In this document: positions 1-64,000 of the stretch, one piece after another | Numbering within the stretch: position 1 is the first letter of the stretch | Layout: each line of letters starts with the position of its first letter | Origin: Novosphingobium sp. 9U | GTDB taxonomy: Bacteria; Pseudomonadota; Alphaproteobacteria; Sphingomonadales; Sphingomonadaceae | Assembly (NCBI RefSeq): GCF_902506425.1 | Contig: NZ_LR732469.1 | Location: forward strand, 1,181,001-1,245,000 | Direction of reading: 5' to 3' | Length of the DNA stretch: 64,000 nucleotides | Translations under genes and position numbers: made by a program | The notes under the pieces: model-generated | Told to the model about the DNA's origin: nothing | Databases searched by the model: none | What the model saw: only the letters and a program-made list of their open reading frames with translations

Positions 1-2814
1 CTTACCTTGGCCGGCGCTGCGCACGCACAGGACGTGCCGCTGAACACCAGCGGTGACGCCGCTGCTTCGGAGGACACCGCGGCGGATGCCGCCGAGGCTC
101 CGGGTGATGCGATCGTCGTCACCGGCGTGCGTGCGTCGATCGTCGGCGCCATCAACAGCCGTAAGCAGAACGTTCAGATCGTCGACTCGATCGTGGCGGA
201 GGACGTCGGCAAGTTGCCGGACAATAACGTCGTCGAGGCGCTGCAGCGCGTCACCGGCATCCAGGTCACCGATCGTGGCGGCGGCGAGGCTGGCGCCATC
301 AGCATCCGTGGCCTCACCGATCCGCTGACCACCCTCAACGGTCGCAACATCTTCACCGCGGCGGGCACTTCGTTTGCGCTGCAGGATATCTCCGCCAACC
401 TCGTCAAGAAGGTCGACGTCTACAAGACCCGCTCGGCCGACCAGATCGAGACCGGCCTTGCCGGCCAGATCGATGTTCAGACCCGCCGCCCGCTCGACTT
501 TGACGGGTTCACAATCTCGGGCTTGGCGCGCGGCGTCTACAGCGAGTTGGCGGACAAGTATAATCCCAATGCCGCGCTGCTCGTCAGCGATCGGTGGGAG
601 ACCGGCATCGGCGACATCGGCTTCCTGATCAATGCCAGCTATACGCGCACCCAGTTCCGCAACCAGGTGCTGCAGTCGGGCGCGATGGTGCCGTTCGCGA
701 CGGAGAACCCGCCTGCGGGTTCGGGTCTTACGCCGCTGCAGCGTATTTTCCCTGGTGACCGCAACCAGAACTGGACGCCCGGCCTTGACGCCGGCCTGCC
801 GACCGCGCCGGGCTCCACGCTCAACATCAACGGCGTGGCGACGCCTTACTATCTGTCGCGCGATGCCGTCATCAGCTCGGACTTGTACGGCAAGCGCACG
901 CGCCCGGCGATCAACGCCGCGCTGCAATGGGCGCCGAACGAGGACTCGGTCTACACTGCTGAATTCTTCTACACTGGGTTCAAGCAAAAGACCTTCAACA
1001 GCCTCCACTTCAGCTTTGTCGATTGGTGGGGCAACCTCGGCGCCAACCCGGGTTCGACCTTCGAGCTGTATGACGGCACCAACATCATCAAGTCGCGCCA
1101 GGTGGGCGCCGTCGCCGGCTTCAACAGCGGCGACACTGCCACCAGCAAGACCGACAGCTTCGTCTACGCCTTCAACGCCAAGTGGAACGTGGGCGAGCAT
1201 GGCAAGATTTCGGCCGACGTCGCGTACCAGGACAGCACAAACAAGACCTCGTTCTTCGCCATCCGCACCGACCGCGGACCGCTTGATATCGATGTCGATT
1301 TCAACGCTGGCGGTGGCTTGCCGTCCTTCAGCTTCGCCAACCAGGGCGTGCTGACCGACCCGTCAGCCTGGACCGTCGGCAACCTGTTCGACAGCGGCAC
1401 CAAGAACACCGGCAGCGCGCTGACCATGATGCTCGACGGCGAGTATACCTGGGACGATGGCTTCCTGCGCCGGATCAAGGCGGGCTTCCGCTATGACGAT
1501 CGTAAGGCCGCCAACTACGTGCGCGATCAGGGCGCCGGTGGCTTGGGCGTGACTCTTGCCTCGCTGGGCGCCGACGCAACCTTCACCAACAAGGGCTTCT
1601 TCGACGGCCAGGCTGATATTCCGACCAGTTGGGTTCTGGCCGACACGCGCAACATGGATCGTGACGAGATCCGCTCGCTCTACCGCTCGGTCGCGCCGGG
1701 GCTGCTGCTTTCGGATCAGCTCTCGTTCGGCCAGGTGTTCGGCATCAACGAGATCAACATGGCCGCCTATCTGATGGCCGATGGCGAGATCTCAATCTTC
1801 GGCCGTCCCTTGCAGCTGCAGGGCGGCGCCCGCTTCGTGACGATCGACACCAACTACAACTACTTCGATCGCGGCGCCGGCTTCGCGCAGACCCGCGTCG
1901 GCACGTCGTCGTCCAAGCTGCTGCCGGCGTTCACCGCCCGGTACGACATCACCGACAACCTGCGCATCCGGTTCAACTATGGCGAGACGCTGCGCCGCCC
2001 GGCCTTCGGTGACCTGAACCCGAACCCGATCCTGACCGGTGACCTCTCGCGCATCGGCTTCGGCAGCGCGAGCGCGGGCAACGCCAACCTGGGCGTGACG
2101 CACTCGAAGAACATGGACCTGGCCCTCGAGTGGTACTTCGAGCGGAATAGCGCGATCTACGTGACCGGCTTCCGTCGTGAGATCGACGGCCTCGTCGTGC
2201 CGCTGACCATCCGCGAGTTCATCCCGAACAACTACCTGCCGCGCAACGAGACCTACACCGAATTCTTCAACGTCACCCGGCCCGTCAACGCGTCGGACGG
2301 CGTGCTGAAGGGCGTGGAACTGGGCCTCACCTACTTCCCGACGTATCTGCCCGGTCCGCTGGACGGCCTCGGCTTCACAGGCAGCGCTACGGTGCTCGAT
2401 TCCGAGCAGACGATCCCGGTGACCGACGCGGTCGGCAACATCACCGGCAACACCAAGTCGGCGTTCTTCGGCGTGTCGAAGCTGTCGTACAACGCGACGC
2501 TGGCGTACGATAACGGCCCGATCGGCGCTCGCTTGTCCTACGTGTGGCGCAAGGGCTTCCTGCGGCAGAACGAGGCGCGAGCGTTCGCAAACCCGATCGG
2601 CATCTGGCGCAAGCCCGAGAAGAGCCTGGACCTGCAGCTCACCTGGAACGTCAACGACGACATCGGCGTGACCTTCGACGCGGTGAACCTCACCAAGGCG
2701 AAGCAGCAGGAGTACTACAAGTTCGGCGACGCGGGGAACGCGCAGCAGTTCAACACCACCAACCTGCTGATCGACCGGACATTCGCCGTCGGCGTACGCT
2801 TCAAGTTCGACTGA
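1..2814 (+). CDS. TonB-dependent receptor, 5' end cut by window edge
   Basis: Outer-membrane active transporter energised by TonB/ExbBD. The frame is open from base 1; the first residues (LTLAGAAHAQ) look like the end of a signal peptide, so the true start lies upstream and the TTG at 7 is not the start. A TonB-box-like IVVTG stretch comes near residue 38, then a plug with the hallmark IVAEDVGKLPDNNVVEALQR and ISIRGL segments, then about 750 residues of beta-barrel ending in VRFKFD. The plug hallmarks match the large Xanthomonas/Caulobacter-type receptor family, often linked to carbohydrate uptake. The secreted glycosidase downstream supports a glycan substrate, but the substrate itself cannot be read from the sequence. 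Confidence 0.93.
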   Translation, partial: LTLAGAAHAQDVPLNTSGDAAASEDTAADAAEAPGDAIVVTGVRASIVGAINSRKQNVQIVDSIVAEDVGKLPDNNVVEALQRVTGIQVTDRGGGEAGAISIRGLTDPLTTLNGRNIFTAAGTSFALQDISANLVKKVDVYKTRSADQIETGLAGQIDVQTRRPLDFDGFTISGLARGVYSELADKYNPNAALLVSDRWETGIGDIGFLINASYTRTQFRNQVLQSGAMVPFATENPPAGSGLTPLQRIFPGDRNQNWTPGLDAGLPTAPGSTLNINGVATPYYLSRDAVISSDLYGKRTRPAINAALQWAPNEDSVYTAEFFYTGFKQKTFNSLHFSFVDWWGNLGANPGSTFELYDGTNIIKSRQVGAVAGFNSGDTATSKTDSFVYAFNAKWNVGEHGKISADVAYQDSTNKTSFFAIRTDRGPLDIDVDFNAGGGLPSFSFANQGVLTDPSAWTVGNLFDSGTKNTGSALTMMLDGEYTWDDGFLRRIKAGFRYDDRKAANYVRDQGAGGLGVTLASLGADATFTNKGFFDGQADIPTSWVLADTRNMDRDEIRSLYRSVAPGLLLSDQLSFGQVFGINEINMAAYLMADGEISIFGRPLQLQGGARFVTIDTNYNYFDRGAGFAQTRVGTSSSKLLPAFTARYDITDNLRIRFNYGETLRRPAFGDLNPNPILTGDLSRIGFGSASAGNANLGVTHSKNMDLALEWYFERNSAIYVTGFRREIDGLVVPLTIREFIPNNYLPRNETYTEFFNVTRPVNASDGVLKGVELGLTYFPTYLPGPLDGLGFTGSATVLDSEQTIPVTDAVGNITGNTKSAFFGVSKLSYNATLAYDNGPIGARLSYVWRKGFLRQNEARAFANPIGIWRKPEKSLDLQLTWNVNDDIGVTFDAVNLTKAKQQEYYKFGDAGNAQQFNTTNLLIDRTFAVGVRFKFD

Positions 2815-2820
2815 TCCGGT

Positions 2821-2860
2821 GCGACACCGGGCCTTGGCACAGAGCCAGGCCCGGTGTCGC
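2821..2860 (+). terminator. Hairpin after the TonB-dependent receptor gene
   Basis: A perfect 14-bp inverted repeat (GCGACACCGGGCCT at 2821-2834, complement at 2847-2860) encloses a 12-nt loop and begins 6 nt after the receptor stop. No T-run follows, so it may act as a terminator or as an mRNA-stabilising structure between the receptor and the glycosidase gene. Confidence 0.55.
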
Positions 2861-2958
2861 GCTGAGGGCGGCCGCGCCTCTTCGCTCTTCCCCCTCCCTC
2901 CGGCGGAAGGCGCGGCCGCCTTGATTTTCCAGATAGCCTGCACAGCGGCGAGATAGCG

Positions 2959-4977
2959 ATGCGCAAGAGCCTGCGAGCCTTCCTGGTTTCGGCCGCTCTG
3001 CTGATGCAGGCGCCAGCGGCAGTTGCTCATTCCGAGCCCGCACTCGATCGCGCCAGGATTGCGCACGAACGGTTCGGCAATGACGCCCCGTGGTTTGTCG
3101 AGCGCATTCCCTTCATCGAGACGGCCGATCCGCGGATTGACGCCGTCTACTACTACCGCTGGGGCTTGTTTCGCGCTCACCAGCGCGATCTGGGTGCGCA
3201 GGGATACATCACCACCGAGTTCGCGGACGACGTGGACTGGCAGCGCCAGCCTTACGCCAGCCTCAACGATGCCAGCGGTTTCCACATCGCGGAAGGGCGC
3301 TGGCTGAACGACCGCCGCTTTACCGCGGACTACGTCGACTTCATGTACACCGGCGGCAACGATCGCCATTTCACCGACTACATGGCAGACTCGGTGTGGG
3401 GCCGATATCTGGTCGACGGCGACCGTCAGGCCGTGCTCAAGCACCTGCCGGTCATGCGCCACATCTACCGGTTGTGGGACGAGAAGTTCGACTTCGACAA
3501 GGGCCTTTACTTCGTGGAGCCGCTGCTGGACGCGACCGAATACACCGTGTCCTCTATCGATGCGTCGGGCGGCAAGGACGGCTTCCGCGGCGGCGACGCG
3601 TTCAGGCCGTCGATCAACAGCTACATGTTCGCCAATGCGCGAGCCCTGGCGGAAATGGCGGCGCTTGCAGGCGACCAGGCCATGGCGCGCGAGTATGCCG
3701 ATCGGACCGAGGCCATCCGCGCGAAAGTGCTGGCGGCGCTGTGGAACCCCAAGCTGGAGCACTTCGCAGACAGGCACCAGCTCACCAACGAACACGTCAA
3801 GTATTGGGACCCGATCCGCAATCGTGAGCTGGTGGGCTACGTGCCGTGGATGTTCGATCTGGTCCCGGACGATGCCGGGTATGCGAAGGCTTGGGCGCAC
3901 CTTCTCGATCCGGCATCGCTGGCCGGCAAGGCGGGCATGCGAACGGTCGAGAACAACTACCCGTACTACATGCGCCAGTACCGCTATCTTGGCCCTCAGC
4001 CGGAGTGTCAGTGGAATGGGCCGATCTGGCCGTACCAGACCACGCAAGTGCTGACGGCAATGGCCAACCTGCTCGACCACTACCGGCAGCAAGGCCCCAT
4101 CACGCGCGCCGACTGGATGCGGCTGCTGCGCCAGTACACCCAGCTTCACTACCAGGGCGACAAGCTCGACTTGGAGGAAGACTACGATCCAGAGACCGGC
4201 GCACCGATCGTCGGCCTGGATCGCAGCCATCATTATTTCCACTCCGGCTACGTCGACTTAATCCTCACCGGGCTCGTCGGCATTCGTCCCCGCGCGGACG
4301 ACGTGCTGGAGGTTAATCCGCTGCTGCCACCGCAAGGCGATCAGGCGCTGCCGTGGTTCCGCATCGAGCGGGTGCCCTATCACGGGCACGAAATCGCGGT
4401 TCGATGGGACGCCGACGGCAGCCACTTTGGAGAGGGCAGGGGCCTCGCCATCATGGTCGACGGTCGTGAGGTCGCGAGCCGCGGCGACCTTGGCCGCTTA
4501 CAGGTCCCTCTCGCCCGCAAGCGCAATGTCCCGATCATGCGCGAAGAGAACCTGGCGGTGCAGCTGGTGCGCGCTGGCTATCCGCGGCCCAGCGCGTCTT
4601 CCGGTGCAGACCCGGAGAAATTGCACGACGCGGTCGACGGGCGGGTGTGGTTCTATCCGGAACTGCCGAACGGATGGGACTCGGACGCCACGCCCAAGCA
4701 GCAGTGGTACGCGCTCGATTTCGCAAAGGCGGTCTCTGTGGGCCGCGTCGGACTGGCCTTCTACGAGGACGGCAAGCGCTTTTCCGCCCCCAAGCGGGTC
4801 TCGATCGAGCTGTGGCAGGGCGGCCAATGGCGGTCGGTTGATGAGGCCAAGCCAGTCGCCAACGGCGTGACCTCGCTGCGCTGGCCAGTTACGAGCACGA
4901 CGCGGCTTCGCGTGCGCATGCTGCCAAGTGGCCGGGACGCGATCCGACTGGTCGAGCTGAAGGCGTTCGCCAGCTAG
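2959..4977 (+). CDS. Secreted (alpha/alpha)6 glycoside hydrolase, MGH1/GH63-like, with C-terminal discoidin-like domain
   Basis: Predicted exported glycosidase of 672 aa. A signal peptide (residues 1-23, hydrophobic core FLVSAALLMQ, cleavage after AVA) is followed by a six-hairpin catalytic domain with the family-typical stretches SINSYMFANARALAEM (about 215) and ECQWNGPIWPYQTTQ (about 349), and an acidic LEEDYDPETG. The last ~140 residues look like a beta-sandwich of the F5/8 type C (discoidin) kind. The gene lies 144 nt behind a TonB-dependent receptor, consistent with a small glycan-use locus. Start: first ATG before the signal peptide. Family assignment is by motif recognition; the sugar specificity is unknown. 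Confidence 0.8.
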   Translation: MRKSLRAFLVSAALLMQAPAAVAHSEPALDRARIAHERFGNDAPWFVERIPFIETADPRIDAVYYYRWGLFRAHQRDLGAQGYITTEFADDVDWQRQPYASLNDASGFHIAEGRWLNDRRFTADYVDFMYTGGNDRHFTDYMADSVWGRYLVDGDRQAVLKHLPVMRHIYRLWDEKFDFDKGLYFVEPLLDATEYTVSSIDASGGKDGFRGGDAFRPSINSYMFANARALAEMAALAGDQAMAREYADRTEAIRAKVLAALWNPKLEHFADRHQLTNEHVKYWDPIRNRELVGYVPWMFDLVPDDAGYAKAWAHLLDPASLAGKAGMRTVENNYPYYMRQYRYLGPQPECQWNGPIWPYQTTQVLTAMANLLDHYRQQGPITRADWMRLLRQYTQLHYQGDKLDLEEDYDPETGAPIVGLDRSHHYFHSGYVDLILTGLVGIRPRADDVLEVNPLLPPQGDQALPWFRIERVPYHGHEIAVRWDADGSHFGEGRGLAIMVDGREVASRGDLGRLQVPLARKRNVPIMREENLAVQLVRAGYPRPSASSGADPEKLHDAVDGRVWFYPELPNGWDSDATPKQQWYALDFAKAVSVGRVGLAFYEDGKRFSAPKRVSIELWQGGQWRSVDEAKPVANGVTSLRWPVTSTTRLRVRMLPSGRDAIRLVELKAFAS

Positions 4978-5160
4978 GCAGACCTAAACGGCTCGGACGT
5001 CGTATGCAGCGCCGATGGTCGCCACCGGAATCTACAAACATCGTGTCGAGCACTTTGCGACGACATGCTCGGGCATGATCGAGCCCAGAGAGCGGTCGCC
5101 AGAAGGTCAAACGTCCGTGCGTGCCTTGTAACTCTGCGATCGAGGACCAAGACGATCGGC

Positions 5161-6759
5161 ATGGACTCTTTTTCCTCTCGTTTCAGGCCGCACCTGCTAC
5201 GCCCGCGGCGCCGCGGCATCGCATCAGTCAACTCCGAAGTGCGCGACGGCATCGTGCCGGCCGCCGACCGGATCGCGCAAACTCCCCACACGGAAGATCG
5301 GGAGCCGCGAGGGGCCAACTACCGTACGGTGGCGCTCATCATTGCCTGCGCCATGTTCATGGAGAACTTGGACGCGACCGTGCTGGCGACGGCCTTGCCG
5401 ACGATGGCCCGCGATCTGGGCGTCAAGGCACCGGAGATGAGCGTCACGCTCACCTCCTACCTTCTTGCGCTCGCCGTCTTCATCCCGGCATCCGGGGCTG
5501 CTGCGGATCGCTTCGGCGCAAAGAACGTGTTCCGCGCGGCGATCGCGCTGTTCGTAGCCGGCTCGATTGCCTGCGGGCTGGCGCCCAGCCTTGAGGGCAT
5601 GACGATCGCCCGCTTCGTGCAGGGCATGGGGGGTGCCATGATGATGCCCGTCGGCCGCCTGGTGCTGCTGCGGTCCGTCGCCAAGCGCGACATGGTCTCC
5701 GCAATGTCCTGGCTGATCATGCCGGCACTGATCGGGCCTATCATGGGGCCACCGCTGGGCGGCTTCATCGTCACCTATCTGGACTGGCGCTGGATCTTCT
5801 GGCTGAACCTGCCGATCGGCTTCGCCGGCATTCTTCTGGTCGGCCGCTTCATCGCCGACGTGCGCGAGCCGCTGCAGCATACCTTCGACCGCGGCGGCTT
5901 CGCGCTTTCAGCTGTGGCTCTGGGCTGCCTGCTTGCCGGCTTTGAGATGGCGAGCCGGTCCGGCAGTGGTCGCCTAGCTGCATCGCTGATCACTGTGGGA
6001 GCAGTCGCAGGCGCGCTTTACCTACGCCACGCCAGGCGCGTCGATCATCCGGTCCTCGATACCTCGCTGATGGCAGTACCGACGTTCCGACTGTCCGTGA
6101 TCGGCGGGTCGTTCACGCGGATCACCCAAGGTGCGCAACCGTTCCTGCTCCCTTTGATGATGCAGCTGGCATTCGGCCTCTCGGCTGCCGAGAGCGGGGC
6201 TATGACACTAGCGACGGCGATAGGTTCCTTCGGCATGAAGGGCATCGCACCGCGCCTGCTGCGACGGTTCGGCTTTCGGTCGAGCCTGATCTGGATGGGG
6301 CTTTTCGGCACGGCCGCCTATGCGGCCTGCGGGCTGTTCCGTCCCGAATGGCCGCTGCCCGCCGTGTTCGCGGTGATGCTCGTCTCAGGGTTCCTGCTGT
6401 CGTTCCAGTTCACGGCCTACAACACCATCGCCTACGACGAGATCGGCAAGGAGCGGATGAGCGCCGCGACGAGCTTCTACGCCACGTTCCAGCAGCTCAT
6501 GCTATCCCTGGGCATCTGCATGGGAGCCACCGCGCTTCACGCCTCGATGACCCTGCGAGGCCATGCCAGGCCCGAGTTCAGCGACTTCTCCGCCGCGTTC
6601 TGGGTCGTGACGATGATGTCCATGCTCGCGCTGTTCGCGAACTTGCGCTTCGATGAGAAGCGCCGGAGCAGAGATCAGCGGACAAGGCGGGTGAACGTGC
6701 GTGATCAAGAGCCCGCAAGCGGAGAGCGCAGAGGCTCAGCGACTACTCAGGCTGCATAG
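5161..6759 (+). CDS. MFS transporter, DHA2 (EmrB/QacA-like) type
   Basis: Inner-membrane proton-driven exporter of 532 aa. It has a basic N-terminal tail of about 65 residues, then MENLDATVLATALPTM (the DHA drug-antiporter opening motif, TM1), a motif-A-like segment GAAADRFGAKNVF, and IMGPPLGGFI (motif C-like), with many later hydrophobic segments. The frame is open upstream to an ATG at 5065, but no ribosome site precedes that codon. The ATG at 5161 shortens the odd arginine-rich extension; the true start could be further downstream. The gene stands alone, with 183 nt upstream and a tRNA downstream. Substrate unknown; a multidrug or metabolite exporter is the usual annotation. Confidence 0.85.
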   Translation: MDSFSSRFRPHLLRPRRRGIASVNSEVRDGIVPAADRIAQTPHTEDREPRGANYRTVALIIACAMFMENLDATVLATALPTMARDLGVKAPEMSVTLTSYLLALAVFIPASGAAADRFGAKNVFRAAIALFVAGSIACGLAPSLEGMTIARFVQGMGGAMMMPVGRLVLLRSVAKRDMVSAMSWLIMPALIGPIMGPPLGGFIVTYLDWRWIFWLNLPIGFAGILLVGRFIADVREPLQHTFDRGGFALSAVALGCLLAGFEMASRSGSGRLAASLITVGAVAGALYLRHARRVDHPVLDTSLMAVPTFRLSVIGGSFTRITQGAQPFLLPLMMQLAFGLSAAESGAMTLATAIGSFGMKGIAPRLLRRFGFRSSLIWMGLFGTAAYAACGLFRPEWPLPAVFAVMLVSGFLLSFQFTAYNTIAYDEIGKERMSAATSFYATFQQLMLSLGICMGATALHASMTLRGHARPEFSDFSAAFWVVTMMSMLALFANLRFDEKRRSRDQRTRRVNVRDQEPASGERRGSATTQAA

Positions 6760-6785
6760 CAGCAGCCGTGCCGAAGTTGGCCGAG

Positions 6786-6806
6786 GTGGCGAAATGCCGC
6801 CACTTT
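6786..6806 (+). terminator. Weak terminator after the MFS gene
   Basis: A 6-bp stem (GTGGCG/CGCCAC, loop AAATGC) is followed by TTT, 27 nt after the MFS stop and before the converging tRNA gene. Confidence 0.35.
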
Positions 6807-6828
6807 GATGACCTGAGAAGGGATAAGG

Positions 6829-6904
<76 letters not shown>

Positions 6905-7015
6905 ACACTGCCGTTTCGCTGCGGCCTTTCGGCCACCCCGTTGCGGCGGGAGCGGTCCCTTTAGCGAGTTTGCCGCGGTTGGGAAGAGCTTTTTTGGCTC
7001 TCTCGCAAATTGTTT

Positions 7016-8128
7016 TCAGCTCAGCCCGCTGGGGCGGCGCTGCCAGCGGCTGACAGCCATGATCGTGCCCACGCAGATCATGTTCGTCATCATTGAGGAG
7101 CCGCCGTGGCTCATGAACGGCAGGGGAATGCCGACCACCGGCGCGAGGCCCATGACCATCATGAGGTTGATCGCGACGTAGAAGAAGATCGTCAGCGCCA
7201 TGCCCGCGGCCAGCAGTCTTGAAAATCGGTCCGTGCTGTTGCGCGCCACCCTCAGGCCCCAACTGAGGAGGATGGCGAAGACAGTGAGCACGAACAACCC
7301 GCCCAGCATGCCCCACTCCTCCGACATCGTCGCGAACACGAAGTCGGTGTGGGATTCTGGCAGGTAGTCCAGGTGGCTCTGCGACCCGTTGCCGAAGCCC
7401 TTGCCGAAGAACCCGCCCGAACCGATTGCGATTTTGGACTGGGTGATGTGGTAGCCGGTGCCCAGGGGATCGCTTTCGGGGTCGAGGAAAACCAGCACGC
7501 GGTTGCGCTGGTAGTCGTGGAGCAGGGTGAAGAAGGCAATCGGGGCCACGACCGCCGCCGCGCCCACCGCGCTGAGGAACCACCAGAGCGGCAGTCCGGC
7601 CAGGAACATGGTGACCACTCCGCCGAAGCAGATCGCCAGCGCGGTGCCGAGGTCGGGCTGGATCATCACCAGCACCGCAGGCAAGCCGATCAGCGCTCCG
7701 GCCGGTACCAGGCCGCGCCAGCTGGCGGTGATCGAAGCGGGAAGGGTGTCGTAAAAGCGGGCGAGGACAAGGACGATGCCGGGCTTCATCAGCTCGGACG
7801 GTTGAAGCGTCATGAAGCCCAGGTTCAACCACCGCTGGCTGCCGCCTCCGACCGCGCCGAGCAACTCGACCAGCACCAGCAGGAACAGGATCGCGCCGTA
7901 GATCGGATAAGCGGCCAGCTTGAACAGATCGCGCGGCACCCGGCTGAGCATAACGGCGGCGAACAGAAACACGCAGAAGCGCAGGACGTGGTTCAGCGAG
8001 TACGGCTGCAAGTGCCCACCGGCTGCGGAATAGAGCACCGCCGAGCCGAGCGAGACGAGAGCGGCGAGCGGGATCAACACCTGCCAAGGCTGGCGGGCGA
8101 TCGTATCGGGCACGATCGAGCGGCTCAT
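7016..8128 (-). CDS. rodA: Rod shape-determining protein RodA (SEDS peptidoglycan glycosyltransferase)
   Basis: Membrane-embedded SEDS glycosyltransferase that polymerises lipid II with PBP2 during cell elongation; 370 aa with about ten hydrophobic segments. Family hallmarks seen: WLNLGFMTLQPSELMKP, QPDLGTA, and near the C-terminus GLAPVVGIPLPFMSHGGSS. The start ATG at 8128 overlaps the last base of the mrdA stop (TGATG), which indicates translational coupling, so the longer upstream reading frame is not used. It is the last gene of mreBCD-mrdA-rodA and is followed by tRNA-Lys. Confidence 0.97.
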   Translation of the reverse strand: MSRSIVPDTIARQPWQVLIPLAALVSLGSAVLYSAAGGHLQPYSLNHVLRFCVFLFAAVMLSRVPRDLFKLAAYPIYGAILFLLVLVELLGAVGGGSQRWLNLGFMTLQPSELMKPGIVLVLARFYDTLPASITASWRGLVPAGALIGLPAVLVMIQPDLGTALAICFGGVVTMFLAGLPLWWFLSAVGAAAVVAPIAFFTLLHDYQRNRVLVFLDPESDPLGTGYHITQSKIAIGSGGFFGKGFGNGSQSHLDYLPESHTDFVFATMSEEWGMLGGLFVLTVFAILLSWGLRVARNSTDRFSRLLAAGMALTIFFYVAINLMMVMGLAPVVGIPLPFMSHGGSSMMTNMICVGTIMAVSRWQRRPSGLS

Positions 8129-10203
8129 CAGTCGGCTCCGGCTGGGGGTGCGATGTTGATGGCGGGTGCCGCGGCTTCGGTGTTCGGTGGCGTCGGGGGC
8201 AGCGCCACCGGCTCGGGCGGCGGCGTCTGCGCATCGTGGAGGATGGGCTGATTGGGATTGGGCGCCTGGTCCGCGGCCTGGACATTGGCGTCGGAGGGGG
8301 CTGCCGGTGCTCCACCGCCATAGGCTGCCGAGTAGGCGCGGTACTTGGCGTCGAGCCGCTGCTGCGCGGTGCCGCCCCACTGCTTCTCGTAGTCGTGCAG
8401 CACTTCTACCGCTTTGCCGGGATCGAAGAGGTAGGTCATGACATCGCGTGCAATCGGGTAGGCGGCGCCGGAGCCGCCGCCATGCTCGACCAGGGCCGCG
8501 ACTGCATAGCGGGGCTTGTCGGCGGGGGCGAAGCAGATGAAGTGGCCGTGATCACGGTGCTTCCACAGGCCGCCCTTGCCGTTGCCGATGTTCAGGCCAA
8601 CGACCTGGGCGGTACCGGTCTTGCCGGCGAGAAGGATGTCTTTCATCGGCAGCGCCGCCTTGTGCGCGGTGCCTGGCCCATTGACCACGTCCGACATCGC
8701 CTTGTGGATCAGGTCCAGGTGCTCTTGCGGGATGCCGAGTGACTGTGCCTGCGGCGGATGATCGGAGTGCAGCATGCGAGGCATCAGCTTGCGGCCCGAA
8801 GCAATGCGCGATGCCATGACCGCCTGCTGCAATGGATTGACCAGAAAGTACCCCTGGCCGATCGTCGCATTCACGGTGTCGTAGATTGCCCAATCACGAT
8901 CGTACTTGCGCTTCTTCCAGGCCGGGTCCGGAACGGTACCATAGGACTGACCGACGACCGGCAACTCGAACTCCTGTCCGAGCCCTAAGCGCCTCGCCAT
9001 GGCCGCGATCGGGTCCATGCCGATGCGCTGGGCGAAGTGGTAGAAGTAGACGTCGCAGCTCTGGTAGATGCCCTTCGACATGTTGACCATGCCGTGGCCG
9101 CGCCGGTTCCAGCAGTGGAACACGCGGTTGCCGACGCGCAAGCCGCCGCCGCAGAACACGCTCTCCTCTGGGTGGAGCCCGGCTTCCAAGAACGAGAGCG
9201 CCACCATCGGCTTCACCGTCGAGCCAGGCGGATAGAGCCCGCGCAGGACCTTGTTGCGCAAGGGCACGTGATCGTCGTCCGCCAGCATCTTCCACTCGAT
9301 CCGGCCGATGCCATCGGAGAAGCTGTTGGGATCGTAGCTGGGCATCGATGCCATCGCCAGCACGTCGCCCGTGTGGCAGTCCATCGCCACCACCGCGCCG
9401 GACTCGAGACCGATCCGGCGCGAGGCATAGTCCTGCAGCGGGCCGTCGATGGTCAGCTTGATCGGCTTGCCCGGGATGTCCTCTCGCGTTTCAAGATCTC
9501 GCACTACGCGACCGCCGGCGGTCACTTCGACACGCCGTGCGCCGGGATAACCGCGCACTTCCTTCTCGAAGATCTTCTCCAAGCCGTCCTTGCCGACCTT
9601 GTAGCCGGGCGTGACGAGGAGCGGGTCCTTCTCCTTCTCGTACTCTTCCGCCGAGGCCGCGCCGACGTAGCCGACCAGATGCCCGACGCTGGGACCGGTG
9701 GGATAGAACCGTGAAAAGCCGCGCTGTGTCACGACGCCGGGCAGGTCGGGCAGGCGCACGCTGACGGCGGCGAAGCGGTCCCAATCGAGACCGGTCTTCA
9801 CCTCGACCGGGGCGAAGCCGTGCGACTTCTCCAGCTTGTCCTTCAGGTCCTGGATGTCGACGGGTGTCAGTTGCAGAAGGCGCGACAGCTCGCCGATCGT
9901 CTGCGCCTCGTCGGTCATTCGATCGGGAATGACGTCGACGCGGAAGTCGGCGCGATTGGAGGCAAGTGGCGAACCATGGCGGTCGAGGATCCACCCCCGC
10001 CGCGGCGGGATCAGCGACAGGTTGACGCGGTTGCTCTCGGACTCAAGCTTGTACTTCTCGTTCTGCGCAATGGCGAGATAGCCGAGCCGGCTTGCGAGCA
10101 GGACGCCGATCCCGCCCTGGATGCCGCCCACGACCAAGCTGCGCCGGTCGAAACTGTTGCGCAGCGTCGCCATGCTCACATGGCGCGATCGGAAGAGGCT
10201 CAT
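8128..10203 (-). CDS. mrdA: Penicillin-binding protein 2 (elongasome transpeptidase)
   Basis: Class B PBP that crosslinks peptidoglycan in the lateral wall together with RodA; 691 aa. One N-terminal membrane anchor (about 22-40), a PBP dimerisation domain, then the transpeptidase with active-site motif STVK (Ser328-Lys331), QSCDVYFYH in the second-motif region, and KTGTAQ (Lys528). The C-terminal ~70 residues are Pro/Ala/Gln-rich and look disordered. The ATG at 10203 forms a 4-nt ATGA overlap with the mreD stop, which fixes the start; the frame runs on upstream only because it shadows mreD. Confidence 0.97.
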   Translation of the reverse strand: MSLFRSRHVSMATLRNSFDRRSLVVGGIQGGIGVLLASRLGYLAIAQNEKYKLESESNRVNLSLIPPRRGWILDRHGSPLASNRADFRVDVIPDRMTDEAQTIGELSRLLQLTPVDIQDLKDKLEKSHGFAPVEVKTGLDWDRFAAVSVRLPDLPGVVTQRGFSRFYPTGPSVGHLVGYVGAASAEEYEKEKDPLLVTPGYKVGKDGLEKIFEKEVRGYPGARRVEVTAGGRVVRDLETREDIPGKPIKLTIDGPLQDYASRRIGLESGAVVAMDCHTGDVLAMASMPSYDPNSFSDGIGRIEWKMLADDDHVPLRNKVLRGLYPPGSTVKPMVALSFLEAGLHPEESVFCGGGLRVGNRVFHCWNRRGHGMVNMSKGIYQSCDVYFYHFAQRIGMDPIAAMARRLGLGQEFELPVVGQSYGTVPDPAWKKRKYDRDWAIYDTVNATIGQGYFLVNPLQQAVMASRIASGRKLMPRMLHSDHPPQAQSLGIPQEHLDLIHKAMSDVVNGPGTAHKAALPMKDILLAGKTGTAQVVGLNIGNGKGGLWKHRDHGHFICFAPADKPRYAVAALVEHGGGSGAAYPIARDVMTYLFDPGKAVEVLHDYEKQWGGTAQQRLDAKYRAYSAAYGGGAPAAPSDANVQAADQAPNPNQPILHDAQTPPPEPVALPPTPPNTEAAAPAINIAPPAGAD

Positions 10204-10748
10204 CGGATTTCCAGGAAGGGAGTCAGGCGCAAGCGGTCGGCCAGCGCCACGAAGCGGCCGACAAGAGGATATGCGAGGATGGAGATCACGATCTGCGGCC
10301 AGGTCACACGAAGGGGGGTGTGGGCGCCGTCCAGGTTCGCCAGCGCCAATCCGAACGCGGTATAGACGATGATCAGCCCGATCGCCACCAGCCATTCGGT
10401 GAGGAAGTTGCGCCAGGGCAGGCGCGCCTCGATCACATCCAGGGCTATCGCGGCGGCGGAAAACAGCAGCACTGCCGAGCCGAAGGGCTGGCCGGAGTAG
10501 AGATCGTCGAACCCGCCGAGCGGCAAGCCTGCCCACACCGGAAGCAGCCCAGGCCTCAGCTGCCGCCACGAGATGAACACCAGGAACCCGAATGGCGGCA
10601 GTACCGGCGCCGATGCGATCAGCGACAAGCCGGGCAGCAGCGAGGCGAGCATGACCGTCAGCCACGGCGTGCCGCGTGCGATCAGCGATGAGGGCTCGCG
10701 GTTGATCCGCGGCGCACGCTCGCGTCCGAAGCTGGGCCAAAGCCTCAC
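10200..10748 (-). CDS. mreD: Rod shape-determining protein MreD
   Basis: Small polytopic inner-membrane protein of the elongasome, 182 aa, with about five hydrophobic segments (for example LTVMLASLLPGLSLI and FLTEWLVAIGLIIVY) and the PFGFLVFISWRQLRPGLLPVW region with the GLPLGGFDDLYSGQPFGS loop typical of MreD. The start is GTG at 10748, 10 nt after the mreC stop. Its stop overlaps the mrdA start by 4 nt. Identification rests on membrane topology, this loop and the invariant mreC-mreD-mrdA order. Confidence 0.93.
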   Translation of the reverse strand: MRLWPSFGRERAPRINREPSSLIARGTPWLTVMLASLLPGLSLIASAPVLPPFGFLVFISWRQLRPGLLPVWAGLPLGGFDDLYSGQPFGSAVLLFSAAAIALDVIEARLPWRNFLTEWLVAIGLIIVYTAFGLALANLDGAHTPLRVTWPQIVISILAYPLVGRFVALADRLRLTPFLEIR

Positions 10749-10758
10749 TGCCAGCCTC

Positions 10759-11640
10759 TCACTGGCTATCCGGGATGGGGGCTATCGCGGGAGGCGGCAC
10801 CGGCGCGAAGGGCTGGTCGACGAGCACGTAATCGGCATCGGACGGGTTCGCGAGCACTTGCGCGATCGCGCCGTCACGGGTCAGCCGCGCGGCGATCGCG
10901 ATGGGCGTGCCCGGTCGATACAGCCCGCCCGACCCGGAGGTGACGAAAACGTCGCCTTTCTTGAGCGGATTGAGGCCCAGGCTGATCAACTTGATGCGGA
11001 TGGTGCCATCACCCGTTCCTTGGGCAAAGGCCGGCACGCCATCGCTGGCGCGGCGAACGGGGACCAGGCTCTCGGTGTCGGTGATGAGCAGCACGCGCGC
11101 GCTGCTCTGCCCGACCTCCAGCACGCGCCCGAGCAGGCCCAGTTCCGAGCGGACCGGCATGCCCTTCTGCACACCGCTGTCGATCCCCGCGGCAAGCGTG
11201 GCGAAGCGGCGCGTGCTGGCGGCCGTGGAGCTGGTCAGGCGCGTGACGACGACAGGGGCAGGGTTCTGCCGCGACAGACCGAGCAGGGCTTTCAGCCGCC
11301 GGTTCTCAACCTGCGTCGCACGTGCCTCTACCAAGCGCGTCTTGGCGAGCGCGAGTTCGTGTTCCAGTCTGGCATGCTGGCTGCCTGCCTTGATGAAGCC
11401 GGCCACCGTGGCGAAAACGCCCTTGCTGGCGGCACGACCCGTCGCGGCGACATGGCCGGCAGGTTCGGTGACGTCGGCCGCCAGCGCGCGCATGCCGGTA
11501 AAGGCCTCGGGCTGCACGAACGAGACGACCAGCAGCACCACTCCCAGCAGCACGCCAGCGACGCCCGCGAAGTAGCTGATGAAGATCGTGTACTGCGCCC
11601 TGCGGGAAAAGCCCGTGCGCCGGTTCGCAGGCGGCGCCAT
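10759..11640 (-). CDS. mreC: Rod shape-determining protein MreC
   Basis: Periplasmic scaffold of the elongasome linking MreB to PBP2; 293 aa. One transmembrane helix (about 19-43), a coiled-coil region (about 85-120, HARLEHELALAKTRLVEAR), then the beta-barrel MreC domain with GIDSGVQKGMPV and GLLGRVLEVG. The C-terminus is Pro-rich. It follows mreB by 65 nt and precedes mreD by 10 nt. Confidence 0.96.
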   Translation of the reverse strand: MAPPANRRTGFSRRAQYTIFISYFAGVAGVLLGVVLLVVSFVQPEAFTGMRALAADVTEPAGHVAATGRAASKGVFATVAGFIKAGSQHARLEHELALAKTRLVEARATQVENRRLKALLGLSRQNPAPVVVTRLTSSTAASTRRFATLAAGIDSGVQKGMPVRSELGLLGRVLEVGQSSARVLLITDTESLVPVRRASDGVPAFAQGTGDGTIRIKLISLGLNPLKKGDVFVTSGSGGLYRPGTPIAIAARLTRDGAIAQVLANPSDADYVLVDQPFAPVPPPAIAPIPDSQ

Positions 11641-11705
11641 GCGACGGTCCCTCCTTGTCGAGCGCGCGCCAGCCCCCTTGCGCGCGCTTGCCCCCGACTA
11701 TGAGC

Positions 11706-12839
<1,134 letters not shown>

Positions 12840-12936
12840 CTAGTTTGCAACAAAGGCCAAAATTTTGTGTCGACAGCCGTCCATGTTTTGGCGGCTCCGT
12901 CTCGAAATCGCGGCGCTTCGTCGCTAGAGATTGGTG

Positions 12937-14730
12937 ATGCCCGAAATACGCCGCCTTCCCGACGATCTCGTCAACCGCATTGCGGCGGGAGAAGTGGTCG
13001 AACGTCCGGCATCGGCGCTGAAGGAACTGGTCGAGAACGCAATCGACGCGGGATCGCGCACGATCGCGGTGCGCCTTGCCTCAGGCGGGCTCGACCTGAT
13101 CGAAGTGACCGACGATGGCTGCGGCATGGGCTCCGCCGAAATCGCGCTGGCGCTCGAACGCCACGCCACCTCCAAGCTGCCTGACGAGCGGATCGAGATG
13201 GTCGCCACGCTGGGCTTTCGCGGCGAGGCGCTGCCCTCGATCGCCAGCGTCGCGCGGCTCACGATCGAGAGCCGGGCGCGGGGCAGCGAGGAAGGCTGGC
13301 GGCGGGCCGTCGATCATGGCTCGGTCAGCGGCGATGGCCCGGCCGCCTTGCCCCCGGGCACCCGTATTCGTGTGGAAGACCTGTTCGGGCGCGTGCCCGC
13401 GCGGCGCAAGTTCCTGCGCAGCCCACGCGCGGAATACGCCGCCTGCCTCGATGTCGTACGCCGGCTGGCGATGGCACGGCCCGAGATCGGCTTCACGTTG
13501 GAGCACGATGGCCGCCGTGCTCTCGCAACGCAGCCGGAGGAGGCGCTGGCGGCTCGCGTGGCTCGACTGGTCGCGCGCGAACTGGCCGAGGACGGCATCG
13601 TCATCGAAGCCGAGCGTGGAGCGGCCAGGCTCACCGGCGTGGCGGGCCTGCCGACGTTCAACCGCGGCGTGGCCGACCACCAGTACCTCTTCGTCAACGG
13701 TCGGCCGGTGAAGGATCGGCTGCTGATCGGTGCGGTGCGCGGCGCCTATGCCGACATGCTGGCGCGCGATCGTCATGCCGTGCTCGCGCTGTTCCTCGAC
13801 GTCCCGCCCGAGGAGGTCGACGTCAACGTCCACCCGGCCAAGACCGAGGTGCGCTTCCGCGACCCCGCCTTTGTCCGCGGCTTCGTGGTCGGCGCGCTCC
13901 GCCACGCGCTGGAGGGCCAGGGCCAGCGCAGCGCGCAGGCACCGGCTGCGGACGCCATGGCGGCCTGGCAGGTCGAGCCGTTCGTTCCGCCCACACCGTC
14001 GCTGCAGTCGCTGTTTGCTCGCGAACATGCTGCGACTGGCAACGCCGTGCGCGAGGAGAGCGCGGCCTGGCGCGGGTTCGAGCCGGCGGTCACGGCCCCG
14101 CCTGCCGCGCGCGCCGAAGCTGCCGCCCCCGAAGCTCCAGCGGCTGAGTACCCGCTCGGCGTAGCACGCGGGCAGGTGGCCGGCACCTACATCGTCGCTG
14201 AGGCTCAGGACGGCCTTGTCATCGTCGACCAGCATGCCGCGCACGAGCGGCTCGTGCTCGAACGGCTCAAGGCCGCGGGTGCCGAAGAGGCAATGCAGCG
14301 CAGCCAGGCGCTGCTGCTACCCGAGGTTGTCGAACTGGAAGAACCCGATTGCGACCGCCTGGAGGACAAGGCCACCGATCTCGCCCGCTTCGGGCTGGTC
14401 GTCGAACGCTTCGGACCTGGGGCGATGCTGGTGCGGGCGGTGCCCTCTGTGCTCGGGAAGGCCGATGCCGCTTCGCTCGTGCGCGACATCGCCGACGACC
14501 TTGCCCGCCACGGCGACGCGTTGCTGCTGGGCGAAAAGCTCGACCTCGTCCTGGCGACCATGGCCTGCCACGGCTCGGTGCGGGCGGGACGGGCTCTGTC
14601 GGTGGCGGAGATGAACGCCCTGCTGCGCGAAATGGAGCGCACGCCACGATCTGGCCAATGCAACCATGGCCGCCCCACATGGGTGAAATTACAACATTCG
14701 GATATCGAGAAACTCTTTGGGCGCAAGTGA
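12937..14730 (+). CDS. mutL: DNA mismatch repair protein MutL, with an apparently replaced 3' end
   Basis: Mismatch-repair mediator, 597 aa. The N-terminal GHKL ATPase has KELVENAIDAGS, DDGCGM and GFRGEAL; the C-terminal domain has the metal-binding endonuclease motif DQHAAHERLVLE (about 430) and the CNHGRPT motif, so it should nick DNA itself, as in bacteria without MutH. ATG 12937 is preferred over TTG 12931 and GTG 12934 because AGAGA lies 6 nt upstream. Oddity: the last ~30 codons (from about 14640) use AT-rich codons (AAA TTA CAA CAT), and a second copy of the final 15 residues occurs at 15335-15382. Confidence 0.96.
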   Translation: MPEIRRLPDDLVNRIAAGEVVERPASALKELVENAIDAGSRTIAVRLASGGLDLIEVTDDGCGMGSAEIALALERHATSKLPDERIEMVATLGFRGEALPSIASVARLTIESRARGSEEGWRRAVDHGSVSGDGPAALPPGTRIRVEDLFGRVPARRKFLRSPRAEYAACLDVVRRLAMARPEIGFTLEHDGRRALATQPEEALAARVARLVARELAEDGIVIEAERGAARLTGVAGLPTFNRGVADHQYLFVNGRPVKDRLLIGAVRGAYADMLARDRHAVLALFLDVPPEEVDVNVHPAKTEVRFRDPAFVRGFVVGALRHALEGQGQRSAQAPAADAMAAWQVEPFVPPTPSLQSLFAREHAATGNAVREESAAWRGFEPAVTAPPAARAEAAAPEAPAAEYPLGVARGQVAGTYIVAEAQDGLVIVDQHAAHERLVLERLKAAGAEEAMQRSQALLLPEVVELEEPDCDRLEDKATDLARFGLVVERFGPGAMLVRAVPSVLGKADAASLVRDIADDLARHGDALLLGEKLDLVLATMACHGSVRAGRALSVAEMNALLREMERTPRSGQCNHGRPTWVKLQHSDIEKLFGRK

Positions 14731-14750
14731 CGGCATTTTTCTAGCGGCGG

Positions 14751-14775
14751 CAGCTATCGCCCAATAGCAGACATC
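14751..14775 (+). repeat. Short dispersed repeat CAGCTA-N9-AGCAGAC, copy 1
   Basis: 25 bp that match the copy at 15205-15229 at 23 positions; only the two central bases differ. It lies 20 nt after the mutL stop and just upstream of the unknown gene at 14799. AGCAG and CTGCT around 14768-14783 also form a small inverted repeat. Confidence 0.75.
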
Positions 14776-14798
14776 GCTGCTACCGCGTAGGAAAGACG

Positions 14799-15200
14799 AT
14801 GTTGTCCGACAGCCTCCGTGCGCTACCTTATCTCGTTCATACGAATCGCGAGCTTGGCCTGATGCTGAAAGGCGTCAAGCCGATGGCGATGTTCAGCGAC
14901 ATCGTAGGGAGAGAGCCGGAATGCGCAATCCGGTATCTTCGATTGTTCGACCGCCATGTTGATGCAGGTCGCTTTGAGCGACGGATCGTGGACAAGCATG
15001 TCCCGCTTCGACCAGATTGGTTGTCGCGCCGCATCTTTTACACCCTGCCGGACGAGGCGTGGCGCATCGATGCCATGCTGGAGTTGGTTGTTCACTATGG
15101 CAGATGGACTAACGAGCATGAGCGCCGCTTCGGCACGCTCCTCGGCTATGAGGACTGGCAGAACGACATCTTGCTGGTCATCCGGTCGCAGGATGAGTGA
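14799..15200 (+). CDS. Hypothetical protein in the mutL 3' insertion
   Basis: 133 aa, function not recognised. It has a good ribosome site (AGGAAAG, 14789-14795) before the ATG. The protein is soluble, with no signal peptide or membrane segment, and rich in Arg, Leu and aromatic residues; the C-terminal half (WRIDAMLELVVHYGRW, then FGTLLGYEDWQNDILL) looks helical. Base composition is lower in GC than the flanking genes. It is bracketed by two copies of a 25-bp repeat (14751 and 15205) and lies between two versions of the MutL tail, so it is probably acquired DNA. Confidence 0.7.
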   Translation: MLSDSLRALPYLVHTNRELGLMLKGVKPMAMFSDIVGREPECAIRYLRLFDRHVDAGRFERRIVDKHVPLRPDWLSRRIFYTLPDEAWRIDAMLELVVHYGRWTNEHERRFGTLLGYEDWQNDILLVIRSQDE

Positions 15201-15204
15201 ACAG

Positions 15205-15229
15205 CAGCTATCCACCAATAGCAGACATC
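15205..15229 (+). repeat. Short dispersed repeat CAGCTA-N9-AGCAGAC, copy 2
   Basis: Direct repeat of 14751-14775 (23/25 identical), beginning 4 nt after the stop of the 133-aa gene, so the two copies bracket that gene. Confidence 0.75.
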
Positions 15230-15334
15230 CTTCTCAAGCTGCTCGGTTTGGAGCCTCTTCGTGCCGACCGCGTTAAGCGGATCATGGGCACGAACAACCA
15301 TACGCTTTGGCTTGCGTCTTATGCTGCTAGGTTG

Positions 15335-15382
15335 GTTAAGCTTGCCCATCAGGACATAGAGAAGCTGTTCGGGCGAAAATGA
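15335..15382 (+). pseudogene. Second copy of the MutL C-terminal tail (probable remnant of the original mutL 3' end)
   Basis: These 15 codons plus TGA encode VKLAHQDIEKLFGRK, 13 of 15 identical to the last residues of MutL (VKLQHSDIEKLFGRK, 14683-14730), but the DNA is clearly diverged (different synonymous codons), so it is not a recent exact duplication. Its TGA overlaps the ATG of the following lipoprotein gene (ATGA), the layout expected if this had been the original mutL end in a mutL-lipoprotein operon. The frame is open back to a GTG at 15197 (61 codons, MNSSYPPIADILL...), which could also be read as a small ORF. Confidence 0.6.
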
Positions 15383-15900
15383 TGAGAGCGTGGCTGGCGG
15401 TGCTGGGTGTGGCGGTCTTGGCGGGCTGCGATGGCAACGACGATCCCCAGCACAAGGCGGCCGACGACGCCCACGACGTCGCGCTGGTCGAGCGGCTGAA
15501 CCAGCCTCCATTCAAGCCGGTGCTGCCGCAGGCGTTCACAACCGAGGACATTGCGCGCTACGACCTGGCGCGTGCCGGGTGCATGTTCCGGCCCGGCAAC
15601 AAGGCCGACGAGGCCCCGCTGTTCGTGGCGCAGGAAGACCGCGGCTACCTGAAGATCGACGGCAAGCTGCGCCCTCTGGCGGTGAAGAGCGGCAGCGCCG
15701 AACTGCCCTCCGGCGCGCACAGCACCTATATCGGCACCTCCAATTGGATCGAACTGGTCGCGCAGGCCGGCGGCGAGGGCAGCGGACCGGGAGGTGCCAA
15801 GGCCTGGCCGAGCCGCCTGGTGATCCACGACGCGAACGAGCGCGTGGCCTTCGACTCGCTAGGTCAGGTGAGTTGCGCGGGATCAGCCGAGAAGGGTTGA
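15379..15900 (+). CDS. Putative lipoprotein, unknown function
   Basis: 173 aa with a lipoprotein signal peptide (MMRAWLAVLGVAVLAGC; lipobox LAGC, lipidated Cys17), so probably anchored in the outer or inner membrane facing the periplasm. The mature part has two more cysteines (GCMF and VSCAGS) and no recognised domain. Its ATG overlaps the TGA of the MutL-tail remnant by 4 nt, suggesting it was once translated directly behind mutL; it now sits about 650 nt from the functional mutL stop. Confidence 0.8.
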   Translation: MMRAWLAVLGVAVLAGCDGNDDPQHKAADDAHDVALVERLNQPPFKPVLPQAFTTEDIARYDLARAGCMFRPGNKADEAPLFVAQEDRGYLKIDGKLRPLAVKSGSAELPSGAHSTYIGTSNWIELVAQAGGEGSGPGGAKAWPSRLVIHDANERVAFDSLGQVSCAGSAEKG

Positions 15901-15928
15901 GCGGAGGCCTCTAACCTCCACCAGCTTC

Positions 15929-16019
15929 CGTCCTCCCGGACTTGATCGGGGATCCCGCTTCTTGCCGCGAGCGCTCACCGGCGCGACGAAAAGCGGGGTC
16001 CCGGATCAAGTGCGGGACG
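15929..16019. repeat. Palindromic intergenic repeat, family A
   Basis: Imperfect inverted repeat: left arm 15929-15960 and right arm 15991-16019 share the core CCGGACTTGATC / GATCC-GGG / CCCGCTT. Related elements at 52877 and 62274 share the CGTC-CCGGAC/GTTGA-CCGGGA core. It lies between the converging lipoprotein gene and the outer-membrane protein gene and could also end transcription. Confidence 0.65.
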
Positions 16020-16071
16020 ACGGCTAGGGTTAAGTTGCAGCTGAACGTTAGGCCGGAACCCAGGGCGGCCA

Positions 16072-17400
16072 TCAGCCGCCGAGCGTCAGCCTTGCAAACA
16101 GCGTATAGCCCCAGGGCTTGTCGCCATACTCCGCGTCTAGCGCGTCGGGTTTGAGATAGCCCGCCAACGATCCGCCCAGAGCCAACTCGAACGGCTCCAG
16201 CTGGAAGCGACGGGCATAGCCCGCCTGCAGCTTGGTCACGCGGAACTTGCGATCGTGAAGCGGGTCGTCGTGGTCCGGGAAGAGCTCATCGTTAGCGACG
16301 TTTTCCACGCGTCCAAAGAGGGTGTTGCCGCGGTCCAGGTCCCAATTCGCTTCGCCCAGCCAGGCGGTGAGGGTACCGCCTGGCACACGGTCCTTGGCGC
16401 TGAACGCTGCCATGGCAGAGAGCCCACCGCCATTGTCGTAATGCGCCGAGGCGGTGAAGCGCTTCTCGTTCTCGCCGGGGTGCAGTTCCTCGGGTTCCTT
16501 GATCCGGCCATAGCTTGCCTGCACCGCCCATTGCGGCTGCGGCGTCCAGGTCGCGCGCACGGACCATGAGTCCAGCTTGGGCGTCTCGATATTCCAGCGG
16601 TGCTCGTCGGGTTCGGCGCCGCGGAAGGCCGAGGCTTCCAGCTGCCAGTGCGACGCCGACAAGCCGCCCGTCACGACGCCGTATGTTATGTGCGTGGAGT
16701 CGAACCAGTGATGGGTGATCGGTGGCTCGGGATTGAGCCGGGCAGAGCGGCGCATCATGAACGCGCTGGGTCCCAGCGCAGGCTCTCCGACCGGGCCGCC
16801 GTAGAGGAACGCCGTGGTGCCTTCCCCCACGTTGAAGTCGACGCGCGCGGCGAGTTCCATGAAGAGGTCGTGCGGATGCTGGCGGTCCACCAGCGGCTGC
16901 CCGTCAGCCGTCTCGCCGGTGGCGAACAGATTGGGATAGCCGCGCGCGTCCATGGCCGGCTCCAGGCTGAACATGGAACGCAGCTGCACGCGGCCAAAGC
17001 CTGTCTCGCGCTCGGCCATGACCATCGCCATGGATGTCGAGTAGAGCTTGTCATCGCCGCGTGGGCCCGAGTGATCGGTGTACTGCGTGGTGACGAAGCC
17101 GTGGGCCATGAGCATCCACTCGTCGGCCATGAAGTGGAGGCCGGGCATGGCAAGCGCCGCACCGGGCAGGCGCGCAGTTCCCGAGCCGACCACGAAGGGC
17201 GCGGCCGCTTCGCTGTCGGTCGTGCCGTGGTTCATGCCGGCATGGTCCATGGAGCCGTGGTTCATAGTGCTGTCCGGCGGGCTGTCTGCCGGCATCGGCA
17301 TGGCGTGCTCCATACCGGCGTGATCGTGCATCTGCGCGCGTGCGTGCACGGGTATCAGGGCCGCGCTTGCGAGCGCGACCGCAAGGGTCATCCTGGTCAT
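16072..17400 (-). CDS. Met/His-rich outer-membrane protein, probably copper-associated
   Basis: 442 aa, exported (signal peptide 1-22 ending ARA). The mature N-terminus is a metal-ligand-rich stretch of repeated H, M and D (HDHAGMEHAMPM, MNHGSMDHAGMNHG), followed by ~380 residues of alternating aromatic/polar pattern that look like a beta-barrel ending YTLFARLTLGG. ATG 17400 is chosen because AGGAA lies 8 nt upstream and the signal peptide starts there; the frame extends 10 codons further. The small exported Cys/His protein is 51 nt upstream. A copper or heavy-metal role is inferred from composition and from similar proteins in sphingomonad metal-resistance loci. Confidence 0.7.
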   Translation of the reverse strand: MTRMTLAVALASAALIPVHARAQMHDHAGMEHAMPMPADSPPDSTMNHGSMDHAGMNHGTTDSEAAAPFVVGSGTARLPGAALAMPGLHFMADEWMLMAHGFVTTQYTDHSGPRGDDKLYSTSMAMVMAERETGFGRVQLRSMFSLEPAMDARGYPNLFATGETADGQPLVDRQHPHDLFMELAARVDFNVGEGTTAFLYGGPVGEPALGPSAFMMRRSARLNPEPPITHHWFDSTHITYGVVTGGLSASHWQLEASAFRGAEPDEHRWNIETPKLDSWSVRATWTPQPQWAVQASYGRIKEPEELHPGENEKRFTASAHYDNGGGLSAMAAFSAKDRVPGGTLTAWLGEANWDLDRGNTLFGRVENVANDELFPDHDDPLHDRKFRVTKLQAGYARRFQLEPFELALGGSLAGYLKPDALDAEYGDKPWGYTLFARLTLGG

Positions 17401-17451
17401 CGTTGGTTCCTGAAGAGAGGGACACTCCACCGGATCGGTGGAACAGCATCT

Positions 17452-17757
17452 TCAGGCGCGGGGAGGCGGAACTTCAGGGCCTTCGCGCGGCAGGATCAGC
17501 GTCGTGCGCGACGGCGCGGCACCAACCATGCTCAGCAGCGGTGCGGATCGCGCGGGTGCGATCAGGCCGAGGTCGGGTAGGACGCAACCGATGCAGTCCC
17601 GCCGTTCCTGTTGGGGCGCGGGCGAGTGGTCGCCGCCGTGATGCGCCATGCCATGCATCTGAGGCGAGCGGGGCGGCTGTGCGCAATGCCCGCTCATGGC
17701 GAGTGCCGGCGCGGAGAGCGCGAGAAGCAAGAGCATGGCGAGCAAGCGGCGGAGCAT
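17452..17757 (-). CDS. Small exported Cys/His-rich protein (DUF2946-like)
   Basis: 101 aa. A strong signal peptide (MLRRLLAMLLLLALSAPALA) is followed by a short mature region with HCAQ, MHGMAHHGGDH and the pair CIGC, then a hydrophobic patch and a Pro-rich end. The arrangement resembles DUF2946-type proteins encoded next to copper-transport genes. The start at 17757 puts the signal peptide at the N-terminus; the open frame extends 28 codons upstream without a signal. It likely forms a two-gene operon with the Met/His-rich outer-membrane protein. Metal binding is inferred, not shown. Confidence 0.6.
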   Translation of the reverse strand: MLRRLLAMLLLLALSAPALAMSGHCAQPPRSPQMHGMAHHGGDHSPAPQQERRDCIGCVLPDLGLIAPARSAPLLSMVGAAPSRTTLILPREGPEVPPPRA

Positions 17758-17833
17758 GGCCCGCCTATAGCCTACACCGTGCGGACCGCGCCAGTGTCTG
17801 GTGCCAGTGTCTGGTGCATGTCTCCTGTTCGCC

Positions 17834-18643
17834 TCAGGCACGCCGCAGGGGAGAGCGCATGTTCAGCTTGGGATCGGGGTCGGGAATGATGCGGTAACGA
17901 GCGGTGATCAGGCTGAACACGCCGAACAGCGCGATACCCGCAGCGATGATCGAGAAGCCAAGTCCCATCTCACGCAGATCCAGCATGGCCTGGCCGAGCG
18001 AGCGGACTTCGCCGCTGCTGGCGAACCAGGCGGAGCGCAGCAGCGACCAGCCCATCAGCAGGAACACGATAGCGCGGGTCGCAAGACCGATGCGTCCGAT
18101 CCAGCAGGTCGCAGGCGGCGCGTCGGACGAGATGTGCCGCATGAAGCTGCGGTCGTAAGCGCTCTTCGCCTGCGCGCCCGCGCCGATCAGCAGCGCCACG
18201 CCGGCGAGGCCGACCGCGGCCGGACCAAGATCGAAGGTGAGGGCAGTGGCAGCCAGTTCCTGGTTCTGGTTGCCGCTGCTCTGCCTGGTCCCTTGCGCCA
18301 GCTGAATCGCGGTCCACGACAAGGCTCCGTAGACCACGGCGCTGACGACGTAGGCGGCTCGCTTGGCAAGACCCTTCGCATCCGAGCCGATGTTCTCGGT
18401 ATCGAACAGGCCGACGATCAGCTTGTAGACCGCGTATCCGATCAGCCCGAGCGCCGAGATGGTGAGGATCGCCGTGCCGCCTGGGATCGAGCGGATGTAT
18501 TCGAGAGCACCCGTCGTTCCGCGGCGTACGTTGTCCTGCCCGGTGCTCGAGAGCGCCAGGTAGCCCAGGAGCAGGTAAACCAGACCCCGCACCGCGTAGC
18601 CCAGGCGGGCCAGCCAGACGATCTTCTCGGACTTGTCGACCAT
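17834..18643 (-). CDS. DUF1206 family membrane protein
   Basis: 269 aa with six predicted transmembrane segments arranged as three similar two-helix units (about 10-80, 95-165, 185-255), each starting with a short RxGY/RxAY-like motif (WLARLGYAVRGLVYLLLG, KRAAYVVSAVVYG, IGRIGLATRAIVFLLMG). This three-fold repeat defines DUF1206. The biochemical role of the family is unknown; the protein should reside in the inner membrane. It is transcribed towards the copper-like gene pair but appears to be an independent gene. Confidence 0.88.
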   Translation of the reverse strand: MVDKSEKIVWLARLGYAVRGLVYLLLGYLALSSTGQDNVRRGTTGALEYIRSIPGGTAILTISALGLIGYAVYKLIVGLFDTENIGSDAKGLAKRAAYVVSAVVYGALSWTAIQLAQGTRQSSGNQNQELAATALTFDLGPAAVGLAGVALLIGAGAQAKSAYDRSFMRHISSDAPPATCWIGRIGLATRAIVFLLMGWSLLRSAWFASSGEVRSLGQAMLDLREMGLGFSIIAAGIALFGVFSLITARYRIIPDPDPKLNMRSPLRRA

Positions 18644-18742
18644 GCGCTGCGCTCCCCGTCTTTTGCGAGGTTCAATGCGCGAACAGGAAATATGTGCCGC
18701 TCAGCGACGTTCCGGAGGCACCGAACCTGGCAACCCGGCTGT

Positions 18743-19843
18743 TCAGACGTTGAACTTGAAGTGCATCACGTCGCCGTCATGCACCACGTACTCCTTGCCT
18801 TCCTGGCGCAGCTTGCCGGCGTCTCGTGCCGCAGCCTCGCCGCCGAGCGCGACGAAGTCGTCGTACGCGATAGTCTCGGCGCGGATGAAGCCACGCTGCA
18901 TGTCGGAGTGGATCTCGCCCGCCGCTTCGGGAGCCTTGGCACCCTTGTGCACGGTCCAGGCGCGCGCTTCCTTGGGGCCGACCGTGAAGAAGGTCAGCAG
19001 GTCGAGCAGGCCGTAACCGGCGCGGATGATGCGGGCGAGGCCGGTCTCGTGCAGGCCCATCTCCTCCAGGAACGCCAGGCGCTCCTCGATGTCCATGCCG
19101 GTCAGCTCGGCTTCGATCGCAGCGGAGACGATCACCACGCTGGCGCCTTCGGCCGCCGCCTTCTCGAACACGCGCGCCGAGAAGGCGTTGCCCTCGGCTG
19201 CGGCCTCTTCCTCGACGTTGCAGACGTAGAGCACCGGCTTGGCGGTGATGAGCTGCGCCTGGCGGAACACCCGCGCCTCTTCCTCGTCGGCGGGCTTGGT
19301 CAGGCGGGCGGGCTTGCCCTGTCGCAGCAGTTCGAGTGCCTGGCCGAGCACGGCGGCAATGATCTTGCTTTCCTTGTCGCCCTGCGCCGCCTTCTTCTGG
19401 GCGGCGGGGACGCGCTTCTCCAGGCTTTCGAGGTCGGAGAGCAGCAGCTCGGTCTCGACTGTTTCGGCGTCCGCGATCGGGTCGACCTTGTTCTCGACGT
19501 GCTGGATGTCATCGTTCTCAAAGCAGCGCAGCACGTGGACGACGGCGTCGACCTCGCGGATGTTGCCGAGGAACTGGTTACCCAGGCCTTCTCCCTTCGA
19601 CGCGCCGCGCACCAGGCCGGCGATGTCGACGAACGAGAGCTGCGTCGGCACGACCTTGGCCGAGCTGGCGATCTTGGCCAGCGTATCGAGCCGCGGATCG
19701 GGTACGCCGACTTGGCCGACGTTGGGCTCGATGGTGCAGAACGGATAGTTCGCCGCCTGCGCCGCCTGCGTCTCGGTCAGCGCGTTGAACAGGGTCGACT
19801 TGCCGACATTGGGAAGGCCGACGATGCCGCAACGAAAACCCAT
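18743..19843 (-). CDS. ychF: Redox-regulated ATPase YchF
   Basis: Obg-family P-loop NTPase associated with ribosomes and stress response; 366 aa, the standard length. Walker A/G1 GLPNVGKST, G3 DIAGLVRGA, and the YchF-specific NxxE in VCNVEE in place of NKxD, which favours ATP over GTP. A helical insertion follows, then the C-terminal TGS domain (FFTVGPKEARAW onward) ending with MHFKFNV. The ATG at 19843 has GGAGC upstream; the frame is open 54 more codons through a repeat, which is not coding. Confidence 0.97.
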   Translation of the reverse strand: MGFRCGIVGLPNVGKSTLFNALTETQAAQAANYPFCTIEPNVGQVGVPDPRLDTLAKIASSAKVVPTQLSFVDIAGLVRGASKGEGLGNQFLGNIREVDAVVHVLRCFENDDIQHVENKVDPIADAETVETELLLSDLESLEKRVPAAQKKAAQGDKESKIIAAVLGQALELLRQGKPARLTKPADEEEARVFRQAQLITAKPVLYVCNVEEEAAAEGNAFSARVFEKAAAEGASVVIVSAAIEAELTGMDIEERLAFLEEMGLHETGLARIIRAGYGLLDLLTFFTVGPKEARAWTVHKGAKAPEAAGEIHSDMQRGFIRAETIAYDDFVALGGEAAARDAGKLRQEGKEYVVHDGDVMHFKFNV

Positions 19844-19916
19844 GGTATGCTCCGAATGTGTGTTGTGGCGCGCCATAGCGAGGAACGCGGCGGGTGCCAT
19901 CAATTGATTTCTGCAG

Positions 19917-20053
19917 ATTCTCCCCTTTGAGGGGGGGGACCGCCAGCGTAGCTGGTGGTGGAAGGGTGTAACCCTCTCGTCCGAGCACTCCGCGAGCGGT
20001 GACACCCCTCCGTCAGCCGCTGCGGGCCTGCCGCCTCCCCTTACAGGGGAGGA
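19917..20053. repeat. Intergenic palindromic repeat, family B
   Basis: A ~137-bp element with outer arms CTCCCCTTTGAGG and CCTCCCCTTACAGGGGAGG that can fold back on each other, enclosing secondary small inverted repeats. It occupies most of the gap between pth and ychF. CCCC-rich and GGGG-rich arms of this sort are common intergenic repeats in sphingomonads; no gene is present. Confidence 0.55.
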
Positions 20054-20064
20054 TCAAGCGCTGC

Positions 20065-20634
20065 TCAACCCTGCTGTCGCAGGGCCACATCGTTCATGAA
20101 GCGGGTGCCGTCGCCCTTCGCCAACCACTCCGCCTCGGCGGCAATGGCCCCGAGCATGTCAGCAAGATCGTCCGTCTCGCTCTTCGCATAGTTGCCGAGC
20201 ACATAGCCCGTCACTCGGTCCTTGTGCCCGGGATGCCCGATCCCGAGGCGTACCCGACGAAAGTCGGCACCCAGATGCTGATCGATCGATCGCAAGCCAT
20301 TGTGACCGGCGGTGCCGCCGCCTTGCTTCACCTTCACCTTGAAAGGAGCAAGATCGAGTTCGTCATGAAAGACGGTCAGCGCATCCAAGTCGAGCTTGTA
20401 GAAGCGCATTGCCTCGCCCACCGCGCGGCCGCTCTCGTTCATGAAGGTGGCAGGCTTGAGCAGCAGCACCTTGTTGTTGCCGATGCGGCCTTCCTGCAGC
20501 CAGCCCTGGAACTTCTTCTGCACCGGGCCGAAGCCGTACACTTCGGCGAGGGTGTCGACGGCCATGAAGCCGACGTTGTGCCGGTGCATCGCGTACTGCG
20601 CACCCGGATTGCCGAGGCCGACCCAGAGCTGCAT
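20065..20634 (-). CDS. pth: Peptidyl-tRNA hydrolase
   Basis: Cytoplasmic enzyme that cleaves peptidyl-tRNA released from stalled ribosomes; 189 aa. Motifs: VGLGNPGAQYAMHRHNVGF (with the conserved Asn and catalytic His), FHDELDL (Asp), and GGTAGHNGLRS. ATG 20634 is chosen because AGGGAG lies 6 nt upstream; the in-frame ATG at 20640 abuts that ribosome site. It lies downstream of rplY, a pairing conserved in many alphaproteobacteria, though a strong terminator separates the two here. Confidence 0.97.
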   Translation of the reverse strand: MQLWVGLGNPGAQYAMHRHNVGFMAVDTLAEVYGFGPVQKKFQGWLQEGRIGNNKVLLLKPATFMNESGRAVGEAMRFYKLDLDALTVFHDELDLAPFKVKVKQGGGTAGHNGLRSIDQHLGADFRRVRLGIGHPGHKDRVTGYVLGNYAKSETDDLADMLGAIAAEAEWLAKGDGTRFMNDVALRQQG

Positions 20635-20684
20635 GGCCATCTCCCTATTCGCGGTGCTACGCCCAAGCCCCATGGCTCAGGCAA

Positions 20685-20731
20685 CAAAAAACCTCGCCAC
20701 CGCCGCTGAGAAGCAGAGATAGCGAGGTTTT
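20685..20731 (-). terminator. Intrinsic terminator of rplY
   Basis: On the minus strand, AAAACCTCGC (20731-20722) pairs with GCGAGGTTTT (20696-20687), and the second arm runs into a T6 tract. It lies 27 nt after the rplY stop and before pth. Confidence 0.8.
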
Positions 20732-20757
20732 GCTGTTCGACGGTGAACCGAAGCGGA

Positions 20758-21372
20758 TTACTCCGCGGTCGCTTCCTCTTCCTCGCCGCCCTCGGAGCTC
20801 TTGAGCGCCGAAGGAGCGACGATGGTCGCGATGGTGAGGTCAGCGTCGTGCGAGCCGTCCTGCGCGCCCTGGGGCAGCTTCACCTGGCTGATGTGGATCG
20901 AGTCGCCGACTTCCAGGCCGGTCACGTCGATCGTGATCTCGTCGGGGATGTTGTTGGCGTCGACGATCAGGTCGAGCTCATGCGCCACGACGTTCAGCAC
21001 GCCGCCGCGCTTCAGGCCCGGCGATGCGTCCTCGTTGGCGAACACCACCGGTACCTTCACGTGCACGGTCGCGTTGGCGGCCAGGCGCAGGAAGTCGACG
21101 TGGAGCGGACGGTCGTTGACCGGGTGGAAGGCAACGTCCTTGGGGAGCGTGCGCAGCTTCTGGCCGCCGACTTCGACTTCGACGATCGAGTTCATGAAGT
21201 GGCCGGTGCCCAGCAGGCGGACCAGTTCCTTCGCCTCGACGTGGATCGAGAGGGGCTCTTGCTTGTCGCCGTAGATAACGGCGGGGACGCGGCCATCGCG
21301 ACGCAGTGCACGGGAGGCTCCCTTGCCAACCCCTTCACGCGTCTCGGCCGGCAGGTTCAGCGTATCGCTCAT
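20758..21372 (-). CDS. rplY: 50S ribosomal protein L25, CTC (long) form
   Basis: 5S rRNA-binding ribosomal protein; 204 aa. The N-terminal L25 domain (RREGVG-like opening [26 protein letters not shown]) is followed by the beta-rich TL5/CTC C-terminal domain ([21 protein letters not shown], then [24 protein letters not shown]) and an acidic tail [16 protein letters not shown] 21372 with GAAAGG upstream. It is followed by its own terminator. Confidence 0.96.
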
Positions 21373-21506
21373 GGGTACGTGCCTTTCGGATGTCTCTTAA
21401 GTACAGGCCGCGACGCTCGTCGCCACGACCTCTCCCGCCACGCCTCCAGGGATGACCATGGCCGGGAAGCGCGCGCCCTTAGCGGCAGACGCGCCCAAAC
21501 GCAAGC

Positions 21507-22367
21507 TTAGTCGAGGCGCGTCACGGTGTAGCCGGCCCGCGTCAGCATGGCGGCGAGCCCGTCGGGGCCGGCCATGTGCGCGGCGCCGACCGCTACGAAA
21601 GGTCGATGTCCGGATCGCACTTCTGCGACGATGCGTGTCGTCCAGCGCCGATTGCGGTCGGTGAAGAGGGCGGCGCGCACCGCGGGATCGGCAAGCAGCC
21701 CGGTACGCGTCTCCGCCTCGATCCGCGTCATGTCGCCCCGGCGCCAAACTTCCACCAAGTCCGCTTCGTCATCGAGCGCACCGGCGTCGGACAGCACGGC
21801 GCTGAGGAGAAAGCGTTGCTGGACTTCGGGCAGTCGATCGAAGATCGAGAGCTGCGCCGTCGCGCCTTCCAGCTCGATCACGCGCTTGTTCGGAGCGGCG
21901 GCAAGCACGGCACGATCGACGCCGTTCCGGCCATCCGATCCGTCCTCGGGCCGAGCGAGCATCAGTGCCACCGTCCAGGTCTCAACATCGCGCAAGTCTG
22001 ACTCGGAGATGCCGCGCGCAGCCAGCATGCTGGCCAGGCTCGCTCGCCGGTCTGCGGGGACACGGGCGGCGACCGGCGGCAGGCCAGGTGTGCGCGACAA
22101 GGCGGTGAAGGCCTGGGCGACGGCAGCATCGTCGGAGATGTTGGCAACTTCGACCATGACCTCATCCGATCGGGCGAGTGCCTGTGCCACTGGCGGCGTG
22201 TTCCATGCGAGCGGGGCAGGGGCGGCGTGGATCGTGCCGAACAGCCACGCCTCCTGTTCACCGTGGCCGGTGACATGCCAGATCGCAGGCTGCGCTGGCT
22301 CTGGCTTGCCGCTGCAGCCGGCGACACTGAGGACGAGGCCGAAAAGCGCAGGCCAGATGCTCGTCAT
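21507..22367 (-). CDS. TraB/GumN family lipoprotein (paralogue 1)
   Basis: 286 aa. A lipoprotein signal peptide (lipobox VAGC, Cys18) then a TraB/GumN domain, recognised by WLFGTIHAAP near the N-terminus and the closing FVAVGAAHMAGPDGLAAML with GYTVTRLD. The two conserved His-containing motifs (GTIH, GAAH) fit the proposed metal-dependent hydrolase/protease fold of the family, whose substrate in bacteria is unknown. It lies directly downstream of a second, more complete paralogue (22478-23410), with a hairpin between the two. Confidence 0.88.
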   Translation of the reverse strand: MTSIWPALFGLVLSVAGCSGKPEPAQPAIWHVTGHGEQEAWLFGTIHAAPAPLAWNTPPVAQALARSDEVMVEVANISDDAAVAQAFTALSRTPGLPPVAARVPADRRASLASMLAARGISESDLRDVETWTVALMLARPEDGSDGRNGVDRAVLAAAPNKRVIELEGATAQLSIFDRLPEVQQRFLLSAVLSDAGALDDEADLVEVWRRGDMTRIEAETRTGLLADPAVRAALFTDRNRRWTTRIVAEVRSGHRPFVAVGAAHMAGPDGLAAMLTRAGYTVTRLD

Positions 22368-22420
22368 ACCTGCGACATTGGAGACCCTGCTTCGAGCAAC
22401 ATGGCGCGCCCATTGAAGAA

Positions 22421-22439
22421 CAAGCGGGGCTCCCGCTTG
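22421..22439 (-). terminator. Hairpin between the two TraB/GumN genes
   Basis: A perfect 8-bp stem, CAAGCGGG (22421-22428) with CCCGCTTG (22432-22439), and a 3-nt loop. On the minus strand it is followed by TTCTTC. It lies 38 nt after the stop of paralogue 2 and likely limits read-through into paralogue 1. Confidence 0.5.
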
Positions 22440-22477
22440 CGCGTGGGCGGAGCGATATGCCTTGGGTCGAGCCGCGC

Positions 22478-23410
22478 TCACCGCACGCGCGTGGTCTTGA
22501 CCCGGTCGGCGGCGAGCTGCGCCTGGACACTGTCCTTGCCGGCGAGGTGCCCCGCTCCGACGGCAACGAACACGGTGCCTGGCTGCTTCAGGCGCTCTTC
22601 GATCCACTTGGCCCAGGCCTTGTTCCGGTCAACCAGCAGGACCTTCATCAGCGCCGCATCGCTCTCGTCCTCGTTCATCAAGCGCGCCAGTTCGTCGGCT
22701 TTGCCTGCCTTCCATGCCTCGACCATGGCCTTGATCTCGTCGCGGACCGTGGGGAAGCTTTCCAGCACTTCGCCCAGGTACTTGACCTGTGTGTCCTGCG
22801 GCAGGCTGTCGAACAGGCCGAGCTGCATCTCGGCCGTCTCCAGACCCAAGTGCTGCTTGCCCGCCGACTTCGCAATCAGCAGCGCCTCCGCGCCGTTCAT
22901 GGTGCCGAAGCCGTCCTTCATCAGCGGCAGAGTCGAGAGCGCAACCGCCGCGTACCACGGATCGTTCGCATCGAAGGCAGACATGGGCAGCTGCAACGAG
23001 GTGAGCGCCGCCTCATACTGCTTGCGCACGTCGGAGGGCAGTTGCTCGCGCAAGTTGCGCGGCGGGTTGGCGAGCGCGATCTGGCCAATCTTGGCCTGGA
23101 CTGCTGGATCGTTCGGCTCGACGATCTCGGTCACCAGAGTGTCGGAGCTTTCCAGCGCCTTGGCGATCGGCCCTGAGTACCACTCGATCCCGGCAGGCAG
23201 GATGTGGATCGTCCCGAACAGCCAGATCGTGGTATCCTTGTCCGAGACCTTCCACAGCGCCGGCTTGGCGACTTGCGCCTTCGTGACCTGCCCCGTCGGG
23301 GCCGGGGTCGGCTTGGCCGTCTGCGCCTCCTTGGCCGACCCGCAAGCCGGCGTCAGAAGCAGCATCAACGGGGCAAGCAGGGCGAGCGGCGAACGGCGCG
23401 GGAAGGTCAT
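22478..23410 (-). CDS. TraB/GumN family lipoprotein (paralogue 2)
   Basis: 310 aa. A signal peptide with lipobox-like TPAC (Cys23) is followed by a Lys/Pro/Thr-rich linker (25-50) and the TraB/GumN domain with WLFGTIHILPAGIEWY, EAWKAGKADELARL, and the C-terminal FVAVGAGHLAGKDSVQAQL. ATG 23410 begins the signal peptide. It is divergent from glyQ across 108 nt. The domain order matches the neighbouring paralogue, pointing to a tandem duplication. Probable envelope-located hydrolase-like protein of unknown substrate. Confidence 0.9.
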   Translation of the reverse strand: MTFPRRSPLALLAPLMLLLTPACGSAKEAQTAKPTPAPTGQVTKAQVAKPALWKVSDKDTTIWLFGTIHILPAGIEWYSGPIAKALESSDTLVTEIVEPNDPAVQAKIGQIALANPPRNLREQLPSDVRKQYEAALTSLQLPMSAFDANDPWYAAVALSTLPLMKDGFGTMNGAEALLIAKSAGKQHLGLETAEMQLGLFDSLPQDTQVKYLGEVLESFPTVRDEIKAMVEAWKAGKADELARLMNEDESDAALMKVLLVDRNKAWAKWIEERLKQPGTVFVAVGAGHLAGKDSVQAQLAADRVKTTRVR

Positions 23411-23518
23411 GCAGGGCCTTATAGGGGGCATTTCCCAAGCGTCGATGAACGATTGCGCGGCGCGGAACGCAGACTGCAATGTTGACCCGTTCCCGACCCT
23501 GCGCCAAAGCGCCGGACC

Positions 23519-24417
<899 letters not shown>

Positions 24418-24421
<4 letters not shown>

Positions 24422-26667
24422 CCGACTTTCTGCTCGAACTCCGCTCCGAGGAAATCCCGGCTCGCATGCAGGCCGGTGCGCGTGCCGACCTGGAAACGCT
24501 GTTCCGCAAGGAACTCGCCGCTGCCGGCGTCGAGCCTGGCGCGATCACCGTCTGGTCGACGCCGCGCCGCCTGGCGCTGATCGCTCGTGACTTGCCCGAA
24601 GCAACGCGGGCCGTGCGCGAGGAGACCAAGGGCCCGGCGCTCGGGGCTCCGACGCAGGCGCTCGAAGGCTTCCTGCGCAAGTCGGGGCTGACTCAGGACC
24701 AGCTCGAAGTGCGCGATCTGAAGGGCAAGGCGACCTACTTCGCCGTGGTCGAGAAGCCCGGCCGCGCGGTGTCGCAAGTGCTGGCGGAGGCGATCCCGGC
24801 GATCGTACGTGCGTTCCCCTGGCCCAAGTCGATGCGCTGGGGCGCAGCCTCGATCAGCACGGAGAGCACGCGCTGGGTGCGCCCGCTCTCCGGCATCGTC
24901 GCCATCTTCGGTGAGGAACTGGTGCCGTGCGAGGCAGGCGGCGTACAGAGCGGCTACGCAACCGTGGGGCACCGCTTCCACCATCCGAGACCGATCACGA
25001 TCGGCGGCGCACACGACTACGCCGACAAGATGCGCGCCTGCCACGTCATCGTCAGCCACGAAGAGCGCCAGGACATCGTCCGCATGGGCGCCGCCGAAGT
25101 GGCGACGCTCGGCGGCCTGACGCTGGTCGAGGACGAGGGCCTGGTAGTCGAGAACGCCGGCTTGACCGAGTGGCCGGTGCCGCTGCTCGGGCGCTTCGAC
25201 GAGGCGTTCCTGGAAGTGCCGCCCGAGGTCATCCAGCTGACCGCGCGCGTGAACCAGAAGTACTTCGTGTGCGAGAATGACGGCAAGCTCGCCAACGCCT
25301 TCGTGTGCACCGCCAACATCGAAGCGAACGACGGCGGCGAGGCGATTGTCGCTGGCAACCGCAAGGTCCTCGCCGCGCGCCTGTCCGACGCGCGCTTCTT
25401 CTGGGACACCGACCGCAAGACCACGCTGGCCGAACAGGCGGAGAAGCTAAAGCGCATCACCTTCCACGAAAAGCTCGGCACCGTCGCCGACAAGGTCGAG
25501 CGTGTCGCCAGGCTGGCTGAGTGGCTGGCGAGCGAAGGCATCGTACCCAACTGCGATCCCGCGCTCGCACGGCAGGCGGCAGAGCTGTGCAAGGCCGACC
25601 TCGTCACCGAAATGGTCGGCGAGTTCCCCGAACTCCAGGGCCTCATGGGCGGCTACTACGCCCGCGCCGAGGGCCTGCCCGACGCCGTCGCCGACGCCAT
25701 CCGCGACCACTACAAGCCCGTTGGGCAGGGCGACGAGGTGCCGACTGCGCCGATCACCGTGGCGGTGTCGCTGGCGGACAAGCTGGATACGCTAGTCTGC
25801 TTCTTTGTAGAGCGGATGCCACCAACTGGCTCGCGCGACCCATTCGCTTTAAGACGTGCCGCCTTGGGTACGCTCCAGTTGATCCAGTCGAATAATCTAC
25901 GCCTTAATCTCTTGGACGCGATCCTTTTTTCCGTTTCGATGAGGTGGGCTGACATGAGCGGTGAGCCATTCTCTCACTTCGCAGAAGATGTCAGATCGAC
26001 GATCTTCAATGATCGGCTCTCGACGCGCGGAGAACTTACAGAGCAGCTAGCGGCACAGGCTGTTTTCGATCTTGTCGACTTCTTCGCCGACCGCCTGAAA
26101 GTCCAGCAGCGTGAAGCCGGCGTCCGCCATGATCTGATCGACGCCGTGTTCGCGCTCGGCGAGGAGGACGATCTCGTGCGCCTGCTCGCCCGCGTCCATG
26201 CACTCCAGGCGTTCGTCGGAACCGAGGACGGCGCCAACTTGCTCGCCGGCTACAAGCGCGCCGCCAACATCCTCAAGAAGGAGGACTGGCACGGCATCGA
26301 AGGCGAGATCGCCCGCACCGGCGAAGAGGACCCGCTCGCCGGCGTCGACGATCCGGATCTCGCGCCCGTCATCGCCGCGAAGATGGCCGAGCGCCACTCG
26401 TTGTCGTACGAGGCCGAGCCGGCCGAGCAGGCGCTGATCGACGCGCTCGCCACCGCCGCACCTCAGGCCGAGCGGGCCGTCGCGGCGGAGGATTTTGCCC
26501 GCGCCATGGCAGCGCTCGCCTCGCTTCGGGCACCGATCGATGCCTTTTTCGAGAGCGTGACCGTCAACGATCCCGACCCGGCAAAGCGCAACTCGCGTTT
26601 GGCCCTGCTTGATCAATTCCGTGCTGCAGTGCACAATGTTGCTGACTTCTCGCGCATCGAGGGGTGA
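24418..26667 (+). CDS. glyS: Glycyl-tRNA synthetase beta subunit (internal mosaic segment)
   Basis: The beta subunit binds tRNA-Gly and completes the alpha2beta2 enzyme; 749 aa. It opens [18 protein letters not shown] and has the family blocks GPAL-type [26 protein letters not shown] and the C-terminal DALR-like anticodon domain. Start set by the ATGA overlap with glyQ. Odd: from about 25795 to 26060 the codon choice turns AT-rich (CTA, TTA, ATA-type and TTT codons) and the protein there departs from the surrounding style ([25 protein letters not shown]), then returns abruptly. The frame stays open, so the product should be full length. Confidence 0.96.
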
Positions 26668-26769
26668 TCATCCGCACGAGTCCGTAAGCGCGATGATCTG
26701 ATACGCGGGAAGACATAAGGCTTGTCCGAGGGCGACAAACCTCGCACGTGAGCAGAAGGGCACCAACCG

Positions 26770-29448
<2,679 letters not shown>

Positions 29449-29451
29449 CGC

Positions 29452-30210
29452 TCAGCCACGCCAGCCCGAAAGGGTGAGAATCTCGAAGCGCTCCACCGTG
29501 CGGCCGTCCACAGCGGCTGCACGGTAGGCCTGCTCCGCTTGAGCCCGCGCGGCCTTGCCGAGGGGCTCGCCCCGGTCGACCAGGACGTTGCTGTGCCCTT
29601 GCGCGCGCAGGTCCGCCACCGCGCGTGAGAAGGAGCGGAACGCCACATCAAGGTGGCGTGAGTCGGCGACCGGGTTCGCGAAGCCCGTTCGCTGCACCAG
29701 CTGAGCACCTGCACGAACGTCTACAAGGGGATGAATGCGCGCCGCTGGCCGCTCGCCATCCGCTGCGAGCATGGCGGAACGCAGAACGGGCAGGCTGCCC
29801 GCGCCGGGAAAGCTGGCGATCATCAGGCCCCCCGTCTTCAGGGCGTTCCGGATGTGTACCAGTGCACCCGGCAGGTCGTTGACCGTGTCGAGTGTGCTCA
29901 GGCTCGCGATGAAGTCGAAATCGCCGACGGGGAAGGGTGCTTCCTCGTCGAACCCGCGGGCGGGCTCCACGCTGATGACATGCGTACCGCGACTCTCGAG
30001 CTGAGCGCCTAGCACGCCGGCAGTGTCGCCGATCAGCAAGGCGCGCTCGGGCTGGTGGCGCAGGAACGCCAGGCGCTCGAGTACGTCCTCGATCATATCG
30101 TCAAGCAGATATCGCGGCGCATCCGGCGCCTCTTGCGCGCGCAGCATGCGCCGGCGAGCAGCGATGCGACGGGCAGGATCGAAGATGCGGGGAGGGGTGG
30201 GGGAAGCCAT
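29452..30210 (-). CDS. SAM-dependent methyltransferase-like protein (BioC/NDUFAF5 type)
   Basis: 252 aa, cytoplasmic. The opening (PRIFDPARRIAARRRMLR) and the order of segments (FLRHQPERALLIGDTAGVLG, then DFDFIASLSTLDTVNDLPGALVHIRNALKTGGLMIASFPG) match class I methyltransferases related to BioC and the mitochondrial NDUFAF5. The SAM-binding glycine motif is degenerate (IGDTAGVLG instead of GxGxG). ATG 30210 is supported by GGAG 6-9 nt upstream; the frame extends further without a better start. Divergent from comF; converges with ppdK. The substrate is unknown. Confidence 0.8.
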   Translation of the reverse strand: MASPTPPRIFDPARRIAARRRMLRAQEAPDAPRYLLDDMIEDVLERLAFLRHQPERALLIGDTAGVLGAQLESRGTHVISVEPARGFDEEAPFPVGDFDFIASLSTLDTVNDLPGALVHIRNALKTGGLMIASFPGAGSLPVLRSAMLAADGERPAARIHPLVDVRAGAQLVQRTGFANPVADSRHLDVAFRSFSRAVADLRAQGHSNVLVDRGEPLGKAARAQAEQAYRAAAVDGRTVERFEILTLSGWRG

Positions 30211-30291
30211 AGCGCTCTCCTGCCGGAGCAGGACCGATGCCGCAATCTTCAAGGCGCTTGCCGATCCTGCCCTGCGGGCTACCGTCCGCTC

Positions 30292-31032
30292 GTGGTCTCC
30301 GCCGTGCTCGAACCTTTGATCGACTTCGTCTTCCCGCCTCGGTGCCCCCTGTGCGGCGCGGGCGTGAGCTCGCAGACGGGTCTCTGCGCCGATTGCTGGA
30401 GCGAGCTGGCGATCCCGGGCGAACCATGCTGCGACCTATGCAGCCGTCCGTTCGGCGAGGATGTGGCGACGGGATCGACCTGCGCGCCATGCCTGGCCGA
30501 TCCGCCTCGCCATGACGGCATCGCCGCCGCCACACTCTACAACGACGCTTCGCGCAAGCTGGTCCTGGCGTTCAAGCACGGCAGCCGCCTGGGGCTGGCC
30601 AAGTTGATGGCGCGGCTGATGGCCGCGCGGCTCGCCAGTGAACCGCGGGGCGACTGGGTGATCGTGCCAGTCCCGCTGCATCGCTGGCGCTTGTGGCGGC
30701 GCGGCTACAACCAGGCGGCCATCCTGGCGCAGGAGCTGGCGCAGATCACCGGTGGCACGGTGTCGATCGACGCATTGGAGCGCCGCAAATCCACGGCCGC
30801 GCTGGGTGGCTTGGGCCGACTTGCACGTCGACGAGAGCTCAGCGGCGCGATTCGGCTCGCCGAGCGGCGCAGGCAGAGTATCCGCGGCAAGAGCGTGCTA
30901 CTCGTCGATGACGTGCTGACCAGCGGGGCGACGAGCGATGTATGCGTGTCCGCCTTGAAGCGCGGCGGTGCATCACGCGTCGTCGTGACTTGCTTCGCCC
31001 GCGTCCTCGACGAAGCATTGGATCTAAGGTGA
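30292..31032 (+). CDS. comF: ComF family protein (phosphoribosyltransferase-like)
   Basis: About 246 aa. The N-terminal double zinc-finger region (CPLCGAG, CADCW, CCDLC, CAPCL) is followed by a type I phosphoribosyltransferase fold with VIVPVPLHRWRLWRRGYNQA and the PRPP-binding LLVDDVLTSGAT. ComF-type proteins take part in DNA uptake/transformation or DNA processing. The start is uncertain: no ATG is near, and GTG 30292 or GTG 30304 both place the zinc fingers at the N-terminus. Followed after 29 nt by a strong hairpin. Confidence 0.88.
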   Translation: MVSAVLEPLIDFVFPPRCPLCGAGVSSQTGLCADCWSELAIPGEPCCDLCSRPFGEDVATGSTCAPCLADPPRHDGIAAATLYNDASRKLVLAFKHGSRLGLAKLMARLMAARLASEPRGDWVIVPVPLHRWRLWRRGYNQAAILAQELAQITGGTVSIDALERRKSTAALGGLGRLARRRELSGAIRLAERRRQSIRGKSVLLVDDVLTSGATSDVCVSALKRGGASRVVVTCFARVLDEALDLR

Positions 31033-31061
31033 CAAGTACAGTCGCCTGAACGACAAAGAAA

Positions 31062-31089
31062 AACGCCCGAGGCGGGCGCCTCGGGCGTT
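31062..31089. terminator. Strong hairpin terminator, best in minus orientation
   Basis: A perfect 12-bp stem (AACGCCCGAGGC / GCCTCGGGCGTT) with a 4-nt GGGC loop. It lies 29 nt after comF. Read on the plus strand only TTCTCG follows; read on the minus strand the stem runs into TTTTTCTTTG, a proper T-tract. It therefore predicts a minus-strand transcript entering from 31.1-31.35 kb, besides possibly ending comF mRNA. Confidence 0.85.
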
Positions 31090-31101
31090 CTCGTGACGAA
31101 A

Positions 31102-31341
31102 CTACTTGGACCCTGCAGAGCAGTTCGGCGACGCCCCTGTTCGTCGCCTGGTCCGATCCCTCATCTTCACCGGCCAACTCGCGTACTCGCGGATGCTGGC
31201 CTCTTCCCTGAACCGTTGGCGCTTGAACGTCAGCACCTGTCCGGTGTGTTTGCAGCCCCCCAGCTGCGAGTTACGTGTTCTCTCAAAGTGAGGTTCTTGA
31301 AAAGGGCGTTTGCAAGCTTGGCCGGATTTTGGTCTAGGCAT
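31102..31341 (-). other. Possible minus-strand small gene or ncRNA ending at the 31062 terminator
   Basis: The 361-nt gap between comF and hisI has no plus-strand gene I can support. On the minus strand an ATG at 31341 opens 79 codons (MPRPKSGQACKRPF...GASPNCSAGSK), highly basic with three Cys, stopping 13 nt before the T-tailed hairpin at 31062-31089. There is no ribosome site before the ATG, so this may instead be a structured RNA: AACTCGC and GCGAGTT around 31174-31270 could close a ~95-nt fold. No known RNA family was recognised. A direct repeat GCGCTATGTTGC / GCTATGTTGC lies just upstream (31352-31375). Confidence 0.3.
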
Positions 31342-31393
31342 GTGGTTATCGTGCAACATAGCGCAACATAGCGCGCAGCAGAGAAACCGAGCG

Positions 31394-31765
31394 ATGAGCC
31401 ACGACCACGAGCGCGAGACCGGAAGCGCCTTCATGCCGCGCTACGATGCGCAAGGATTGGTCACCGGCATCGCCATGGATGCGCGCACGCGTGAGGTGCT
31501 GATGGTGGCCTTCATGGATGCCGAAGCGGTCGCCCGCACGCGCGAGACCGGGCTGGCGCACTTCCACTCGCGCTCACGCGGGCGGCTGTGGCTGAAGGGT
31601 GAAAGTTCGGGGCACTTCCTGAAGGTTCAGGAAATCCTGGTCGATTGTGACCAGGATGCGCTCGTCATGCTGGTGGAGCCGCAAGGCCCCGCTTGCCACA
31701 CCGGTGCGCGCAGCTGCTTCTACCGGCGCCTCGTCGACGATCGCCTGGAACCCGTTTCGGGTTAG
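31394..31765 (+). CDS. hisI: Phosphoribosyl-AMP cyclohydrolase
   Basis: Third step of histidine biosynthesis, opening the adenine ring of phosphoribosyl-AMP; Zn and Mg dependent. 123 aa, a stand-alone HisI without the HisE domain. Motifs seen: VLMVAFMDAEAVARTRETG, HFHSRSRGRLWLKGESSG, DCDQDALVMLVEPQGPACHTG with the metal-binding Asp/Cys set, then SCFYRR. The ATG at 31394 follows GAGAAACCGA. Other his genes are not in the window. Its stop overlaps the convergent hydrolase stop by 3 nt. Confidence 0.96.
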   Translation: MSHDHERETGSAFMPRYDAQGLVTGIAMDARTREVLMVAFMDAEAVARTRETGLAHFHSRSRGRLWLKGESSGHFLKVQEILVDCDQDALVMLVEPQGPACHTGARSCFYRRLVDDRLEPVSG

Positions 31766-32469
31766 GCGAGGATCTCGTCGAACAGGCTGCGCATCGCGGC
31801 CCAGCTCTGGCGATCGGCGCTGGTGTCGTAGCCTATCGCAGGAACGCCGCGCGCGTCGCTGCCCGGGTCAGTGAAGCCGTGCTTGACGCCCGAGTAGGCG
31901 TGGAAATGCCAGTCGGCGCCGGCCGCGTCCATCTCCTCCCAGAAGCGCAGGACCTGCTCGCGTGGCACGAGCGGGTCCGCATCGCCATGGCACACCAGCA
32001 AGCGCGCGTGGATCTGACCCGGTTCGGCGGGGCGATCGGTGGTCAGGATGCCGTGGAAGCTGACGGCGGCGAACAGGTCATGGCCATCGCGAGCAGCTTC
32101 CAGAGCGGCTTGTCCGCCCATGCAGTAGCCAATGGCGGCAACCGGCGACCCAACGGCTTCCGGCAAGCTCCGCAGAGCGTCGAGCGCCACGCCGATGCGG
32201 CCGCGATAATGCGCGACATCGGCGCGCAGCTTCTGCGCCAGCGGACCCGACGCCGCGAAGTCAGCCACGGGCTCGCCATAGAAGTCGGCAATCAGCGCCA
32301 GGTAGCCCAGATCCGCGAGCATCGCCGCGCGTCGCTCGACGGCCGGTGTGACGTTGGCGATAGTAGGTAATACCAGGATGGCCGCGCGGGGCACGCCTTG
32401 CGGACGCGCGAGCCAGCCTGTCAGTTCCACATCGCCGTGGCGGTAGGCGAGCGCCTCGAGCTGGCTCAT
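31762..32469 (-). CDS. Dienelactone hydrolase family protein
   Basis: 235-aa alpha/beta hydrolase. The nucleophile elbow is GYCMGG (Cys nucleophile, typical of dienelactone hydrolases), the acid lies in [10 protein letters not shown], and the His in [12 protein letters not shown]. Its start overlaps the cysK stop by 4 nt, making it the last gene of a coupled MFS-cysK-hydrolase operon. Soluble, no signal peptide. The natural ester or lactone substrate is unknown; these proteins are often general carboxyl-esterases. Confidence 0.9.
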
Positions 32470-33383
32470 TCGGGCAGGAAGTCCGGCACCGAGAGGTAAC
32501 GCTCGCCCGTGTCGTAGTTGAAGCCCAGCACGCGCGAGCCCGCGGGCAGCTCGGGCAGCTTGGCTGCGATGGCCGCCAGCGTGGCGCCCGAGCTGATGCC
32601 GACCAGGATGCCTTCCTCACGCGCGCAGCGCCGGGCGAACTCCTTGGCATCGGCGGGATCGACCTGGATCGCACCGTCGATTGCCTGCGTGTGCAGGTTG
32701 GACGGGATGAAGCCCGCGCCAATGCCCTGGATCGGGTGAGGGCCGGGCTGTCCGCCCGAGATTACCGGCGAAAGCGTCGGCTCCACCGCATAGGCCTTGA
32801 GCGAGGGCCAAGCCTGCTTCAGCCGCTCGGCGCATCCGGTCAAGTGGCCGCCGGTGCCGACGCCGGTGATCAGCACGTCGATCGGAGTGTCGGCGAAGTC
32901 GTTCAGGATCTCGAGTGCAGTGGTGCGCACGTGGACGTCGATGTTGGCGGGATTGTCGAACTGCTGGGCGATCCACGCACCCGGCGTCTGCGCAGCGAGT
33001 TCGCGCGCACGCTCGATCGCGCCCTTCATGCCCTTTTCCTTGGGCGTGAGGTCGAAGGTCGCGCCGTACGCCAGCATCAGCCGGCGACGCTCCAGGGACA
33101 TTGATTCGGGCATGACCAGGACGAGCTTGTAGCCCTTCACCGCGGCGACCATGGCAAGGCCGATGCCGGTGTTGCCAGAGGTCGGCTCGATGATCGTGCC
33201 GCCGGGCTGCAGGCTGCCGTCGCGCTCAGCCGCTTCGATCATGGCAAGCCCGATGCGGTCCTTGATCGAGCCGCCGGGGTTGCCGCGCTCGCTCTTTACC
33301 CAGACCTCGTGGTCGGGGAACAGGCGTGAGAGGCGGATGTGCGGGGTGTTGCCGATGGTGGCAAGGATGCTGTCGGCCTTCAT
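32466..33383 (-). CDS. cysK: Cysteine synthase A (O-acetylserine sulfhydrylase)
   Basis: PLP-dependent enzyme making cysteine from O-acetylserine and sulfide; 305 aa. The PLP lysine is in GGSIKDRIG, the substrate loop [10 protein letters not shown] follows, and the phosphate-binding glycine loop is [10 protein letters not shown]. The sequence before the lysine (ERGNPGG) differs from the more usual NPxxSVKDR, so a related OASS-like specificity is possible. GGGAGA precedes the ATG at 33383. It is coupled at both ends by ATGA overlaps, to the MFS gene upstream and the hydrolase gene downstream. Confidence 0.92.
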
Positions 33384-34675
33384 GGGGCTGTCTCCCGTGT
33401 TCGGTCTTTGGGGCGATATTGAGGCGCGAAAGTACGGGCTCGGCGGATTTCCGGAAAGAGCTTCGACCACATAGCGGTCACGAGTATGGCAGCGGCGCCG
33501 CCGAACACAACTGCTCCCGTCGCGCCGAGCAGCGCAGCGGCGACACCCGACTGCATCTCGCCCAATTCGTTCGAGGCCGAGACGGCCAAACCGGAGGTGG
33601 CGGAGACACGACCGCGCATGTCGTCAGGCGTGTTGAGCTGGATCAGCGAGCTGCGGATGAAGACGGACACCATGTCGGCCGCGCCCAGCACGAACAGGAA
33701 CGCCAGCGACAGCAACAATTCACGTGAGTAGGCAAAAACAATGGTCGCGACGCCGTAGACGCCGACGGCGGCCAGCATCTTGACGCCGACATTGTGCTCG
33801 AGCGGGCGGAACGAGAGGGTCAGGGCAACGATCGCCGCACCTACCGCTGGCGCAGCACGGAGCTGGCCCAGGCCTTCCGGCCCTACGTGCAGGATGTCGC
33901 GGGCGAACACCGGAAACAGCGCCGTAGCGCCGCCGAAGATGACTGCGAACAGGTCGAGTGTGATGCAGCCGAGCAGGAACCGGTCGTTCCACACGAACTG
34001 GAACCCACCCACGATCTGCTGCAGCGGATGGGCCTTGCGTGCGTCTCCCAGTGTCGGTGGGAGCGAGCGGATCGAAAGCAGGCTCGTGGCCGCGACCGCC
34101 ATCAGCACCGTCGATGTCCAGTACGGCAGTGCGTGAGAGGAGGCGAAGAGGAAGCCGAAGCTTGCAGGCCCGATCACCGCTCCGGCCTGCCAGGCAATCG
34201 AGTTCAGGGCGATCGCTCGCGGGATCAGCGCTACCGGCACGATGTTGGGAGCGATCGCGCTCAGCGCCGGTCCCTGGAACACGCGGACCGCGCCATGAAG
34301 CGCCGCGAAGCCGAACAGCACGGGCAGGCTGCGGATACCCAGCGCCGTTACGGTACCGAGCCCGAGTGCTATGCACAAGTCGATGCTCATCGAAGTGGCA
34401 GCCACGTAGCGGCGATCGAAGCGATCCGCGACGACTCCCGCGATCGGAGTCAGCAAGAGGATGGGAATGAACTGCGCCAAGCCAAGTAGTCCCAGCTGGA
34501 ACGAGGCCTGGCTGATGCTCATCGCGTATTCGCTACGAGCGACATCGTAGAGCTGGTACCCGATGATCACGACCATGCCATTGGTCGCGATCACCGCTGC
34601 GAAGCGCGCCAGCCAGAACTTGCGATAGTCCGGAATGGCCAGGGGAGTTGTCGGGGACGAGGTGGGTTGGCTCAC
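33380..34675 (-). CDS. MFS transporter, EntS/MFS_3-like
   Basis: About 431 aa, twelve predicted membrane segments. MFS_3-type features: [25 protein letters not shown] in TM1, [12 protein letters not shown] as motif [35 protein letters not shown] as the second-half loop. No ATG exists near the N-terminus; GTG 34675 ([12 protein letters not shown]) gives a natural length, without a convincing ribosome site. First gene of the operon with cysK and a dienelactone hydrolase, which hints at export of a sulfur-containing or ester compound; that is speculation. Confidence 0.85.
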
Positions 34676-34775
34676 CGGCGGGCCATGGCACTGCCGGCGC
34701 GATTCGCCAACCCTACTAATTTTGTGGACTTTGTGGCTGACCGGGAAAGTGGGCCCGGAAAAGTGGGCTTGGAAT

Positions 34776-35114
34776 TCAGCGCTTCGGGCGTAACCGCGGG
34801 TTGGGCTGCATGGCATCCACGAGCTTGGCGAAATCATCGATGCGGATGATCCGCTCGAACTGAAAACCTGCACGTCCCTCGTGCGACCAGATCAGGTGCG
34901 CCTCGATACGCCCAACAACGGGCAGGCGCATCACAAGCCGTTCGCCACGCTCCATGTCGTCGACACCTGTCGCCATGAAGCCCTGCGCCGAAACGTTCAC
35001 GATCGTCAGATGCACGTCGCCGCGCTGCTTGTGCTCGGCGATGACCTTGTAGTCGGCAGGGTGACGCGCGGCGCGGCGCTTGTCGGTTACCGTCAGCTGT
35101 GCGCCAGCACTCAT
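34776..35114 (-). CDS. PilZ domain protein (probable c-di-GMP effector)
   Basis: 112-aa single-domain PilZ protein. The c-di-GMP-binding signature is present: an Arg-rich N-terminal loop (KRRAARHPADY, the RxxxR-type motif) and NVSAQGF (D/NxSxxG). The rest is a short beta-barrel (LVMRLPVVGRIEAHLIWSHEGRAGFQFE). ATG 35114. It lies 88 nt downstream of tyrS and 100 nt upstream of the MFS operon. Likely cytoplasmic, sensing c-di-GMP to control an unknown partner. Confidence 0.9.
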   Translation of the reverse strand: MSAGAQLTVTDKRRAARHPADYKVIAEHKQRGDVHLTIVNVSAQGFMATGVDDMERGERLVMRLPVVGRIEAHLIWSHEGRAGFQFERIIRIDDFAKLVDAMQPNPRLRPKR

Positions 35115-35202
35115 GATGCGCCCCTTTACGTGCGTTTTGACCAGAGCGGCATCATGCACGAGAGTGGCAAACAAACCGTGAAGCGGACGGGTTAAATCTT
35201 GT

Positions 35203-36432
35203 TCAGGCGCCGCGCAGTACCCCGTGCTTCTTGCGCCCGAGGCTGAGCTTGCGTGAGACGCCGGACTCAATCGTAATCAGCAGGTTAGGATCGCTCACGG
35301 CTTCGTCGTCGAGCTTGACCGCGCCTTCGCCGATCTTGCGCTTGGCTTCGCCGTTCGAGGCGGTGAGGCCCAGTTCGGTGCAGGCGGCGACCAGCCGGAT
35401 ACCCTCGGCAGGAACAGTGATCGAGGGCAAATCTTCACCCATGCCGCCACCCGCGAAGGTCGCCTTAGCAGTGGCTTCGGCGTTGCGGGCAGCATCCTCG
35501 CCGCGGCACAGCCTGGTGGCCTCGTTGGCAAGGACGATCTTGGCGTTGTTGATCTCGCCGCCTTGCAGCGCCTCCAGCTTCGCGATCTCGTCGAGCGGCA
35601 GGTCGGTGAACAGGCGCAAGAACTTGCCGACGTCGCGATCGTCGCAATTGCGCCAGAACTGCCAGTAATCGAAGTTCGACAGCATGTCCTCGTTGAGCCA
35701 AATCGCGCCGGCGACCGACTTGCCCATCTTCGTGCCGTCCGCCTTGGTGATCAGCGGTGTGGTCAGCCCGAACACTTCGGCGCCATCCATGCGGCGGGAG
35801 AGCTCCACGCCGTTGATGATGTTGCCCCACTGGTCAGATCCACCCATCTGCAACTGCACGCCCATGGCTTGGCGCAAGTGGCGGAAATCGTAGCCTTGCA
35901 GGATCATGTAGTTGAATTCGAGGAAGGTCATTGGCTGCTCGCGCTCGAGCCGCAGCTTGACCGAGTCGAAGCTCAGCATGCGATTGACGGTGAAATGGGT
36001 CCCAATCTTCTGCAGCATCTCGATGTAGCCGATCGAGCCGAGCCAATCGTGATTGTTGACCATCACCGCGTCGGTGGGTCCGTCGCCGAAGGTCAGCAGG
36101 CGCTCGAACGCGGTGCGGATCGAAGCGATGTTCGCCTCGATCGCCTTGTCCGTCAGCATCTTGCGCACTTCGTCTTTGCCGGTCGGGTCGCCGATGCGCG
36201 TGGTGCCGCCGCCCATGAGCACGATCGGCTTGTGTCCCGCCTGCTGAAGCCGGCGCAGCAACATGATCGAGACCAGATTGCCCACGTGAAGCGATGGCGC
36301 AGTTGCATCGAAGCCGACATACCCGGGAACGAGTTGCGACGCCGCCACCTTGTCCAGGCCCTCTGCATCGGTAAGCTGGTGGATGTAGCCGCGTTCGTCG
36401 AGCAGGCGTAGCAAGGTGGAATCGTAGGTCAT
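35203..36432 (-). CDS. tyrS: Tyrosyl-tRNA synthetase
   Basis: Class I synthetase charging tRNA-Tyr; 409 aa. HIGH-like motif SLHVGN, tyrosine-binding YMILQGYDF and [16 protein letters not shown]-like KMGKS, and a C-terminal S4 RNA-binding domain. ATG 36432 is used rather than the preceding GTG. Divergent from the DOMON-like gene across only 46 nt. Confidence 0.97.
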
Positions 36433-36478
36433 CACAGCGTCTTTCGTGGAAGCGGGCGCCTAGCACGGAGCTTGCCGG

Positions 36479-37018
36479 TTGCAAACGCACAGCCTGATTG
36501 CGCATCCAGACTTCTCGCCGGTGACGGTGCGAGAGGTCACGGCCCGGATCACACCCGATGGTGACTGGCTGCGGCTGCGCTGGCGGATCGAGGGCGCCTA
36601 CAAGCTCGTTGTGCCGCCGTTTGCCGGCAAGGGCCGCGCGGACGGTCTATGGCAGACGACTTGCTTCGAGCTGTTCCTGCAATCGCCGGGCGAGGCGGGC
36701 TATACGGAATTGAACCTTTCTCCATCCGAACGCTGGAATGCCTACGACTTCAGCAGCTATCGCGAGGGAATGACGGAGCGGCCGTTCCCGCACGAGCCCA
36801 GCTGCACCATGCGCAAGGGTGAGGCACTGGCCATCTTCGACGCCGCCGTGCCCGCCTCGGCACTGCCGCCCGCGCTCTGGAGGTACAACATGACCGCCGT
36901 GATCGAGGAGGAGGGCGGCAGACGCTCCTTCTGGGGAGTGGCTCATCCGGTCGGCAAGCCGGACTTCCACGATGCCGCTTGCTTCACCGGCACGCTTGCG
37001 GCAGCGAACGGCGCATGA
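36479..37018 (+). CDS. DOMON-like domain protein
   Basis: 179 aa, no signal peptide. The beta-rich sequence with LRLRWRIEGAYKLVVPP, LWQTTCFELFLQSPG, YTELNLSPSERWNAYDFSSYREGM and a closing FWGVAHPVGKPDFHDAACF is typical of the bacterial DOMON-like (carbohydrate-binding-module-9-like) family, possibly a sugar- or ligand-binding fold. It starts at TTG 36479, the only start upstream of the conserved region. The stop overlaps the next gene start by 3 nt (ATGA), so it is co-translated with the NamZ-type protein. Confidence 0.78.
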   Translation: MQTHSLIAHPDFSPVTVREVTARITPDGDWLRLRWRIEGAYKLVVPPFAGKGRADGLWQTTCFELFLQSPGEAGYTELNLSPSERWNAYDFSSYREGMTERPFPHEPSCTMRKGEALAIFDAAVPASALPPALWRYNMTAVIEEEGGRRSFWGVAHPVGKPDFHDAACFTGTLAAANGA

Positions 37019-38214
37019 AGTTCGGTATCGATCGCCTGCTCGCCGACCCGGTCTTGCGCAAGCCGCTGGAGGGCCGCCGGGTGGCTCTCGTCGCACATCC
37101 TGCCTCGGTGACCGAAGGCCTCGTCCATTCGCTCGATGCGCTGATTGCGGCCGGCGTGAACGTGACCTCGGCGTTCGGCCCTCAGCATGGGCTGAAGGGG
37201 GACAAGCAGGACAACATGGTCGAGACCGGCGACGAGGTTGATCCGACCTATGGCATCCCCGTCTTCAGCCTCTACGGCGAGGTGAGGCGCCCGACCGAAG
37301 GGATGATGTCGACGGCCGACGTGTTCCTGTTCGACCTGCAGGACCTGGGTTGTCGCATCTACACTTTCGTGACGACGCTTCTCTACCTGCTCGAAGCCGC
37401 ATCGGGCGCCGGCAAGAGCGTGTGGGTGCTCGACAGGCCCAATCCCGCCGGCCGCCCGGTTGAGGGCACGACGCTGCTGGCCGGGCAGGAAAGCTTCGTG
37501 GGTGCGGGGCCGATGCCGATGCGGCATGGATTGACGTTGGGAGAGATGGGGCACTGGTTCGTCCGGCAGTTCGACCTCGACGTCGACTATCGGGTGATTG
37601 CGATGGAGGGATGGCAGCCCGACCACGCACCCGGCTTTGGTTGCCCGACGGATCGCATCTGGATCAATCCCAGCCCCAACGCCGCCAACCTCAACATGGC
37701 ACGCAGCTACGCCGGTACCGTGATGCTGGAGGGCACCACGCTTTCAGAGGGTCGCGGCACGACTCGGCCGCTGGAAGTGCTATTCGGCGCGCCCGACGTT
37801 GCAGCGGGCAGGGTCCTGGCTGAAATGCAGGCCTTCGCGCCCGACTGGCTTGCTGGCTGTGCACTACGCGAGTGCTGGTTCGAGCCGACGTTCCACAAGC
37901 ACGCCGGCGCCCTGTGCAACGCGCTAATGATCCACGCCGAGGGACCGTTCTACGATCACTCCGTGTTCCGTCCCTGGCGCTTGCAGGCGCTGGCGTTCAA
38001 GGCGATCCGGCGGCTCTATCCCGACTACCCGATCTGGCGTGATTTTCCTTACGAGTACGAGTTCGACCGACTGGCGATTGACGTCATCAACGGTGGGCCG
38101 GCCTTGCGCGAGTGGGTCGACGATCCGGCGGCCAAGCCGGGTGACCTTGAAGCTCTGGCGAGCCGCAACGAGACGGCGTGGCGGGAAGAGATCGCAGACC
38201 TCCTCCTCTACTGA
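37015..38214 (+). CDS. namZ: DUF1343 protein, NamZ-type exo-beta-N-acetylmuramidase (GH171)
   Basis: 399 aa matching the DUF1343 family, whose characterised member NamZ releases terminal MurNAc from peptidoglycan fragments. Conserved blocks: FGPQHGLKGDKQDNMVETG, PVFSLYG, DVFLFDLQDLGCRIYTFVTTL, LDRPNPAGRPVEG, RHGLTLGEM, PSPNAANL and LSEGRGTTRPLE. Unusually, no signal peptide is visible (it starts MKFGIDRLLADP), so the protein should be cytoplasmic, which would suit recycling of imported muropeptides rather than wall degradation. Start fixed by the ATGA overlap with the DOMON-like gene. Confidence 0.88.
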   Translation: MKFGIDRLLADPVLRKPLEGRRVALVAHPASVTEGLVHSLDALIAAGVNVTSAFGPQHGLKGDKQDNMVETGDEVDPTYGIPVFSLYGEVRRPTEGMMSTADVFLFDLQDLGCRIYTFVTTLLYLLEAASGAGKSVWVLDRPNPAGRPVEGTTLLAGQESFVGAGPMPMRHGLTLGEMGHWFVRQFDLDVDYRVIAMEGWQPDHAPGFGCPTDRIWINPSPNAANLNMARSYAGTVMLEGTTLSEGRGTTRPLEVLFGAPDVAAGRVLAEMQAFAPDWLAGCALRECWFEPTFHKHAGALCNALMIHAEGPFYDHSVFRPWRLQALAFKAIRRLYPDYPIWRDFPYEYEFDRLAIDVINGGPALREWVDDPAAKPGDLEALASRNETAWREEIADLLLY

Positions 38215-38245
38215 CTGGCGCGAATGGGGAAGGGGGCGCAGAACC

Positions 38246-39049
38246 TCAAACGTAGTTGGCGATCCAGGCGACTGAGTGGGCCGCCGGAACGAACAGCGCC
38301 TGCGCCAGCAGCGTGCCTACCAGGCGGCTGATGGAGATCCACACGATCGTGCGCCGGAACCGCGCTTCGTCGATGCGGCCCTCTACGACGTCATCTGTCA
38401 TCACCGACAGCTGCGGGTCGATCAGCGCGAAGAGCAGGATCGTCGCGAAGCCGTTCACCACTGCCGACAGCTGCGAAGCCGTGACGCGATACTGCGGGTT
38501 GAGGAAGCCCGCATAGAGCGAGGCCAGCACGCCCACCACGATCAGCGCCTGCGCCAGGCAGTTGGCCACCAGCACGCCCCAGCCGACGCCGCGGTCTTGC
38601 GCGAAGCCGCGCAAGTGGGACAGCGATGGCATTCGGATCGAACGGCGCACCGCATGGAACCCTGCGGGCGAGGCGAGGCGCATCACCAGCTTGCCGGTCG
38701 AGCGGTGGACCTGGAAGTAGCCGATCCCGGTCGCGAACAGGCGCTGGCCGGTCGGCACCAGCAGGATGCCGAGGAACACCGCGATCGAGGCGGAGGCAAG
38801 CACCAGCCGGAAGTCGCCCAGCAGCGCGTCGCCGCCGCCCGTCGCCAGCCGGCTCTCGATCCGCTTGGCGAGGAAGGGCCCGAGGAAACTGTTCGAGGTG
38901 CGCGACACCAGCACCAGGATGTTGAAGAGCGCAAAGCTCATGGCGATGCGGCGGGTGCGCACCCCGGCGATGCGCGCGGCGTAGGCCAACGTGCCGATGA
39001 GGTTGATCGCCGCCGTCAGCAGGCAGATGATGAGCAGTTGCCGGTCCAT
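38246..39049 (-). CDS. amj: Amj-type alternate lipid II flippase (DUF2837)
   Basis: 267 aa, six to seven predicted membrane segments. The N-terminal block LIGTLAYAARIAGVRTRRIAMSF and NILVLVSRTSNSFLGPFLAKR is the signature of the Amj family, whose Bacillus member can replace MurJ in flipping lipid II. The C-terminal end is hydrophobic. It lies 46 nt downstream of the VWA gene on the same strand and converges with the NamZ-type gene. A flippase role here is inferred from family membership. Confidence 0.85.
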   Translation of the reverse strand: MDRQLLIICLLTAAINLIGTLAYAARIAGVRTRRIAMSFALFNILVLVSRTSNSFLGPFLAKRIESRLATGGGDALLGDFRLVLASASIAVFLGILLVPTGQRLFATGIGYFQVHRSTGKLVMRLASPAGFHAVRRSIRMPSLSHLRGFAQDRGVGWGVLVANCLAQALIVVGVLASLYAGFLNPQYRVTASQLSAVVNGFATILLFALIDPQLSVMTDDVVEGRIDEARFRRTIVWISISRLVGTLLAQALFVPAAHSVAWIANYV

Positions 39050-39095
39050 GGCGCTCGCCCCTAGGCGCTCGGGCGCGCAGGCGCCAGAGCCACCG

Positions 39096-40277
39096 TCACG
39101 CCTTCTTGCGCGTCAGTTCGCGCATCGCGTCTTCCAGGCCATCCAAGGTCAGCGGGTACATCTGGTCGTGCAGCAGTTCGCGCACCATGCGGGTGGATGT
39201 CGAGTACTCCCACTGGCGCTGCGGCGTGGGATTCAGCCACACCGTCGCCGGGTAGGTCTGCACGATCCGCTGCAGCCACACAGCGCCAGCCTCCTCGTTC
39301 ATGTGCTCCACCGAGCCGCCAGGATGGCTGATCTCGTACGGACTCATCGCCGCGTCGCCGACGAAGATCACCTTGTAGTCGTGCCCGTACTTGTGGAGCA
39401 CGTCCCAGGTCTTGTCCCGTTGCGACCAGCGCCGGCGATTGTCCTTCCACACGCCTTCATACAGGCAGTTGTGGAAGTAGAAGAACTCCAGATTCTTGAA
39501 CTCGGCGGTGGCGGCGCTGAACAGCTCCTCCACCAGCTTGATGAACGGGTCCATCGAGCCGCCGACGTCGAGGAACAGCAGCACCTTGACCGCATTGTGC
39601 CGCTCCGGCCGCATAACCACGTCGAGCCAGCCTTGCTTGGCCGTGCCCTCAATTGTGGCGTCCAGGTCCAGCTCCTCGGCCGCGCCCTCGCGGGCAAACC
39701 GGCGAAGGCGGCGCAGCGCGACCTTGATGTTGCGCGTGCCCAGTTCCTTGGTGTTGTCGAGATTGGCGAACTCGCGCTTCTCCCACACCTTGACCGCGCG
39801 TCCGTGCTGGCCTTCCCCGCCGACGCGGATGCCTTCCGGATTGTAGCCCGAGTGCCCGAACGGCGACGTGCCGTTCGTACCGACCCACTTGTTGCCGCCG
39901 GAGTGGCGCTTCTGCTGTTCCTCGAGCCGCTTCTTCAGCGTCTCCATGATCTCGTCCCAGGAGCCGAGCTTCTTGACGGCGTCCATCTCCTCCTGGGAGA
40001 AGTAGCGCTTGGCCAGCTTCTTCAGCCAGTCCTCGGGTATGTCGACCGGCTGCTGGCCGTAGTCGGTAAGGATGCCCTTGAAGACCTTCTGGAACACCTG
40101 GTCGAAGCGATCGAGCAGGCCCTCGTCCTTCACGAAGGTGGCGCGGCTGAGATAGTAGAACGCCTCGGGCGTCTGCTCGATCACGTCCTTGTCGAGCGCT
40201 TCCAGCAGCGTCAGGTGCTCCTTGAAGGAGGCCTTGATCCCGGCGGCGCGCAGCTCGTCGACGAAGTTGAAGAACAT
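39096..40277 (-). CDS. VWA domain protein, CoxE-like
   Basis: 393 aa. The N-terminal helical domain (FFNFVDELRAAGIKASFKEHLTLLEAL) is typical of CoxE-like VWA proteins; the C-terminal von Willebrand factor A domain has a metal-site sequence DVGGSMDPF (a variant of DxSxS with the first Ser replaced by Gly) and the later VFVGDAAMSPYE. It is paired with the MoxR ATPase gene 433 nt upstream on the same strand, as in MoxR/VWA chaperone-like systems that insert metals or mature protein complexes. Start ATG 40277, 4 nt after the GFA stop. Confidence 0.9.
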   Translation of the reverse strand: MFFNFVDELRAAGIKASFKEHLTLLEALDKDVIEQTPEAFYYLSRATFVKDEGLLDRFDQVFQKVFKGILTDYGQQPVDIPEDWLKKLAKRYFSQEEMDAVKKLGSWDEIMETLKKRLEEQQKRHSGGNKWVGTNGTSPFGHSGYNPEGIRVGGEGQHGRAVKVWEKREFANLDNTKELGTRNIKVALRRLRRFAREGAAEELDLDATIEGTAKQGWLDVVMRPERHNAVKVLLFLDVGGSMDPFIKLVEELFSAATAEFKNLEFFYFHNCLYEGVWKDNRRRWSQRDKTWDVLHKYGHDYKVIFVGDAAMSPYEISHPGGSVEHMNEEAGAVWLQRIVQTYPATVWLNPTPQRQWEYSTSTRMVRELLHDQMYPLTLDGLEDAMRELTRKKA

Positions 40278-40281
40278 GGCG

Positions 40282-40710
40282 CTATTGCCCCATTGCCGGT
40301 GCCGGCGGCTGCTGGTCCCAGCGCTCCAGCGCGGGATCGATGTGGGCCCAGGCCGGCGCGTCATCAAGCCAGATCGCCGCTGCCGGAGCAAGGCCGTGCC
40401 CTTCGTTCAGCATCCCCATGCGAATGGTACGCAAGTGCGGCCGCGCGCTGGAGTGGGCGAGCACGTGGCTGCCGCAAGTCGCGCAGAACTCGTGCGTGAG
40501 GGTATTGCCGCTGGCCGCTACGTAGCTGGACTGCGCCCGCGCGCCTGCGATCGTGATCGCCTCGAGTGGGAAGATCGCGTTGTTCGTCGGGCCACCGGCG
40601 GCGATCTTCTGGCACTGGCGGCACCAGCACTGCCGCGTGGTGACAGGCTCAGCGTCGATGGCAACGGTGACGCCGCCGCAGTTGCACCGGCCGGTGTACG
40701 GCGCGGTCAT
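40282..40710 (-). CDS. GFA family zinc-binding protein
   Basis: 142 aa with the zinc-binding Cys pattern of the GFA (glutathione-dependent formaldehyde-activating) fold: CNCGGV, CWCRQCQKI, and FCATCGSHV. The family name is historic and most members have no proven activity. The start ATG 40710 shares one base with the stop of the MoxR gene (TGATG), and the VWA gene starts 4 nt after its stop, so this protein is produced together with a MoxR/VWA pair, an uncommon placement. Confidence 0.9.
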   Translation of the reverse strand: MTAPYTGRCNCGGVTVAIDAEPVTTRQCWCRQCQKIAAGGPTNNAIFPLEAITIAGARAQSSYVAASGNTLTHEFCATCGSHVLAHSSARPHLRTIRMGMLNEGHGLAPAAAIWLDDAPAWAHIDPALERWDQQPPAPAMGQ

Positions 40711-41555
40711 CAACTCCCCCGCCGCGACATGAACGCCAGCCGCTCGAACATCATCACGTCCTGTTCGTTCTTCAGCAGCGCCCCGTGCAGCGGCGGGATC
40801 GCCTTGCTGGCATCCTGGTTCTGCAGCACGTCGAGCGGCATGTCCTCATTCATTAGCAGCTTGAGCCAGTCGAGCAGCTCGCTGGTGGAGGGCTTCTTCT
40901 TGAGACCGGGTACTTCGCGCAAGGAGTAGAAGATCTCCATCGCCTTCGTGACGAGCGTCTTCTGGATGCCGGGATAGTGCACGTCGATGATCGACTGCAT
41001 CGTCTCGCGGTCGGGGAACTTGATGTAGTGGAAGAAGCAGCGGCGCAGGAACGCGTCGGGCAGGTCCTTTTCGTTGTTCGAGGTGATGATGATGATCGGG
41101 CGCTCGGCCGCGGCGATGTGCTCGCCGGTTTCGTAGACGTCGAAGGCCATGCGATCGAGTTCGGCGAGCAAGTCGTTGGGGAACTCGATATCGGCCTTGT
41201 CGATCTCGTCGATCAGCAGGACGGGCAGGGTGGGGCTGGTGAACGCCTCCCACAGCTTGCCCTTGCGGATGTAGTTGGAGATGTCGTGCACGCGGCTGTC
41301 GCCGAGCTGGCCGTCGCGCAAGCGGGCGACCGCGTCGTACTCGTAGAGGCCCTGATGGGCTTTCGTCGTCGACTTAACGTTCCAGGTGATCAGCGGCGCG
41401 CCCAGCGCTTCGGCAATCTGCTCGGCCAGCACGGTCTTGCCGGTGCCGGGCTCGCCCTTGACCAGGAGAGGACGGCGCAGCAGCACGGCGGCATTGACCG
41501 CGACCTTGAGATCGTCGGTGGCGACGTAATTGCTGGTGCCTTCGAAACGCTGCAT
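40710..41555 (-). CDS. MoxR family AAA+ ATPase
   Basis: 281 aa. Walker A GEPGTGKT, Walker B VLLIDEID, sensor I IIIITSNNEKDLPDAFLRRC with the arginine finger, all in standard MoxR order. It is the first gene of the unit MoxR-GFA-VWA-(Amj). MoxR ATPases act with VWA proteins as chaperones for metal insertion or complex assembly; the client here is unknown. ATG 41555 is placed just before the conserved FEGTSNYVATDDL; the frame is open further upstream without a better start. Confidence 0.95.
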   Translation of the reverse strand: MQRFEGTSNYVATDDLKVAVNAAVLLRRPLLVKGEPGTGKTVLAEQIAEALGAPLITWNVKSTTKAHQGLYEYDAVARLRDGQLGDSRVHDISNYIRKGKLWEAFTSPTLPVLLIDEIDKADIEFPNDLLAELDRMAFDVYETGEHIAAAERPIIIITSNNEKDLPDAFLRRCFFHYIKFPDRETMQSIIDVHYPGIQKTLVTKAMEIFYSLREVPGLKKKPSTSELLDWLKLLMNEDMPLDVLQNQDASKAIPPLHGALLKNEQDVMMFERLAFMSRRGS

Positions 41556-41717
41556 CGGCTGGTCCTGTCCTGACTTGTTGCAAGAACCGTAAGTTGTGCA
41601 GCGCAGCGAGGCAAGCGGCCGGTCGCAGTGCGCAGCCGCGCAAGCGATCCGTTCGCGCGGCCCACCCTGGTCCGAGCGCAGTGGACTTAGCCCGATGCGC
41701 ACTGCACAAGCGGCGGC

Positions 41718-42920
41718 ATGGGGCTGGATCTACGCAGGGCTGACTGGCTGACGGCGACGCGAGCCAAAGCCTATCTGTGGATCCTGGCGCTGCTGAACCT
41801 CGGCACGCTGGGTGCGCTGATGGCGAGTGCGCGCAACGGCGTGGACCGGAACGGCTTCCTGCTCGGCACCGACTTCCTCAGCTTCTGGACGGTCGGCCGC
41901 ATGCTGCAGGGGCATGCAAATCCGTACGATCAGGCTGCACATATCGCCGCGCAGCAGGCGTACTTCACGCAAGCCGATGCCTTCACGGCGTTCTTCTATC
42001 CGCCTGGTTTTCTGCCATTTTGCTATCCGCTCGGTTGGCTGAGTTATTTTCCCGCGCTTATCGCGTGGCTGCTCCTGACCGGCGCGGCGTTTGCATTCTC
42101 GCTCCGGCGCTGGCTCAAGGCGTTTCCGATCGGCGCGCCATGGTGGCTGCTGCTGGCGGCGTTCCCTGCGACCGTGATCGAGATCACGCATGGGCAGACC
42201 GCGTTCCTGTCGTCCGCGCTGCTGACGCTGGGCATGTTGGTGGCCGGCACGCGGCCCTACCTTGCCGGCATTCTGTTTGGCCTTGCGACACTCAAGCCGC
42301 AGTTCGGCGTGCTGCTCCCTGTGGTGCTGCTGCTGACTGGACAATGGCGTGTCGGCGTGAGTGCGGTGCTGACGGCGGCCGCGCTCGGCGTCTTCTCGGC
42401 GGCCGTATTCGGCCCGCACGTCTGGGCCGACTGGTTCATGCTGACTCAGGCTGCGCAGGCCGCCATGGACGCCGGCACTGTGGGCTATGCCAAGATGGTC
42501 AGCCCATTCGCGGCGCTGATGCTGCTGGGAATTCCGCAAGGGCCTGCCTATATCGTTCACGCAGCGATCGCCATCGCCGTGGCCGCGATGCTCGCCACCG
42601 TAAGCTGGCGGCGGCGCTATACGCCGGAATTGGGCGCCTTGGCGCTGGCAGGGGCGGTGCTGGCTTCTCCCTTCGTGCTCGATTACGATATGCTGTTGCT
42701 GATGCCTGCGATGATCGTGGTCGGCTCGCAAGGGATCGCCGGTGGTTTCCGCGCCTGGGAGCGCCTCGCGTTGCTCCTGGCCTTTGCTGCGCCGGCGTTC
42801 GCAAGGCCGCTGGGCATGAACCTGCACCTGCCGATCATGCCTGAGATCGCATTCTTCCTCTTCTGGGTGCTATGGCGCCGTGCGCGCGCCGCCCCTCTCG
42901 AAAGTTCAACTCATGCCTGA
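41718..42920 (+). CDS. GT87 (DUF2029) polytopic glycosyltransferase
   Basis: 400 aa with about ten membrane segments. The GT-C fold signature is seen: an acidic site in LGTDFLSFWTVGRMLQGHANPYDQ (loop 1) followed by FYPPGFLPFCYPLG, then GLATLKPQFGVLLPV. GT87 members transfer sugars from polyprenyl-phosphate donors (for example polyprenyl-phosphate mannose) to periplasmic acceptors. Its last 8 nt overlap the start of the NYN-domain gene. The acceptor is unknown. Confidence 0.85.
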   Translation: MGLDLRRADWLTATRAKAYLWILALLNLGTLGALMASARNGVDRNGFLLGTDFLSFWTVGRMLQGHANPYDQAAHIAAQQAYFTQADAFTAFFYPPGFLPFCYPLGWLSYFPALIAWLLLTGAAFAFSLRRWLKAFPIGAPWWLLLAAFPATVIEITHGQTAFLSSALLTLGMLVAGTRPYLAGILFGLATLKPQFGVLLPVVLLLTGQWRVGVSAVLTAAALGVFSAAVFGPHVWADWFMLTQAAQAAMDAGTVGYAKMVSPFAALMLLGIPQGPAYIVHAAIAIAVAAMLATVSWRRRYTPELGALALAGAVLASPFVLDYDMLLLMPAMIVVGSQGIAGGFRAWERLALLLAFAAPAFARPLGMNLHLPIMPEIAFFLFWVLWRRARAAPLESSTHA

Positions 42921-43728
42921 TAACTCTTCCAACATCGCGCTGCTGATCGACGCCGACAACGCCTCGCCCGCGAACATCGACGCCGCGCTCACCATCCTGG
43001 GCGACCTTGGCACGGTCAACGTGCGGCGCATCTACGGCAACTGGAGCAAGCCGGGCCTCAAGGGCTGGTCCAAGCTGATGCACCGCTATGCGCTGGAGCC
43101 GCAGCAGCAGTTCGACCTCACCAAAGGCAAGAACGCCACCGACATGAAGATGACCATCGACGCCATGGACTTGCTCTACGGTGGCCGCGTCGAGGGGTTC
43201 GGGCTGATGACCAGCGACAGCGACTTCATGCCGCTTGCCATGCGCATCCGCCAGAACGGCACGCCCGTCTACGGCTTCGGCACCGCGCGTACGCCCGAAG
43301 CCTTCCGCGAGGCCTGCACCCGCTTCATCGACCTCGATGCCGTGGTCGAGGATGAGGAGGACGAGCTGATCCTGCCTCCGGCGATCCGTCCTCGATCGGC
43401 AGCGAAGACGACGGCGGTAGAAGCCGGGTCAACGTCGGCGTCGAGCACTGCCGTGAAAGAAAAAACGGCCGCGCCCACTGCCAAGCCGCGGGAAAAGCCC
43501 GCCGTTGACGAAGCGTTGATCAAACTGCTCGGCGATGCGTGGAAAGCCAGCAAGCGCGACGAGCATGGGTTCGCAAGCTTGCAGGAAGTGGGCCAGCGCG
43601 CGGCGAACCGGTCAAGCTTCGATGCCCGCAGCTACGGCTTCTCGCGGCTCGCGGACCTGGTGAAATCATTGCCCAACTTCACCACAGAGAAACGCGAAAG
43701 CGGGTTGTTCCTGAAACGCGTCCGATAA
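42913..43728 (+). CDS. NYN (PIN-like) nuclease domain + OST-HTH/LOTUS domain protein
   Basis: 271 aa, cytoplasmic. The N-terminal NYN domain (LabA/DUF88-like) has the acidic residues LLIDADNAS, NATDMKMTIDAMDLL and MTSDSDFMPLAMRIR expected of a metal-dependent PIN-like RNase. A low-complexity Ala/Thr/Lys linker (about 150-195) connects to a C-terminal OST-HTH/LOTUS module (DEALIKLLGDAWKASKRDEHG...GFSRLADLVKSLPNF...LFLKRVR), which binds RNA or G-quadruplexes in known cases. Likely an RNA-processing or decay factor. The ATG at 42913 overlaps the GT87 gene by 8 nt. Confidence 0.9.
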   Translation: MPDNSSNIALLIDADNASPANIDAALTILGDLGTVNVRRIYGNWSKPGLKGWSKLMHRYALEPQQQFDLTKGKNATDMKMTIDAMDLLYGGRVEGFGLMTSDSDFMPLAMRIRQNGTPVYGFGTARTPEAFREACTRFIDLDAVVEDEEDELILPPAIRPRSAAKTTAVEAGSTSASSTAVKEKTAAPTAKPREKPAVDEALIKLLGDAWKASKRDEHGFASLQEVGQRAANRSSFDARSYGFSRLADLVKSLPNFTTEKRESGLFLKRVR

Positions 43729-43750
43729 CGAACCATCCCGTCTGATTAAA

Positions 43751-43780
43751 TTGACAATCGGCCGCCCGAACACTTAGTTC
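43751..43780 (+). promoter_or_regulatory. Possible sigma70-type promoter
   Basis: TTGACA (43751-43756, perfect -35) lies 18 nt before TAGTTC (43775-43780, weak -10), 38 nt upstream of the ATG at 43819. The leader holds the ribosome site GGGAGG. Confidence 0.4.
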
Positions 43781-43818
43781 TGCACCAGAGATCAGGGGGT
43801 CTCTGGGAGGCAAACATA

Positions 43819-44496
43819 ATGAAATTTCGTCTTTTGGCGGGCTGCGGACTGCTGGCCGTTTCGCCGGTTGCAAGCCAAGCACAAACGGTATCCGCGATAG
43901 GTGCTGGGCAGCCGGCTGTAGCTCAGGCAGCGGTCGTGTTGCCCGCGGCGCAGGAAAGTATCCTTCGCGCAGGCACTGAAGTCCCTCTGCTGCTGCGGGA
44001 AGAGCTCACAACCAAGAAGAAGGCTCTGCGAGTGGGGCAGCGCTTCCAGCTCGAAGTGGCCAGCAATGTCGAGAACGGAGGCGTGGTCGTCATCCCCGCC
44101 GGAACGCCTGCGGTCGGCGAAATAACCGAGGTCCGCAACAAGGGCATGTGGGGTAAATCTGGCTACATCGGCGCACGCGTCGTATCGCTGCGGCTTGGCG
44201 ACCGGAACGTACGGCTAAGCGGCACCTTCGACGACAAAGGCGTCACGGGCACCGGTGGCGTCGTGGCGGCCGTCGTCTTCGTGCCGATCGCCGGATTCCT
44301 CACCACTGGCACGAGTGCGATGATCGCGTCCGGATCGAACGTGAAAAGCTTCCTGGATGAAGATATCGCCTTCAGAACGGTGGCCGTTCAACCTCGCCTT
44401 CTCGATGTTCCGGTCGCAGCGCCGGCACAAACGACTTCGGTGGCGACTGCAGCCACGATCGTGCCTGCTTCGGTGACCACGACCGTCCAGAAGTGA
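43819..44496 (+). CDS. Exported protein of unknown function
   Basis: 225 aa with a signal peptide (RLLAGCGLLAVSPVASQAQ). The central region (about 50-170) alternates beta-strand-like segments: GTEVPLLLREELTTKKKALRVGQRFQLEV, GVVVIPAGTPAVGEITEV, KGMWGKSGYIGARV. The C-terminal 50 residues are Ala/Thr/Val-rich and probably disordered. The ribosome site GGGAGG is strong and a TTGACA promoter lies upstream, so expression is likely good. I do not recognise the family; a cell-envelope protein is the best guess. A hairpin at 44501 follows. Confidence 0.75.
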   Translation: MKFRLLAGCGLLAVSPVASQAQTVSAIGAGQPAVAQAAVVLPAAQESILRAGTEVPLLLREELTTKKKALRVGQRFQLEVASNVENGGVVVIPAGTPAVGEITEVRNKGMWGKSGYIGARVVSLRLGDRNVRLSGTFDDKGVTGTGGVVAAVVFVPIAGFLTTGTSAMIASGSNVKSFLDEDIAFRTVAVQPRLLDVPVAAPAQTTSVATAATIVPASVTTTVQK

Positions 44497-44500
44497 GTGA

Positions 44501-44535
44501 ACTCGGGCCCGGCTGCTATGCGGTCGGGCCCGGGT
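44501..44535. terminator. Bidirectional hairpin between the exported unknown and parE
   Basis: 15-bp stem with three G-T pairs (44501-44515 with 44521-44535, core CGGGCCCG) and a 5-nt loop, in a 45-nt gap between two convergent genes. No T-run. Confidence 0.5.
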
Positions 44536-44541
44536 CAGCTG

Positions 44542-46536
44542 CTAAGCATCGATTAGCTCCGGATCGATCTCGCCCGCGCGGTTCTGGATGAATTGGAAGC
44601 GGTGTTCGGGGTTGCGGCCCATCAGGCGGTCGACGAGGTCCTTCACCGCGGCGCGGCCCTCGTACTCGGGCGGAAGGGTGATGCGGATCAGCGAGCGGGT
44701 TTCGGGACTCATAGTGGTTTCGCGCAGCTGGCCGGGGTTCATCTCGCCCAAGCCCTTGAAGCGGCCGACCTCGACCTTCTTGCCCTTGAACTTCGTCTTC
44801 TCCAGCTCGGCGCGGTGGGCGTCGTCGCGGGCGTAGGCCGAACTTGCGCCCGACGTGAGTCGGTAGAGCGGCGGTTGCGCGAGATAGAGGTGCCCGCGCC
44901 GCACGATCTCGGGCATTTCCTGGAAGAAGAACGTCATCAGCAGCGTGGCGATGTGGGCGCCGTCGACATCGGCGTCGGTCATGATGACGATGCGGTCGTA
45001 GCGCAGGTTGTCCGGGTTGCAGTCCTTGCGGATACCGCAGCCAAGCGCGAGCTGGAGGTCGGCGATCTCCTGGTTGGCGCGGATCTTGTCGGCGCTGGCG
45101 CTGGCAACGTTGAGGATCTTGCCGCGGATCGGCAGGATCGCCTGGGTCTTGCGGTCGCGCGCCTGCTTGGCCGAGCCGCCCGCGCTGTCGCCTTCGACGA
45201 TGAACAGCTCGGTCTCGCCCTTGCCCTCGCCCGAGCAGTCGGTGAGCTTGCCCGGCAGGCGCAGCTTGCGCGCGCTCGTCGCGGTCTTGCGCTTGATCTC
45301 GCGCTCCGCCTTGCGGCGCAGGCGCTCGTCCATGCGTTCCAGGATGGTGCCCAGCAGCGCCTTGCCGCGGTCCATGTTGTCGGTGAGGAAGTGGTCGAAG
45401 TGGTCGCGCACCGCGTTCTCGACCAGGCGCACCGCGTCGGGCGAGGTCAGGCGGTCCTTGGTCTGGCTCTGGAACTGCGGGTCGCGGATGAAGACCGAGA
45501 GCATGACTTCGCTGCCGGTCACCACGTCGTCCGGGGTGATGTCCTTGACCTTCTTGCCCTGGCCCACGAGCTCGGCAAATGCACGGATGCCCTTGGTGAG
45601 GGCGCCGCGCAGGCCCTGCTCATGGGTGCCGCCGTCGGGCGTGGGGATCGTGTTGCAATAGTACGAGTAGGCGCCGTCGGAGTAGAGCGGCCAAGCGATC
45701 GCCCACTCCACGCGGCCCTGCTCGGCGCCGTCTTCCTTGGGGAAGTCCTGGCTGCCTGAGAAGAACTGACTGGTGACGCACTCACGCCCGGCGATCTGCT
45801 CGGCCAAGTGATCGGCGAGGCCACCCGGGAACTGGAACACCGCCTCGGCGGGCACGTCCTCGGTCGCCTGCGACGGCGCACACTTCCAGCGGATCTCGAC
45901 CCCGGCGAAGAGGTAGGCCTTGGAGCGCACCAACTTGAACAGCCGCGCGGGCTTGAACTGCTGGTCGCCGAAGATCTCGGTGTCCGGCGTGAAGCTGACC
46001 GAAGTGCCGCGGCGGTTGGGCGCGGCGCCGATCTTCTGCAGCTTGCCCAGCGTCGCCCCGCGCGCGAACTCCTGCGCGTAGAGTTCCTTGTTCTGCGCCA
46101 CTTCGACGCGGGTGTGGCTCGACAGCGCGTTCACCACCGAGATGCCGACGCCGTGAAGGCCGCCGCTGGTCGCATAGGCCTTGCCGGAGAACTTGCCGCC
46201 CGAGTGCAGGGTAGAGAGGATCACCTCCAGCGCCGACTTGCCCGGGAACTTGGGGTGCTCTCCGATCGGAATGCCGCGGCCGTTGTCGGTGATGGTGAGG
46301 CGGTTGCCTTCTTCCAGCATCACCTCGATGCGGTTGGCATGGCCGGCGACCGCCTCGTCCATCGCGTTGTCGAGCACTTCGGCGGCAAGGTGGTGCAGCG
46401 CGCGCTCGTCGGTGCCGCCGATGTACATGCCGGGGCGGCGGCGGACAGGCTCGAGCCCTTCGAGCACTTCGATGGCGGAAGCGTCGTAAGCTTCGCCGGA
46501 GGCGGTGGGCAGCTTGTCGAAGAGATCGTCGGACAT
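44542..46536 (-). CDS. parE: DNA topoisomerase IV subunit B
   Basis: ATPase subunit of topoisomerase IV, which separates linked daughter chromosomes; 664 aa. GHKL ATPase motifs HHLAAEVLDNAMDEA, ITDNGRGIPIG and SGGLHGVGISVVNAL; the TOPRIM domain has FIVEGDSAGGSAKQ and MTDADVDGAHI; the C-terminal GLGEMNPGQLRETTM. The length and ILPIRGKILNV region separate it from GyrB, which is usually over 800 aa with an insertion in such bacteria. ATG 46536. Confidence 0.95.
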   Translation of the reverse strand: MSDDLFDKLPTASGEAYDASAIEVLEGLEPVRRRPGMYIGGTDERALHHLAAEVLDNAMDEAVAGHANRIEVMLEEGNRLTITDNGRGIPIGEHPKFPGKSALEVILSTLHSGGKFSGKAYATSGGLHGVGISVVNALSSHTRVEVAQNKELYAQEFARGATLGKLQKIGAAPNRRGTSVSFTPDTEIFGDQQFKPARLFKLVRSKAYLFAGVEIRWKCAPSQATEDVPAEAVFQFPGGLADHLAEQIAGRECVTSQFFSGSQDFPKEDGAEQGRVEWAIAWPLYSDGAYSYYCNTIPTPDGGTHEQGLRGALTKGIRAFAELVGQGKKVKDITPDDVVTGSEVMLSVFIRDPQFQSQTKDRLTSPDAVRLVENAVRDHFDHFLTDNMDRGKALLGTILERMDERLRRKAEREIKRKTATSARKLRLPGKLTDCSGEGKGETELFIVEGDSAGGSAKQARDRKTQAILPIRGKILNVASASADKIRANQEIADLQLALGCGIRKDCNPDNLRYDRIVIMTDADVDGAHIATLLMTFFFQEMPEIVRRGHLYLAQPPLYRLTSGASSAYARDDAHRAELEKTKFKGKKVEVGRFKGLGEMNPGQLRETTMSPETRSLIRITLPPEYEGRAAVKDLVDRLMGRNPEHRFQFIQNRAGEIDPELIDA

Positions 46537-46601
46537 GTTCGCCTTATGGTCTCACCCCGGGGCGGGTGCAAGGTGAGGCGGTGCGGTTATAATCGGCGCC
46601 T

Positions 46602-47777
46602 TCAGCCCCCGAACTTGGTCGCCGCAGGGCTGACCACCTTCACCGCGCCGCCGCTGACCTCACGCACTTCCAAGGCTCGGTCGATCACGCCGTCCTTGTT
46701 GAAGCGGAACGCACCGTCGAGGCCAAGGAATCCATCGGTTGAGGTCAGGGCCGCAGTGGGAAAGGCGCGGCCGGGCTTCCAATCGCGCGCGACCCGCAGC
46801 GTCAACAGCACCGCATCATAGCCGAGGGTGGCGATACGATAGGGCGCCGCGCCAAAACGCGTGCGATAGCTGCTGACGAACTGCGGGAAGCGGCTGTCGG
46901 ACACCGCCGAGAACCAGGCGCCGTTCAGCGCGGGTGCGGTGGTGATCGCCTTCTCGCCGCTCCAAAGCTCGGTACCGAGCAGGCGCGGCGTGGCGCTGCC
47001 GCGCGCCTTGAGCAGGCCAGCCGCCCGCGCCGAAAGCCCGCCGCTGTCCGCGATCAGGATGGCGTCGAAGGCACCGCGCGCTCGCAGCTTGGTGGCGGCC
47101 GCCGTGATCGAGGCCGTGCTGCGGTCGTAGCTCTCCATCGCCATGATCGTGCCGCCAGCCGCGCGCGCTTCGGCGATCAGCGACTGCGAGGCGCGCTCGC
47201 CATAGTCGCCCTTGGGCACAAGCGCGGCAAAGCTGGTGACGCCATGCTCGCGCGCATAGCGGACCGTACGGCGCACCGACGAGCCGGGCAGGCTGCCCAT
47301 CACGTAGACGTCGCGCGCGGCGGCACTCTGGTCGTTAGAGAACGAGATCAGCGGCACCTTGGCGCTGCGAGCGGCCGCCGCGACCGCCGGGATATCGTCT
47401 GCCAGCAGAGGCCCGAGGATCAGCTGGTTACCGTCGGCGATCGCGCGCGAGGCGGCGACGCCGGCGCCGGCCGAGGTGTCGTAATTGGTGATGCGCAGGT
47501 TCTTCGCATTGGTGTCCATCAGCGCCATCGTCGCCGCGTTGGCGATTGACTGCCCGACTGCACCGTTGGCGCCGCTCATGGGCACGAGCAGGGCGATCCG
47601 GTGATGCTGCGTATCGGTGGGAAGTTCGCTCGTGGTGGGTGCCGGCGTGGGCCTAGGTGGCGGCGGCGCGACCGGTCCCTTGGGCACCACGGCGCAAGCG
47701 GCCAGCGTTGCCATCGCTGCCGCGGCAAGCAGGTTGCGCCGGGCCATTTTCATCTGCGCCAATCGCCGTTCGATCAT
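46602..47777 (-). CDS. Penicillin-binding-protein activator-like lipoprotein (periplasmic binding protein fold)
   Basis: 391 aa. Lipoprotein signal peptide with lipobox LAAC (ATLAACAVVPKG), a Pro/Thr-rich linker (about 35-55), then a two-lobed leucine/amide-binding-protein-like domain (HRIALLVPMSGANGAVGQSIANAA, LILGPLLADDIPAVAAAARS, ISFSNDQSAAARDVYVMG). This is the LpoA-type domain that activates class A PBPs. ATG 47777 is favoured because a GAGGGGG site lies about 10 nt upstream; 47753 (MKMARRNL) is an alternative closer to the signal core. Divergent from rsmI, as is usual in alphaproteobacteria. Confidence 0.85.
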   Translation of the reverse strand: MIERRLAQMKMARRNLLAAAAMATLAACAVVPKGPVAPPPPRPTPAPTTSELPTDTQHHRIALLVPMSGANGAVGQSIANAATMALMDTNAKNLRITNYDTSAGAGVAASRAIADGNQLILGPLLADDIPAVAAAARSAKVPLISFSNDQSAAARDVYVMGSLPGSSVRRTVRYAREHGVTSFAALVPKGDYGERASQSLIAEARAAGGTIMAMESYDRSTASITAAATKLRARGAFDAILIADSGGLSARAAGLLKARGSATPRLLGTELWSGEKAITTAPALNGAWFSAVSDSRFPQFVSSYRTRFGAAPYRIATLGYDAVLLTLRVARDWKPGRAFPTAALTSTDGFLGLDGAFRFNKDGVIDRALEVREVSGGAVKVVSPAATKFGG

Positions 47778-47805
47778 CACTTGCCGTCCCCCTCAGGAAT
47801 GGGCC

Positions 47806-48645
47806 ATGGGTCGCTGCATGGAACAGCCGCTCTCGCCGGGCCTCTACATAGTCGCGACCCCGATTGGCAACCTTGGCGACATCACCGTGCGAGCCGTCGA
47901 GGTGCTGGGCGCGGTCGCGGTGGTAGCGTGCGAGGACACGCGCGTCACGGGAAAGCTGCTGAATCATCTCGGTTTGAAGAAGCGGATGGTGCGCTATGAC
48001 GACCATGCCGATGCCGGGGCGCGCGATCGCCTGCTGGCCGCGATGCGAGAGGAGCCGGTGGCGCTGGTGAGCGATGCCGGCACGCCGCTGATCTCCGACC
48101 CCGGCTATCGCCTGGTGCGTGCGGCGCGAGAGGAGGGGATCGCCGTCACCAGCCTGCCGGGCCCGAGTGCGGCGGTGGTGGCGCTGACGCTGTCGGGCCT
48201 GCCGAACGACCGCTTCCTGTTTGCCGGGTTCCTGCCCAACAAGGTCAAGGCGCGCGAAGACGTGCTGCGAGAACTCGCGGCAGTGCCGGCGACGCTGGTG
48301 TTCTACGAGACGGCACCGCGGCTGCTCGATGCCTTGGCGGCGATCGGATCGGTACTGCCGGGGCGTGAAGTCGCGGTCGCGCGAGAGCTGACCAAGCGGT
48401 TCGAGGAATGCCGCCATGGCTCGCCCGAGGAGATCGCAGCGCACTATGCCGCGCATCCACCCAAGGGCGAGATCGTGTTGCTGGTCGGTCCGCCCCCAGA
48501 CGAGCCCATGGGCGAGGTCGATGCCGACGCGCTGCTGTTGGCGGCTCTGGCCACCGAAAAGCCATCCCAGGCCGCGGCGCAAGTGGCCAAGGCAACCGGG
48601 CTGGACCGCAAGAAGCTCTATGCGCGCGCGCTCGAACTGAAGTGA
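47806..48645 (+). CDS. rsmI: 16S rRNA (cytidine1402-2'-O)-methyltransferase
   Basis: SAM-dependent 2'-O-methyltransferase of 16S rRNA C1402; 279 aa. Tetrapyrrole-methylase fold with GLYIVATPIGNLGDITVRA, CEDTRVTGKLLNHLG, VSDAGTPLISDPGYRLV, LPGPSAAVVALTLSGLPNDRF, and FYETAPRLLDAL. AGGA lies 7 nt before ATG 47806; a second ATG (47818) is possible. Its TGA overlaps the GTG start of yraN. Confidence 0.96.
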   Translation: MGRCMEQPLSPGLYIVATPIGNLGDITVRAVEVLGAVAVVACEDTRVTGKLLNHLGLKKRMVRYDDHADAGARDRLLAAMREEPVALVSDAGTPLISDPGYRLVRAAREEGIAVTSLPGPSAAVVALTLSGLPNDRFLFAGFLPNKVKAREDVLRELAAVPATLVFYETAPRLLDALAAIGSVLPGREVAVARELTKRFEECRHGSPEEIAAHYAAHPPKGEIVLLVGPPPDEPMGEVDADALLLAALATEKPSQAAAQVAKATGLDRKKLYARALELK

Positions 48646-49004
48646 GCCGGCGGCGCGAGGAAGCGGAGCGGCGAGGGCGACGCGGCGAGGCGTTAGCTGC
48701 CTGGTACTTGCGCCTGACTGGCTGGCGCATCCTGGCGCAGCGCGTGAAGACCGCGCGGGGCGAGATCGATCTTGTCGCCAGGCGAGGGCGCACGGTCTGC
48801 TTCGTCGAAGTAAAGTGGCGCGGGAGTGCGCGCGAACTCGGGCTTGCGATCGATGCGCATCGGCTTCGCCGGGTCGCGGCGGCGGCAGAGGCCGTGATGC
48901 CGCGCTATGCCGGACGGGGCGAGGACGTGCGGATCGATGTGCTGCTGCTCGCGCCGGGGTGCTGGCCGCGCCGGATCGCCAACGCGTGGCAACCCGGCGC
49001 CTGA
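48642..49004 (+). CDS. yraN: UPF0102 protein YraN
   Basis: 120-aa predicted Holliday-junction-resolvase-like nuclease of the restriction-endonuclease fold: RRGEALAAWYLRLTGWRILAQRVKTARGEIDLVARRGRTVCFVEVKWR contains the E-x(n)-D-x(n)-ExK active-site pattern (GEIDLV, FVEVK). It starts at GTG 48642, overlapping the rsmI stop (GTGA), so it is coupled to rsmI, an arrangement found in many proteobacteria. The biological role of the family remains poorly defined. Confidence 0.92.
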   Translation: MSRRREEAERRGRRGEALAAWYLRLTGWRILAQRVKTARGEIDLVARRGRTVCFVEVKWRGSARELGLAIDAHRLRRVAAAAEAVMPRYAGRGEDVRIDVLLLAPGCWPRRIANAWQPGA

Positions 49005-49144
49005 GGGGCAGGGGAGCCCGCTCGAGCCACGACCGATCCCATGGGGCAAGACCCATCGTGTGGCCAGCACGTCCGAAACTACTCGCGAGGTCCAAGTTTT
49101 CGGCTAATGCGACACGCAGGAACGGCCCTTAGGCGAGGATTAGC

Positions 49145-50116
49145 ATGGCTTTACGTGTCGCGGTCCAGATGGACCCGCTCGAGACGATCAACATCGCGGG
49201 CGACAGCTCGTTCGCGCTGATGCTGGCGGCGCAGGCGCGTGGGCACTCGCTGTTCCACTACGACGTGCGTTCGCTGGCCTACGACACTTCGGAAGGCGCG
49301 GGCGGGCGGCTGACGGCTTGGGCCTCGCCGATCACCGTGCAGCGGGTGCAAGGCGATCACTATACGCGCGACGACCCGCGGCTGATCGATCTCGCCACCG
49401 ACATAGACGTCGTGCTGATGCGCCAGGACCCGCCGTTCGACCTGGGCTACATCACCGGCACGCACTTGCTGGAGCGCCTCGCCGGCACGACGCTGGTGGT
49501 GAACGATCCGGTCTCGGTGAGGAACGCGCCCGAGAAGGTCATGGTGCTGGACTATGCGCGGTTCATGCCGCCCACGTTCATCGCCCGCCGCGTCGAGGAC
49601 GTGCGCCGCTTCCACGCTGCGCATCCGGGGGACCTAGTGGTCAAGCCGCTGCACGGCAACGGCGGCAAGGCGGTGTTCCGCGTTCCGGCCGACGGCTCGA
49701 ACCTGGGCGCCTTGGCCGAGCTGTTCGGGCAGGTCTGGCCCGAGCCGTTCATGGTGCAGCCGTTCCTCCCCTCGGTCAGCGAAGGCGACAAGCGCATCGT
49801 CCTGGTCGACGGCGAAGTGGCCGGCGCCATCAACCGCCGGCCGGGTGAGGGGGAATTCCGGTCCAACCTAGCGGTTGGTGGCTCGGCCGAAGCGACCCAG
49901 CTGACCGCGCGCGAGGAGGAGATCTGCGCCGCCATGGGTCCGGAACTGAAGCGCCTCGGGCTGGTTTTCGTCGGCATCGATGTGATCGGCGGACAATGGC
50001 TTACAGAAATCAACGTGACCTCGCCCACCGGCATCGTGGCCATCGACCGCTTCAACGGCACCGACACGGGCGCGCTGATCTGGGAGGCCATCGAGCGGCG
50101 CCACGCGGCGATGTAG
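49145..50116 (+). CDS. gshB: Glutathione synthetase
   Basis: ATP-dependent ligase joining gamma-glutamylcysteine and glycine; 323 aa. Opens with the typical RVAVQMDPLETINIAGDSSFALML; MRQDPPFDLGYITGTHLLE and NDPVSVRNAPEK follow; the ATP-grasp region has VVKPLHGNGGKAVFRV, RIVLVDGEVAGAINRRPGEGEFRSNLAVGG, and the metal-binding EINVTSPTG. ATG 49145, after a 140-nt gap with no gene. Start of a run that continues into the DedA-family gene. Confidence 0.98.
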   Translation: MALRVAVQMDPLETINIAGDSSFALMLAAQARGHSLFHYDVRSLAYDTSEGAGGRLTAWASPITVQRVQGDHYTRDDPRLIDLATDIDVVLMRQDPPFDLGYITGTHLLERLAGTTLVVNDPVSVRNAPEKVMVLDYARFMPPTFIARRVEDVRRFHAAHPGDLVVKPLHGNGGKAVFRVPADGSNLGALAELFGQVWPEPFMVQPFLPSVSEGDKRIVLVDGEVAGAINRRPGEGEFRSNLAVGGSAEATQLTAREEEICAAMGPELKRLGLVFVGIDVIGGQWLTEINVTSPTGIVAIDRFNGTDTGALIWEAIERRHAAM

Positions 50117-50135
50117 CGATCGCGGAGCCAAACGC

Positions 50136-50753
50136 GTGAGCACCTGGATCATCCACCTCATCACCGTGGGCGGCTACTGGGGCATCGCGCTGCTGATGGC
50201 GCTGGAGAACATCTTCCCGCCGATCCCGTCCGAGCTGATCATGGGCGTGGGCGGGCTGGCCGTGGCGCGCGGGACCATGCAGTTCGTCCCGCTGCTGATC
50301 GCAGGCACCATCGGTTCGGCCCTGGGCAACTATGTGCTGTTCCTGATCGCCGACCGACTCGGCTACGAGCGGTTGGAACCGTTCGTGAACCGCTGGGGGC
50401 GCTGGCTGACGATGGAATGGGAGGATGTCGAGACCGGCACCCGCTTCTTCCGCAAGCATGGTGGCGTGGTGGTCTTCGTGCTGCGCTTCATGCCGATGTT
50501 CCGCTCCGTGGTGTCGATCCCGGCGGGCCTGGCGCACATGCGGCACTGGCAATTCCTGCTCTACACCGCGGCGGGTGCGGCGATCTGGAACGCGCTGCTG
50601 ATCATGCTCGGCCGCTGGGCCGGGCGTCGCTTCGGCGAGGCAGAGCAGTGGCTCGGCTGGGCGACCATGGCCGTGGCGGGGCTTACCGCGGTGTATTACG
50701 TGTACCGCGTGATCACCTGGAAGCCGAGAGACAAGACAACGGTCGGCCGCTGA
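50136..50753 (+). CDS. DedA family membrane protein
   Basis: 205 aa. DedA/SNARE-associated-type fold: LLMALENIFPPIPSELIMGVGG near the N-terminus and the second half FFRKHGGVVVFVLRFMPMFRSVVSIPAGLAHM, with four to five membrane segments. The family members serve in lipid carrier (undecaprenyl-phosphate or phospholipid) translocation. GTG start 50136 with GGAG 9 nt upstream, 19 nt after gshB. Confidence 0.9.
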   Translation: MSTWIIHLITVGGYWGIALLMALENIFPPIPSELIMGVGGLAVARGTMQFVPLLIAGTIGSALGNYVLFLIADRLGYERLEPFVNRWGRWLTMEWEDVETGTRFFRKHGGVVVFVLRFMPMFRSVVSIPAGLAHMRHWQFLLYTAAGAAIWNALLIMLGRWAGRRFGEAEQWLGWATMAVAGLTAVYYVYRVITWKPRDKTTVGR

Positions 50754-50765
50754 TTTCTCGCCCTG

Positions 50766-51674
50766 TTAGGTCGGGGTGTTGTCTGCATTCTCCCGCGGAT
50801 GCGCGTTGCGGTAGACATCCAGCAGCGTCGCTGCATCGACTTGCGTGTAGATCTGCGTCGAACCCAGGCTCGCATGGCCGAGCAGCTCCTGCAGCGAGCG
50901 CAAGTCGGCGCCCGCGCCCAGCAGATGCGTTGCGAAGCTGTGGCGCAAGGCGTGCGGTGTCGCGGCGGGCGGCAGCCCGAGCGAGACCCGCGCGCGCGCC
51001 ATGGCCTTTTGCACCATGCCTTGCGACAGCGGTCCGCCCTTGGCCCCGCGGAACAGCGGATCGCCCCGTCCGCAACCCCAAGGGGATTTGGCGAGGTAAT
51101 CGGCGACACCGTCGCGCACCACCGGCAGCAGCGGCACCACGCGCTGCTTGCCGCCCTTGCCGGTTACCACCAGCGTCTCGCCCAGCGGCAGCACGGCGCC
51201 GGTCAGCGACAGCGCCTCGGCGATGCGCAAGCCGGCGCCGTAAAGCAGCAGCAGCACCGCGCGATCCCGAGCGCCGATCCAGGGCTCGCTCGCGTCTTCC
51301 TCTACCGCCAGCGCCAGGTTGACGGCCTCGTCGGGCGTCACTGGGCGCGGCAGACCTTTCTTCACGCGCGGACCACGCAGGCGCGGTGGCGCACTCTCAC
51401 CCATCCCGGCCTGCTCGCGCGCGAAGATAAGGAAAGCCCTAAGCGCGGACAATTCGCGGGCAGCGGAGCTGTTGCCGATGCCCGCTTCGCGGCGGTCGGC
51501 CAGATGCCGGCGCAGATCGGTGGTGGTCAGCCGCGCGAGCCTGTCCCAGCTCATGTCGTCTTGGCCGATCAGCCGCGCAGCCGTCGCCACATACGCGCGA
51601 ACGGTGTGCGGCGAGCGGCGGCGACCTTGCGCCAGGTACGCGCCCCAGGCTTTGAGGATGTCAGCGCGGGTCAT
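50766..51674 (-). CDS. xerC: Tyrosine recombinase XerC
   Basis: Site-specific recombinase that, with XerD, resolves chromosome dimers at dif; 302 aa. The N-terminal SAM-like DNA-binding domain is followed by the catalytic domain with Arg (GAGLRIAEAL), Lys (TGKGGKQR), HALRHSFATHLL (HxxR), LLGHASLGSTQIYT (His and nucleophile Tyr). Converges with the DedA gene. Assigned to XerC rather than XerD by overall features and length; the exact paralogue is less certain. Confidence 0.9.
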   Translation of the reverse strand: MTRADILKAWGAYLAQGRRRSPHTVRAYVATAARLIGQDDMSWDRLARLTTTDLRRHLADRREAGIGNSSAARELSALRAFLIFAREQAGMGESAPPRLRGPRVKKGLPRPVTPDEAVNLALAVEEDASEPWIGARDRAVLLLLYGAGLRIAEALSLTGAVLPLGETLVVTGKGGKQRVVPLLPVVRDGVADYLAKSPWGCGRGDPLFRGAKGGPLSQGMVQKAMARARVSLGLPPAATPHALRHSFATHLLGAGADLRSLQELLGHASLGSTQIYTQVDAATLLDVYRNAHPRENADNTPT

Positions 51675-51698
51675 GGAGCCCTGGTCACGCGGCCAAGG

Positions 51699-52850
51699 TC
51701 AGGCGGCGACCAGTGCCGCGGGCACCAGCTCGGCCAGCAACGCGTCGAGCAGGGGCATGCCGGCCTCGCTCACCCCAATTCGCTCCCCGCGCTGCCAGGC
51801 GAGGCCCTGCTCCGCGTAGAAGGCCAGCTTGGCCGGATCGTACAAGTCAGCGCCCGCCACTTGCAGCCGGCGCGATAGGGCGCCAAGGTCAACGCCTTCG
51901 CCTAGCCGCAGCCCCATCAGCATCGCCTCGGCCGCTTGCTCGCGCCGGCCGAGCGGGCGTGCCTCGGCGATGCCGTCGCCTTGTTCGGCGATGGCGGCAA
52001 GCCAGTTCTCCGGCTTGCGATGGCGCACCGTAGCTAGACCGCCGCGACGGCCATGTGCGCCGGGGCCGATGCCGCAGTAATCCTGGTAGCGCCAGTATGC
52101 GAGGTTGTGGCGGCTCTCCTCGCCGGGGCGGGCATGGTTGCTGATCTCATAGGCCGGCAGCCCTGCCGCCGCGGACATCTCCCGCGTCAGATCGAACAGA
52201 TCGGCCGCGGCGTCATCGTCCAGGGGTGTGAAGACGCCTTTGCGCACCAGGGTCTCGAACCGCGTGCCCGGCTCGATCGTCAGTTGATAGAGCGAGAGGT
52301 GACCCGTTCCGAACCTCAGTGCCCGGGTGAGCTCGGCCTTCCAGCCATCCTCGGTCTGGCCCGGCCGAGCGTAGATAAGGTCGAACGTCACCCGCGCAAA
52401 GTGGCGCTGCGCGACGTCGAGCGCGGCCAATCCCTCTTCGGCATCATGCAGGCGGCCCAAGAAGCGCAACGTCTCGTTGTCGAGCGCTTGCAGCCCGAGT
52501 GACGCGCGGTTGATGCCGACGCTCGCCAGCGCGGCGTAGTTCGCCGCTTCGACCGAGGATGGATTGCCCTCCAGCGTGATCTCGATGCCGGGATCAAAGC
52601 CCCATAGGCGCTCGGCCTCGTACAGCAGTCGGGCGACCAGCGCCGGTGGCATCAGCGAGGGGGTGCCGCCGCCGAAGAAGATCGAAGTCAGCGTCTCGCC
52701 CGAGGCCAGCTCGGCTTCACGGCGCATGTCGGCGAGCAGCGCCTGTTCCCAATGGGCGTGATCGACGCGCTCGCGGACGTGGCTGTTGAAGTCGCAGTAG
52801 GGGCACTTCGCCAGGCAGAACGGCCAATGGATGTAGAGGGCGCGGGCCAT
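51699..52850 (-). CDS. hemW: Radical SAM family heme chaperone HemW
   Basis: 383 aa. Radical SAM [4Fe-4S] motif CLAKCPYC (CxxxCxxC) with the HemW-specific Phe after it (CDF), GGGTPSLM, LEGNPSS, GLQALDNETLRFLGRLHD, FDLIYARPGQTEDGW, and the C-terminal HemN_C-like region. HemW binds haem and delivers it to respiratory proteins; it is distinct from the coproporphyrinogen oxidase HemN. It precedes rdgB and rph in a conserved alphaproteobacterial arrangement. Confidence 0.95.
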   Translation of the reverse strand: MARALYIHWPFCLAKCPYCDFNSHVRERVDHAHWEQALLADMRREAELASGETLTSIFFGGGTPSLMPPALVARLLYEAERLWGFDPGIEITLEGNPSSVEAANYAALASVGINRASLGLQALDNETLRFLGRLHDAEEGLAALDVAQRHFARVTFDLIYARPGQTEDGWKAELTRALRFGTGHLSLYQLTIEPGTRFETLVRKGVFTPLDDDAAADLFDLTREMSAAAGLPAYEISNHARPGEESRHNLAYWRYQDYCGIGPGAHGRRGGLATVRHRKPENWLAAIAEQGDGIAEARPLGRREQAAEAMLMGLRLGEGVDLGALSRRLQVAGADLYDPAKLAFYAEQGLAWQRGERIGVSEAGMPLLDALLAELVPAALVAA

Positions 52851-52876
52851 GGGATGTGCTTAGCAGCTTTTGCTCG

Positions 52877-52987
52877 CGTCGTCCCGGACTTGATCCGGGA
52901 CCGGTTCCGCCATTTCGCGAGCTTTAAGTCACGCGTTGCAAGGTCGCGCCATGGCGGCACCGGACCCGGGTCGAGCCCGGGTCGACG
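52877..52987. repeat. Palindromic intergenic repeat, family A
   Basis: 37-nt arms at 52877-52913 and 52951-52987 pair at about 31 of 37 positions; the core CGTC-TCCCGGACTTGATCCGGGA resembles the element at 62274 and that at 15929. It fills the hemW-rdgB gap. Confidence 0.75.
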
Positions 52988-52994
52988 TCGTCTT

Positions 52995-53624
52995 TCAGCG
53001 TTTAAACTGGTCAGCGACAAGCTTGGCAAAGGCATCCGCCCGGTGGCTCATGCTGTGCTTTTCCTCCGGCGCCAGCTCGGCAAAGGTCACGTCGCGTCCG
53101 TTTGGCACGAACACCGGATCGTACCCGAAGCCCATGGTCCCGCGCGGCGGCCAGGAGTAGGTCCCGTCGACCCGTCCTTCGTAGACCGCCTCCTCGCCGT
53201 CCGGCCAGGCGATCGCCAGCACGGAAGAGAACCAGCACGAGCGATCGGCATCCGGGCCGATCTGTGCCAGCAGACCCTCGACCTTGCCCATCGCCATGTA
53301 CCAGTCGCGGCCGGGATCGCCCTCGAACCACTGCCGCTCGGCCCAGTCGGCGGTGTAGACGCCGGGCCGGCCTCCAAGCGCGGCCACCGACAGGCCGCTG
53401 TCGTCGGCCAGCGCCGGGATCTGCGCGGCCTTGGCGGCGGCATGCGCCTTGATCAGCGCGTTCTCGACGAAGGTCGTGCCGGTCTCCTCCGGCTCGGGCA
53501 ATCCGAGCGCGCCGGCGGAAATGCACTCGATGCCGTAAGGCGCGAGAAGGGCGCCGATTTCCTTGAGCTTGCCCGCGTTGTGCGTGGCGATGACTAGGCG
53601 GCTGCTGTCGAGTTTGCGGGTCAA
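52995..53624 (-). CDS. rdgB: dITP/XTP pyrophosphatase (RdgB/HAM1 family)
   Basis: Sanitises the nucleotide pool by hydrolysing dITP, ITP and XTP; 209 aa. Nucleotide-binding motif [13 protein letters not shown] at the N-terminus, [39 protein letters not shown] and the closing GFGYDPVF. Starts at TTG 53624, preceded by GAGAGGAGAG; no ATG or GTG fits. It lies after the palindromic repeat behind rph on the same strand. Confidence 0.96.
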
Positions 53625-53653
53625 GGCACTCTCCTCTCAACTTCACCCCTCGT

Positions 53654-53735
53654 CATTCCCGCGAACGCGGGAATCCATCTCCAGGTGGTTCGGTTTACGC
53701 GAGCTCAGGAGATGGATCCCCGCGTTCGCGAGGAG
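53654..53735. repeat. Palindromic intergenic repeat, family C
   Basis: Left arm 53654-53682 (CATTCCCGCGAACGCGGGAA core) and right arm 53707-53735 form an inverted repeat with about 23 of 24 matching core bases; the left arm also holds the small palindrome CCCGCG-AA-CGCGGG. It lies between rph and rdgB. Confidence 0.7.
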
Positions 53736-53740
53736 AGACA

Positions 53741-54457
53741 TTACCGTCCCACAGCCTTCGCTTGCGCCGCGAAGATGTTGTCGCAGCCGATGCGCGCCAG
53801 GCGCAGGAGACGCAGCAGCGCTTCCTCATCGTACGGCGCGCCCTCGGCGGTCGCCTGCGCCTCCGCGATCAGGCCGCCTTCGAGCAGGACGAAGTTGGCG
53901 TCGGCATGGGCGTTGCTGTCCTCTATGTAGTCGAGGTCGAGCACCGGCGTGCCTTCATGGATGCCGCAGGAGACCGCCGCGACCCGCGCGGTGATCGGGT
54001 CTTCCTTGATCTTGCCCTCTGCCATCAGCTTGTCGACGGCGAGGCGCAGCGCCACCCAGGCGCCCGTGATCGAGGCAGTGCGGGTGCCGCCGTCGGCCTG
54101 GATCACGTCGCAGTCGAGCACGATCTGGCGCTCTCCCAGCTTTTTCATATCTACGACCGCGCGCAAGGAGCGCCCGATAAGCCGCTGGATTTCCTGGGTG
54201 CGGCCCGACTGCTTGCCTTTCGCCGCCTCCCGGCTGCCACGAGTGTGGGTGGCGCGTGGCAGCATCGAGTACTCGGCCGTCACCCAGCCCTCGCCCTTGC
54301 CGCGCAGGAACGGCGGCACCTTCTCCTCGACACTGGCGGTGACCAGCACGCGGGTGTCGCCGAACGAGATCAGCGCCGATCCTTCCGCGTGCTTGGTGAA
54401 GCCGGTGTGGATATCGATGGCGCGCATTTCGTCAGGCGCACGGCCGGAAGGTCGCAT
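53741..54457 (-). CDS. rph: Ribonuclease PH
   Basis: Phosphorolytic 3'-5' exonuclease that trims tRNA 3' ends; 238 aa, the normal length. Motifs: [98 protein letters not shown], and [31 protein letters not shown] 54457 starts the conserved region; an upstream 10-codon extension is rejected. Divergent from hrcA. Confidence 0.97.
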
Positions 54458-54552
54458 GGGGAGGTTTCCTCTGGAAGATATGTGCAAGATGTTGCGCGCG
54501 CCCTAGGCGCATTGGGGTTGAGCCCGCAAGGGTGATGGTTAGATAGGGAGCC

Positions 54553-55608
54553 GTGACCACGCCGCCGATCACCGAACTGACCACACGCGCCCGGGACATC
54601 TTCCGCCTGGTCGTGGAAGGTTATCTCGACACGGGCCAGCCGGTCGGCTCGCGCACGCTGGCAGGCGGCGGCGGCCTGAACCTGTCGCCGGCGTCGATCC
54701 GCTCGGTGCTCGCCGACCTCGAAGCGCTCGGGCTCCTGGCCGCTCCGCACACCAGCGCGGGACGCATGCCGACCGAGTCAGGCCTGCGCCTGTTCGTCGA
54801 CGGCATGATGCAAGTGGCAGAGCCGACGCGCGAGGAGCGCGCGGCGATCGAGAGCCGGATTGCCGGGCCGGGCCCAATCGAAGCGGCGTTGGAGGCGACC
54901 AGCGCGATCCTCTCGGATTTGTCCGCGGGTGCCGGCGTCGTCATGGTCCCACAGCGAGAGGCGCGGTTGCGGCAGATCTCGCTGCTCTCTATCGCCGAGC
55001 GCCGGGTGCTCGCGGTGCTGGTCGGCGCCGATGGCTCGGTGGAAAACCGCATCATCGAATTGGCGGCTCCGATCCCACCGAGTGCGCTCGAAGAAGCATC
55101 GAACTACCTGACGGCGCACCTGACCGGTCGCACCCTCAGCGAGGCGGCGGCGGCGATGAAGGCCGACATTGCCTCGGGCCGCAGCGCGCTCGATGCCGCG
55201 AGCCAGGACCTCGTCCAGGCCGGCTTGGCCGTTTGGAGCGAGGACGCCGCCCGGCGCCGGGTCTTGATCGTGCGCGGTCAGGCGAACCTGCTCGACGAGA
55301 CCGCCTTGTCGGACCTCGAGCGCGTCCGCTCGCTGCTGGACGACCTCGAGAACAAGCAGTCGGTGGCCGACTTGCTCGACATGGCGCGCGATGCCCGCTC
55401 GGCGCGCATCTTCATCGGATCGGAGAACCGCTTGTTCGCGCTGAGCGGGTCTTCCGTGATCGCCTCGCCCTATCGCGACCGCGAGGGCAGGGTGGTCGGC
55501 GTGGTGGGGGTTATCGGCCCCACTCGGTTGAACTATGCGCGCGTCGTCCCCATGGTGGACTTCACCGCTCAGAGCCTGGGCCAGAGCCTGAGCAAACTCA
55601 TCGGATAG
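54553..55608 (+). CDS. hrcA: Heat-inducible transcription repressor HrcA
   Basis: Represses chaperone genes through CIRCE elements; 351 aa. N-terminal winged-helix domain (RARDIFRLVVEGYLDTGQPVGSRTLAGG, LSPASIRSVLADLEALGLLAAPHTSAGRMPTE), then the HrcA ligand-type domain (RILLIV-like RRRVLIVRGQANLL, GVVGVIGPTRLNYARVVPMVD). GTG 54553 with GGGAG close upstream. Forms a unit with grpE, 16 nt apart. No CIRCE element was seen near hrcA, grpE or dnaK here; the target may be groESL elsewhere. Confidence 0.96.
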   Translation: MTTPPITELTTRARDIFRLVVEGYLDTGQPVGSRTLAGGGGLNLSPASIRSVLADLEALGLLAAPHTSAGRMPTESGLRLFVDGMMQVAEPTREERAAIESRIAGPGPIEAALEATSAILSDLSAGAGVVMVPQREARLRQISLLSIAERRVLAVLVGADGSVENRIIELAAPIPPSALEEASNYLTAHLTGRTLSEAAAAMKADIASGRSALDAASQDLVQAGLAVWSEDAARRRVLIVRGQANLLDETALSDLERVRSLLDDLENKQSVADLLDMARDARSARIFIGSENRLFALSGSSVIASPYRDREGRVVGVVGVIGPTRLNYARVVPMVDFTAQSLGQSLSKLIG

Positions 55609-55624
55609 CTGGAACTTACACGAC

Positions 55625-56200
55625 ATGACCGATCAGAACACGCAGCCTGACAACAAGAGCGTGGCCGACGAACTTCAGGGCGTTCCTGAGGAGCTGCTCG
55701 AAAAGAACGCTGAGACCGCGGACCGCGGCGCCGAGGAACTGGCGCGCCTGCGCGAGGAGCTGGAAGTCGCTAAGCAGGACGTGCTCTACGCCAAGGCCGA
55801 GACGCAGAACGTGCGCCGCCGCCTGGAAAAGGACATCGCCGACACCCGCGCCTATGCCGCCACGGGCTTCGCGCGCGACATCCTTTCGGTATCCGACAAT
55901 CTCAGCCGCGCGCTCTCCGCAATCCCCGCCGAACTGCGCGAGGACGAGAAGCTGAAGAACCTCGTCGCGGGCATCGAGGCGACGGGGCGTGAGATCGACA
56001 AGGTCTTCGCCTCGCACGGCATCAGCCGCATCGCCGCGGTCGGCCTGCCGCTTGATCCCAACCAGCACCAGGCCATGATCGAGCTGCCCTCCGCCGATGC
56101 CGAGCCCGGCACCGTGCTGCAGGAACTGCAAGCCGGCTACATGATCAAGGACCGCCTGCTGCGCCCCGCGATGGTCGCGGTGTCCAAGAAGCCCGACTGA
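55625..56200 (+). CDS. grpE: Nucleotide exchange factor GrpE
   Basis: Releases ADP from DnaK; 191 aa. A long N-terminal coiled coil (about 40-100, ELARLREELEVAKQDVLYAKAETQNVRRRLEKD), then the beta-domain with GISRIAAVGLPLDPNQHQAM and TVLQELQAGYMIKDRLLRPAMVAVSK. Placed 16 nt behind hrcA. Its partner genes dnaK and dnaJ lie 2.9 kb downstream, beyond a small accessory stretch. Confidence 0.97.
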   Translation: MTDQNTQPDNKSVADELQGVPEELLEKNAETADRGAEELARLREELEVAKQDVLYAKAETQNVRRRLEKDIADTRAYAATGFARDILSVSDNLSRALSAIPAELREDEKLKNLVAGIEATGREIDKVFASHGISRIAAVGLPLDPNQHQAMIELPSADAEPGTVLQELQAGYMIKDRLLRPAMVAVSKKPD

Positions 56201-56325
56201 TCGTGCGTGCCCCTCTCCTCGGGAGGGGAGGGAGTGGCCGCGCCAGACACGAAAACTCACGGAACAAGCCTGCGCCTTCCCCGTTGACCCTGCACAGAAC
56301 AAGTGTTGGGTCACGGAGAATAGTC

Positions 56326-56586
56326 ATGCGTAAGTTCATCCTCCCCGTCATGGCTGCCGGCGTACTGGCACTCGGCGGCTGCGCATCCAACTACGGCGGC
56401 GAGGGCGCGCTGGTCGGCGGTGCCGTGGGTGCGGGCGTCGGCGCGATCGCCGGTGACGTCGGCGCAGGCGCCGCGATCGGCGCGGCTGCGGGCGCCGTCG
56501 CCGGCTCGCAAGTCGAGAAGGACCGCAACGGCGGCTGCTACCGCTACGACCGCGACGGTCGGCGCTACTACGACCGCGACTGCTGA
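56326..56586 (+). CDS. Glycine-zipper lipoprotein (SlyB/17-kDa-antigen-like)
   Basis: 86 aa. Lipoprotein signal peptide (MRKFILPVMAAGVLALGGC, lipobox LGGC), then a glycine-zipper region (GGAVGAGVGAIAGDVGAGAAIGAAAGAVAG) that would form a hairpin in the outer membrane, and a short RYDRDGRRYYDRDC tail. GGAG lies 7 nt upstream of the ATG. Such lipoproteins are common outer-membrane components, some tied to envelope stress. No partner in the window. Confidence 0.85.
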   Translation: MRKFILPVMAAGVLALGGCASNYGGEGALVGGAVGAGVGAIAGDVGAGAAIGAAAGAVAGSQVEKDRNGGCYRYDRDGRRYYDRDC

Positions 56587-57000
56587 GGCTGGTTTTAGCC
56601 TAGGCTTGGAAGAGGACGCGGACGCTTCGGCGTGCCACGCCCTGGGTCGTTAGAGAGCCGCCGGGCGGTGAGGCGGCAACGGACTATAAAACCTCGATCG
56701 ATTCCGCGGTCATCCTGAACTCGTGTCAGGATCTATCGCGCTGACTAGCGCTGCCGACGCGGCCGAACATAAGGTGTGTGTCGCCAACTAAGCCATGAGC
56801 CACCCACGCGATGGCTCCTAAAAGCACCTTTAGGTAACGTCTGCTTCAGCTGGTTAGCTGCCGTAGATGCCTACCGCTCTGAGCCCAAAATCCACGGCAG
56901 GTGTAAGGCTCTAACCTGCGCCTGCAAGTGGGCGTGAGCAGCAGGTTCGCCAACGTCCGCAAGGGGCGGATGGCGGACGTTTCCATTATACACCCGACGC
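56587..57000. other. Gene-free region rich in small inverted repeats
   Basis: 414 nt with no supported gene. It holds the inverted repeat ATCCTGA/TCAGGAT (56712-56732; GTCATCCTGAACTCGTG-type intergenic repeat), a reverse-oriented copy of the CAGCTA-N9-AGCAGAC repeat (56835-56860), and a hairpin ACGTCCGC/GCGGACGT (56953-56980). GC content drops in the second half. Confidence 0.6.
56835..56860 (-). repeat. Short dispersed repeat CAGCTA-N9-AGCAGAC, copy 3
   Basis: Reverse complement of this site reads CAGCTA, nine bases, AGCAGACGTT, matching the two copies beside mutL in the outer six and seven bases and in spacing. It lies upstream of the two accessory genes at 57001 and 57354. Confidence 0.55.
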
Positions 57001-57300
57001 ATGAGCATCATCGGCATTGGACAGACAATTCGGCATGTCCTCCTTCACACCCCTCCCATCATGGCTCTGCTGTTCTGGACGCGGATAGCTTTTGATGACG
57101 GCTACAACGCCGGTTGGACCGCCTCACAAGGATCGCGAAGCCACGCGCCGCTCGGGGACCCGACAACTTGGATTGTCTGTAGCGTTCTATCAGCAACAAG
57201 CCTTATCCTGGTGGCTCATGGGAAGCCAAAGATCGGCAACGCGCTCGCAGCTATCCTTTGCCTGCTTGCGAGTATGATCTGGATCGCAATGTCCCGCTGA
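57001..57300 (+). CDS. Small hypothetical membrane protein
   Basis: 99 aa, function not recognised. Three likely membrane segments: PPIMALLFWTRIAF, TTWIVCSVLSATSLILVA, NALAAILCLLASMIWIA. No ribosome site is obvious before the ATG and codon use is less GC-rich than in the neighbours (TTT, ATA, GAT). It lies in a short accessory stretch with the VOC gene and repeats; acquired DNA is likely. Confidence 0.5.
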   Translation: MSIIGIGQTIRHVLLHTPPIMALLFWTRIAFDDGYNAGWTASQGSRSHAPLGDPTTWIVCSVLSATSLILVAHGKPKIGNALAAILCLLASMIWIAMSR

Positions 57301-57353
57301 TGTCCATTATTGAGTTCTTGCCGTCGATCGTCGTCGGAGCATAATGCTCTGCC

Positions 57354-57746
57354 ATGAACGCTGCTACGCTTCGTATTGCCCGTCCTAGCGATGACATAGA
57401 GGCCTTGGTTCCGTTCTACCGTGACGGGCTTGGGTTCGATGTTCTGTACCGATTTGCAGACCATGATGGCTTCGACGGTATAATGCTGGGAAGTCGCGGC
57501 GCGCCTTACCACCTCGAATTCACGAAAGCGCACGGCCACGCTGCCGGTCGAGCGCCCACGCAAGAGAACCTCTTGATCTTCTACCTTCCTGATCTGCCTG
57601 ACTGGCAAGCGGCGGTGGATCGGATGGAAGCAGTTGGCTATTCGCCAGTTCCGGCTTTCAACGCCTATTGGGATCGGCATGGCCGAACCTTCGAAGATCC
57701 TGACGGCTACCGGATTGTGCTTCAAAACTCAGCTTGGGGCATCTGA
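57354..57746 (+). CDS. VOC (glyoxalase/bleomycin-resistance type) family protein
   Basis: 130 aa, one vicinal-oxygen-chelate domain: LRIARPSDDIEALVPFYRDGLGFDVLYRF at the start, APYHLEFTKAHG with a metal-binding-type His and Glu, and FEDPDGYRIVLQN at the end with the closing Asp/Glu. The family covers glyoxalases, dioxygenases and antibiotic-binding proteins; the substrate is unknown here. Codon use is AT-richer than the neighbours, and the gene stands 53 nt behind the small membrane protein in a probable accessory stretch. Confidence 0.8.
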   Translation: MNAATLRIARPSDDIEALVPFYRDGLGFDVLYRFADHDGFDGIMLGSRGAPYHLEFTKAHGHAAGRAPTQENLLIFYLPDLPDWQAAVDRMEAVGYSPVPAFNAYWDRHGRTFEDPDGYRIVLQNSAWGI

Positions 57747-57907
57747 GCATCGTCGGCTTTCGCTGGCAGCGTCAGGACGATTTCAGATCTGAGATTGGTG
57801 AGTCGCTGCCGCTCGCTCTTAGGGCTTTCACCCTCTTGCAAACACACCGTCACCCTGGTCTGCACCCCGGGGCTCTGCTTCTCTTTGCACGTAGGTATAA
57901 CCCGAAG

Positions 57908-58333
57908 CTACGCCCTGAACGGCAACACCCCACGATAGCTCTCCAGCGGCGATGCCCCGGGCACATGCACCCCGCGCTCCAGCAAAAACACGTGCCGCAC
58001 GATCTCGGCCTGCTGCTCCAGGCCATAGCGCTCCAACCGCCACCCCGGTCGCAGCACATAATCGTAGCGGCACAGCGGATGGCGCATCAGGGGCAAGTAC
58101 CAGCGGCCGCGATGCTGGGTTTGCCAGACGTGCGTCATCTCATGCAGGAACAGCGCCTGCGCCTGCAGGCTAGCATGCGCAAAATCATCTACATAAAGCG
58201 ACGAGCGCGGGTGGAAGTGGACGTGGCCGGTCGGTGCCATCAGCGTGTTCACCGGCTGGAACGGGAACCAGCGGCGGCGCTTCACCCGTACCGGCTTGCA
58301 GTCGATCTCTTTGCCGAAGACCGAGCGGATCAA
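57908..58333 (-). CDS. HExxH-type protein (vgr-related protein of sphingomonads), start uncertain
   Basis: At least 141 aa. The metalloprotease-like motif is FLHEMTHVWQTQ (HExxH with a following aromatic), then YLPLMRHPLCRYDYVLRPGWRLERYGLEQQAEIVRHVFLL. A cytoplasmic protein by sequence. The only canonical start in frame is TTG 58333, but protein-like sequence continues upstream (RPLTPGERALIRSVFGKEID), so translation probably begins earlier; a CTG at 58405 overlaps the stop of the copper-chaperone gene (CTGA). Function unknown; zinc binding is inferred from HExxH. Confidence 0.7.
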   Translation of the reverse strand: MIRSVFGKEIDCKPVRVKRRRWFPFQPVNTLMAPTGHVHFHPRSSLYVDDFAHASLQAQALFLHEMTHVWQTQHRGRWYLPLMRHPLCRYDYVLRPGWRLERYGLEQQAEIVRHVFLLERGVHVPGASPLESYRGVLPFRA

Positions 58334-58401
58334 CGCGCGCTCGCCGGGGGTGAGCGGTCGCTGCCCGCCGGGCAGGCACGTGCAATCGGGCGCCGGCTCG
58401 C

Positions 58402-58932
58402 TCAGTGGTTCATCCCCGCCATGCCGCCAGCGTCGGCGCCCATGGCTTCAACTTTTGCCGGTATCGAGATCTTGTCGCCATCGGCAAAGGTCAGCGTCAG
58501 TTCGCTCTGACCGCCGGCCTTGAGGCTGGGATCGATATCGAACGCCATGACATGCAGCCCGCCCGGCACGAAGGCGATCGAAGCGCCCCCTGCGATGTCC
58601 ACCGTCGCGACCGGCGCCATGTGGCCGCCCGACGTGCGGTGCATCTCCGCTTTGCCGACGCCTTGCACGTGCACGCCCGCCAGTGTGATCTTGCCGGGCG
58701 TGTTGTTGGCGACGCGGAAGTAGGCAACGCCCGGTCGGCCCGGCACCACCGGCAGCACCAGGCGGGCCGCACCCGCCGTCACGCCCGGCTTAGCGTCGGG
58801 GCCGAGGGCATCGGCGCTCTCACTCGCACCCGCGCTACCCTGCGCGTCGGGCGCCTGCGAGCCCTTGCACCCCGACAGCGCGGCAGCGGTGACCAGCAGC
58901 GCCGTCAGCAAGGTGGCACGGTGCATTCTCAT
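58402..58932 (-). CDS. Copper chaperone PCu(A)C, lipoprotein
   Basis: 176 aa. Lipoprotein signal peptide (lipobox LSGC), a low-complexity Ala/Ser/Asp linker, then a cupredoxin-like PCuAC domain with LPVVPGRPGVAYFRVANN, the Cu(I) ligands in EMHRTSGGHMAP and GLHVMAFD. PCuAC proteins deliver copper to the CuA site of cytochrome oxidase in the periplasm. ATG 58932 follows GAGGG; an ATG 6 codons upstream is less well placed. Its stop touches the HExxH gene. Confidence 0.88.
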   Translation of the reverse strand: MRMHRATLLTALLVTAAALSGCKGSQAPDAQGSAGASESADALGPDAKPGVTAGAARLVLPVVPGRPGVAYFRVANNTPGKITLAGVHVQGVGKAEMHRTSGGHMAPVATVDIAGGASIAFVPGGLHVMAFDIDPSLKAGGQSELTLTFADGDKISIPAKVEAMGADAGGMAGMNH

Positions 58933-59129
58933 GACGGTTACCCTCTGCATATTGGTGCGATTTCGGGCTGTCTCATGCCTGCACACCGCTCTTGTGCCAA
59001 GCAAAACCCGCCCTATATCGCCCGCCGACGACATGCCCGAGAGGGACGTCACCGAGCCGCCAAGCCGCCTTGCTCCGCAGGGGGAGGCGATCCGCGCGGT
59101 GTCTACATTTGACGTGAGGAATGGGGATA

Positions 59130-61052
<1,923 letters not shown>

Positions 61053-61130
61053 TAACCTGATGAAAACCCTGGCCGCCGCTGGTGCAATACGCGCCGGCGG
61101 CGGTTAGTGTTTCAGGTGGGGTGAACACAC

Positions 61131-62255
61131 GTGTCAGCAACTGAAATCGATTTCTACGAACTGCTCGAGTGCGAGCGCACGGCCGACGACAAGACGATCA
61201 AGTCGTCGTACCGCAAGCTCGCCATGAAGTGGCACCCGGACAAGAACCCGGGCGACAAGGAAGCGGAGACCCGCTTCAAGATGATCAGCGTCGCCTACGA
61301 TTGCCTCAAGGACCCGCAGAAGCGCGCGGCCTACGATCGCTACGGCCATGCGGCGTTCCAGAACGGCGGACCCGGCGGCGGCGGGCAGGGCGACTTCGGC
61401 GATATCGGCGACATCTTCGAGTCCATCTTCGGCCAGGCTTTTGGCGGCGGTGGCCGCCAGCAGGCGCGTCGCGGCGCCGACTTACGCTACGACATGGAGA
61501 TCAGCCTCGAAGAGGCATTCCATGGAAAGAAGACGGAAATCGAGATCGAAGTCTCGGCCGTATGCGATCCGTGCCATGGCTCCGGTGCGGAGCCCGGCAC
61601 GGGCTCGCGCCGCTGCACCATGTGCGGCGGCCACGGCAAGGTCCGCGCTCAACAGGGCTTCTTCGTGGTCGAGCGCACCTGTCCCACGTGCCATGGCCGC
61701 GGTGAGGTGATCGAGAAGCCCTGCCGCGTCTGCCGGGGCGAAGGCCGCGTCGACAAACCGCAGACGCTGGAGGTCGACATTCCGCCCGGCGTGGATTCCG
61801 GCACGCGCATCCGCCTGTCGGGCAAGGGTGAGGCCGGACCGTTCGGCGCACCTCCGGGCGACCTCTACATCTTCCTCCACGTCAAGCGCCATGCCGTGTT
61901 CGAGCGGGACGGCACAACGCTGGTCACGCGCGTGCCGATCACCTTCACGACGGCGGCACTCGGCGGCGATATCGAGATCCCCGGCATTGACGGTGAGCGC
62001 CTGGCGATCGACATCCCCGCCGGCATCCAGTCAGGCAAGCAGCTGCGCAAGCGCGGCGCCGGCATGCCGGTGCTCCAGGGCCGCGGTCGGGGTGACATGG
62101 TGATCGAGATCTCGGTCGAGACCCCCACCAAGCTTTCGGCGCGCCAGAAGGAACTCCTGCGCGAGCTGCAGGACACCGAGACGGGCGACGAATGCCCCGG
62201 ATCGAAGGGCTTCTTCGAACGCATCAAGAGCGTCTGGGCTGGCTTGGCGGAGTAG
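61131..62255 (+). CDS. dnaJ: Chaperone protein DnaJ
   Basis: Hsp40 co-chaperone of DnaK; 374 aa. J-domain with HPDKNPGDKEAE (HPD motif), a Gly-rich segment (NGGPGGGGQGDFGDIGDIF), four CxxCxGxG zinc motifs (CDPCHGSG, CTMCGGHG, CPTCHGRG, CRVCRGEG), and the C-terminal substrate domain. The start is GTG 61131, with GGTGGGG upstream. Ends 18 nt before a palindromic repeat that may act as a terminator. Confidence 0.98.
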   Translation: MSATEIDFYELLECERTADDKTIKSSYRKLAMKWHPDKNPGDKEAETRFKMISVAYDCLKDPQKRAAYDRYGHAAFQNGGPGGGGQGDFGDIGDIFESIFGQAFGGGGRQQARRGADLRYDMEISLEEAFHGKKTEIEIEVSAVCDPCHGSGAEPGTGSRRCTMCGGHGKVRAQQGFFVVERTCPTCHGRGEVIEKPCRVCRGEGRVDKPQTLEVDIPPGVDSGTRIRLSGKGEAGPFGAPPGDLYIFLHVKRHAVFERDGTTLVTRVPITFTTAALGGDIEIPGIDGERLAIDIPAGIQSGKQLRKRGAGMPVLQGRGRGDMVIEISVETPTKLSARQKELLRELQDTETGDECPGSKGFFERIKSVWAGLAE

Positions 62256-62273
62256 GGCCGCTTCGGCCAAGGT

Positions 62274-62383
62274 CGTCCCGGGTTCGCCCCGGGACCGGTT
62301 CCAAGATCTCGCGAACTTGCGCGAAAGCGGCCTGGCGCGAGGTCGCGACATGGCTAAACCGGTCCCGGGTCAAGCCCGGGACG
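62274..62383. repeat. Palindromic intergenic repeat, family A
   Basis: 27-nt arms at 62274-62300 and 62357-62383 (CGTCCCGGG...CCGGGACCGGTT) pair with only a few central mismatches. Same core as the elements at 15929 and 52877. It lies between dnaJ and dnaE2. Confidence 0.78.
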
Positions 62384-62464
62384 ACGTGGCCTGCTACCTC
62401 TTCAATCACCTCCGTAGTGCTTGTGGATAAGCAGCCTCTCCCGCTCTAGCCTCGACCATCAACA

Positions 62465-62479
62465 GAACATATCAGGAAC
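62465..62479. promoter_or_regulatory. LexA-binding site (SOS box), alphaproteobacterial type
   Basis: GAAC (62465-62468), seven bases, GAAC (62476-62479), which is GTTC-N7-GTTC on the other strand, the LexA operator known from alphaproteobacteria. It is 30 nt upstream of the dnaE2 ATG, in promoter position, and predicts SOS induction of dnaE2. Confidence 0.8.
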
Positions 62480-62508
62480 GATCATTCCTGAAATTCCGTT
62501 GATCGATC

Positions 62509-64000
62509 ATGCCCGAAGCCCCGCTAACCCCTGACCGCCGTCGTATTGCCATCGATCCCGACACTGTCGGGCCACCAGAGCGTGCACCGTTCGTGGAGTT
62601 GGGCATCGCAAGTTGCTTCTCGTTCCTGCGTGGCGCTTCCGATGCCGCGCAGCTGGTCGAGCGGGCTCTGCAGCTCGGCTACGATGCAATCGGCATCGCT
62701 GACGTGAATTCGATGGCGGGTGTCGTGCGCATCCATTCCGAAGCCGTGAAATACAAGCGCCGCCCGGTAATCGGCTGCCGCATAGAAACCGTCGAAGGTC
62801 TCGCCTTCCTCGCCTATCCGTCCGATCGTGCCGCCTACGGCCGTTTAAGTCGATTGATATCAGCGGGTCGCATGGGAACGCTGTCTGGAGGATGGCAAGA
62901 TAAGGGTGTCTGTGAGATCACGTTGGATATGCTCTCAGAGCACTCGGAAGGCTTGCACCTTATCCTGATGCCCCCGCGTGATCTGCAAGCGAGGCATGAA
63001 CTTCACGTTCTTAGCAACGTGGTCCCAATCTCCGCTGACAGAGACGCCGAACATCTGCCCAGGCGCCAGCTCAAAACCTTGGCCTTTGATGAACTTGTGG
63101 CACATCTTGCCGTGTCATTACCCACGATGCGCCACATCGCGGCATCCTACGTCCACACGGGCGACGATCTTGTTCGTATTGAAACACTAGACGCCCTGGC
63201 GCGTGCCAACGGGCTTTGCATACTGGCCACCAATGACGTGCTATATCACGAACCTGAACGTCGGCCGCTTCAGGATGTGATGACGGCCATCCGTCACAAG
63301 ACCACGGTGGCACAAGCAGGTTGGCTGCTTGAACCTAATGCCGAACGGCATCTTAAATCTCCCGAAGAGATGGTACAACTTTTTGCCCGGTGGCCCCACG
63401 CCATCCTTGCGGCACGCGAATTGGCCGATGCTTGCAGCTTCTGTCTGACGGAGTTGCAATACGAATACCCCGAGGAGATCTGCCCGGAGGGTCTCGATCC
63501 GCAAGCCTATTTGACAAAGCTCACTTGGGAAGGTGCTGCTCGCCGCTACCCCGCCGGCACACCTGAGGCCGTAACGGACTCGTTGGTCAAGGAACTTGCC
63601 TTGATCGCTCAGATGAAGCTGGCAAGATACTTCCTGACGATCAAGGAGATCGTTGATTTTGCCAGAAAATGCGATCCCCCTATATTGTGCCAAGGCAGAG
63701 GATCGGCTGCGAATTCGGCTGTCTGTTATTGTCTGGAGATAACGTCCGTCGATCCCGCGCAGCATTCGCTGCTGTTCGAACGCTTCATCTCCGCAGACCG
63801 GAACGAACCACCCGATATCGACATAGATTTCGAGCACGAGCGGCGTGAGGAGGTCATCCAGCACATCTACGAACGCTATGGCCGCGATCGGGCTGGCTTG
63901 TGCGCCACCGTCATTCACTATCGCCCGCGCATGGCCATTCGCGAGGTCGGCAAGGCCATGGGGCTGACCGAGGATGTCACAGCTGCCTTGGCGCGCACGG
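62509..64000 (+). CDS. dnaE2: Error-prone DNA polymerase III alpha subunit DnaE2 (ImuC), 3' end beyond window
   Basis: Open from ATG 62509 to the window end (497 codons). N-terminal PHP-type domain with [26 protein letters not shown] and [12 protein letters not shown]; the polymerase region has [19 protein letters not shown] and [27 protein letters not shown], the Asp-rich C-family catalytic motif, and [28 protein letters not shown]. DnaE2 performs damage-induced mutagenic synthesis with ImuA/ImuB. It has its own LexA site and no imuAB immediately upstream (dnaJ is). Metal-binding His of classical PHP are missing, as in Gram-negative DnaE2. Codon use is AT-richer from about 62840 to 63770 than at both ends. 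Confidence 0.92.

Follow-up and report, generated by a model that had tools for sequence, protein, structure and literature searches.

A second mutL tail behind a one-gene insert

The DNA analysed here, referred to as the window, is a 64-kb stretch of the Novosphingobium sp. 9U genome, and all features given below with coordinates lie on its forward strand. mutL starts with an ATG at 12940 (its open reading frame also has an in-frame TTG at 12931), and its host part, with Pfam matches to MutL_C and others, runs up to a Trp codon (12940–14682, TGG at 14680–14682). The following 48 nt (14683–14730) encode VKLQHSDIEKLFGRK and a stop, which is the end of MutL, and a second tail encoding VKLAHQDIEKLFGRK and a stop is located at 15335–15382, offset from the first by 652 bp. 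The TGA of the second tail overlaps the ATG (15379) of a lipoprotein-like gene (173-aa ORF, 15379–15900), which directly follows mutL in close relatives. The original prediction, made from the letters alone, had described both tails, their likeness in protein with differing codons and this overlap, all of which were borne out by the ORFs and by a tail profile: the tails have 32 of 48 nt and, by direct reading of the letters, 13 of 15 residues in common. When the 51-nt profile, made from 14 relatives, was scanned on both strands of the window, it scored 76.7 at 15332 and 43.3 at 14680, with the next best score at only −13.3, so the two-tail match is not a chance one. The LFGR motif at the MutL end may be one named FxR, although a literature search gave no support for this name.

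Among 128 distinct tails, the best identity to the functional tail was 37/48 nt and that to the displaced tail was 45/48 nt, the latter with functional tails of relatives, and 115 of the 128 were closer to the displaced tail. The 120 nt of mutL ahead of the tail reach up to 90% identity to relatives; a tail matching like the rest of the gene, named beforehand as evidence against import, was not seen. The low GC content of the new tail (0.417, vs 0.708 in the mutL body) had been read as a sign of import, but with an ancestral tail that is itself AT-rich (0.479) it has no diagnostic value. Judged by sequence comparison, the functional mutL tail of the window is foreign and the downstream tail is the ancestral end.

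The 652-bp insert holds one ORF of 133 aa (14799–15200), which exists as predicted and has homologues in 8 of 118 other genomes of the genus searched and at 61 loci in named genomes, with homologues of 84–87% identity occurring in Sphingomonas. This cargo gene had no match in Pfam or PHROG. AGCRGAC motifs were about 3 times denser within 250 bp of the homologues (0.217 vs 0.068 per 250 bp farther off), although present at only 14 of the 60 usable loci. The predicted pair of direct repeats, one copy ahead of the cargo gene (14750–14775) and the other right behind it (15204–15229), is real, except that the copies are 26 nt long and 92% identical rather than of 25 bp, and a whole-genome search allowing up to 3 mismatches found the pattern only at those two places. 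We rejected the repeats as attachment sites because both are inside the element, beside the cargo and not at its ends. The right-end segment at 15205–15299 is homologous to the right end of the insert in genome G103 (local alignment score 58, reached by 0 of 300 shuffles), and the cargo of the two inserts is different.

Empty sites and recurrence of the two-tail layout

An empty site is present in G037 and G115, whose lipoprotein genes are the most similar among relatives (85% and 82% identity, respectively). Their mutL is uninterrupted, ends with VKLAH(E/S)DIEKLFGRK and overlaps or abuts the lipoprotein gene, with neither the 133-aa gene nor a 61-aa gene in between, which is the ancestral mutL-lipoprotein layout that had been expected from an alignment of relatives. 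Two-tail layouts scoring above every control were found in 4 of 70 genomes of the genus (the window included) and in 2 of 60 genomes that represent other genera in the family. These counts are not unbiased frequencies, since the genomes were drawn from those with listed mutL coordinates and the nearest relatives and genomes with an absent or displaced lipoprotein gene were taken first; some genomes were covered for only 1.5 kb downstream. The layout is thus scattered among genomes, and a fixed ancient two-tail arrangement was not seen. The search proposed at the outset for other loci of this layout found it with unrelated cargo, and no mutL tail lay near any of the 61 loci with homologues of the 133-aa gene.

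Ten displaced tails, prophage-like ones among them, start no more than a few bases from the same GT, the one that follows the Trp codon, and TTG precedes this GT in 7 of the 10 (in G062 and G207 the similarity extends a few bases more upstream, with mismatches). By comparison with the empty sites and displaced tails, we place the left crossover of the window, a putative attL core, at the GT of 14683–14684, and the right crossover, a putative attR, at TTG plus GT (15332–15336, core GT at 15335–15336), where the similarity to relatives starts. Import of the tail is not shown for G002, since the profile score is high for its functional tail (72.5), which looks native, and lower for its displaced tail (30.2), which looks decayed. 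G029 has one additional relocated tail, and its unusual functional tail may be native to that clade, since a similar one is present in G143, where core genes lie downstream. G034 was not counted, its score of 34 being equal to the control maximum and based on a 23-nt match. In G009, G033 and G077, DNA lies between mutL and the lipoprotein gene, yet no second tail was detected there.

Large serine integrases beside mutL

A large serine integrase gene was found 11–45 nt after mutL in the phage contig L167 and in the genomes G668 and G643, each of which has an unusual MutL tail. In G668 the ordinary host tail lies 25.5 kb downstream, and in G643 it lies 4.5 kb downstream, with a 582-bp insert of one gene and then a third tail behind it. 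That incoming DNA can bring its own mutL 3′ end, as had been suggested, is shown by integrase-bearing elements at the same site that carry substitute MutL tails. The L167 integrase has Resolvase, Recombinase and zinc-ribbon domains, as do those of G668 and G643, in which the zinc ribbon is just under the cut-off. In genus group g77, both integrase matches at E ≤ 1e-80 (94 genomes) adjoin mutL; for more distant serine recombinases, mutL was present at 0 of 29 loci (flanks of about 1.5 kb). The integrase of G440 is 100% identical to that of L167, but its contig breaks off where the integrase begins, which leaves the junction out of view. Matches in the virus contigs L228 and L229 were discarded as chance matches in phage DNA. 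At L290, mutL adjoins phage- or GTA-like head genes, with no integrase seen.

The window element contains no integrase, and no recombinase with the three domains lies beside its att site; its tail is also without the VKLD start seen in the integrase-bearing elements. The search of the genus gave only serine recombinases 27–36% identical to that of L167, including one in the window's own genome (34%, about 168 kb away), and a search in the genus of G361 (5 genomes) found no integrase. The half-sites of G668 are inverted-complementary at 16 of 20 positions (99.9th percentile of shuffles, 12), and those of G643 at 12, whereas those of the window reach 8 (shuffle mean 5.4, 95th percentile 9), which is not significant, so the enzyme of the window's element is one that we infer. 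Other scores out of 20 were 7 (G062), 6 (G207), 8 (G103), 5 (G002) and 5 (G029), and half-sites paired across different elements gave a mean of 7.5 and a maximum of 15.

Proposed mechanism and rival explanations

The sequence comparisons have shown that close relatives have empty sites, that displaced tails occur and share a crossover region, and that phage-like elements have a large serine integrase beside mutL. Since phage-like elements and small inserts occupy the same spot, the mutL end would be a landing site for mobile DNA, and since the insert supplies a replacement ending, mutL stays complete. Most probably, the mutL 3′ end serves in Sphingomonadaceae as attB for mobile elements that rebuild the gene, and the original interpretation is supported and largely right. 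Recombination would occur at the GT that immediately follows the Trp codon in ...CNHGRPTW|VKL.... On one side of its crossover point, each element would carry the terminal ~15 codons of mutL as a coding copy that uses different codons. After integration, mutL would read into this copy and remain intact, with the host tail moved to the far end. An enzyme of the large serine type, acting in trans or since lost, may have inserted the 652-bp element. The element would be a one-gene cassette or else what deletion has left of a larger one, and selection acting on the MutL endonuclease domain would maintain the replacement tail.

Site-specific integration at the mutL end could also have been carried out, in the window, by an unrelated recombinase such as a tyrosine integrase. 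The weak symmetry of the window half-sites (8/20) and the lack of a close serine integrase known in the genus are in line with this, and tyrosine integrases often target 3′ ends of housekeeping genes, as stated in an excerpt of PMC4701971. However, the window's element shares its crossover point and TTG|GT signature with the integrase-bearing elements, and a crude serine/tyrosine recombinase motif scan of the first 40 family and 19 genus loci gave no convincing integrase adjoining mutL, making such an enzyme rather improbable. We also consider it unlikely that homology-assisted illegitimate recombination brought in a mutL 3′ end from another species together with a downstream gene, joined on the left within mutL and on the right by GGT microhomology. 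Both junctions and the empty site indeed have just these three bases in common, the new tail is foreign, and Sphingomonas has homologues of the 133-aa gene at 84–87% identity; but the right junction falls at one place in ten cases whose cargo is unrelated and is also used by integrase-bearing elements, the left junction lies at the same GT and not anywhere in mutL, and none of the 61 homologous loci has a mutL tail nearby.

Duplication of the host's own tail, as a target-site or tandem copy that then diverged, would explain why the insert is flanked by two copies of one sequence, but the divergent copy in the window is the functional one and not the free one, and it would have to be explained separately why a 48-nt duplication arose at precisely the same position in several lineages that differ in cargo; this origin is very unlikely. 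There is hardly any chance that the locus is simply an old, ordinary layout in which 15197–15382 is a separate 61-aa gene, as had been considered from the start: the frame is open, but it has one sub-threshold Pfam match (E 0.13) and no PHROG match, is absent in G037 and G115, and resembles relatives only from the crossover onward.

Returning to integration at the mutL 3′ end, we put forward a bolder extension as a possibility, on balance doubtful, in which mutL ends in sphingomonads would be a platform for integron-like cassettes of ~0.5–0.9 kb. Their spare mutL 3′ end would act as a recombination half-site, and they would be moved in trans by the large serine integrases of mutL-targeting phages, land on the mutL strand and be able to stack (tail-gene-tail-gene-tail).

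The findings point to an attachment site within mutL, a mismatch-repair gene, that recurs in no fewer than four genus groups of the family (g14, g22, g77 and the genus of the window). Since the crossover comes shortly behind CNHGRP, a motif of the MutL endonuclease domain, an element without a replacement tail would truncate MutL, and loss or decay of an element could affect the mutation rate. The mutL-linked serine integrases are candidate new site-specific integrases, and in G668 and G643 the junctions can be seen at both ends. Orphan accessory genes could be sought in the small inserts, which mark a defined locus for this and, if they move in trans, would be an unusually small mobile unit.

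Comparison with known systems

In Escherichia coli K-12, the prophage e14 in icd supplies a stretch of 165 bp and displaces the original end, icdC, according to excerpts of PMC11148124 and PMC6379469. The window likewise has a frame kept by the supplied end and a displaced original end. On what these excerpts give, the systems are alike in integration near the 3′ end of a conserved gene, in a synonymously diverged coding end that keeps the frame and in the original end at the far side; they differ in gene and host, in the length supplied (~48 bp vs 165 bp) and in that the window element is 652 bp long without an integrase. Possibly, the window element is a defective or non-autonomous member that works like the e14/icd type.

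The attP of A118 has pseudo-palindromic half-sites around a central dinucleotide, as described in part of PMC3783163. Within that description, the G668 half-sites are alike, and the domains of the mutL-linked integrases resemble those of large serine integrase prophages (A118 and phiC31 types), from which the window element differs by its lack of an integrase and its non-significant half-site symmetry. SpyCI islands of Streptococcus pyogenes enter the mutL 5′ end and block mutL expression (excerpts of PMC3430984 and PMC4701971). As far as those accounts go, mutL is in both cases the site of a phage-related element, but in the window the insertion is in the last 16 mutL codons and the 3′ end is rebuilt.

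The general Pfam/PHROG scans brought up no integron-type tyrosine integrase or attC family, and no attI was identified. Integron gene cassettes are small, mostly one-gene units that use a fixed site and can stand in tandem. The sphingomonad inserts are like them in all these respects, and unlike them in that the site is a gene end regenerated by each unit.

A second MutL end downstream of an insert

In the window, the functional MutL tail, VKLQHSDIEKLFGRK followed by a stop, ends at 14730, and a second MutL tail, VKLAHQDIEKLFGRK followed by a stop, is encoded at 15335-15382, with a stop codon that shares bases with the start codon (ATG) of a lipoprotein-like gene. The two tails are identical at 32 of 48 nt, and a tail profile of 14 relatives scored 76.7 at the second tail and 43.3 at the functional tail, every other place in the window having a negative score. 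Compared with 128 distinct tails from collected loci, the displaced (second) tail found its best match at 45/48 nt and the functional one at 37/48, and the displaced tail was the closer of the two for 115 of the 128. Moreover, mutL of the relative G037 directly adjoins a lipoprotein gene 85% identical to that of the window, with no insert between. Since the displaced tail is nearer to the relatives' tails and G037 preserves an empty site, the functional tail was imported, in line with the original prediction that incoming DNA carried its own mutL 3' end and that relatives would show mutL running directly into the lipoprotein gene. Its further argument, that AT-rich codons mark the functional tail as foreign, does not suffice by itself because the ancestral tail at 15335-15382, like the native tails of relatives, is AT-rich too (GC of 0.479 versus 0.708 in the mutL body), perhaps since the overlapping lipoprotein gene has its start region in this stretch as well. 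Inspection by eye also showed an inverted-repeat-like stretch (..CCCGGACTTGATCGGGGATCCCGCT.. / ..AGCGGGGTCCCGGATCAAGTGCGGGAC.., 15930-16030) in the DNA that separates the lipoprotein gene from its downstream neighbour.

Recurrence and a common crossover

In a survey of 70 genomes of the genus and 60 from other genera of the family, we aligned the DNA that follows mutL (up to 3.4 kb) locally with two queries, the tail of the genome itself and a consensus tail; reversed and reverse-complemented DNA served as controls. Second tails scored above the controls in four genus genomes (90 in the window's own genome, 70 in G062, 59 in G103 and 40 in G002; control maximum 34) and in two from other genera (78 in G207 and 59 in G361, the latter with two displaced tails, both decayed; control maximum 39). 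The inserts carry a 264-aa protein present in 1 of 195 genomes searched (G062), a 528-aa ORF and others (G103), or unrelated ORFs (G207 and G361), and that of G002 is 116 bp without cargo, its displaced tail decayed and its functional tail native-looking. In G029, also among the 70, the lipoprotein gene is inverted and separated from mutL by 92 kb, with a decayed tail next to it: a rearrangement that has one of its breakpoints near the mutL-end site. The two partners lie at about 155440 and 248190 of its contig C24 (L098, L099). Because the functional tail of G002 looks native and that of G029 is similar to the one in G143, where ordinary genes follow mutL, we do not claim import for these two.

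The displaced tail starts at GGT or GT of the codon following Trp in the window, G029, G103, G002 and the provirus end L168, and in G062 and G207 the alignment extends a few bases further, with mismatches; the tail of G668 and both tails of G643 were positioned by inspection, and those of G361 were left out as too decayed for placement. TTG precedes the GT in 7 of 10 displaced tails (all but G103, G002 and G207), and TGG does so at empty sites. The crossover falls directly after CNHGRP of MutL, the counterpart of the CPHGRP motif, which provides metal binding and a catalytic Arg in MutL endonucleases (PMC10366529). The residues after the crossover finish in LFGR in all tails listed, and we infer that MutL would be impaired by loss of the tail.

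Integrase-bearing elements at mutL

Scanning virus contigs with the MutL C-terminus yielded L167 and L168. In L167, mutL ends in VKLDSQSLAKLFGR and a stop; 11 nt further on comes the gene of a 566-aa protein that combines Resolvase, Recombinase and zinc-ribbon domains, and phage-like genes come next. L168 has the tail alone, at TTG/GT. The L167 integrase had 2 matches at E <= 1e-80 in 94 genomes of g77, another genus group in Sphingomonadaceae, both directly after mutL (G668: 48% identical, 11 nt after a mutL tail VKLDLSAVAKLFGRH; G643: 40% identical, 45 nt after a tail VKLDLKSVEKLFGRK); VKLGHGD or IKLAHGD tails occur in three other g77 genomes seen. The host tail VKLGHGDIEKLFGR recurs downstream, core to core, at 25,481 bp in G668 and at 4,458 and 5,040 bp in G643. 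The last 582 bp of this stretch in G643 (tail 2 to tail 3) hold a single 127-aa ORF with weak likeness to Imm32 (E 0.0065, below cut-off), so that a small insert stands in tandem with the integrase-bearing one; the pair lies at C28:14893-19933 (L293, L298). By eye, the 4.5-kb integrase element of G643 also has a 266-aa ORF with the look of a smaller resolvase/invertase.

Serine-integrase attP sites are described as pseudo-palindromic with 25-bp half-sites (PMC3783163); the half-sites of the G668 element are inverted-complementary at 16/20 positions (shuffle 99.9th percentile 12), and those of G643 at 12/20 or 10/20, depending on the tail chosen. Among more distant serine recombinases, mutL was found in the approximately 1.5-kb flanks of 0/29 loci, drawn from the genus (20/195 genomes, E <= 1e-30) and the family (9/397, E <= 1e-60). 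In the virus-labelled contig L290 (IMGVR_UViG_3300006853_000481), mutL adjoins ORFs that resemble terminase, portal and capsid genes and may be the head cluster of a gene-transfer agent; no integrase was seen in the contig.

Nature and cargo of the window's element

The window's element measures 652 bp core to core and lacks an integrase; its one gene backed by homologues runs on the mutL strand. Its right end (15205-15299) is homologous to that of the G103 insert (score 58, 0/300 shuffles; next right-end scores 30 and 28 among 21 pairs compared per end), and the shared segment lies 33 nt from the crossover in the window and 30 nt in G103. As these right ends are homologous though the cargo is unrelated, the comparison points to one element family with swappable cargo. 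The window's half-sites match at 8/20 positions (shuffle 95th percentile 9), none of the remaining small inserts does better (cross-element pairs average 7.5), and no close integrase was found in 195 genus genomes; we therefore withhold a firm assignment, and on these sequence features a remnant of a larger element and a cassette moved in trans seem about equally likely. The window's genome does encode a large serine recombinase about 168 kb from mutL (C1:1363769-1365316, L196), which shares 34% identity with the L167 integrase.

ORFs of at least 127 codons occur on the mutL strand in 6/7 inserts, and the longest on the opposite strand is longer in G361 (144 versus 127) and almost equal in the window (131 versus 133); among the seven, only the window's gene (14799-15200) has homologue support. 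Homologues of this 133-aa protein occur at 61 loci of named genomes, most of which belong to Alphaproteobacteria; identity is highest, at 84-87%, in Sphingomonas and in one unclassified alphaproteobacterium, and a mutL tail was found in the DNA examined around 0/61. The most similar homologue, L106, has an internal stop, and the fold of the protein, predicted with fair confidence (mean pLDDT 87), gave no lead to function. A decayed homologue in Novosphingobium sp. FKTRR1 (G003, L157) shares a contig with mutL at a distance of about 8 kb, away from the mutL end. AGCRGAC motifs flank the cargo gene at 14766-14774 and 15220-15228, and near homologues elsewhere (L106-L166) their density is 0.217 versus 0.068 per 250 bp farther off.

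Comparison with known systems

In the literature searched on mutL with attB, serine integrases and Sphingomonas islands, as far as the accessible text goes, we found no account of attachment at the mutL 3' end, and 'mutL' is absent from the main text of a serine-integrase survey (PMC10083194). Phage WO carries a mutL, and the site named for it is elsewhere (PMC9203015). In Streptococcus pyogenes, mutL is already known as an island site, but at its 5' end (PMC4701971, PMC3430984), as for SpyCI (PMC4701971). In their mode, the elements at the mutL 3' end work like e14 in icd (PMC11148124, PMC6379469).
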